From Alphaproteobacteria bacterium (GTDB lineage Bacteria > Pseudomonadota > Alphaproteobacteria > Rs-D84), in the NCBI GenBank assembly GCA_017513285.1, contig JAFXGD010000081.1:1-35749 (forward strand): DNA of 35,749 nucleotides, given 5' to 3'. Positions 1 to 35,749 of this stretch are shown in pieces (the stretch's first letter is position 1; every line of letters begins with the position of its first letter). The notes beneath the pieces are model-generated. The model saw nothing but the letters and a program-made list of their open reading frames with translations, did no database searches and was not told the DNA's origin. The translations under genes were made by a program, and so were the position numbers.

Positions 1-12
1 CATAGAGAGAAC

Positions 13-879
13 ATGAAAACACAAACATTGATTTTAATACCGGCATTAATGCTGGGGTATGGTGCGAATGCGGCGGCGCAGTGTTCGCACGCAAACTTGA
101 TACGTTGTCTGGATTCTGCGTGTGCGATAAACATTTCATCGAACACGATTGCCCGGTGTCAATACTGTGGCACATCTGCGGCGGGTACCCCCCCGACCAA
201 AAATGTAATGAAATCCCTGTCGGCGGGTTCATCGACGAAATATAACATATCTGACAAAGAATTAAAGACCGCCCCGACGGATGCGGGCGAACGCTATGCA
301 TGGGCGACGTTGCGTTGTTTACAGAAATTACCGGACTGCACAATCACGGATGTCGCAGATGCATACGACCCATTAATTGAAACGGCCTGTGCGGGTGCGG
401 ATGCGTTATCCGGCGTTTCGGACATGATTGCAGATTTGCATTCGGAAAAAAGTGCATCTGTTTGTTCTGCGACGGTACGCAATTGCATGTTATCGAACGA
501 ACGCTGTGGTCCGGGCTTTGACAAATGCTTTGACGATGCGGATTTTGATCGTGAATTATCGACATGTCTGTTGGATGCACAAAAATGCGATGCGCACAGT
601 ACGGTTATACGTTCTGAAATACTTGCATCACGCACATCGACGATGGAATCATTAAATGCGGCATTGGATGCATTGATATCTGGGTATCGTACGGCACGTG
701 AAACCCGCATATCACAAATGCGTGCGGATTGCACATCTGGGGCATTACGTGACAAATGCATTGCATCTGTCTGCGACCAGAATATGCCGAATCGGTGTGG
801 TGCGGGATTTGAATCGGAAAAATCCATGGCGACCCAATTATGCAAATATTACGACACGGCATGCACACGAATTGATTAA
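13..879 (+). CDS. Exported cysteine-rich protein of unknown function
   Basis: I do not recognise a named family. The 288-residue product starts with a signal peptide (residues 1-22, hydrophobic core then N-A-A-A before Q23), so it should reach the periplasm or beyond. More than twenty cysteines follow, suggesting disulfide bonds. From Cys151 there is a module C-x6-C-x6-C-G-x2-F-x-K-C-x13-C-x6-C that recurs twice in the next gene. A degenerate copy near the C-terminus keeps C-G-x-G-F and the last C-x6-C. The ATG follows a purine-rich stretch (GAGAGA). The gene ends 26 bases before the next one, so they are probably co-transcribed. The upstream promoter lies outside the window. Confidence 0.8.
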   Translation: MKTQTLILIPALMLGYGANAAAQCSHANLIRCLDSACAINISSNTIARCQYCGTSAAGTPPTKNVMKSLSAGSSTKYNISDKELKTAPTDAGERYAWATLRCLQKLPDCTITDVADAYDPLIETACAGADALSGVSDMIADLHSEKSASVCSATVRNCMLSNERCGPGFDKCFDDADFDRELSTCLLDAQKCDAHSTVIRSEILASRTSTMESLNAALDALISGYRTARETRISQMRADCTSGALRDKCIASVCDQNMPNRCGAGFESEKSMATQLCKYYDTACTRID

Positions 880-905
880 AGAAATAACATACGGGGAAAA
901 CAGAC

Positions 906-2663
906 ATGACTATGCGACACAACAACCGGGCAACATATGGTATATTGGGATTTACGTTTGGGATGATTGCGTGCATTGATGCGCAATCTGCATCTGTTGT
1001 GTCCCGCACGCCCCGTCCGACATCTGGTGCGAACGCTGTATTGGCTGCACAATCGTCGGCGGCGACAACATCTGCAGCATCTGCGCCGACATCGACATCG
1101 CAACCCGCATCATCTGCCAAATCCCCCACGTCGGGCGGCAACATCCCCCACAGCATATCGAACAAATCATCATACTTTTCATCATTTTTGGGGTTATCAT
1201 CATCTGCGGATGCGACGGGTACATCATTGGCGGACAAAGTGCGTGCCCAACGTGAATTATTGGCGGCGAAATCCGCAACGGATGAAATTGTTGGCAAAAC
1301 GGTTACGATATCTGCGGGTGCGAACGCATGCGACACGGCACTGCGTGCATGCATGATGGAGAAGTGCGGATCGGATTTTTCGAAATGTGCGGGTGATTCG
1401 GACACGATATGGGGGCAAAAGATTGATTCATGCCGTCGCAACACAACCTGTACCGGCCATGAATATGCCCAAATTGCGCCTGAGATTCGTGCAGATCGTG
1501 ACTTTAACGAACGGATATCGGCCTATACATCTGTGATTGATTGTGGCAACCGTTACAACGAATGCATTATCACGGAATGCGGTGCGAATTTTGGCAAATG
1601 TTTGGGCAAAACGGCGGGCGACCACGCCATATCCCTGTGCGACAAAATTGCCCGCGAATGCGCCAGTGCAGACAACGGATTGGCATCCCGTGTTATGAAT
1701 GTATTTGGCACATTACGTGGCGATGCGGAACGTGCGGTCCAGGCGGACGAACGTCGTCTGTACGAATTACGTGACACGATGCGTGGTGCGTGCGAACGAT
1801 TGGGTGCGATGTTTGACGAACGATCATTGGACTGTGTATTTACGGTAAACTTCTATGCGGGATCGGATTCGACGTTATACGCATCCAAGAAAGCATATGC
1901 GGGTGCATCATTTACATGTGATCCGAATTGGTTTGGTGTTGACGTGACGACATTTATGGAAAATGCGTTTCGTCTGACCCGGGAACAGGCATCTGCCTCT
2001 GCTGCGATGTTGGGTGCTGGTTTGGGTGTTGGTGTTGGTGCGGTAACATCTGGTGCGATTGATCGTGCGATGACGACCCATGCGGCCAAGAAAGAATTAA
2101 AAGACGCCCAACAAGAACATGAAGAATTATATGGCGACGGCACCAAAGCCGACCAAAGAAGAAAGAAAAGATGTGAGAACGATAACGGCACATGGGATGC
2201 AGCAACCAATACGTGCAAATGCCAAGATGGGTACACAGAAAAGTCAAACGGCGGTTGCAAGAAAATAAACACCGACAAAAAACAAAAATCGTTAACGGGG
2301 GTGGATAAAAACGACGGAAAAAAATCCGACCGTGATATACGTCGCCAACAAGAACGGGAAGAAGAATACATGAAAAAACAACAGGATCGCATAGAACAGC
2401 TTAGCAAACGTGTCAACAAGAAAGTATCTGACCACCTATCCGACGAAATAAACGATAACTTCCGTGCACAGTTTGGCGAGCCACTAAAACGCGATGGGAC
2501 AATACCAGAAATTGAAATACGCGAAGTAGTAGAAGAGCTAGAGGAAGACCCAGAAATGATCAACAACGGTTCCAACAACGGAAACAACAATTCCGAAACC
2601 GGAAGTGGCGGTTCCAGTGGCAAATCTGCCCCCAATGTCACCATAGAATCAACTGCGGAATAA
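906..2663 (+). CDS. Exported cysteine-rich protein with glycine-zipper segment, unknown function
   Basis: The 585-residue product has a signal-type N-terminus (hydrophobic residues about 11-25, likely cleavage after I-D-A). Residues about 30-100 are Ala/Ser/Thr-rich and low complexity. Two copies of the C-x6-C-x4-C-G-x2-F-x-K-C module follow at about 142-183 and 213-252. Around 310-390 a segment D-C-x-F-x-V ... F-x-C-D-x3-F-G runs into a Gly-rich helix (G-A-G-L-G-V-G-V-G-A), the same order as in the protein at 18665-20518. An EGF-like cysteine cluster and a charged, coiled-coil-like tail with an Asn/Gly/Ser-rich end follow. Codon choice shifts from about base 2100. Residue M3 is an alternative start. 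Function unknown; an envelope or surface role is inferred. Confidence 0.8.
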   Translation: MTMRHNNRATYGILGFTFGMIACIDAQSASVVSRTPRPTSGANAVLAAQSSAATTSAASAPTSTSQPASSAKSPTSGGNIPHSISNKSSYFSSFLGLSSSADATGTSLADKVRAQRELLAAKSATDEIVGKTVTISAGANACDTALRACMMEKCGSDFSKCAGDSDTIWGQKIDSCRRNTTCTGHEYAQIAPEIRADRDFNERISAYTSVIDCGNRYNECIITECGANFGKCLGKTAGDHAISLCDKIARECASADNGLASRVMNVFGTLRGDAERAVQADERRLYELRDTMRGACERLGAMFDERSLDCVFTVNFYAGSDSTLYASKKAYAGASFTCDPNWFGVDVTTFMENAFRLTREQASASAAMLGAGLGVGVGAVTSGAIDRAMTTHAAKKELKDAQQEHEELYGDGTKADQRRKKRCENDNGTWDAATNTCKCQDGYTEKSNGGCKKINTDKKQKSLTGVDKNDGKKSDRDIRRQQEREEEYMKKQQDRIEQLSKRVNKKVSDHLSDEINDNFRAQFGEPLKRDGTIPEIEIREVVEELEEDPEMINNGSNNGNNNSETGSGGSSGKSAPNVTIESTAE

Positions 2664-2793
2664 AACAGGTGATGTCGGGACAAATACACCGGTGGTGGGC
2701 ATGAATGCAGATATGTCACCCCCGGCAAACACGGGTCCAAACAGCTTTATCGGTAAACATTGCCGATAACATTATAACCAAAAACGACATAAC
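2664..2793. other. Intergenic gap with weak hairpin
   Basis: The 130-base gap between two exported-protein genes holds one inverted repeat, TTATCGG at about 2751 pairing with CCGATAA at about 2764. No T-run follows, so it is not a convincing terminator. No promoter was recognised, and no clear ribosome binding site precedes the ATG at 2794. Confidence 0.35.
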
Positions 2794-5445
2794 ATGAAAC
2801 GTACATTAACATTTATATTTGGATTAATTTTAATGGTGGCGCCATTCGTCTCCACCCCATCCATTGCGGACGAACCAACAACCGTGACCGTCACCGGTAC
2901 CATTCTGGCACCACAAGACGGCAACGATACAGCAACACCCCTGGTCGGCGCAGCCATAGCACGCCCAGGAACAACAAAGGGTACAGCCAGCACGACAGAC
3001 GGCACTTTCACGTTAAGCAATATCCCCAGCGATGCCAAATTACAAATCAGCTATGTTGGATATAAAACGAAAGAAATAAATTTATCAGACCACACCCCAA
3101 CAAATAACAGAATAAACTTAGGCAACATCACCCTAGCCATCGAATCACAAGAATCAGAAGATGTTGTTATAACGGGCAATTCAGTTGGATACCAAAAATG
3201 CAACACAGACTCAATTGCTACAGGACTTAGACATGGTACCAAACAATGTTTCCCATGCAAATGCAGCAATGGCTATACTCTGATGACCAAAAACAAGCGA
3301 AATCCCACTTTAACATACCAACACGTCACAGATGAATCAGCCCAAAGGTCGACAAAGACAGGGCAAGACATATGCCCCAACAGCGCTCTGTTTACCGGCA
3401 TTGACAACGCAACAGAATATGTACAAAATATGGAAGATGTATACAACGACTTGTCCGGTATGCAATGCGTCGCCACAACCAACTGCGCCCGTGGCGCCGG
3501 TGTCCGTTCAAGCAAATATGAATTACAGGACGACGACACATATAAATGCATCGCCACATGCTATGATGGATACACACAAAACCCAAACGACACATCAAAA
3601 TGCCAATCTGCTGACGATTGTACACCCGACAACAACAACAATGTCCGATATGCAAAATGGCGCAAGAGAAACGGTAAATACGTGTGTATTATTACCGAAT
3701 GTGTCCGGGGGTATGAACCGAACGATGCCGGCACCGAATGCGTTGCAAAAGTGGTATTACCCGAAGAACAATCCGCCGAACGCATCGATGAATTACAGGG
3801 CGTATATAACGAAGCCAAGGCAAATGAAACATCCTACGCCAACAAAATGTTGGGTGGCGCATCCATGGGCGCAACCGGTGCCGGTGGCATGATGTTGAGC
3901 ATGGGATTGGCGGAACAAAAGGCCGATAATGCGGCATATGAACAAATGCGTGGATATGTATCGACATTCAAATGCAACTATGGCGCCAATAATGTTGAAT
4001 ACAGTGTTGAACCAACACAATTACCGACATCGACGGAATTAACAAACCTGTATGCGGAATATGTCACATTGGCAAACGATTTAAAGATGCGCAAATCTGC
4101 ATTGGGTCTGCGTGCGGGATTGGAAAGTCAACCTATATTGGATTCTGCGACATCGGGGTTATATGACGACGTGTCATCGGGTCGTGCGACGGGCACATTC
4201 ACATCGTTGGCACGTGCGATATTGGATCCCAATGGCGAAGATGCAAAAAGATGGGCGGAACAAACCCAAAAGTCTAAAAACCTGATTATTGCGGGTGGTG
4301 TGACGGCGGGCGTTGGTGTCGTTGGGGGTATTGTTGGCAATACATTGATAAACAAAGATGCACCAAATCTGCAATCTGTCCGTAAAAAAATTGATGACAT
4401 TAACAAAAAATATGCAGAATTTTATAAAGAGTTTGAAAGAGTCGCAGACGATTTGGGTGGAACGCTTAGGGTGGAAGAGATTGAAGAAGATTCGGAGAAA
4501 CCAGAAGACCCTACGGGGAATAACGACGATTCGTCACAGGGTGATGAAGAACCGGTCGAAACAGAAGAGCCTGATAACCAATTGAACGGCTTTTGCAAAT
4601 CATGTCCAAGCTTAATTTCAACAGGAACGTATCCAAAGTGTTTTTGTCGTGACATAAATAAAACATTTAACAAGATGACGTGCCAATGTGAAGACATGAG
4701 CATCAAACCAACCGAAGTCCCCCGAATACAGCCACTCGTCCCAACCACCATCATCCCGGGTGATTCTCTGACTGGAGTGGATATTAAATCACATGAACCA
4801 CTCTCAACCCCGACCGACATCACCCTGTCCATCCCGGGCAGCACATTGTTTGATACCGGTAAATATATAATCAAAGAACAGGCGAAAAATTCACTGCGCC
4901 AACTGATTGATGCACTGAACACATTAAATACAACGTTAAAGCAAGCGTCATATAATGTTACCGTAACCGGCCATACCGACACCGAAGGGGGCAAAAACAG
5001 CAATGGCAACAAAGACCTGTCCCAAAGACGTGCAAATGCGGTAAAAGACCTCTTGGGTGCAGCAGCACAACAGGCGGGGCTTACACTGAACATTACCCCA
5101 TCAGGTAAAGCAGGTACCGAATGCACCTGTGCCAGTGGATTAACAGAAGACAGCACAGAAACGGAATTTAGCGTCCGTGCATCCATGACATGTCAACAAA
5201 CCAAATCCCCTTATGCTAAACCAAAATGTTGTGCGGACGCCACTGATTATGCCACTGCAAAGGATATAGAGATACCAGACAATACAAAATTTGAACCATG
5301 TCGTCGCGTGGATATCACATTTGAACTACCGCCGATTGATGCCAGTTTGTTGGCCAGTTACGGCATTACCGGTACCGGCAACAAAACATTAACATTGACG
5401 GAAATACAGCAATTGGCAGCTAAAGCCACCGCCGGTGCCGAATAA
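2794..5445 (+). CDS. Large exported OmpA-domain protein with N-terminal carboxypeptidase-regulatory-like domain
   Basis: The 883-residue product begins with a signal peptide (about 1-25). Residues about 28-108 look like a CarboxypepD_reg-like beta-sandwich (V-x-G-T-I ... G-A-x-I ... T-x-T-D-G-x-F-T-L ... I-S-Y-V-G-Y), known in outer-membrane proteins. Cysteine-rich repeats follow to about 330, including C-x5-G-Y units. Then come helical stretches with Gly-rich membrane-like segments (about 350-370 and 490-515) and an acidic linker (about 560-600). The C-terminus (about 670-860) is OmpA-like: V-T-G-H-T-D-T-E-G-G and L-S-Q-R-R-A-N-A-V carry the Asp and Arg that bind peptidoglycan in this family. 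It probably tethers an envelope structure to the cell wall. A strong terminator follows. Confidence 0.8.
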   Translation: MKRTLTFIFGLILMVAPFVSTPSIADEPTTVTVTGTILAPQDGNDTATPLVGAAIARPGTTKGTASTTDGTFTLSNIPSDAKLQISYVGYKTKEINLSDHTPTNNRINLGNITLAIESQESEDVVITGNSVGYQKCNTDSIATGLRHGTKQCFPCKCSNGYTLMTKNKRNPTLTYQHVTDESAQRSTKTGQDICPNSALFTGIDNATEYVQNMEDVYNDLSGMQCVATTNCARGAGVRSSKYELQDDDTYKCIATCYDGYTQNPNDTSKCQSADDCTPDNNNNVRYAKWRKRNGKYVCIITECVRGYEPNDAGTECVAKVVLPEEQSAERIDELQGVYNEAKANETSYANKMLGGASMGATGAGGMMLSMGLAEQKADNAAYEQMRGYVSTFKCNYGANNVEYSVEPTQLPTSTELTNLYAEYVTLANDLKMRKSALGLRAGLESQPILDSATSGLYDDVSSGRATGTFTSLARAILDPNGEDAKRWAEQTQKSKNLIIAGGVTAGVGVVGGIVGNTLINKDAPNLQSVRKKIDDINKKYAEFYKEFERVADDLGGTLRVEEIEEDSEKPEDPTGNNDDSSQGDEEPVETEEPDNQLNGFCKSCPSLISTGTYPKCFCRDINKTFNKMTCQCEDMSIKPTEVPRIQPLVPTTIIPGDSLTGVDIKSHEPLSTPTDITLSIPGSTLFDTGKYIIKEQAKNSLRQLIDALNTLNTTLKQASYNVTVTGHTDTEGGKNSNGNKDLSQRRANAVKDLLGAAAQQAGLTLNITPSGKAGTECTCASGLTEDSTETEFSVRASMTCQQTKSPYAKPKCCADATDYATAKDIEIPDNTKFEPCRRVDITFELPPIDASLLASYGITGTGNKTLTLTEIQQLAAKATAGAE

Positions 5446-5455
5446 GCCCACATAT

Positions 5456-5482
5456 AAAAATCCCCCCGTGTGGGGGATTTTT
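5456..5482 (+). terminator. Rho-independent terminator of the exported-protein cluster
   Basis: An 11-bp perfect stem (AAAAATCCCCC with GGGGGATTTTT) surrounds a 5-base loop and ends in a T-run, 10 bases after the stop codon at 5445. Being symmetrical, it could work in both directions. Confidence 0.92.
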
Positions 5483-5588
5483 GTATTACCATTTTGCACG
5501 CCATTTGGTGGCGGGATTGTGAAACTTATGTTTTGTACAAACAAAGTTATTTCCTTGATTTTTTTTCACTCCACCGCCTGCCCCCCAT

Positions 5589-5996
5589 TGTCATCCCGTG
5601 GCTTGACTCTCACCCCCAACCATCAACCACAGCATTGTCATCCCGTGGCTTGACCACGGGACCCAGGTAGTGCAAATAAAAAAATTTTACAGACCCTGTT
5701 CCTGCCTGCGCAGGAATGACAAAGTTTTTTTACCCCACCTTTACTTACACAAAAATGTCATCCCGTGGCTTGACCACGGGACCCAGGTATTGCAAATTAA
5801 ATAAATCCTGCCTGCACCACGAAGCCTTGGCGAAGTGGTGTCACCCCACTGCTTGCGCGTCCTACGAAACCTTGGTGAAGTAGGAACCACGGGATCCAGG
5901 TGGCGCAAATGAAAAAACTTTATAGCCCCTGTTCCTGCCGTTACTTCACCCACACAAACAAATGTTTGTGCGGGGCCCGTATACAGGAATGACAAA
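5589..5996. repeat. Cluster of composite palindromic repeats
   Basis: A partial copy at 5589-5606 precedes a full unit at 5637-5721 and a longer unit at 5756-5995. A unit opens with TGTCAT, then a hairpin CCCGTGG-CTTGA-CCACGGG, then ACCCAGG and an A/T-rich spacer. It closes with a second hairpin (TTCCTGC-CTGC-GCAGGAA) and ATGACA, so its ends are inverted. The long unit has further hairpins inside it: CACCAC/GTGGTG and TCCTAC/GTAGGA around nearly the same apex (GAA-R-CCTTGG-Y-GAA), and CACAAAC/GTTTGTG. It lies between two convergent genes. Similar palindromic repeats are known from Rickettsiales and other alphaproteobacteria; mobility is inferred. Bases 5483-5588 show nothing else. Confidence 0.8.
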
Positions 5997-6023
5997 TGCC
6001 CCCCAACACACCATAAACAACAT

Positions 6024-6048
6024 AAAAAAATCGCCCAAACGGGCGATT
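6024..6048 (-). terminator. Rho-independent terminator of the PpiD/SurA-like gene
   Basis: On the minus strand the stem AATCGCCC / GGGCGATT has a 4-base loop (GTTT) and is followed by seven T. It begins 2 bases after the stop codon at 6050. Confidence 0.92.
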
Positions 6049-6049
6049 G

Positions 6050-7462
6050 TTAATTTGCAAAGAAACGATTATACGTCTTCTCGTTCACTTTTACCGGATA
6101 TTCACGACCCAAAAATGAATTGTAATCATCAATTATCCATTTATTGGCCGCATCCGATAATTCTGAACGAATTTTGGACATACGCTTGGTATCGGCTTTG
6201 GCCGGCAAAGCGTTCTTCACACGCAATACATAAAATGTATCCGCACCTTCAACAATGGCATTTTGACCAACCGAATTACGAAATGCATCGGACAGTACCT
6301 CTAATGGGGCGCCATCGGTACGTGACACTGTCACAACACGACCGCCCGCCAATTTGTCGGTCTGATTCAAATCAACCAACAATTCATTCGCACGAACATA
6401 TGCCAACTTTTTACGTTCGGCGTTTTGCCACGCATTCACCAACCCCGATTTTACCGATTCGAATTCCGCAACATGTTCCGGCGTTACAGAATCAACACGA
6501 ATAAATAAAAATCCATCACGGGTTTCAATCATTTCACTTTCCAACCCCGCATCCATATCAAAGACTTTATTAATCAGCGCATCGGTCAAAACAGTATCCC
6601 GGCCACCCGATTCACGTGAAAACGCCGGCACAGATACATATTTCGCCCCATGACGTTTTGCAACATCGGACATAGAATCACCCGCAATGATATCATCTTC
6701 AACCTTTATCGCCGTGGCATACCCCGCATCATATTTGTCCGGCACTGCCATTTCGGCCGGGATAAACACATATGACACGGAACGGGTTTCCGCAACCATT
6801 TGCGGATTTTGCGCATAGTAATTACGCAAATCTTCATCATCGGGGCGACCAACATTGAATTCGGAATACGGTACCGCCACATATTCAATTTCACGCAATC
6901 CATATCGTGCATCATACGCCGCACGCACCGCAAATTCCGGCACAGATATCGCCGCCGATGGCGCCATCATGGTCATAGAACGCAACACATTATCACGCAA
7001 CATGGCCGCAAAGTCCGCTTCGGAATAGCCGGAACTCTGCAGTACTGTATCAAATGCAAATGTTGAAAATTCGCCATTTACCTGAAATTCCGGATAAGAA
7101 CGAATTTCAGCAGCGATTCGTTTATCCGTCACGACAAAGCCCATATCTTCGGCACGATTTTGAATCATCTGTTGCGATGTCAACGACTGTAATACACGGG
7201 CGGTGAATGCCTGCTGATTTACAGGGTCGGCATAGATTTCACGCTGCTCTTCACGTGACATAGACGCCAAAGTCTGGGACCGGGCCGCATTATACATATT
7301 GGTTGAAATCTTGGTATCACCAACGGTGACCAATGTATTATCACCAACCGTGCCACCAAAAATCCATTCGGCAACACCCCATCCAACGAACGAAAAAGCC
7401 AAAACTGCAATTAAAATCTTGGCCACTGGTTTTTCTGATGCATTTCTTAAATATTCTAGCAT
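6050..7462 (-). CDS. PpiD/SurA-like periplasmic folding factor
   Basis: The 470-residue protein matches the PpiD architecture: a short cytoplasmic N-terminus (M-L-E-Y-L-R-N), one membrane anchor (about residues 14-36, ending V-A-E-W-I-F-G-G), then a SurA-N-like helical domain, a parvulin-like middle part and a helical C-terminus. PpiD is an inner-membrane periplasmic chaperone that helps newly exported outer-membrane proteins. The middle region lacks an obvious parvulin active-site signature, so prolyl isomerase activity is doubtful. The start chosen (7462) has an AAAGGGG ribosome binding site; the frame stays open upstream but would run across tpiA. It is divergent from tpiA and ends at a strong terminator. 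Confidence 0.82.
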   Translation of the reverse strand: MLEYLRNASEKPVAKILIAVLAFSFVGWGVAEWIFGGTVGDNTLVTVGDTKISTNMYNAARSQTLASMSREEQREIYADPVNQQAFTARVLQSLTSQQMIQNRAEDMGFVVTDKRIAAEIRSYPEFQVNGEFSTFAFDTVLQSSGYSEADFAAMLRDNVLRSMTMMAPSAAISVPEFAVRAAYDARYGLREIEYVAVPYSEFNVGRPDDEDLRNYYAQNPQMVAETRSVSYVFIPAEMAVPDKYDAGYATAIKVEDDIIAGDSMSDVAKRHGAKYVSVPAFSRESGGRDTVLTDALINKVFDMDAGLESEMIETRDGFLFIRVDSVTPEHVAEFESVKSGLVNAWQNAERKKLAYVRANELLVDLNQTDKLAGGRVVTVSRTDGAPLEVLSDAFRNSVGQNAIVEGADTFYVLRVKNALPAKADTKRMSKIRSELSDAANKWIIDDYNSFLGREYPVKVNEKTYNRFFAN

Positions 7463-7471
7463 TTGTTCCCC

Positions 7472-7492
7472 TTTTGCGATACCATAGCAAAA
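7472..7492. promoter_or_regulatory. Inverted repeat in the divergent ppiD-like/tpiA promoter region
   Basis: TTTTGC and GCAAAA are separated by 9 bases in the 67-base gap between two divergent genes. This geometry would suit a dimeric regulator or a shared operator. No clear -35/-10 pair was identified, so this is tentative. Confidence 0.3.
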
Positions 7493-7529
7493 CAAATCAC
7501 ATAAAAGCAACGAAAAAAGGGAAAAATAC

Positions 7530-8234
7530 ATGAAAATTATTGCAGGAAATTGGAAAATGAATGGTTCTGCATCAACATTAAAAGATATGATGTCCGAACT
7601 GGATAAAATCGAATCGAAAAATACGGTGATTTTATGCGTACCTTTTACAATGTTGACACATGGCACATCCCACGTATCCATTGGCGCCCAAGATGTCAGT
7701 ACCCATTCACACGGCGCATTTACCGGTGAAGTTTCTGCATCTATGATTGCGGATGCCGGCGCAAAATACGTCATTGTCGGACACAGCGAATGCCGCCAAT
7801 ATCACGGCGATACCAATGACACAGTTCGCCAGAAAGCCGAAATCGCATTGGCAAATGGTTTAACACCCATTATATGTGTTGGCGAAACCATGGATGAAAA
7901 AGAATCCGGCAAAACAATGGCAGTTATCGAATCGGGCGTTCGCGAATCTATACCAAACGGTGTATCCGACAAAATCATTATTGCATACGAACCACGTTGG
8001 GCAATTGGCGCAGGCCTGACCCCAACATCAGACGAAATAGCACAGGCCCACACATTAATTGCAAACACTTTGTCCGACATGGGATTGGATGGTACGCCAA
8101 TTTTATATGGCGCATCGGTCAAAGGTTCAAATGCCGCCGAAATAATGTCCGTGCCACATGTTGATGGCGTATTGGTTGGTGGGGCATCCTTGAAACCAGA
8201 TGATTTCATACCTATAATAACCAGTGTAAATTAA
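7530..8234 (+). CDS. tpiA: Triosephosphate isomerase
   Basis: TIM-barrel enzyme interconverting dihydroxyacetone phosphate and glyceraldehyde 3-phosphate in glycolysis, cytoplasmic. At 234 residues it is a little short (usual about 250). Catalytic residues are visible: Lys9 in A-G-N-W-K-M-N-G, His85 in G-H-S-E, and Glu154 in A-Y-E-P. The loop-6 hinge reads P-R-W where P-V-W is usual, and loop 7 reads Y-G-A-S instead of Y-G-G-S. The start has an AAAGGG ribosome binding site. grpE follows after 36 bases, with its own possible -10 box. Confidence 0.95.
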   Translation: MKIIAGNWKMNGSASTLKDMMSELDKIESKNTVILCVPFTMLTHGTSHVSIGAQDVSTHSHGAFTGEVSASMIADAGAKYVIVGHSECRQYHGDTNDTVRQKAEIALANGLTPIICVGETMDEKESGKTMAVIESGVRESIPNGVSDKIIIAYEPRWAIGAGLTPTSDEIAQAHTLIANTLSDMGLDGTPILYGASVKGSNAAEIMSVPHVDGVLVGGASLKPDDFIPIITSVN

Positions 8235-8250
8235 ATATAAAATGAACCCG

Positions 8251-8256
8251 TATAAT
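8251..8256 (+). promoter_or_regulatory. Possible -10 box for grpE (short or absent leader)
   Basis: A perfect TATAAT lies 14 bases before the grpE ATG at 8271. No good -35 is visible and there is no Shine-Dalgarno sequence between it and the ATG. If used, the mRNA leader would be only about 7 bases. Confidence 0.4.
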
Positions 8257-8270
8257 TAAATGGACAAAAC

Positions 8271-8777
8271 ATGGATGAAGAAAAATCAGTGGACATAGAA
8301 ACAGTTTCTGTCACAGATGTCACAAATGACACCGTGGCAAACGAAACGAATACTCAAATCGACGCATTAAACGCACAGATAAATGAATTGAATGACAAAT
8401 ACCTGCGCATTGCTGCCGAATTGGAAAACACACGCAGACGTGCCGAATTGGATGCACAATCACGTGCCCGCAACCGGGCAATGGGTGTTGCGGAAAAAAT
8501 ACTGCCTGTTATGGACGCAATAGACGCCGCATTAAAGCACGCACCCGATGATGCCGGTATTCAATCGATGGCACGTGCGATGGAATCTGCATTTGCACAA
8601 ATTGGCATTACACGCATCGAATCCATCGGCGAACAATTAAACCCAATATTTCATAACGCAATCCAAGTAATCGAATGCCCCGATAAAAAATCGAACACAA
8701 TTGTCGATGAAATGCAACCTGGGTACATGTTTGCGGATACTGTGCTGCGCACTGCAATGGTAATTGTATGCAAATAA
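8271..8777 (+). CDS. grpE: GrpE nucleotide exchange factor of DnaK
   Basis: GrpE releases ADP from DnaK in the cytoplasmic Hsp70 cycle. The 168-residue protein has an acidic N-terminus, a long helix with coiled-coil character (L-N-A-Q-I-N-E-L-N-D-K-Y-L-R-I-A-A-E-L-E) and the family's N-T-R-R-R. The C-terminal beta domain includes I-E-S-I-G-E-Q-L-N-P-I-F-H-N-A-I and closes with V-L-R-T-A-M-V. dnaK and dnaJ are not next to it, although groESL is about 5 kb away. A terminator follows directly. Confidence 0.95.
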   Translation: MDEEKSVDIETVSVTDVTNDTVANETNTQIDALNAQINELNDKYLRIAAELENTRRRAELDAQSRARNRAMGVAEKILPVMDAIDAALKHAPDDAGIQSMARAMESAFAQIGITRIESIGEQLNPIFHNAIQVIECPDKKSNTIVDEMQPGYMFADTVLRTAMVIVCK

Positions 8778-8804
8778 AAAACCGCCGATTGGCGGTTTTT
8801 TTTT
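8776..8804. terminator. Bidirectional terminator between grpE and the protease gene
   Basis: AACCGCC-GATT-GGCGGTT hairpin flanked by an A-run and a T-run, serving two convergent genes. The same sequence occurs again at 9853-9880. Confidence 0.9.
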
Positions 8805-9834
8805 ATTCTTCTAACTTGCTTTTAAACACATCCGATGCCACAAAAGTTGTTGCACCGGCAGACGCATGATTTTTTCCACCAATATACCCGGGCCCCATTG
8901 TCTGAATAGCAACAAAATAAGATTTTTTGCCGGGCAAATATACACCTCCGCCAGAATTTCCACCCCATATTTGACAGTCCATATCCACATACAACCCATC
9001 TGATGTCATATCTTTATACGAATAGGCACACTTACTGCTTTTCATTTTGTCTGTATCATCACTAAGCCACATCACAGACACCCCATCAAACATTTCCTTA
9101 TAATTTGTACCCGTGCAAATCCAACCTGTATTAAGCTTGGTTCCTGCTGGCCACCCATAATGGTCACACCACAAATCATAAATAAATGCTGTGCTATTTT
9201 TACCATCTTCCAAATATAAGCCCTCTTCTTCATTTTTTGCAGCCGATATTGTAGCAATACGTTTAAGTCCAGACTCATATTCAATATGATTTTCTAAGAA
9301 ATACACATAGGCCCGACGCAAAGATTCTATTTCCGCATCACTCATAATCTTCAAACCACCAAACCCTGCGGCATAAACACGGCCAGAACTGCCCGCCGTA
9401 TGGCTGGGAAAGTTACATATACTGTTATCTACAACGAATTGTTTATGCTCATCTATCGGTTCCAAAATGGCCCAATCGCCATTTTTTCCTTCTTTTGCAC
9501 CAATTTGGTCCAAGACATAATCACCCATATTTTCGCATTTAGCCTGTAACTTAGTACCATCATATGCCTTAAACATATGAATTTCGTTCGAATTATGACA
9601 ATCATCGTGAATACAGTGACGCGCAGTTACAATTTTACCACATACCATGTTCGCCGTGCATCTATTCTTCTCTATTCCATCTTCTTCTACATACTTGGCC
9701 AACAGATACCTATATGGTTCTGTCGCCCATTGTTCGTTTGTCACATAGACACGTTTATCGGCTGTAAAACCACCCCCACACACTTGGTTGGGTACAACGG
9801 CCAACAATAAAATAAATACAAAAAGCATCTTCAT
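8803..9834 (-). CDS. Exported trypsin-like serine protease (S1 fold)
   Basis: A 343-residue protein with a signal peptide (about 1-18) and a full S1 catalytic triad by motif: His73 in V-T-A-R-H-C, Asp120 in N-G-D-W-A-I-L-E-P, and Ser294 in G-G-N-S-G-G-G. Several cysteines suggest disulfides in the periplasm or outside. Its substrate is unknown. The ATG at 9834 has no Shine-Dalgarno sequence but lies 7 bases downstream of an extended -10 box, so the mRNA may be leaderless; an ATG at 9828 is an alternative start. Identical terminators stand on both sides of the gene, which hints at insertion as a unit. Codon use looks more mixed than in neighbouring housekeeping genes. Confidence 0.85.
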   Translation of the reverse strand: MKMLFVFILLLAVVPNQVCGGGFTADKRVYVTNEQWATEPYRYLLAKYVEEDGIEKNRCTANMVCGKIVTARHCIHDDCHNSNEIHMFKAYDGTKLQAKCENMGDYVLDQIGAKEGKNGDWAILEPIDEHKQFVVDNSICNFPSHTAGSSGRVYAAGFGGLKIMSDAEIESLRRAYVYFLENHIEYESGLKRIATISAAKNEEEGLYLEDGKNSTAFIYDLWCDHYGWPAGTKLNTGWICTGTNYKEMFDGVSVMWLSDDTDKMKSSKCAYSYKDMTSDGLYVDMDCQIWGGNSGGGVYLPGKKSYFVAIQTMGPGYIGGKNHASAGATTFVASDVFKSKLEE

Positions 9835-9841
9835 AAGTATA

Positions 9842-9850
9842 ATTATATCA
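9842..9850 (-). promoter_or_regulatory. Extended -10 promoter of the protease gene
   Basis: On the minus strand TGATATAAT (an extended -10) ends 7 bases before the ATG at 9834, putting the expected transcription start at the first codon. The -35 position falls within the tsf terminator and has no consensus match. Confidence 0.55.
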
Positions 9851-9852
9851 TA

Positions 9853-9880
9853 AAAAAACCGCCGATTGGCGGTTTTTTTT
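9853..9880 (-). terminator. Rho-independent terminator of rpsB-tsf
   Basis: The hairpin AACCGCC-(4 nt)-GGCGGTT with a T-run lies 17 bases after the tsf stop. It is the same sequence as the terminator at 8776-8804. Confidence 0.9.
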
Positions 9881-9897
9881 ATGTATATCAGATTAAA

Positions 9898-10767
9898 TTA
9901 ACCCAACATTTTTGCAACTTCATCGGCCAAGTTATCTTCACGTTTTTCAATGCCTTCACCCAAAACAAAGTATGCAAAACCGGCCAATTTACCACCTGCT
10001 TCACCAATAACTTCTTTTACAGTTTTTGATGGATCCATAACAAATGGCTGTTCTTCTAAAACGCTTTCGCCATAGTATTTTTTAATACGGCCTTCGACCA
10101 TTTTTTCAACGATGTTTTCTGGCTTACCCGCAGTTGCACCGGATTCAATAAACACTTTCTTTTCACGTTCAACGGCGACCGGATCAACATTATCAATCGT
10201 CATATATTCTGGTTTACTGGCAGCAATATGCATGGCAACTTTTGAACCGATTTCATCGATTTTGTCATCTGTACCATTGATTGCAACCGCAACACCAATT
10301 TGGCCCATACCCGGCACCAACGCATTGTGAATATATGTAAAGATTTTATCACCACTGACCTTTGCGATACGGCGCAAATTCATATTTTCACCAATTGTAG
10401 AAATAGTCGCTGCGATATCATCTTTTACTGCATTCATAGTTGCTTCGAAATCACCCTGCATTGCAACTGCTTTTGCGGCAACGTCTGCGACCAACTTTTG
10501 GAATTTTTCGTTTTTCGCAACAAAATCTGTTTCTGCATTCAATTCAACAACACAACCCATATTGTCACATTTTACAACCGTCACCAAACCAGATGCCGCA
10601 ACACGCCCTGCTTTGGATGCGGCCTTTACGATACCTTTCTGACGCAACCAATCGGCAGCGGCTTGGATATCACCGTCATTTTCCATCAAGGCTTTTTTAC
10701 AATCCATCATACCTGCGGATGTTTTTTCACGCAATTCCTGAATTAATTTTGCTGTAATTTCTGCCAT
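9898..10767 (-). CDS. tsf: Translation elongation factor Ts
   Basis: EF-Ts exchanges GDP for GTP on EF-Tu. The 289-residue protein starts with the UBA-like domain (M-A-E-I-T-A-K-L-I-Q-E-L-R-E-K-T-S-A-G-M-M-D-C-K-K-A-L) and carries the EF-Tu-binding T-D-F-V-A-K-N at about residues 80-86. The length is usual for the family. The start has a GGGAG ribosome binding site. It lies 82 bases downstream of rpsB, with a GC-rich hairpin in between that could lower its expression relative to rpsB. Confidence 0.97.
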   Translation of the reverse strand: MAEITAKLIQELREKTSAGMMDCKKALMENDGDIQAAADWLRQKGIVKAASKAGRVAASGLVTVVKCDNMGCVVELNAETDFVAKNEKFQKLVADVAAKAVAMQGDFEATMNAVKDDIAATISTIGENMNLRRIAKVSGDKIFTYIHNALVPGMGQIGVAVAINGTDDKIDEIGSKVAMHIAASKPEYMTIDNVDPVAVEREKKVFIESGATAGKPENIVEKMVEGRIKKYYGESVLEEQPFVMDPSKTVKEVIGEAGGKLAGFAYFVLGEGIEKREDNLADEVAKMLG

Positions 10768-10800
10768 TGTTTTTCTCCCGTAATTAAAAGAATTTCATAT

Positions 10801-10828
10801 GTGTGGTGGGGGAATTCCCCCCCCACAC
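10801..10828 (-). terminator. Hairpin between rpsB and tsf (attenuator-like)
   Basis: GTGTGG and CCACAC plus GGGGG and CCCCC pair across one mismatch, with an AATT loop. No T-run follows on the minus strand, so full termination is unlikely. It could be a partial attenuator or an mRNA-stabilising or processing hairpin. Confidence 0.5.
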
Positions 10829-10849
10829 GATTTTATAAAATATCAGATA

Positions 10850-11701
10850 TTATTTATCTGCTTTTTCGGCCAATTTACCACGACGTTCTGCGCGCGCTTC
10901 GGATGTTTTAGATTTGATTTTTGCTTCTTTTTCTTTGATTTCATCTTCTAATTCATCTGCTGCATCTGCACGCATATCGGATTCGACTTTCTTACCTGCG
11001 GCACCGCCCAAGCGTTTTTCGATACCCGACAAAATCGCATCTACGAACAAATCGCAATACAATTGTGTGGCACGTGCTGCATCGTCATTACCCGGCACAG
11101 GATAATCAACCATTTCTGGGTTTGCGTTTGTATCGCAAATAGCAATTGTTGGAATATCCAAATTTCTGGCTTCACGAACCGCATTCATTTCACGTGGCAC
11201 GTCGATAACCACCATTGCCTGTGGCGTACCGTGCATTTCCAAGATACCGCCGAAAATACCACGCAGTTTTTCAACTTCTTTGGTCATAACACCAACTTCT
11301 TTTTTGGTCAGACCCAATTTTTCTGCGTTTTCGATATCAGCTTCCATTTTCTTTAAACGACGGATAGACTGTGAAACAGTTGTCCAGTTTGTTAACATAC
11401 CACCCAACCAGCGGTTATTAACATAGTATTGGCCACAACGTTCTGCTGCATCTTTTACGATATCTTTGGCTTGATGTTTTGTTGCAACGAACAATACTTT
11501 ACCACCTGCGGCGGCGATTGCTTCCAATGCGACCAAAGAACGATGTAACAAAGGTGCAGTTTTATTCAAATTGATGATATGAATTTTATCTTTTACGCCA
11601 TAAACATATGGTGTCATCAATGGGTTCCAGCGACGTGTATGGTGACCGAAATGGACCCCGGCTTCCATCAACTGTTTCATTGTAAATGTTGGCAATGCCA
11701 T
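10850..11701 (-). CDS. rpsB: 30S ribosomal protein S2
   Basis: S2 binds the back of the 30S head-body junction and is needed to load S1. The 283-residue protein shows the family pattern (M-K-Q-L-M-E-A-G-V-H-F-G-H-H-T-R-R-W-N-P, then R-W-L-G-G-M-L-T-N near residue 95) and a Lys/Glu-rich tail of about 45 residues. The start at 11701 has an AAGGA site. The frame is open 99 bases further upstream, but those codons lie in the leader. First gene of rpsB-tsf, with its own promoter. Confidence 0.97.
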   Translation of the reverse strand: MALPTFTMKQLMEAGVHFGHHTRRWNPLMTPYVYGVKDKIHIINLNKTAPLLHRSLVALEAIAAAGGKVLFVATKHQAKDIVKDAAERCGQYYVNNRWLGGMLTNWTTVSQSIRRLKKMEADIENAEKLGLTKKEVGVMTKEVEKLRGIFGGILEMHGTPQAMVVIDVPREMNAVREARNLDIPTIAICDTNANPEMVDYPVPGNDDAARATQLYCDLFVDAILSGIEKRLGGAAGKKVESDMRADAADELEDEIKEKEAKIKSKTSEARAERRGKLAEKADK

Positions 11702-11809
11702 GATTTTATCCTTTTTTTGTGTTATTATCCTCACCGTCTGTGGCAACCCAAATTTCATAATTTGGACACAAAGTTTACAGAACGGCTGTGTTATTCGCAC
11801 AAAGTGCGT
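11702..11809 (-). promoter_or_regulatory. rpsB 5' leader, possible autoregulatory RNA
   Basis: About 108 bases separate the predicted transcription start from the rpsB ATG. The leader contains the hairpin CGCAC-TTT-GTGCG and further weak pairings. rpsB leaders are autoregulated by S2 in some bacteria; that this one is so is an inference. Confidence 0.35.
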
Positions 11810-11815
11810 GCCACG

Positions 11816-11844
11816 ATAATAAACAAAACTTTCAAAAAAATCAA
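11816..11844 (-). promoter_or_regulatory. Promoter of rpsB-tsf
   Basis: On the minus strand TTGATT (11839-11844) and TATTAT (11816-11821) are 17 bases apart, a good housekeeping sigma match. It lies just downstream of the groEL terminator. Confidence 0.65.
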
Positions 11845-11857
11845 GTAAAAATGCACA

Positions 11858-11885
11858 AAAATCAAACGCCCCGCATGGGGGCGTT
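11858..11885 (-). terminator. Rho-independent terminator of groESL
   Basis: AACGCCCC and GGGGCGTT pair around a 5-base loop, followed by TGATTTTT on the minus strand, 10 bases after the groEL stop. Confidence 0.85.
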
Positions 11886-11894
11886 CATCGTATA

Positions 11895-13517
11895 TTACAT
11901 CATACCATTCGGCATACCACCCGGCATTGGTGTGGCCGATGCTTTTTCTTCGGGTATTTCGGTCATAACCGCCCCGGTGGTCAACATCACACCGGCGGTA
12001 CTGGCCGCTGCAGCAATGGCCGTTTTCACAACTTTGGCCGGATCGATAATCCCCGCCGCCATCATGTCAACGTATTCACCACTTTGGGCATTGTATCCAA
12101 AATTATATTCCGCAGCCTCGGCAACTTTACCCACAACAATTTCACCGGAAACACCGGCATTTTCGGCAATTTGGGCGCATGGCGCAACAATTGCACGGCG
12201 AACAATATCAACACCAACATCTTGGTCTGAATTTGCCCCATGCAGATTTTCCAATGCCTTGACCGCCCGCACCAGCGCAACACCACCGCCCGCAACGATA
12301 CCATCGGCAACCGCCGCACGCGTTGCCGCCAACGCATCATCAACACGGTCTTTCTTTTCTTTTACTTCAACCTCGGTCATGCCACCCACTTTGATAACGG
12401 CGACCCCACCGACCAATTTTGCCAATCGTTCTGATAATTTTTCACGGTCATAATCACTGGTTGTATTGGCAATTGCGACACGGATTTCATCGGCACGTGC
12501 AGCGATGGCATCTTTATCCCCTGCCCCATGCGCCAACAGTGTTGAATCTTTGGACACAACGACTTTTTTCGCCGCCCCCAATACAGCAGGCGTAATATTT
12601 TCAAAAGTCATCCCCATATCATCAGAAATAACTGTTGCACCGGTAACGATTGCGATATCTTTCAACATTTCTTTACGTCTGTCACCGAAGCCCGGCGCTT
12701 TGACGGCACAAACTTTCAACCCACCACGCAGACGATTTAACACCAACGTTGCCAACGCTTCGGATTCGACATCTTCGGCAATAATCAACAAAGGCTTACC
12801 CGATTGCGCAATTGGTTCCAATATAGGCAACAAAGCCTGTAACCCAGTGATTTTCTTTTCAGACACCAACACATGCGCCCCATCTAATTCTGCCAACATT
12901 TTTTCACTGTTGGTCACAAAGTAAGGCGACATAAACCCTTGGTCAAACTGCATACCTTCGACGACATCGATTTCGGTATCTAATCCTTTGGCCTCTTCAA
13001 CTGTTATAACACCTTCTTTACCGACACGTGCCATTGCATCGGCGATTTTCTGACCGATATCTGCATCGCCATTTGCAGATATGGTTGCAACCTGTGCAAT
13101 TTCTGCACTGTCTTTGACCGGCCGGGAATGAGATTCAATATCCGCAACAACGGCCGCCGTTGCCAAATCGATACCCCGTTTAACATCCATTGGATTCATA
13201 CCTGCGGCAATGACCCGACGTCCTTCACGAATTAATTTTTGTGCCAACACGGTTGCAGTCGTTGTACCATCACCTGCATCATCACCGGCTTTTTTGGCCA
13301 CTTCCTGTACCATACGTGCGCCAATATTTTCCTGGGGGTCTTTCAAAGACACAGCCTTTGCGACCGTCACACCATCTTTGGTTGCGACCGGTGCGCCATA
13401 AGACTTTTCGATAACAACGGTACGCCCCTTTGGTCCCATAGTAATTTTAACAGCATTTGCCAATTTATCGACACCAATTGCCAATTTATCTGTATCAAAA
13501 ACAATATCTTTTGCCAT
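11895..13517 (-). CDS. groEL: GroEL (Hsp60) chaperonin
   Basis: The 540-residue subunit of the 14-mer folding chamber, partner of GroES. Signature regions are present: [18 protein letters not shown] near the N-terminus, the ATP-site D-G-T-T-T-A-T-V-L at about 87-95, and [12 protein letters not shown] in the equatorial domain. The C-terminal tail ends G-G-M-P-N-G-M-M, a short version of the Gly-Met tail. I chose M at 13517 because the AAGGA site lies 8 bases before it; an in-frame ATG 9 bases upstream overlaps that site. groES is 17 bases upstream. Confidence 0.98.
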
Positions 13518-13534
13518 AATCTGCATCCTTTTTA

Positions 13535-13822
13535 TTATTCTATAATACCCAAAATATCTGTTTCTTTAATCAAGACAAAATCCCGTCCATCTAATTTAAC
13601 TTCATTTGCGGACGACGCCCATTTAGAGAACAACACCACATCATCAACCGCCACCGTCACAGGGATTTTTTGACCATCTGCAAACACACCATCACCCACG
13701 GCCACAACACGACCACGTGAAGGCTTTTCTTTTGCATTATCTGGGATAATAATTCCACCTGCGGTGATATTTTCTTCTTCGATTCTTTCCAATAAAACGT
13801 AATTATGTAAAGGTTTGAACAT
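13535..13822 (-). CDS. groES: GroES (Hsp10) co-chaperonin
   Basis: The 95-residue lid of the GroEL chamber. It begins [13 protein letters not shown], the mobile loop is [14 protein letters not shown], and it ends D-I-L-G-I-I-E. The start at 13822 has an AAGGAG site 9 bases upstream. First gene of groES-groEL, transcribed from an RpoH-type promoter. Confidence 0.97.
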
Positions 13823-13852
13823 TATAAACGACTCCTTTATAAACCTGTACGA

Positions 13853-13883
13853 CATATATAGTCTAAAAATATTTGCTTTCAAG
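13853..13883 (-). promoter_or_regulatory. RpoH (heat-shock sigma) promoter of groESL
   Basis: On the minus strand CTTGAAA (13877-13883) lies upstream of ACTATATATG (13853-13862), with 17 bases between CTTG and that block. This matches the alphaproteobacterial RpoH consensus (CTTG, 17-18 bases, CyTATnTnnG) at nearly every position. No CIRCE/HrcA inverted repeat was found near groES. Confidence 0.7.
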
Positions 13884-13927
13884 GGCATACTTTACTATGA
13901 TAAAACCGAAACACAAGAGGAATCAAT

Positions 13928-14311
13928 ATGTACGACAAAAACAACGTATTTGCTAAAATGATACGTGGCGAAATCCCTGCGAACAAAGTTTATGAAAACG
14001 ATTATGCAATGTCATTTCACGACATAAATCCAATGTTTGACAAACACGTGCTGGTCATTCCAAAAGGTGAATACAAAAACATCTTGGATTTTACAAAAAA
14101 TGCATCACCGGATGAAATTATTGGTTTTTGGGAATGCTTTAACAAAACGGCGGAACATTTGGGCATAGAATGCGAATTCAACTGTGTTGCAAATTCTGGC
14201 GCAAACGCACCATTTATAAAACAAAGTGTATTTCATTTTCACCTGCACTTGGTGGCGGGCGAACGTAGTGCCGAATTCGCAAAGCAATTGGCATCGGAAT
14301 TTAATCAATGA
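13928..14311 (+). CDS. HIT-family nucleotide-binding hydrolase
   Basis: A 127-residue histidine-triad protein with the motif H-F-H-L-H-L at about residues 99-104. Bacterial members of this branch (HinT-like) hydrolyse AMP-lysine or similar phosphoramidates; the substrate here is unknown. The start follows AGAGGA. The stop overlaps the next ATG (ATGA), so it is translationally coupled to the YggU-like gene. Confidence 0.93.
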   Translation: MYDKNNVFAKMIRGEIPANKVYENDYAMSFHDINPMFDKHVLVIPKGEYKNILDFTKNASPDEIIGFWECFNKTAEHLGIECEFNCVANSGANAPFIKQSVFHFHLHLVAGERSAEFAKQLASEFNQ

Positions 14312-14523
14312 AGATAACCGTCCGTGTTATTCCACGTGCAAAATTCAATCGGGTTGAAATTCAACCCGATGGCATTGTGCGTGTTCACACCACAACCGCC
14401 CCAACCGACGGCAAAGCAACGGCGGACGTGATAAAAATGCTAAGCCAACATTATGACGTCCCAAAAAGCAGCATTAAATTAATTCGTGGTGCCACATCAC
14501 GTGACAAAGTATTTGAATTTTAA
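14308..14523 (+). CDS. DUF167 / YggU-family protein
   Basis: A 71-residue protein with the family pattern V-R-V-I-P-R-A-K-F-N near the N-terminus, A-P-T-D-G-K-A-T-A-D in the middle and a closing G-A-T-S-R-D-K. The family is small, conserved and of unknown biochemical role. It overlaps the HIT gene by 4 bases. Its stop overlaps the stop of the convergent LOG gene by 4 bases, with no terminator between them. Confidence 0.9.
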   Translation: MKITVRVIPRAKFNRVEIQPDGIVRVHTTTAPTDGKATADVIKMLSQHYDVPKSSIKLIRGATSRDKVFEF

Positions 14524-15071
14524 TATTTTAAAACCTGTCGTTTTAATTCTGCGACTGTTTCGGCACTGAAAATATTATACGCATCTGTTCTGACGATAAA
14601 TCCATTTTTCTGCATATGTTTCAACAAACGTGCCAAAGGATTCCAAAAACCATCTGTATTCAAAAAGAACAAAGGCTTATTCGTTTCCCCAATTTGCTGC
14701 ATAGTCAAAATATCGGTCAATTCATTCAATGTACCAATCCCCCCGGGCAATATTATAAACGCATCCGATTCGTCAAACATAATTTGCTTTCGTTCATTGA
14801 CACCATCGACCACTTGGACATCTATTTCATCATGTGCGGGTTCTTGCATTGCGATAACATCATCGGTTGACACGCCCATTACATGCCCCCCATACTTTAA
14901 TGCAGACGTTGCAACCGTACCCATCAATCCCACATCACCGCCACCAAAAACCATACGGATTCCATTTTTTGCCAACATACGTCCAACAGCCGCCGCATCA
15001 CGTTTAAAATTTGGATTTTTACCGAATTGATGTCCGCAATATACCGCAATAGTCCTTAATCTCTCTGCCAT
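14520..15071 (-). CDS. LOG-family protein (TIGR00730), putative cytokinin riboside 5'-monophosphate phosphoribohydrolase
   Basis: A 183-residue Rossmann-type protein with the diagnostic P-G-G-I-G-T-L-N-E-L at about 109-118 and an early G-G-G-D-V-G-L-M-G. In plants and some bacteria LOG enzymes release free base from a nucleoside monophosphate; many bacterial members have unknown or general nucleotide-hydrolase roles. The start has an AAGGAAAAAT leader and an extended -10 promoter upstream. It is divergent from tilS. Confidence 0.9.
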   Translation of the reverse strand: MAERLRTIAVYCGHQFGKNPNFKRDAAAVGRMLAKNGIRMVFGGGDVGLMGTVATSALKYGGHVMGVSTDDVIAMQEPAHDEIDVQVVDGVNERKQIMFDESDAFIILPGGIGTLNELTDILTMQQIGETNKPLFFLNTDGFWNPLARLLKHMQKNGFIVRTDAYNIFSAETVAELKRQVLKY

Positions 15072-15094
15072 TTATTTTTCCTTTATTTTTGAAA

Positions 15095-15103
15095 ATTATA
15101 GCA
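15095..15103 (-). promoter_or_regulatory. Extended -10 promoter of the LOG-family gene
   Basis: TGCTATAAT on the minus strand, 24 bases before the ATG at 15071. It is the same type of extended -10 as at 9842-9850 and 20552-20560. No clear -35 is visible. Confidence 0.5.
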
Positions 15104-15118
15104 TAAAATACCGAAACA

Positions 15119-16120
15119 ATGAATGAAAAGTTTACAGATTTTATCCGTCCCTTTACCACACATCCCGTTGCAGTTGCGGTCAGTGGCGGCGTTGATTCTG
15201 TCTGTTTATTGCATTGGTTGGTAAAATCCGGCATTACGGTTACGGCATTGCACGTCAACCATCACCTGCGTGATGCCGCCGATATCGAAGAAAAATATAT
15301 CGCTGATTTATGCACACGCATGAATATTCCATATAAAATTTTTCATTGGGTTGGTGACAAACCCACCACAGGATTGGAAGCGGCCGCCCGCAACATGCGT
15401 TATAAATTCATGACCGATTGGTGCAATGAAAACGGCATTGACACATTAATGATTGCCCACCAAGCAGACGATCAAATCGAAACATTTTTAATGAACTTGT
15501 CCCGTGGCAGTGGTATTAACGGCTTGGCGGCGATGTCACAAACATCATACCGTGACGGCATCAAAATTGTACGTCCATTACTGACAACATTTCGTTCCGA
15601 ATTAATTGAATATTGCGATAAAAATAACATTAAATATTTTCACGACGAAATGAACGACGACGATAATTATACACGTGTTAAAATCCGTCAGAATCGTCAT
15701 TTATTATCTGACAAATTGGGGATTTCCGACGGTCGTATTCTATTGGCGATTGAAAATCTGGCCCGTGCCCGTGATGTATTAGATGCGGACATTTCTGCCC
15801 GTGTTTCATCTGTGATGTACGATGATTGGGCATTATTTCCGGCATCATTTCTATTTGACGTACCGCCCCATATTGGTTTAAAGTGCTTGGGCACGATTAT
15901 TCGCAGCATTGGGGGGAATAATTATCAACCACGCTTGAATTCTTTGACAATCGCATTAAGTAATTTAACATCGGATTGTCAATTCACGTTGGGTCATTGC
16001 ACACTGCGACGTCTGCACGACCAAATTTTAATTGTACCCGAAGGCGCAAAAACAAGTATCAGGAAAAAAAATGAAAAAATTAAAAGACTTAAAAAACGCA
16101 CGCAACACAACAACACTTAA
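15119..16120 (+). CDS. tilS: tRNA(Ile)-lysidine synthase
   Basis: TilS converts C34 of the tRNA(Ile2) anticodon to lysidine so that it reads AUA. It uses ATP and lysine, and the gene is usually essential. The PP-loop is S22-G-G-V-D-S27, followed by H-V-N-H-H-L-R and the family's L-M-I-A-H-Q-A-D-D-Q-I-E-T. At 333 residues it is shorter than E. coli-type TilS (about 430) and seems to lack the C-terminal domain. No Shine-Dalgarno sequence precedes the ATG. Its end overlaps the ftsH start by 50 bases, a tilS-ftsH order often seen in alphaproteobacteria. Confidence 0.94.
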   Translation: MNEKFTDFIRPFTTHPVAVAVSGGVDSVCLLHWLVKSGITVTALHVNHHLRDAADIEEKYIADLCTRMNIPYKIFHWVGDKPTTGLEAAARNMRYKFMTDWCNENGIDTLMIAHQADDQIETFLMNLSRGSGINGLAAMSQTSYRDGIKIVRPLLTTFRSELIEYCDKNNIKYFHDEMNDDDNYTRVKIRQNRHLLSDKLGISDGRILLAIENLARARDVLDADISARVSSVMYDDWALFPASFLFDVPPHIGLKCLGTIIRSIGGNNYQPRLNSLTIALSNLTSDCQFTLGHCTLRRLHDQILIVPEGAKTSIRKKNEKIKRLKKRTQHNNT

Positions 16121-18011
16121 TAACAAGCCAAAGCGCAAACGTGACATCGCATCATGGGCATTGATTATTTTCAGTGCTGGCTTCTTGGCATTAATGGCAT
16201 ACACATTTTCCAAAAATGGCACCGGCGTACCGGGCATGCCAAACATGGCAACAATAAATAATAACCGGCCTGTTGAATTAACATTTTCGGACATTTTGCG
16301 TCGTGCGCCGGAAATTACCACAATGAACATTCGTGACACAATTGCCACCGGTACTTTATCGGACGGCACCAAATACACCGCAACGATTACATACGACCCA
16401 GAAATGTTGGCCCGACTGTCTGAATCCGGGACAACAATCACGATTGACACATCTAAATCATGGTTTGAATCGATTGCGACATTTGCGCCACTGTTATTAA
16501 CACTGCTGTTTATTTTCTGGATACTGCGTGGATTTCGTCGTGGTGGCGCCGGTGGTATTGGACGCAGTTTAATTAATCAAAACCCAACGAAAATCGCAAC
16601 TGGCAAACCGAAAACAACTTTCAAAGACGTTGCCGGCATTGATTCTGAAAAACAAGAATTATCTGAAATCGTGGACTTTTTAAAGAACAAAGACAAATAC
16701 AAATCATTGGGCGCCCGTGTTCCCCGTGGTGTATTGTTATCTGGCCAACCCGGCACCGGGAAAACTTTATTGGCCCGTGCCATTGCCGGCGAAGCCGACG
16801 TTCCATTTTTTGCGGCATCTGGGTCTGATTTTTCGGGCATTATTGTTGGATTGGGTGTTGCCAAAATCAAAGAAATTTTTGAAATGGCAAAACGCAACGC
16901 ACCATGCATATTATTCATTGACGAAATAGATGCCATTGGACAAAAGCGTTCAACCCATTCATATAATGACCAAGATCGTGAACAAACATTGAATCAGTTA
17001 TTAATTGAAATGGACGGTTTTGCCAACGACACCGGCATTATTGTGATTGGTGCGACCAATCGTGCAGACATGTTGGATGCGGCACTGTTACGTCCCGGCC
17101 GCTTTGACCGTCAGGTATATATTGAATTACCGGACATGGCGGGTCGTCGTGAAATATTGGATTTATATGCCAAACGTGTCAAGATTGGTGATTCGGTTAA
17201 TCTGCAAGATATCGCACGTGGCACCACCGGATTTTCTGGCGCAGATTTGGAAAATCTGTTGAACGAAGCGGCCTTGCATGCGGTTCGTAATGGGCGCGAC
17301 AAAATCACATCTGACGACATTGAAGAAGCCCGTGATAAAATCATAATGGGCCCACGCAAAATTCGCAAAATGCGTCCCGAAGACATAAAATTAACCGCAT
17401 ATCACGAAGCGGGCCACGCATTCATCAGTTTAATGTACGACGGCATTGCCGATCCAATTCACAAAGCAACCATTATCCCACGTGGGCGTGCATTGGGCAT
17501 GGTTCAACACCTGCCGATTGATGACAAAGTATCAATGACATTGGCCGAAGTTCGTGCGAACCTGTCGATTGCATTGGCGGGCCGCTGTGCCGAAGAAATC
17601 TTCTTTGGCGCCGATAAAATCACCACCGGTGCGGAAAGCGATATTGCCATGGCGACACGTCTGGCACGCTATTCAATAACAACGGCGGGGCTGTCGAAAC
17701 GTGTTGGTTTGGCGGCAATTAACCAGGTTGGCACATTCGGCATTCGTGGTGCATTGGAAAATGCATCGGAAAAAACCGCCGAAATAGTTGATGCCGAAAT
17801 TCGCAGTTGGTTGGACACTGCACACGCCGATGCAACCAAACACATAACCAAAAACAAAAAAACTGTTGAAAAGTTAGCGAACGCATTACTTGAACACGAA
17901 ACATTAACAGGCGACGAAATTCGTGAAATTGTTTTTGGTAAAACAAAAAAGGCCACAACCAAAAAGACAACAAAAAAGCGCACAAATGCAACAAAAACTG
18001 GCGAACAGTAA
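16071..18011 (+). CDS. ftsH: FtsH membrane-bound ATP-dependent zinc metalloprotease
   Basis: The 646-residue hexameric protease degrades misfolded membrane proteins and selected regulators. Order: a basic N-terminus, TM1 (about 25-45), a periplasmic domain, TM2 (about 135-157), then AAA+ with Walker A G225-Q-P-G-T-G-K-T, Walker B L-F-I-D-E-I-D and the second region of homology G-A-T-N-R-A-D-M-L-D ... R-P-G-R-F-D-R. The zinc site is H445-E-A-G-H449 with Asp524, and the tail is Lys/Thr-rich. The pore motif reads I-I258-V-G where M-F-V-G is usual. I chose the ATG at 16071 because CAGGA precedes it; the open frame 39 bases upstream lies inside tilS. Confidence 0.96.
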   Translation: MKKLKDLKNARNTTTLNNKPKRKRDIASWALIIFSAGFLALMAYTFSKNGTGVPGMPNMATINNNRPVELTFSDILRRAPEITTMNIRDTIATGTLSDGTKYTATITYDPEMLARLSESGTTITIDTSKSWFESIATFAPLLLTLLFIFWILRGFRRGGAGGIGRSLINQNPTKIATGKPKTTFKDVAGIDSEKQELSEIVDFLKNKDKYKSLGARVPRGVLLSGQPGTGKTLLARAIAGEADVPFFAASGSDFSGIIVGLGVAKIKEIFEMAKRNAPCILFIDEIDAIGQKRSTHSYNDQDREQTLNQLLIEMDGFANDTGIIVIGATNRADMLDAALLRPGRFDRQVYIELPDMAGRREILDLYAKRVKIGDSVNLQDIARGTTGFSGADLENLLNEAALHAVRNGRDKITSDDIEEARDKIIMGPRKIRKMRPEDIKLTAYHEAGHAFISLMYDGIADPIHKATIIPRGRALGMVQHLPIDDKVSMTLAEVRANLSIALAGRCAEEIFFGADKITTGAESDIAMATRLARYSITTAGLSKRVGLAAINQVGTFGIRGALENASEKTAEIVDAEIRSWLDTAHADATKHITKNKKTVEKLANALLEHETLTGDEIREIVFGKTKKATTKKTTKKRTNATKTGEQ

Positions 18012-18639
18012 ATTTGAATTAATACAAATGCCACCACAGAATACACAATCGGTGATTGTGTCTGTGGGGGGCGCATGCGTTATCTTTGACCCATGGGGGC
18101 ATGCGGACGATTGGGTTCGCGCGTTGGATATGCGGGGATTAAAGTTGCGCGCAATTTATGTGACGCATGGACATCCCGATCACATTGCATGTGCGCCAAT
18201 GTTGGCCCAGATGTATGGTGTACAATGGTTCTTGCATACGGAGGATTTTCGCCTGATCGGATGGGGGAATGACTTGCTGGAATACTTTGGGTTGCCAAAA
18301 ATTGATATTAACAATGCACGACCAACGCCGTTGGAAATACAATCTGCTGAAATTTTACCTGGGATTAAAATGGATGTAATTGAAACGCCGGGACACACCC
18401 CGGGTGGCGTGGCATATCATTTTCCCGAAGAAAAAGTTATTATTATTGGTGATACGCTGTTCCAGGAATCTGTTGGCCGATATGATTTGCCGGGTGGCGA
18501 TGAAAAAATGCTGATGCAGTCTATTGCAAATATATACAATTTAAATCTATCTGATGACACAGAAATAATTCATGGACACGGCATGGCAACAACCACACAA
18601 TGGTTGCGTAAACACAATCCATACTTTACTGCAAAATAA
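17986..18639 (+). CDS. Metallo-beta-lactamase-fold hydrolase (glyoxalase II-like)
   Basis: A 217-residue hydrolase with the metal-binding motif T-H61-G-H63-P-D65-H66, then P-G-H-T-P-G-G, I-G-D-T-L-F and a final H-G-H-G. This residue set is typical of glyoxalase II-like thioester hydrolases; the substrate is not known. The start at 17986 overlaps the ftsH end by 26 bases and has only a weak ribosome binding site, so coupled translation is likely. An ATG at 18028 is an alternative. A terminator follows closely. Confidence 0.88.
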   Translation: MQQKLANSKFELIQMPPQNTQSVIVSVGGACVIFDPWGHADDWVRALDMRGLKLRAIYVTHGHPDHIACAPMLAQMYGVQWFLHTEDFRLIGWGNDLLEYFGLPKIDINNARPTPLEIQSAEILPGIKMDVIETPGHTPGGVAYHFPEEKVIIIGDTLFQESVGRYDLPGGDEKMLMQSIANIYNLNLSDDTEIIHGHGMATTTQWLRKHNPYFTAK

Positions 18640-18663
18640 AAATCCCCAAAATGGGGATTTTTA
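18637..18663. terminator. Bidirectional terminator
   Basis: TAAAAATCCCC and GGGGATTTTTA form a perfect 11-bp stem with a 5-base loop, between convergent genes ending at 18639 and 18665. Confidence 0.9.
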
Positions 18664-18664
18664 T

Positions 18665-20518
18665 TTATTTGGGATTAACCGGCAATGGCGTCGCCTTGCA
18701 TGCGCCATGCGCCCGGGCCGCCGCATAGTTCATTTGACACGCCCCATTGTCTCCAACCATACACGCCGATTTTACATTAATTGGCGCAACAGAATCCGGT
18801 GAACGATAATTGACAATCGCCGCCCGACATTGATTTGCATCGGACAATGATGCGCATGCATTACGCCATGTCTGACAATTGCGCACATCCAATGTTGGCA
18901 CAACGGTTTCGGGCAAACGCAATCCCCATTTAACATAAATATCACGCAAAGTCCCAATTTCATATGATTTGCCCAATGGCACAACAGATAACCCATCACC
19001 AACACGACAATTGATATTATTATGCTCTACCAATGCGGTAATTGCGGTTGCGATACCACCGGCCCCGGCACCAACTGCCGCACCAACCCCGGCCCCCAAT
19101 CCGACATCACCAACCCCATTTTTTGCTGGCGCATTCTGTAACACTGCACATACCGCCTCACATTTGTCAGCATCAGTTTTCAAAACCTCACTAATGTTTT
19201 TCCACAGTTCCTGCACAGCATCATCACCACCAGATATAGTAATCGTTAGTTCTTTATCCACTACAGTTGCATGACATTGACACGGTACAAACAGCTTTCT
19301 AAACTCTTTCAAGTCCTTACATTGCTGTTCATTTAACGTAGTCAACGACTCTACGCCAAGCAATTGTTGCACTTCCGTCTCAACCCCATTTTTTTGTATT
19401 CTTTTATACCAACGATCGCGAGTTTTAGCATCCGAACAATCTGTTTCCGCACCCGTACCGGCACCAATTCCGGCACCGACACCCGCACCAACAATGGCAC
19501 CACCCGGCACCGCCACGGTTGCAACCGTACGTGTATCATTCATCAAAGAAAATCCAAACAAATCTTTATTACATTTAAATGATGAACCTGCCGGTTGCCA
19601 TACTTCGGCCGGTTGGTCATCACCTGCGGCACCAAACAACCAAGTATTTGAAATATGTTTATCCTTGTTATATGCCGCCACACGGATATAGCATGTTGCC
19701 GTTTTGGCATCCCATCGGGCATAATGACCACGTTCTGCATCAACGGCACCATTTTCATTCACCAACGCCCCCACAGGATTATCTTTTTGCAAAGAATTAT
19801 TCTGCTGTTCGTTATATGCACCAATTTTATTATCATATTCATCTGTTACGGCGCCATCAACGGCGGCAAATTCTGTGCCATATGTATTTTTATCCAACAG
19901 ACGACATGTATTTTCCGCCTGATACGGGGTCAATCCTGTTTTCCGCAACACAAAATCAAAATATTCCGGCTGAACCCGACGCAAATTAAAGTCATACCAA
20001 ACATCCGCAGACGTTTCATAAACGTATTCACAATTCACACGCACATCCGCAATACATTTTTCAACCTGGACTCTGCACAATCCCATATTTGCAAATATAT
20101 CATCACGAATATTCTTGTCATACAATTCTGTCATGCCACCTGACAAAGCACCACCCGTTATACATGCCTTTAAATCATCCATACAATTTTCAACTGTATA
20201 ATCCGAATTTTTGACCCCACCATCCGGACAATCTGGCGTGGGTTCTGGTTCCGGCTCTGGTTCCGGCTCGGGCTCTGGTTCGGGTTCTGGCTGTGGGGTT
20301 TGTGGTTGTGGATTTTTAATTGTCACATCTGTAACCGTCCCAGGTATGGTGATGGTTGGCATACTGGGCATGCGTGGCGCAGCATTTGCGCCCGCCATTG
20401 GGCGAACATTTTGATATGCCGCACGTCCCGACGCAACCGCTGTATCTGCATTGCAAACCGCCACAACCGCAATCGCCGACACCGCCGATAATCCAAATAC
20501 CTTGAAAAATCCAGACAT
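18665..20518 (-). CDS. Exported cysteine-rich protein with (Pro-Glu)n linker, unknown function
   Basis: A 617-residue protein with a signal peptide (about 1-29, ending near A-V-A-S). A Pro-Glu repeat of about eight P-E pairs around residues 75-95 acts as a stiff spacer. Cysteine pairs spaced C-x6-C follow. Then comes D-A-x3-C-Y-I-x-V ... S-F-K-C-N-x3-F-G and a Gly-rich segment, in the same order as in the protein at 906-2663, so the two are probably related. A second Gly-rich segment (G-L-G-A-G-V-G-A-A-V-G-A-G) lies near 480-500. No named family is recognised. The start has AGGGGGA and an extended -10 promoter. Confidence 0.8.
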   Translation of the reverse strand: MSGFFKVFGLSAVSAIAVVAVCNADTAVASGRAAYQNVRPMAGANAAPRMPSMPTITIPGTVTDVTIKNPQPQTPQPEPEPEPEPEPEPEPEPTPDCPDGGVKNSDYTVENCMDDLKACITGGALSGGMTELYDKNIRDDIFANMGLCRVQVEKCIADVRVNCEYVYETSADVWYDFNLRRVQPEYFDFVLRKTGLTPYQAENTCRLLDKNTYGTEFAAVDGAVTDEYDNKIGAYNEQQNNSLQKDNPVGALVNENGAVDAERGHYARWDAKTATCYIRVAAYNKDKHISNTWLFGAAGDDQPAEVWQPAGSSFKCNKDLFGFSLMNDTRTVATVAVPGGAIVGAGVGAGIGAGTGAETDCSDAKTRDRWYKRIQKNGVETEVQQLLGVESLTTLNEQQCKDLKEFRKLFVPCQCHATVVDKELTITISGGDDAVQELWKNISEVLKTDADKCEAVCAVLQNAPAKNGVGDVGLGAGVGAAVGAGAGGIATAITALVEHNNINCRVGDGLSVVPLGKSYEIGTLRDIYVKWGLRLPETVVPTLDVRNCQTWRNACASLSDANQCRAAIVNYRSPDSVAPINVKSACMVGDNGACQMNYAAARAHGACKATPLPVNPK

Positions 20519-20551
20519 GATAAAATCCCCCTGTACTCTATAATCCCTTAT

Positions 20552-20560
20552 ATTATATCA
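20552..20560 (-). promoter_or_regulatory. Extended -10 promoter of the gene at 18665-20518
   Basis: TGATATAAT on the minus strand, 33 bases before the ATG at 20518, preceded by a T-run exactly as at the protease promoter. No consensus -35 is seen. Confidence 0.5.
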
Positions 20561-20615
20561 TAAAAAACGCTGTATTAAAAACACTTTTTACAAATGCAAG
20601 CACACACAAAAAACA

Positions 20616-20643
20616 TTGACAAATTATATTTATGGGCTATATT
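20616..20643 (+). promoter_or_regulatory. Promoter of the membrane-protein gene at 20652, predicted leaderless
   Basis: A perfect TTGACA (20616-20621), 16 bases, then TATATT (20638-20643). Transcription should start near 20650, 2 bases before the ATG, leaving no room for a ribosome binding site. The same TTG could be read as an upstream in-frame start, but it is the -35 box. Confidence 0.7.
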
Positions 20644-20651
20644 TATTACAA

Positions 20652-21719
20652 ATGAAAAAGTATCTTGAAATTTTAAAATCGCATAAATATGCCATTATAT
20701 GGACCATATGTTATATTGCATTTATGTGGTGTATATTATATTTCATGTTTAATTTTGACATGTTTTCTGCCCTGCATTGGCGTTATGTACACAACATTCG
20801 TCTGCGTGGTTTTGGTGGCTTTGTATTTTGTTTATTGATTTTGGCGGCCATACCGTTATACGTATCGACCACTGCATTGATATTGCGTAACAAGCAACCA
20901 TTATTTACAATTCCATTGCCACAGATAAAATTACCAAATAAAAAAGAGTCAGAATCCACATCGGATGAATCCGATAGCCCTGTCCCCGAAACACCCGCAT
21001 CACCACCTTTGCCCGACGAAATGCCATTGGAATTAAAAACCGTATTTTTACGGGCCCGTGACAATATTCATCATGCGCAACAATCATCAATTAATCGTCC
21101 ACACCGTGTGCCAATGTTCGCCCCCGCCCCACAAACACAACATCCCGCCCCACAAACATCACCGATGCCGGAACCGGTGGCCACCCAATACCCCACCGCC
21201 CCCCAACCTGTACCGGATTCACCTGTTGAATCTTTGACGGACTTTCCAATTCCAACAGACTTTGACATAGATATATCCGCACCAACATTCAGTGCCGTCC
21301 CCAACTTTGCAGAAATTAATTTTGACGAACCCGACACCCCCGCCCCAATAAATCACACCCCAACTTTGCCCAGTGACACCAACGGTCCGCACCACAGTTT
21401 TAATAACGAAGATTTAAAACAACGCCTGACATCAATTGGCACAGCATTTTCGGAATCTGGGGATTTGATTATCACGGATACACACGTAATCGCCACACAC
21501 AGCGACCAAGACTTTTGGGTCACCGACAATGAAAATTGGTTTGCAACCGGCAAAGTACGCCAATCACCCGTTGCCGTTGCATGCCATATTGCCAAAGAAA
21601 ACGGATTAAAACCCGCCCTGTATCTGTCTGCAACCAACATTATGGATTTAGAAACACTGATACCGCAATGGGAATCAATCGGCGTCACAGTTATCACAGA
21701 CTTAAACCAAATCCAATAA
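20652..21719 (+). CDS. Two-TM membrane protein with proline-rich linker and unknown C-terminal domain
   Basis: A 355-residue protein not assigned to any family. Two hydrophobic helices lie at about 14-33 and 54-78, with a short loop between them. A charged and then Pro/Thr-rich, probably disordered linker spans about 90-250. A compact domain of about 100 residues follows, with alternating strands and helices (I-I-T-D-T-H-V-I-A-T-H, then A-V-A-C-H-I-A-K-E-N-G-L-K-P-A-L-Y-L, then I-G-V-T-V-I-T). It resembles a small alpha/beta fold, but no catalytic motif is clear. It is divergent from the exported cysteine-rich protein and convergent with the autotransporter. A palindromic array starts 12 bases after the stop. 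Confidence 0.75.
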   Translation: MKKYLEILKSHKYAIIWTICYIAFMWCILYFMFNFDMFSALHWRYVHNIRLRGFGGFVFCLLILAAIPLYVSTTALILRNKQPLFTIPLPQIKLPNKKESESTSDESDSPVPETPASPPLPDEMPLELKTVFLRARDNIHHAQQSSINRPHRVPMFAPAPQTQHPAPQTSPMPEPVATQYPTAPQPVPDSPVESLTDFPIPTDFDIDISAPTFSAVPNFAEINFDEPDTPAPINHTPTLPSDTNGPHHSFNNEDLKQRLTSIGTAFSESGDLIITDTHVIATHSDQDFWVTDNENWFATGKVRQSPVAVACHIAKENGLKPALYLSATNIMDLETLIPQWESIGVTVITDLNQIQ

Positions 21720-21731
21720 TTCCCCGGTAAC

Positions 21732-22033
21732 GGAATAAATTAAAGATAATGATTTAGATAAACGGATTGGGGGTGTCGTAGTGTACATAACGCTACATGA
21801 GCCGTACCCCCCCACCCCCTTGCGGTGGGAATAAATTAAAGATAATGATTTAGATAAAAGTGAAAACACCGGCGTAGTGTACAGAAGTTACATGAGCCAC
21901 CCCACCCCCTTGCGGTGGGAATAAATTAAAGATAATGATTTAGATACGGAACGGTCCCGACAACGTAGTGTACACAAACGTACATGAGTTGTCGGGACCG
22001 CCCGTAGATAAATTATTAGATTTAATTTATTTA
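21732..22033. repeat. Palindromic element array 1 (three units)
   Basis: Three direct copies of GGAATAAATTAAAG and the following 15 bases start at 21732, 21828 and 21918. Each leads into a stem and the apex GTAG-TGTA-(7-8 nt)-TACA-TGA. Unit 3 is complete: stem CGGTCCCGACAAC (21952-21964) pairs with 21988-22000, and its outer arms pair to 22033. Units 1 and 2 end in CCCCTTGCGGTGG and lack the closing arm. In unit 1 the left stem matches array 2 but the right stem does not. The right end contains the TAA stop of the autotransporter gene. There is no T-run, so it is not a classic terminator. Confidence 0.9.
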
Positions 22034-25000
22034 GAAGGTTGCACGTAATTTAATCATACCCGTTTGTGAAGTATAATCTTCGTGCAAATCTAAATCATAC
22101 ATCAGTGACAAATCAACACCTTTGTATGTTGCGGTCAATCCGATACCGAATTCGCCACCCATGCGGCTTAAACGTTCGGAATCCACCTTGTATGATGCAA
22201 CACCTGGCAAGACAACCGTTGCGGCGGCATCATCACTGATGAAATCATACGTCATTGCAGCACGCAATTCTGGACGCAATTGGATTGCCCAATCATTTTC
22301 GATTGCAAAGGCATATTTCACACCTGCAACACCGGACAAGAAATCTGTATCCAGTGCTTTGGCAAAACCATTTGCATCCTGGGCAATATGCAGGTAACGC
22401 GCACCAACTTCGGTTGTGATACCGGTTGCAAAATCATAACCTGTCATAACTTGCGCACCATAAGAATCAACATCATACGTTTCATTCCATACAGCACCTG
22501 CAATTGTCTTGTTGTCTGTATATTCACTCATTGTATATGTTGCTGTTGCGTTTATGAACCATTGGGTTGGCTTATATTGACCATACAGGAATACAGTCTT
22601 GCTGTCGATATCTGTATGCACACCATCGGCATGGACGTCAGAGTTATTGATCGCCAAACCACCACCGATTGTCCATGTGTCATCAATCAAAGTATCTGCA
22701 CCCAATGCGACCCCACGTGTATAACCATGGAATTGATCCGCAAACTTTGATTTGTTAAACAATCCTTGCATCCAGAAACCATTTTCTTGTGTTCCCGCAT
22801 CACCACCGGCACGCCCAATAACTGGGGCTGGTGCCGACATACGTCCAGATGTTAATGCCAGAACCTGATTCTGAACAGACGATGCTGCCGCTTGGACAAC
22901 AGGTTTATCTGTCGGATTCAACTTTCTGGTTTCACGTTCCACCATCGTTGTATCACCCGAATTCAACGCTTCTTGCAGTGCCAATGACACATTCTTTAAC
23001 GTTGGATCTTGAACCTGGGTCAAACCTGCAACCGCACCTGCAGCCTGCATTGAAATACCTGCATCTGTCGCCAAATCTTCAATTGCTTTTGTTTCAACGA
23101 CAATGCCATCTAAACCTTTGTTCGTAACGACGTATGCCAAACCTGCATCGATTTGCATTTCCGTTTCTGTATCAAAGATTTTATACGTACCAACCGAACC
23201 GACGTTCAGTTTTAACAACGCATCTTCACCCGCATCGATTGTACCATACAAGCGACCATATGGACGACCATTTGTAACCGATGCGATAACCGTACCATCA
23301 ATCTTCAGGTTTTCAAATTCAACCTTTGATGTACCGATATCCATTTCTGCACCACTGGCCAATGTCAAAGTCGCACCTTCGCCACCAAATACATTACCAC
23401 TGAATGTTGTAAGCCCCGAATTGATTTGGATACTTTCGTTAACATTCAATTTGCCACCTGTAAATGTCGCATCATTTGCAACGATACGATCAACAAAGAT
23501 ACCACGTGTTGTATCTTGGATATTTACCGTACCATTATCGATAATCAAATCATTCAGAGCCGCATACGCAGAACCTTCATCCGTACCTTCAGAATCAACA
23601 ACTTTTGTTGCATTCCAAACCGCACCATTTTTCATTGTCAATTTAGATGAACTGACCTTTAAATACGATTCGTCCGGCGCCTTGCCTGAACCATATGATG
23701 CAACCGTATTCCCGGTCCAGAATGAATCTGTACCCGCCAAAGTCACATCAACATAAGCATCGACCTTGGACCCTGATGTCGCTTTATCATAGTTAAAGTC
23801 AATATTTCCCAACATTTTAACGACTTTATCGCCCTGTTTATTGATATTGACCTGGGCTTCACCACGTGCCACGATTGCTTTATCTGCTTTGATGGTTGTA
23901 TTACCAATAATGTTAACAACGCCCTGGCTCATTGCCGCAACCGCTGTACCATCTGTGGCATCATTTGTAATTACAATATTGTCGCCTTCTATATTGACGG
24001 TTGCCGACGTGCTATAGTCATGATCGGGGCTAATTACATTTACACCGGCATGAATTGCACCTTTACCCGATGCATTATTGGCAATATTGATATATTTTCC
24101 ATCGATATTAACTTTGGAATTCAAATACAACGCCATAACGCCATAATTATCATTTGCAGAAATTTCAACACTTTCCGTATCAACACTGCCGATATTCAGA
24201 ACTGCGCCATTGTCTGCACGTGCGCCACGACCGTCTGTGATTGCAGCAATTTCAATTTCTTTGGCGCCATTGGTACCAATATTGATGATTGCTTTATCAC
24301 TGGCCAAAACACCATCTGTTTTGGATTCGACTTCTATTTCATTGGCATTAATATCAACCGATGACCCCTCGGTCACAGCATATACATTACCATTGATTTC
24401 AAAATCATCTTTGGCTGTGATTTCAACGACACCTTTATCCTTGGCGGTAATATTACCGTTTATCGTACCTTCATCACCGAATGCCAAGTTAATTCCACCA
24501 CCCGGCAATATCTCACCATTGGCACTAACCAACACATCCCCTGTAATTGACGATCCCGTCCCCTTTAATCCAATATTGACAGCAGATCCTTGCGCGGCGC
24601 CAATATTGCCACGGATTGTTGTCTTGGCCACATTGCCATCATTCTGATTTATATCAATGGTCATGTGTGCCTTGCCACCATAAACATCGTTGTAACCATT
24701 AATATCACCAACGATATCCAAGGTTTCGTTTGCGACCAAATTTAACTTACCTTCATTACCGGTAATTGCAGTTCCCGCCGTTTCAATAGACACTTTATTG
24801 GCATAAATATTTAATTCTTGATTACCCACATGTCCTTGTCCGGTCTTGTTGTTATCTGTCACGGCATCTGTAATATATATCGCCGCGCCACCATTTGTAT
24901 GTTTTAAATTAACCTCACCCAACGATTGACTTTCTGTACCAATGTTTAATTTTGCAAAACGCGAAACCAATGGATAAGTCCCCTCTTCATCGGACGTCAA

Positions 25001-25366
25001 TGTCAAGACAGTATTGTTATCACCTTCTACATTGACCACCGGTGCAATATCCTCTGCTGGCTGATTTTGAATACCCGAAAACAAAGCATCCGCCGTAATC
25101 TTACCCGCATCATCTGGTGCAACAACCATAACATTCGTATCCAAGTCATGCGAAAAAGAACCCGCCGTCAAATTTAATACACGAATCAACCCCTTCTGAT
25201 AGCTATCGCGTCCCAATTCATCTGTCTTTGTATTGGTAACATAGTCAACCGGCTCTGCCACAGATGCCGTTTTTTCTACAACCTCTGCCATTGCGGGCAT
25301 AATTGCCAACGCCGGCAAAATACTGCAAACTTTCACCAAGTCTGCCAAATGTTTTGTATTCGACAT
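22031..25366 (-). CDS. Autotransporter (type Va secreted surface protein)
   Basis: The 1111-residue protein has a signal peptide (about 1-27, ending A-M-A), a long passenger (about 30-800) of short repeats rich in I-N-I-x-G, V-E-I-x-A and N-I-G patterns typical of a right-handed beta-helix, and a C-terminal beta-barrel (about 850-1111) ending in Phe (L-R-A-T-F). The barrel inserts in the outer membrane and exports the passenger. The target is unknown; adhesion is the common role. The start has a GGAG site. It stands where rpoA would normally follow rpsK, and palindromic arrays lie on both sides. Confidence 0.9.
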   Translation of the reverse strand: MSNTKHLADLVKVCSILPALAIMPAMAEVVEKTASVAEPVDYVTNTKTDELGRDSYQKGLIRVLNLTAGSFSHDLDTNVMVVAPDDAGKITADALFSGIQNQPAEDIAPVVNVEGDNNTVLTLTSDEEGTYPLVSRFAKLNIGTESQSLGEVNLKHTNGGAAIYITDAVTDNNKTGQGHVGNQELNIYANKVSIETAGTAITGNEGKLNLVANETLDIVGDINGYNDVYGGKAHMTIDINQNDGNVAKTTIRGNIGAAQGSAVNIGLKGTGSSITGDVLVSANGEILPGGGINLAFGDEGTINGNITAKDKGVVEITAKDDFEINGNVYAVTEGSSVDINANEIEVESKTDGVLASDKAIINIGTNGAKEIEIAAITDGRGARADNGAVLNIGSVDTESVEISANDNYGVMALYLNSKVNIDGKYINIANNASGKGAIHAGVNVISPDHDYSTSATVNIEGDNIVITNDATDGTAVAAMSQGVVNIIGNTTIKADKAIVARGEAQVNINKQGDKVVKMLGNIDFNYDKATSGSKVDAYVDVTLAGTDSFWTGNTVASYGSGKAPDESYLKVSSSKLTMKNGAVWNATKVVDSEGTDEGSAYAALNDLIIDNGTVNIQDTTRGIFVDRIVANDATFTGGKLNVNESIQINSGLTTFSGNVFGGEGATLTLASGAEMDIGTSKVEFENLKIDGTVIASVTNGRPYGRLYGTIDAGEDALLKLNVGSVGTYKIFDTETEMQIDAGLAYVVTNKGLDGIVVETKAIEDLATDAGISMQAAGAVAGLTQVQDPTLKNVSLALQEALNSGDTTMVERETRKLNPTDKPVVQAAASSVQNQVLALTSGRMSAPAPVIGRAGGDAGTQENGFWMQGLFNKSKFADQFHGYTRGVALGADTLIDDTWTIGGGLAINNSDVHADGVHTDIDSKTVFLYGQYKPTQWFINATATYTMSEYTDNKTIAGAVWNETYDVDSYGAQVMTGYDFATGITTEVGARYLHIAQDANGFAKALDTDFLSGVAGVKYAFAIENDWAIQLRPELRAAMTYDFISDDAAATVVLPGVASYKVDSERLSRMGGEFGIGLTATYKGVDLSLMYDLDLHEDYTSQTGMIKLRATF

Positions 25367-25411
25367 GAAATCTCCTTTCTTTTTGCTTATCCGTCTGAAC
25401 AGATGTATATA

Positions 25412-25439
25412 TTCATAGCATATTATTCCGAATAATCAA
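25412..25439 (-). promoter_or_regulatory. Promoter of the autotransporter gene
   Basis: On the minus strand TTGATT (25434-25439), 16 bases, then TGC-TATGAA (extended -10, 25412-25417). The leader is about 40 bases and ends in an AAAGGAG site. Confidence 0.5.
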
Positions 25440-25474
25440 CCGAAAATAAATCCTATTTTTTGTTGATTTTTCTA

Positions 25475-25503
25475 AAAAATATGCCACCAAAGAAATTTGG
25501 TGG
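25475..25503 (-). terminator. Probable terminator upstream of the autotransporter gene
   Basis: CCACCAAA-(4 nt)-TTTGGTGG is followed on the minus strand by CATATTTTTT. It would stop transcription coming from the ribosomal operon before the autotransporter promoter. Confidence 0.65.
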
Positions 25504-25779
25504 TCGGGTGGGTTAAGAAAATCGCAAAAAAGTAAACGACCCCGCCAGCCTTTGGGAAACCCTGTTTTATAACTGACAGCCCCCCGACCATATGCGACGG
25601 GGTTTAAACAATATAAACGGCGCAACTGCGCGCCTATATTGTCGCGGATATAATGCAGCGATTCGCAACATTACCTTTTTTGCGGGCTTTCTTACGGCCC
25701 CGAAACCAAATCCCTTTGGATTCACCGGTTATTATATGATAATCGGAATAAAAATTCAAATACTTTGATAATACACAAC
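25504..25779. other. Gene-free stretch with palindromes
   Basis: No convincing gene. CCCCG (25582-25586) pairs with CGGGG (25598-25602). A long hairpin occupies 25608-25642: ACAATATA, a 3-base bulge, GGCGC, loop AACTGC, GCGCC, TATATTGT. A short minus-strand frame (25634-25801) without a good start encodes a basic peptide and may be a gene remnant. Confidence 0.5.
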
Positions 25780-25988
25780 GGAATAAATTAAAGATAATGA
25801 TTTAGATAAAAGTAAAAACACCGGCGTAGTGTACAGAAGTTACATGAGCCATACACCATGGCCCCTTGCGGTGGAATAAATTAAAGATAATGATTTAGAT
25901 AAACGGATTGGGGGTGTCGTAGTGTACATAACGCTACATGAGACACCCCCAATCCGCTTTAGATAAATTATTAGATTTAATTTATTTA
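25780..25988. repeat. Palindromic element array 2 (two units)
   Basis: Units start at 25780 and 25873 with the same GGAATAAATTAAAG opening as array 1. Unit 2 is the best copy: CGGATTGGGGGTGTC (25904-25918) pairs perfectly with 25942-25956 around the conserved 23-base apex, and AT-rich arms pair outside it. Unit 1 is nearly identical to unit 2 of array 1 as far as the apex. The right end contains the TAA stop of rpsK (25986-25988). Confidence 0.9.
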
Positions 25989-26369
25989 GACGCGACGTAC
26001 TTTCTTTGGTCTACACCCATTATGTGGGATACGTGTCGTATCGGTAATGGACTGCACAATCAGACCGGCGTTTGCCAATCCACGTACAGCAGATTCACGA
26101 CCTTGACCAATACCACGCATTAAAACATCAACTGTCTTCATACCCATTTCGGCGACTTTTTTACCAACTGCATCGGCAACGATTGTTGCAGCATATGGTG
26201 TGGACTTTTTTGCGCCCTTAAAATTATTTGCACCTGCGGTTGCCCATGTTAACACAGCACCCGACTGGTCTGTAATTGTGATACGTGTATTGTTATTCGT
26301 CGCAACAACATGTGCAATGCCATGCGATACTTTTTTTACAACTTTCTTTTTAGCTTTTGTAACTGCCAT
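25986..26369 (-). CDS. rpsK: 30S ribosomal protein S11
   Basis: A 127-residue platform protein of the 30S subunit. The family pattern N-N-T-R-I-T-I-T-D-Q-S-G near residue 35, the G-M-K-T-V-D-V-L-M-R-G-I-G-Q-G-R-E-S-A region and the basic C-terminus P-H-N-G-C-R-P-K-K are visible. M at 26369 is preferred because an AAGG site precedes it. It is the last ribosomal gene here: rpoA and rplQ, which usually follow, are absent. Confidence 0.97.
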   Translation of the reverse strand: MAVTKAKKKVVKKVSHGIAHVVATNNNTRITITDQSGAVLTWATAGANNFKGAKKSTPYAATIVADAVGKKVAEMGMKTVDVLMRGIGQGRESAVRGLANAGLIVQSITDTTRIPHNGCRPKKVRRV

Positions 26370-26424
26370 TTTTTTAACCTTTTTCGATGTCTTCAATTAA
26401 CTATCGTGTTAATCTCTACCTTAT

Positions 26425-26532
26425 TCTTAAATTTAAGATAGCGTTGCAGATATGTGTGTTGGGCGACGGGAGTGTACAAACGCTACATGACCAAAGCCCA
26501 ACGCGCATAGATGCTGCGCTAGATTAAATTTA
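26425..26532. repeat. Single palindromic element between rpsM and rpsK
   Basis: Left stem 26439-26464 pairs with 26496-26521: 20 of 26 positions are Watson-Crick, and 3 more are T-G pairs on the plus strand. The apex has the conserved AGTGTACA and CGCTACATGA blocks. AT-rich arms flank it, and the right arm contains the TAA stop of rpsM. The inner stem sequence is unrelated to those in the arrays. Confidence 0.8.
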
Positions 26533-26907
26533 CTTACCCTTTGTTGCAGAACCGGCAACCACTACACGTTTACCTTTACGTGTACGTGCATTTGTTTGGG
26601 TACGTTGACCACGAACCGGCAAGCGGTTACGATGACGAATACCACGATATGCTTTTAAATCCTGCAAACGTTTAATATTCATAGTGACTTCACGACGAAC
26701 GTCACCTTCTACTTTAAAGTTTTCTTCAATATATTTAGAAATTTTGATAACATCTTCGTCCGTCAAATCTTTTGCGCGCAAACCGTCTTTCAACTTCAAC
26801 GCTTCACAGATTTGTGCCGATTTTGCTGGCCCAATACCATGAATATACTGCAACGCAATTTCGATACGTTTTTCGGTCGGAATGTTAACACCTGCTATAC
26901 GTGCCAT
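26530..26907 (-). CDS. rpsM: 30S ribosomal protein S13
   Basis: The 125-residue protein of the 30S head contacts the P-site tRNA and forms bridges to 50S. It begins [10 protein letters not shown], contains Y-I-H-G-I-G and [16 protein letters not shown], and has a Lys-rich tail. The start has an AAAGGAAAAAG site. It follows secY after a 161-base gap holding a possible promoter; the adk gene often found here is missing. Confidence 0.97.
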
Positions 26908-27015
26908 TTTTCTTTTTCCTTTTTATTTAACTGCGGGATGTCAAGTCCACCTGACCCCCCGATACCCAAACCCACCATACACAATGCACAATGGGCCATT
27001 TTACTTTGCCGAATA

Positions 27016-27043
27016 ATTTTATACAAAATCCGGCAAAAGTCAA
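27016..27043 (-). promoter_or_regulatory. Possible internal promoter upstream of rpsM
   Basis: On the minus strand TTGACT (27038-27043), 16 bases, TAAAAT (27016-27021). An overlapping hairpin (CTTTTGCCG with CGGCAAAG) spans 27004-27039. It lies in the secY-rpsM gap. Confidence 0.4.
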
Positions 27044-27068
27044 ATTCTATATACTTAACGCATCCGTA

Positions 27069-28385
27069 TTATCCACGGAAACGTCCTCTCTTTTGTGCTT
27101 TTTTGATAACGCCACTGTATTGCTTTGCGACCAAGTAAGATTGAACCTGATTCATCGTATCCAAAACAACACCTGCAACGATCAAAACACTGGTACCGCC
27201 AATCATCAAAGGCATACCAACATGCGTATTCAAAATAATTGGCAACACACAAACCACAATCAGATATGCAACACCAATTGCCGTTGTACGTGATACCACA
27301 TTATCCAAATAAGAAACGGTTTGTTCGCCTGGTCTGACACCTGGAACATACCCACCTGCATTTTTCAAATTATTGCTGGTTTCTTCTGAATTAAAGATAA
27401 CCGCTGTTTGAAAATACGCAAAGAATGCAATCAAAACCGTGAACAAGATAATATAAGACCATGTACCGTATGTAAAGAATCCCATAATTGTTTGAACTGT
27501 CAAATTATCACTTTGAACAAAACGTTGAATAAATGCAGGCAACATCATAATAGATGATGCGAACACCGGCCCCATAACACCCGACATATTGATTTTGATT
27601 GGCAAATATGATGCATTCGTATTTACAACCCCATTTGCCATAACTTGACGTGGATACAAAATCTGGATACGACGCTGCGCCTGTTCAAAGAACGCAATCA
27701 AGGCCACAATACCTACAACAAATGCGACAACCAATGCAATCATCGCAGGCGAAATCTGACCAACCGACCCCAAAGATACCAACTGTGCGATACCCCCTGG
27801 AACTTCGGCAATAATACCTGCAAAGATTAACAAAGATGCACCCTGCCCGACACCACGTGCGGTAATCTGTTCTGCCAACCACATGACAAATACAGTACCA
27901 CCCACCAACGCAATAATCGCCGACATTTCAAATGCGAATCCCGGATTAACAACTGCGGAAACACCGTTGACCGGCGCCATTGCTTCCAATCCACGTACAA
28001 CGGCCCAACCTTGAACCACCGCCAACAACACCGCCAAATAGCGTGTATATTGGTTAATCTTTACACGGCCCGATTCGCCTTCTTTACGCAATTCACCCAA
28101 AGACTTGCTGGTCGCAGTTAACAATTGTAATACGATAGATGCAGAAATGTACGGGAATATGTTCAACGCCAACACAGACATACGTGACAGGGAACCACCA
28201 CTGAACATATCAAACATTCCCATCATACCATTATCGCCTTGGAACAAATGCAACACAGCCGACGCATTAACACCCGGCAATGGAATAAATGATCCAATAC
28301 GATAAACAATCAATGCCCCCAAAGTGAACAGAATACGTTTCTGCAAATCACTAAGGTTACCAAAAAAGTCTTTCAAGAATTTCAT
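27069..28385 (-). CDS. secY: SecY, protein-translocation channel
   Basis: The 438-residue integral membrane core of the SecYEG translocon, with ten predicted membrane helices. Early R-I-G-S-F-I-P-L-P-G-V-N, then G-M-F-D-M-F-S-G-G-S-L-S-R-M-S-V (plug/TM2a region) and Y-V-P-G-V-R-P-G-E-Q-T are strong family motifs. It starts at the ATG at 28385; a TTG 18 bases upstream is in frame but less likely. It lies downstream of rplO, as is usual in the spc operon. Confidence 0.97.
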   Translation of the reverse strand: MKFLKDFFGNLSDLQKRILFTLGALIVYRIGSFIPLPGVNASAVLHLFQGDNGMMGMFDMFSGGSLSRMSVLALNIFPYISASIVLQLLTATSKSLGELRKEGESGRVKINQYTRYLAVLLAVVQGWAVVRGLEAMAPVNGVSAVVNPGFAFEMSAIIALVGGTVFVMWLAEQITARGVGQGASLLIFAGIIAEVPGGIAQLVSLGSVGQISPAMIALVVAFVVGIVALIAFFEQAQRRIQILYPRQVMANGVVNTNASYLPIKINMSGVMGPVFASSIMMLPAFIQRFVQSDNLTVQTIMGFFTYGTWSYIILFTVLIAFFAYFQTAVIFNSEETSNNLKNAGGYVPGVRPGEQTVSYLDNVVSRTTAIGVAYLIVVCVLPIILNTHVGMPLMIGGTSVLIVAGVVLDTMNQVQSYLVAKQYSGVIKKAQKRGRFRG

Positions 28386-28405
28386 GAGCAAAATCTTTTT
28401 CAAAC

Positions 28406-28446
28406 GTTACAGGGCATAAGAGTAACAACACCTATGCCCCTGTTAT
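28406..28446 (-). other. Hairpin between rplO and secY
   Basis: ACAGGGCATA (28409-28418) pairs with TATGCCCcTGT (28433-28443), with a one-base bulge and a 14-base loop. No T-run follows, so an mRNA-processing or stabilising role is more likely than termination. Confidence 0.6.
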
Positions 28447-28451
28447 AAAAC

Positions 28452-28910
28452 TTAGTTGTTTTTAATAGAACCACCGGCTTTTACAATCGCTGCTTCTGCT
28501 GCTTTTGACCATTTGTCTGCAACAACATTAACTGCGGATTTAATTTCGCCTTTGGCCAAGACTTTCAAGCCATCCAATTTGCGATTGATGATTTTTGCAG
28601 CAAACAAAGAATCTGCTGTAATTTCCTTGGATGCATCAATTTTACCTGCTGCGATAAATTTTTCAATATCGCCCAAGTTGATTGTCACATATTCCTTGGC
28701 AAATGGATTATTAAACCCAAATTTTGGGAAACGGCGCAAAATTGGCATCTGTCCACCTTGGAAAGTTGCCTGTTTACGTGAACCACTGCGTGCTTTTTGA
28801 CCTTTGTGACCACGACCTGCTGTTTTACCAGATCCCGAACCAATACCACGACCAACACGTGTTGCATTTTGACGTGCGCCAAAATTATCCATCAGTGCAT
28901 TTAATTTCAT
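28452..28910 (-). CDS. rplO: 50S ribosomal protein L15
   Basis: The 152-residue late-assembly 50S protein. It has the Gly/Arg/Lys-rich N-terminal extension (R-V-G-R-G-I-G-S-G-S-G-K-T-A-G-R-G-H-K-G-Q) followed by R-R-F-P-K-F-G-F-N-N-P. The start has an AAGGAAAAAG site. Confidence 0.97.
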   Translation of the reverse strand: MKLNALMDNFGARQNATRVGRGIGSGSGKTAGRGHKGQKARSGSRKQATFQGGQMPILRRFPKFGFNNPFAKEYVTINLGDIEKFIAAGKIDASKEITADSLFAAKIINRKLDGLKVLAKGEIKSAVNVVADKWSKAAEAAIVKAGGSIKNN

Positions 28911-28932
28911 TTCTTTTTCCTTTTTGTCCTGT

Positions 28933-28981
28933 AACTACTATGTAGTTCTTTGTCGCACGAAAACAAGTAATATTTTCGTAC
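28933..28981 (-). other. Two hairpins between rpmD and rplO
   Basis: AACTAC-TAT-GTAGTT (28933-28947) is a perfect 6-bp hairpin. GCACGAAAA (28955-28963) pairs with TTTTCGTAC (28973-28981). The second starts shortly after the rpmD stop. Confidence 0.55.
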
Positions 28982-28995
28982 TCGGTTTAATTTAT

Positions 28996-29172
28996 TTAAG
29001 CAACCACTTCAACCAAATGAGAAACCTTGGCGATCATACCACGTACAGATGGTGTATCTTCGATTTCTTTGGTTTTACCGATACGCCCCAAGCCCAATGC
29101 TTTCACAATTTTGACCTGTGCTTCTGGACGTGCGATAGTACTTTTAACTTGTTTTACAATTATTTTTGCCAT
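28996..29172 (-). CDS. rpmD: 50S ribosomal protein L30
   Basis: A 58-residue protein, found by reading the gap between rplO and rpsE. It begins M-A-K-I-I-V-K-Q-V-K-S-T-I-A-R, contains A-L-G-L-G-R-I-G-K and ends L-V-E-V-V-A, the complete L30 fold at normal length. The start has a GGAG site. The bases after its stop (TAAATAAATTAAA) match the arm of the palindromic elements. Confidence 0.95.
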   Translation of the reverse strand: MAKIIVKQVKSTIARPEAQVKIVKALGLGRIGKTKEIEDTPSVRGMIAKVSHLVEVVA

Positions 29173-29205
29173 AATTCAAACTCCGTATTCTTATCTTTGC
29201 CCAGA

Positions 29206-29760
29206 TTATTTATCTTCTGTTGCAACTTCTAATTTTTTACCATCACGGCCTGCAACAATTTCTGCAACTGTTTTGCCACGACGTGCGGCCACTGTTTTTG
29301 GAGAGTTCATTTTATTGAACGCCAAGAACGCTGCACGAATCATATTGTTTGGATTATTTGAACCTTGTGATTTAACAACAACGTCCTGAACGCCCAAACA
29401 TTCAAAAACCGCACGCAAAGCACCACCGGCGATGATACCTGTACCTGGGACAGCACTGCGAACAACCAATTTGCTGGCGCCGTATTTTGCTGCACTGTCA
29501 TGATGCAATGTACGACCTTCTTTCAATGGAACGCGCATCATTTTTGCTTTTGCTGCTTTTGTTGCCTTCTGAACAGCCGCTTGAACTTCCAATGCTTTAC
29601 CTTTACCAAAGCCAACACGACCTGCTTTATCACCGACCACTACCAATGCCGAAAACGACATATTGCGGCCACCTTTTACAGTCTTAGACACACGGTTGAT
29701 AGAAACCAACTTATCTACCAAATTGTCTGTCTGTAATTTTTTATCATCAAAACGTGCCAT
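29206..29760 (-). CDS. rpsE: 30S ribosomal protein S5
   Basis: The 184-residue decoding-site protein linked to translational accuracy. The N-terminal dsRBD-like half carries [17 protein letters not shown] and the C-terminal half [13 protein letters not shown]. The start has a GGAG site. It lies between rplR and rpmD, as in the standard spc order. Confidence 0.97.
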
Positions 29761-29787
29761 TATAATACTCCGTCTTATTCAATATTA

Positions 29788-30144
29788 TTAGATTCTTACG
29801 CCACCTGCGCGAATTGCTTCACACAGCGCTTTTACACGACCATGATAGCGATAACCACCACGATCAAAATAACATTTATCGGCAATATTTGCTGCTACAA
29901 CACGTTCTGCAAATGCTTTACCAACCATTTCTGCACCGGCAACATTCCAGCCTTTTCCTGCAAATGCTTTTTCTTTTGAAGAAGCAGCACACACAGTATG
30001 ACCTTTTGTGTCATCAATTGCCTGGATTTCGATATGACGACCAGAACGGAACACAGACAGGCGAATTTTGCCTGGATTTTTTCTTTTCAACGCACCACGG
30101 TTTGCCAGTGTACGTCTTTCATCAGTAGATAAATGTTTCAACAT
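29788..30144 (-). CDS. rplR: 50S ribosomal protein L18
   Basis: The 118-residue 5S-rRNA-binding protein. Basic N-terminus ([22 protein letters not shown]), then [10 protein letters not shown], and closing [15 protein letters not shown]. The start has an AAGGAAAAAG site. Confidence 0.97.
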
Positions 30145-30163
30145 TTTCTTTTTCCTTTTTTAC

Positions 30164-30185
30164 GATCCCCGTAACAGCGGGAATC
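30164..30185 (-). other. Hairpin with TAACAG loop between rplF and rplR
   Basis: CCCG-TAACAG-CGGG with outer GAT/ATC pairing. The same 14-base core occurs at 32139-32152 with different outer bases. Confidence 0.6.
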
Positions 30186-30196
30186 AAAGTTAATTA

Positions 30197-30748
30197 TTAT
30201 TTCTTCTTACCTTCTTTGCGGCGGATTCTTTCGCCTGTATAGAAGATACCTTTACCCTTGTATGGATCTGCCTTACGAACTTTATGAATTTTGTCCGCAA
30301 ACTGGCCAACCAAACATTTATCCATACCTTTAACTGTAAATTCTGTTGGTGTTGCGCCCATTTCAACGGTCAAGCCCGCTGGGATGTCCATGATTACATC
30401 ATGCGAATAACCCGCAACCAAAACCAACTGATTACCTTTGACAGATGCTTTATAACCCACGCCCTTCATATACATAGGTTTCGCAAAGCCTTTTGATACG
30501 CCTTCTACTGCATTGCGTATATTGCGTGCCATTGTTCCCCACATAGTACGAGAGGCTTTTTCTTCTGCATCTTTTGGATTAATGACAACCTGGCCTTCTT
30601 CGATAACGATATCAACCAAAGCAGCATTTTTTGTATCCAATGGCAATTTCAATTCACCTTTTGGGCCTTTTACCACCAAAGCGTTGTCAGCAATCGCGAC
30701 AGATACGCCTTCACTTAATTTAACTGGATATTTTCCTGCACGTGACAT
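30197..30748 (-). CDS. rplF: 50S ribosomal protein L6
   Basis: A 183-residue protein near the GTPase centre. It has the two-fold duplicated L6 domain: M-S-R-A-G-K-Y-P-V start, K-G-P-K-G-E-L in the first half, and the signature P-Y-K-G-K-G-I-F-Y-T-G-E-R-I-R-R-K-E-G-K at the C-terminus. It follows rpsH by 18 bases. Confidence 0.97.
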   Translation of the reverse strand: MSRAGKYPVKLSEGVSVAIADNALVVKGPKGELKLPLDTKNAALVDIVIEEGQVVINPKDAEEKASRTMWGTMARNIRNAVEGVSKGFAKPMYMKGVGYKASVKGNQLVLVAGYSHDVIMDIPAGLTVEMGATPTEFTVKGMDKCLVGQFADKIHKVRKADPYKGKGIFYTGERIRRKEGKKK

Positions 30749-30766
30749 AACTTAATCCTCACTATA

Positions 30767-31165
30767 TTAGATAACTTTGCACAATACTTCGCCACCGACA
30801 TTCATCAAGCGGGCTTTGTGATCCGTCATAACGCCATTTGGTGTAGACACAACTGCTATACCCAAACCGTTCAAAACCTTTGGCATTTTTGCACTGCCCG
30901 AATACACACGGCGTCCTGGCTTGGAAACAACAGAAATTTCTTGGATTGCACCGTTTCCGCCAACATACTTCAATTCAACAACCAAATTTGAACGATGTTC
31001 ATCGATTGCTTCAATACGGAAATCGGTAATAAAACCTTCTTCTTTTAATACAGCCAAAACTGCCTGACGCAATTTGCTGTTTGGAACGACGATTGTTTCT
31101 TTACCTGCATTCTGACCATTACGAATACGTGTAACCATATCGCCGATTGGGTGTGATAGTGACAT
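30767..31165 (-). CDS. rpsH: 30S ribosomal protein S8
   Basis: A 132-residue central-domain 16S-binding protein and, in E. coli, the translational repressor of the spc operon. It begins M-S-L-S-H-P-I-G-D-M-V-T-R-I-R-N-G. The C-terminal half has S-K-P-G-R-R-V-Y and G-L-G-I-A-V-V-S-T-P-N-G-V-M-T-D. The start has a GGAG site. Whether S8 regulates this operon cannot be seen. Confidence 0.97.
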   Translation of the reverse strand: MSLSHPIGDMVTRIRNGQNAGKETIVVPNSKLRQAVLAVLKEEGFITDFRIEAIDEHRSNLVVELKYVGGNGAIQEISVVSKPGRRVYSGSAKMPKVLNGLGIAVVSTPNGVMTDHKARLMNVGGEVLCKVI

Positions 31166-31186
31166 CTTTTTTACTCCTTAACATAT

Positions 31187-31236
31187 TGGGATGACCCATC
31201 CCATTCTGTTTTCTACAACTGCATTGTCCACAGTTG
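31187..31236 (-). other. Two hairpins between rpsH and rpsN
   Basis: TGGGATG-ACC-CATCCCA (31187-31203), and CAACTG (31216-31221) pairing with CAGTTG (31231-31236) across 9 bases. Both lie in the 82-base gap, and neither has a T-run. Confidence 0.55.
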
Positions 31237-31247
31237 GATTGTTCTTT

Positions 31248-31550
31248 TTACCAACTTGATTTACGTACACCTGGCAATTTACCTTCACTTGCCATTGTAC
31301 GAACCTGTTGACGGCACAGACCGAACAAGCGTGAGAAACCACGGGAACGGCCGGTAACGCTGCAACGATTACGCAAACGTGTTGGGTTTGCATTACGTGG
31401 CAATTTTGCCAATTTTTTCATTGCATCGATTCTTTCTTCTGGTGACGCATTAACAGACATTTGCGCTTTCAAAGCTGCGCGTTTTTTTGCATGTTTTGCG
31501 ACCAATACTTCACGTTTTTTTTGTTTATTAATTAACGCTAATTTCGCCAT
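31248..31550 (-). CDS. rpsN: 30S ribosomal protein S14 (zinc-free type)
   Basis: A 100-residue protein of the 30S head. Its length and lack of the C-x2-C...C-x2-C ligands mark the long, zinc-independent form. The signature [19 protein letters not shown] and the ending P-G-V-R-K-S-S-W are present. It lies 19 bases after rplE. Confidence 0.97.
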
Positions 31551-31569
31551 TTTTTATAACCTTTTTTAA

Positions 31570-32115
31570 TTATTTCAAAACCAATGGCAAGCCGATTTTG
31601 GTCAGCAATGCACGTGCTTCATCATCTGTTTTTGCTGTTGTTGCAATAACGACATCCATACCACGGATGGCATCAATTTTATCAACAGAAATTTCTGGGA
31701 AAATCAAATGTTCTTTGATACCAAAGGCATAATTGCCACGACCATCAAATTTTGATTTTGACAGACCACGGAAGTCCTTTACACGTGGCAATGCCACTGT
31801 AATCAATCTGTCCAAGAAATCATACATTCTTTTACCACGCAATGTAACCTTGGTACCGATTGGCTGACCTTCACGCAAACGATATGTTGCAATAGATTTT
31901 TTGGCACGTGTCACAACAGGTTTCTGTGCGGCAATCGCCATCAAGTCCGCAACAGCTGCATCTAATTTCTTTTTATCAGATACGGCTTCGCCGACACCCA
32001 TATTCAAAACAATTTTGGTCAGTTTTGGAACCGCCAACGCATTTTTGTACCCGAATTCTTTTACCAATTCCGGCACAATTTCTTTTTCATAGATTTCACG
32101 CAATCTGCTTTGCAT
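31570..32115 (-). CDS. rplE: 50S ribosomal protein L5
   Basis: The 181-residue 5S-rRNA-binding protein of the central protuberance. It has [15 protein letters not shown] near residue 30, [12 protein letters not shown] and [12 protein letters not shown]. The start follows AAGGAAAAG. Confidence 0.97.
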
Positions 32116-32135
32116 TTTCTTTTCCTTAATGTTGT

Positions 32136-32156
32136 GTTCCCGTAACAGCGGGCAAC
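32136..32156 (-). other. Second TAACAG-loop hairpin, between rplE and rplX
   Basis: CCCG-TAACAG-CGGG (32139-32152) with outer GTT/AAC pairing. The apex equals that at 30168-30181, but the outer stem differs. Confidence 0.6.
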
Positions 32157-32169
32157 AATTTACATGTTA

Positions 32170-32472
32170 TTATATTTCAGCACCAGATTTTTTTGCAACG
32201 CGAACTTTTTTACCACCTTCGACTTTAAAGCCAACACGTGATGCTTTTTTTGTTTTTGGATCAACAATTGCAACATTTGACACGTGAATTGGTGCTTCGC
32301 GATCAATGATATGACCTGGTTGTTCTTGTGTTGGTTTGATGTGCCATTTACGACGATTGACACCTTCGACCACAACACGTTCTTCTGTTGGGCGCGCTTC
32401 CAGCACTTTACCTTTGACGCCTTTGTATTTTCCCGAAATAACTACGACTTCGTCGCCTTTTTTGATTTTCAT
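32170..32472 (-). CDS. rplX: 50S ribosomal protein L24
   Basis: A 100-residue assembly initiator that binds the 5' end of 23S rRNA. The KOW motif is [20 protein letters not shown], with later G-V-N and [12 protein letters not shown]. The ATG at 32472 has a GAAGG site; the in-frame ATG 15 bases upstream is less suitable. Confidence 0.96.
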
Positions 32473-32493
32473 AGTATGACCTTCCATCTGTTA

Positions 32494-32868
32494 TTATATT
32501 ACTTCCGGTGCCAAAGACACGATTTTCTGTACATCGTATTTACGACGAACTTCACGGGCAATAGGCCCAAAGATACGTGTACCAATTGGTTCAAAGTTGT
32601 TTTTATTGATTAAAACAACCGCATTATCATCGAAACGGATGATTGATCCATCTGGACGTTTAACAGGGAATTTTGTACGAACGATGATTGCACGTTGCAC
32701 TGTACCCTTTTGGACTTTACCACGTGGAATTGCTTCTTTAATTGCAACAACGATTTTATCACCCACTGTTGCATAACGACGATGCGAACCACCCAACACT
32801 TTGATGCACATTGCTTTACGCGCACCACTGTTGTCTGCAACCGTCATAACTGTTTCATTTTGAATCAT
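32494..32868 (-). CDS. rplN: 50S ribosomal protein L14
   Basis: A 124-residue beta-barrel protein at the subunit interface. It begins [17 protein letters not shown] and carries [17 protein letters not shown]. The start at 32868 has AAGGATTAAAG; an open frame 39 bases upstream covers the hairpin in the leader and is rejected. Confidence 0.97.
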
Positions 32869-32889
32869 AACTTTAATCCTTTTCCTGCA

Positions 32890-32908
32890 GGCGGGGCAAT
32901 CCCCCACC
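32890..32908 (-). other. GC hairpin upstream of rplN
   Basis: GGTGGGG-(5 nt)-CCCCGCC on the minus strand, with one T-G pair. It lies 22 bases before the rplN start in the rpsQ-rplN gap. Confidence 0.5.
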
Positions 32909-32975
32909 GCTTTGTTATAGGTTCCGACTGTCGCCTTATATATTCCCGAACCGACCTCAAAGAACCTGTTGATTA

Positions 32976-33245
32976 TTAGTCAACTACCTCAACCGCATCG
33001 TCTTTGGAAACACCAACGCGCCCCTTTACAACCCAAGACTTTGTCTTAGAAATTGGACGATGTTCTTCAATCGCAACGATTTCACCAACTTTAAATTCAT
33101 TGTTTTCATCGTGTGCTTTATATTTTTTGTTCTGCTTTACGAACTTACCATACAGCGGATGACGGAAACGACGTTCCACTTCTACAACGACAGTTTTGTC
33201 GTTTGCTGTACTTACAACCGTTCCTTGCAGTATACGTCTTGGCAT
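32976..33245 (-). CDS. rpsQ: 30S ribosomal protein S17
   Basis: An 89-residue OB-fold primary binder of 16S rRNA. It has [24 protein letters not shown] and [11 protein letters not shown]. It is separated from rpmC by an unusual 149-base gap with a possible promoter. Confidence 0.96.
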
Positions 33246-33347
33246 AGCTTCTATCCCTTATACTGTTTATTAACCCACAGTTTTTACGTTATTTTTTGCG
33301 CAAAAACCACACGTCAATCTCTTGTTTTTACTTTTCTGACCTTGCCT

Positions 33348-33375
33348 ATAATAACTAATTTTTTAGAAATCTCAA
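33348..33375 (-). promoter_or_regulatory. Possible internal promoter between rpmC and rpsQ
   Basis: On the minus strand TTGAGA (33370-33375), 16 bases, TATTAT (33348-33353). Downstream in the gap is the perfect palindrome TTTTTGCGCAAAAA (33293-33306). Confidence 0.45.
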
Positions 33376-33394
33376 CAAAAATCAGCAATTTTGT

Positions 33395-33586
33395 TTATTT
33401 TTTTGCCGCATTCAGTTTTGTCTTTACGCGCGCAATTTCACGACGGGTCTGACGCATAACATGTGTTTTTGGCATCTGACCTGCTGCATGTTGAAAGCGT
33501 TGTTCCATTTGTTCTTTTTTCAAATCGACCAATTTGCTTTCCAATGCTTCCATCGTCAATTCTGTTTCAACTTTCTTTTCTGCCAT
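33395..33586 (-). CDS. rpmC: 50S ribosomal protein L29
   Basis: A 63-residue two-helix protein at the exit tunnel, where signal recognition particle and trigger factor dock. The conserved L-x3-L-V-D-L-K-K-E-Q and R-Q-T-R-R-E-I-A-R-V-K-T are present. Confidence 0.95.
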   Translation of the reverse strand: MAEKKVETELTMEALESKLVDLKKEQMEQRFQHAAGQMPKTHVMRQTRREIARVKTKLNAAKK

Positions 33587-33607
33587 TTTCAGCTACCTTT
33601 TTTTGCT

Positions 33608-33631
33608 GCCCCCGGGGATATTCCCCCGGGA
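33608..33631 (-). other. GC hairpin between rpmC and rplP
   Basis: CCCGGGG (33611-33617) pairs with CCCCGGG (33624-33630) around a 6-base loop. It lies 12 bases after the rplP stop and has no T-run. Confidence 0.6.
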
Positions 33632-33642
33632 TTGCAGTTTAA

Positions 33643-34056
33643 TTAGTTAACTTTACGTTCAACAACTTTTGTTTTAACCGGCAATTTAGCCGCCGCCAAC
33701 GCAAAGGCTTCATATGCAATTTCTGGTTTAACACCATCCAATTCGAACATAATACGGCCCGGTTTTACACGGCAAATCCAGTATTCAACAGCACCCTTAC
33801 CTTTACCCATACGAACTTCCGCAGGTTTTTTAGTAACAGGAACATCTGGGAATACACGAATCCACAATTTACCCATACGACGCATATGACGTGTGATTGC
33901 ACGACGTGCGGCCTCGATTTGACGTGCTGTAACACGTTCTGGTGACATTGCTTTCAATCCAAAAGAACCGAATGCTAATTCGCTGCCACCTTTCGCAACG
34001 CCGTGAATACGGCCTTTATGTTGTTTGCGAAATTTTGTTTTCTTTGGCATTAACAT
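33643..34056 (-). CDS. rplP: 50S ribosomal protein L16
   Basis: A 137-residue protein near the A-site tRNA. It begins [16 protein letters not shown], and has [10 protein letters not shown] and [11 protein letters not shown]. The first ATG (34056) is 8 bases after AAGGA, better placed than the second ATG 6 bases on. Confidence 0.97.
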
Positions 34057-34073
34057 AATACAAATCCTTCAAT

Positions 34074-34096
34074 TTAATAATTGTTCAATTATTATT
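34074..34096 (-). other. AT-rich hairpin at the rpsC stop
   Basis: AATAATTG-(2 nt)-CAATTATT overlaps the rpsC stop codon on the minus strand. Weak but symmetrical. Confidence 0.4.
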
Positions 34097-34793
34097 TGTG
34101 CTTTCTTTCGCTGCTGCCGGCATATTCTGCAGGTCTTGCCATTTCAGAAGCCAATTTTTCTTTATTCACAACGTCACCTGTGTAAATCCAAACTTTAACA
34201 CCGATAACACCATATGTTGTTTTGGCTTGAATTGACGCATAGTCAATATCTGCACGCAAAGTATGCAATGGGATACGACCTTCGCGGATTTGTTCGCTGC
34301 GTGCGATTTCGGCACCATTCAAACGTCCACTGCACATAACTTTGATACCTTGGGCGCCTGCCTTTTGTGCATTTTGCACTGCTTTTTTCATCGCACGTTT
34401 AAAGGATACACGACCTTCGATTTGTTGTGCGATATTTTGCGCAACCAATTGCGCATTCAGGTCTGGACGGCGAACTTCGTAAATATTTACGACAACTTGA
34501 TCATTTTTGACCAATTTTTTGATATCATTACGCAATGTTTCGATATCTGCACCGTTCTTACCAATAATCATACCAGGTCTGCTGGTATGAATCGTCACGA
34601 CAACCTTTTTGGCAAAGCGTTCAATAACAACTTTGGCCAAACCGGCTCTCTTTAATTTCTTTTCGATAAATTTACGAATTTTAACGTCTTCTGCAACGAA
34701 TGCTGCATAATCCTTCTTCCCTGCAATCCAGCGAGAATCAGTAATCTTGTTAATAAATTCGCGCAATGAAATTGGTGATACTTTCTGTCCCAT
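34092..34793 (-). CDS. rpsC: 30S ribosomal protein S3
   Basis: The 233-residue protein at the mRNA entry site, with helicase activity together with S4 and S5. The KH domain motif [11 protein letters not shown] lies near 75-85, and the C-terminal domain has [11 protein letters not shown]. The N-terminus ([15 protein letters not shown]) departs from the common V-N-P-I-G-L-R-L-G. The start has an AAGGAAAAAG site. Confidence 0.96.
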
Positions 34794-34813
34794 TTCTTTT
34801 TCCTTAAAATTTA

Positions 34814-34875
34814 GTGGGGGCGTTCTTGAAGTCTTTCAACTTTATTCAGGAATTTTCATTCCATACCGCCCACCA
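34814..34875 (-). other. Candidate three-way-junction RNA between rplV and rpsC
   Basis: GTGGGGGCG (34814-34822) pairs with CGCCCaCCAC (34866-34875), leaving one bulged A. Inside are two perfect hairpins, TTGAA-GTCT-TTCAA (34825-34838) and GGAAT-TTTC-ATTCC (34849-34862). Together they form a closed junction that fills most of the 90-base gap. Confidence 0.6.
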
Positions 34876-34883
34876 CGACTACC

Positions 34884-35288
34884 TTACTTTGTTGCTTCTT
34901 TTTTTGTTGTTTTTTTCTTAGATGGCGCCACACCAGATTCCAAAACGATTGTCAAATTTGAAAAAGGTTTCAGAATTGGACGTGCACTGCCACGTGGGCC
35001 GGCCATAATGCGCTTCATAGTCAATGCTTTGCCACACCAAATTTCTTTGACGAACAAAGTATCAACCGGCAACTTTTTGTTGTGTTCTGCATTCGCAGCC
35101 GCAGACAATAAAGTTTTCAGCACTTCACCTGCAACACGTTTTTTCGAAAATTTCAAGACATCAACTGCACGATCAACTGGCAAACCACGAACCAAATCGC
35201 AAACCAGGTTCAGCTTTTGATGGCTAACGCGAATCATTTTATTGAATGCGCGTACTTGATTTTCTTTTATTCCATATCTTGCTGTCAT
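34884..35288 (-). CDS. rplV: 50S ribosomal protein L22
   Basis: A 134-residue protein whose beta-hairpin lines the exit tunnel; changes there can give macrolide resistance. It has R-V-S-H-Q-K-L-N-L-V-C-D-L-V-R-G, N-A-E-H-N and the hairpin M-K-R-I-M-A-G-P-R-G-S-A-R-P-I. A Lys/Thr-rich tail is added. It lies 16 bases after rpsS. Confidence 0.97.
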   Translation of the reverse strand: MTARYGIKENQVRAFNKMIRVSHQKLNLVCDLVRGLPVDRAVDVLKFSKKRVAGEVLKTLLSAAANAEHNKKLPVDTLFVKEIWCGKALTMKRIMAGPRGSARPILKPFSNLTIVLESGVAPSKKKTTKKEATK

Positions 35289-35304
35289 AACTTACCACCC
35301 TATA

Positions 35305-35589
35305 TTATTTCTTGCCTGCTGCGGCTTTTTTATTTGCGGCGTGACCTTTAAAAGTACGTGTTGGTGCAAATTCACCCAATTTGTGACCAATCATATCTTC
35401 CACGATTAACACAGGGATAAATTTGTTACCATTATGAACTTCAAATGTCAATCCAACCATAGATGGCACGATTGTGCTGCTACGTGACCAAGTCTTAATT
35501 GGTTTACGGTCATCATTTTCATTTGCCTTCGCTACTTTCTTTAAAACAGAAGGATGAACATAAGGACCTTTCCATACTGAACGAGACAT
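35305..35589 (-). CDS. rpsS: 30S ribosomal protein S19
   Basis: A 94-residue 30S head protein, partner of S13. It begins [11 protein letters not shown] and has [13 protein letters not shown] and [12 protein letters not shown]. Two ATGs adjoin; I prefer the second (35589) for its spacing from GGAG and its agreement with the family start. Confidence 0.96.
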
Positions 35590-35611
35590 CATTTACTCCG
35601 TTTATTTATTA

Positions 35612-35749
35612 TTATTTCTTTTTCGCCAAATGTCTGCTGCGAATAATCATCTTAGCAGTACGTTTATTGCTACGGGTACGATATCCCTTGGCTGGAATAC
35701 CTGTACGTGATACCGGTTCGTGGCCCTTAGAGTGACCATTACCACCACC
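35612..35749 (-). CDS. rplB: 50S ribosomal protein L2, C-terminal part (cut by the window edge)
   Basis: The last 45 codons only. [10 protein letters not shown] at the window edge is the well-conserved C-terminal part of L2, near the peptidyl transferase centre, followed by a basic tail ending K-K-K. It lies 22 bases before rpsS, as expected for the S10 operon. Confidence 0.93.

Follow-up and report, generated by a model that had tools for sequence, protein, structure and literature searches.

A cysteine module confined to one bacterial order among the genomes searched is a probable exported, disulfide-laddered helical hairpin

Results

The window, by which we mean the whole stretch of 35,749 nucleotides that was analysed, opens with three forward-strand genes, termed P1, P2 and P3. 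P1 (13–879, +) is an open reading frame of 288 aa with a hydrophobic N-terminus; the protein is predicted to be exported and has 20 Cys, all of them conserved among orthologues. These are distributed over three modules, one diverged with eight Cys and two with six. The diverged region (Cys24–126; 82–390, +), recognised by comparing Cys patterns between families, contains Cys 24, 32, 37, 49, 52, 102, 109 and 126 and resembles the eight-Cys first module of the large paralogues described below, with which it appears to be homologous. The six-Cys copies lie at Cys151–192 (463–588, +; spacing 6-6-6-12-6), where the AlphaFold model has a helix-loop-helix, and at Cys240–284 at the end of the protein (730–864, +; spacing 8-4-7-14-6). 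The first 43 residues of P1 (window 13–141) are identically encoded at the end of another contig, C42 (C42:30767–30895), which overlaps the window start and most likely lies directly upstream of it.

P2 (906–2663, +; 585 aa), also predicted to be exported, has a charged C-terminal tail and, ahead of it, two modules, a small beta region and a glycine-zipper stretch. The modules lie at Cys142–182 (1329–1451, +; spacing 6-4-6-14-5) and Cys213–252 (1542–1661, +; spacing 6-4-6-12-6). They are followed by the three-Cys beta region (Cys296, 310 and 338; 1749–1940, +), which has similar stretches in other family members, and by a glycine-zipper-like hydrophobic stretch read from the sequence (1989–2063, +), a possible membrane anchor. 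The mature chain has 19 Cys, an odd number that counts against the disulfide-laddered reading preferred below. Outside the module, a four-Cys stretch in the P2 tail (C423, C437, C439 and C451; 2172–2258) matches other proteins of the genus. The beta region at 1749–1940 shows a further recurrent pattern, C-x13-C-x-V-x-[VF] ... F-x-C, which looks like a small beta domain and which P2 has in common with a 617-aa protein of the window and other family members (L176, L077 and L076).

P3 (2794–5445, +; 883 aa) matches Pfam PF13715 and PF00691. Its order is a CarboxypepD_reg-like N-terminus, a Cys-rich middle, glycine-rich hydrophobic stretches and an OmpA C-terminal domain (PF00691, residues 685–754, E=3.3e-12, over the cut-off). 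P1 and P2 are single-copy genes with ~40–59% identity and are nearly universal in the genus. They adjoin each other in ~64 of ~70 same-genus genomes, and a P3-like ORF follows directly 3′ of P2 on the same strand, both here and at most loci with enough sequence. Compared across these loci, P1-P2-P3 is a conserved gene order.

The module is ~42 residues long and has the order C1-x6-C2, C3-G-x2-[FY]-x2-C4, C5-x5/6-C6. An earlier note on this DNA had described three copies, one in P1 (from Cys151) and two in P2, and all three were found where it had placed them when we read the translations. The spacing is regular, as the note had said: it is fixed among P1 and P2 orthologues at 6-4/6-6-12/14-5/6, and the 89 distinct P1/P2 motif copies extracted show solely 6-6-6-12-6, 6-4-6-14-5 and 6-4-6-12-6. 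However, the C4–C5 gap is x12, x14 and x12 in the three copies, not x13–15. Alignments of 57 P1 and 56 P2 orthologues showed that the six Cys and one Gly, the residue after C3, are invariant. The C-G and C4 of the core that had been called invariant (C-G-x2-F-x-K-C) were upheld, but the Lys varies and the Phe is [FY] among relatives, which gives C-G-x2-[FY]-x2-C. The copy noted at the end of P1 is present but cannot be called degenerate, since its six Cys are kept in 57/57 orthologues.

The module has many relatives within one lineage. A profile (A1) built from 38 module copies matched all 78 of the genus genomes searched (~12 per genome), and module profile matches were present in 188 of 190 genomes of the order, the copies in its other families being fewer and more diverged. 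Among 385 genomes sampled from the class, matches were confined to those of the order. The phylum sample (398 genomes, overlapping in part with the class sample) added one weak match outside the order, which was taken as chance (E=5e-4, in a 35-aa frame containing a stop). Judged from these genomes, the module is restricted to one bacterial order; the profile search that had been suggested thus recovered it in many further proteins and genomes, and the expectation that it is special to its lineage was borne out. The plasmids and viral contigs searched contained no module relatives, so there is no sign of a mobile origin. Our scan of genome contigs returned a MAG from roe deer cecum as the sole close relative. 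Genome size is 0.5–1.1 Mb, and the lineage is probably a reduced-genome alphaproteobacterium, Ca. Enterousia, of the order Rs-D84. Bacteria of this group are described as gut inhabitants with reduced genomes that probably depend on partners (PMC12306168).

Combining profile matches with sequence stretches, we counted ~14 genes in this genome that carry the module or a recognisable variant. Besides those of P1, P2 and the 617-aa window protein there are ~eleven others, which encode up to 1,025 aa and are in some cases truncated at contig ends. Together with P3 these genes amount to ~32 kb, or 2.9% of the 1.1 Mb assembly. Cys content is 2.4–6.9% in the family compared with 0.1–2.1% in ten ordinary window proteins, and almost all complete members have a signal-peptide-like hydrophobic N-terminus, as called by a hydropathy heuristic rather than a trained predictor. 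Many members are diverged paralogues of 500–1100 aa with low-complexity linkers, and the C17 protein has five consecutive six-Cys modules. The 617-aa Cys-rich protein (18665–20518, −), predicted to be exported, is related to the middle region of P2 (it is matched by P2 residues 282–387, E=7.5e-4) and carries a four-Cys version of the module that lacks C3 and C4 (20054–20185, −; C112-x6-C119-x28-C148-x6-C155).

Several other features of these proteins were observed. In large paralogues, L138, L139 and L067 for example, the signal peptide is separated from the first module by ~100 residues with much Ala, Ser, Thr and Arg, possibly a flexible linker that spans the envelope. The near-identical stretch GCVTALD.CMQDEFVCGADYENCLDPSG occurs at contig breaks, at the end of L135, the start of L136 and the end of L137 (contigs C22, C83 and C5); its sharing by at least two paralogues suggests recent duplication or gene conversion. 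The window also encodes an 1111-aa autotransporter (22031–25366, −; PF03797) with one Cys, unlike the nearby Cys-rich exported proteins.

The conserved Cys of each paralogue family were mapped onto C1–C6, and most copies are complete. Four-Cys copies, in which Cys assignment rests on spacing and alignment, show three loss patterns only: C2+C5, C3+C4 and C1+C6. Loss of C2+C5 (101101) was seen in the first copy of family F2 (20/20), in L157 and in L077; L157 (family F9) has Val at both positions, where its orthologues have both Cys. C3+C4 are lost (110011) in the second copy of F2 (20/20) and in the 617-aa window protein, and C1+C6 (011110) in family F7 (7/7), L168 and L167. No odd or non-nested loss was found among the copies inspected, the core pattern in the search for incomplete copies being one that requires C3 and C4. 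A randomly lost pair fits a ladder in 3/15 cases, which for five events gives 0.2^5 = ~3e-4, assuming that the events are independent and the Cys correctly assigned. Because this pairwise co-loss matches the rungs of a nested ladder, the alignments support a pairing of C1–C6, C2–C5 and C3–C4, with up to three disulfides.

Structure prediction is consistent with this arrangement. The AlphaFold model of P1, with 41 orthologues as input, has a helix at 148–159 (C151, C158), a turn (C165, C172) and a helix at 175–188 (C185) with pLDDT ~90, followed by C192 and then a long helix. The P2 model is only fair overall (mean pLDDT 64) and has a helix-loop-helix twice (pLDDT ~80), then a small beta region. 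These models support two antiparallel helices in the module, in a layout that would match the nested ladder.

Contig C42 carries a DsbA-like gene (C42:14917–15393, −; PF01323 over the cut-off) together with two module genes. Of the 53 genomes searched within the order, 49 had such a gene above the cut-off, this one among them. A copy from a relative has a thioredoxin fold, CGYC, TGTPF and a hydrophobic N-terminus; between this genome and the relative, the DSBA/thioredoxin domain, the CxxC and the cis-Pro of a DsbA were all found. Profiles for DsbB and VKOR found nothing in any searched genome of the order, a point against the disulfide reading. The DsbA-like gene and P1 share a contig in about half of the genomes, 4–84 kb apart, a linkage that we set aside as evidence because it is biased by contig extents. 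We infer that the DsbA-like protein is membrane-anchored and oxidises the module proteins.

Searches for known relatives found nothing over the cut-off for P1 or P2 in Pfam, NCBIfam and PHROGs, nor for selected large paralogues in Pfam or NCBIfam. Profiles A1 and A2 had no match in a PDB profile search, and the best for A3 was E=0.72. Foldseek against the PDB and viral models gave no E <1 and no convincing fold, and the best VIA-align score (Z 5.7) is low for a helical protein, with matches scattered over unrelated chains. The papers found on 'CX6C' concern unrelated families. Since nothing matches it in Pfam, NCBIfam, PHROG or PDB sequence, the module is best read as a previously undescribed, separate lineage-specific domain, in agreement with the earlier note, whose author knew no domain of this pattern.

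Discussion

Our preferred reading, to which we give a probability of about 0.72, is that the module is an exported, disulfide-laddered helical hairpin. Helix A would bear C1-x6-C2, the turn C3-G-x2-[FY]-x2-C4 and helix B C5-x5/6-C6, and the two antiparallel helices would be stapled by up to three nested disulfides. The module proteins would leave the cytoplasm by Sec and be oxidised by the membrane-anchored DsbA-like protein. The earlier suggestion that the module is disulfide-bonded therefore gains support, at the level of sequence, from the nested pairwise co-loss, the signal-peptide-like N-termini and the retained DsbA-like protein. The same note had called it extracellular, which holds as far as export is concerned, but periplasm, outer membrane and surface are indistinguishable here.

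As to function, the oxidised proteins might assemble into a disulfide-stabilised complex of the envelope or surface. The glycine-zipper stretches and the P3 OmpA domain would fix such a complex to the outer membrane and the peptidoglycan, with P3 as the peptidoglycan anchor of the assembly. What links the module to an envelope complex is the OmpA domain of P3 and the P1-P2-P3 gene order, these two points only, and this function, taken alone, is possible at somewhat under even odds. More speculatively, and with the odds leaning further against it, the order may have evolved a new disulfide-laddered repeat into a lineage-wide envelope architecture of ~14 exported proteins, matured by a DsbA-like oxidase under anaerobic conditions without DsbB or VKOR.

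Proteins with the same hairpin could instead serve in attachment or nutrient capture, by binding to a partner cell or to gut material. Standard importers for sugars, amino acids and peptides are reported to be missing from the lineage, which is considered to be dependent on partners, and hypothetical membrane proteins have been proposed as mediators of its cell–cell contact (PMC12306168). The many diverged paralogues with their low-complexity linkers would also suit such a role. Nevertheless, we regard it as rather less likely than not: P1 and P2 are so conserved, as single-copy genes, that a core structural role fits them better than variable adhesins, and Pfam and NCBIfam scans found no known adhesin or carbohydrate-binding domain.

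Binding of a metal or cofactor (zinc, iron-sulfur or haem) by the Cys in place of disulfides would agree with zinc-finger-like Pfam scores, all below threshold (zf-CHCC 0.088, zf-Tim10 0.13). However, Cys are lost in nested pairs that leave four or six, the module has no CxxC or CxxCH core, and the proteins are predicted to be exported in cells with a DsbA-like oxidase. We rejected metal binding as the main reading on the pairwise Cys loss and consider it very improbable.

Strong divergence from a known Cys-hairpin family (CHCH twin CX9C, Tim10 or saposin) is also highly doubtful. The idea of antiparallel helices stapled by nested disulfides is common to both, but the spacing here is x6 and not x9 or x3, Pfam and PDB sequences are unmatched even by profile, Foldseek is unconvincing, and the module is bacterial and confined to one order. 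Chance spacing within Cys-rich sequence (P1 is 6.9% Cys) has a negligible probability and is untenable because the module is conserved across orthologues; it is refuted by their invariance, by the 188/190 profile matches and by 200,000 shuffles of P1 and P2, among which the bare Cys spacing occurred 31 times and the full motif never.

The module marks out a whole order of uncultured bacteria of the animal gut and offers a diagnostic signature for it. Its genes take up nearly 3% of the genome in a lineage that has shed much of its metabolism, so the module is likely to be central to the life of these cells. The biology of the order is almost unexplored, and the module offers a protein to express and solve. 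It also raises the question of how disulfides are formed, and the DsbA-like protein re-oxidised, in anaerobic, non-respiring cells in which neither DsbB nor VKOR was found.

Among known systems, the closest parallels in architecture are mitochondrial. The CHCH twin CX9C and Tim10-type twin CX3C proteins have antiparallel helices with nested disulfides and are oxidised after export, and the module shares with them its inferred arrangement of two helices, paired Cys and a nested ladder oxidised after export. Unlike CHCH proteins, the module pairs C-x6-C on helix A with C-x5/6-C on helix B (x7 to x9 in some paralogues). It differs from both types by an additional, third rung at the turn, C3-G-x2-[FY]-x2-C4, and in being bacterial and repeated inside large exported proteins. 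In agreement, the CHCH profile matched none of the 38 module copies at E<=10, and zf-Tim10_DDP reached E=0.13, below the cut-off, in one paralogue only. Saposins have six Cys with nested pairing C1–C6, C2–C5 and C3–C4, as inferred for the module, but the module is ~42 rather than ~80 residues long and has a two-helix layout and other spacing; no saposin family profile of Pfam matched the module proteins scanned.

In way of life, the nearest likeness is with the Chlamydia proteins OmcA and OmcB, which are likewise abundant, exported and Cys-rich and come from a bacterium that has a reduced genome, depends on a partner and possesses a DsbA-like oxidase. P1, P2 and the paralogues scanned gave no Pfam or NCBIfam match that would relate them to OmcA or OmcB. 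In Chlamydia, DsbA has a DsbB partner (PMC6752827), whereas none was found in the searched genomes of the order studied here. By analogy, the module proteins may have a role comparable to that of these chlamydial outer-membrane proteins, to which they would be unrelated.
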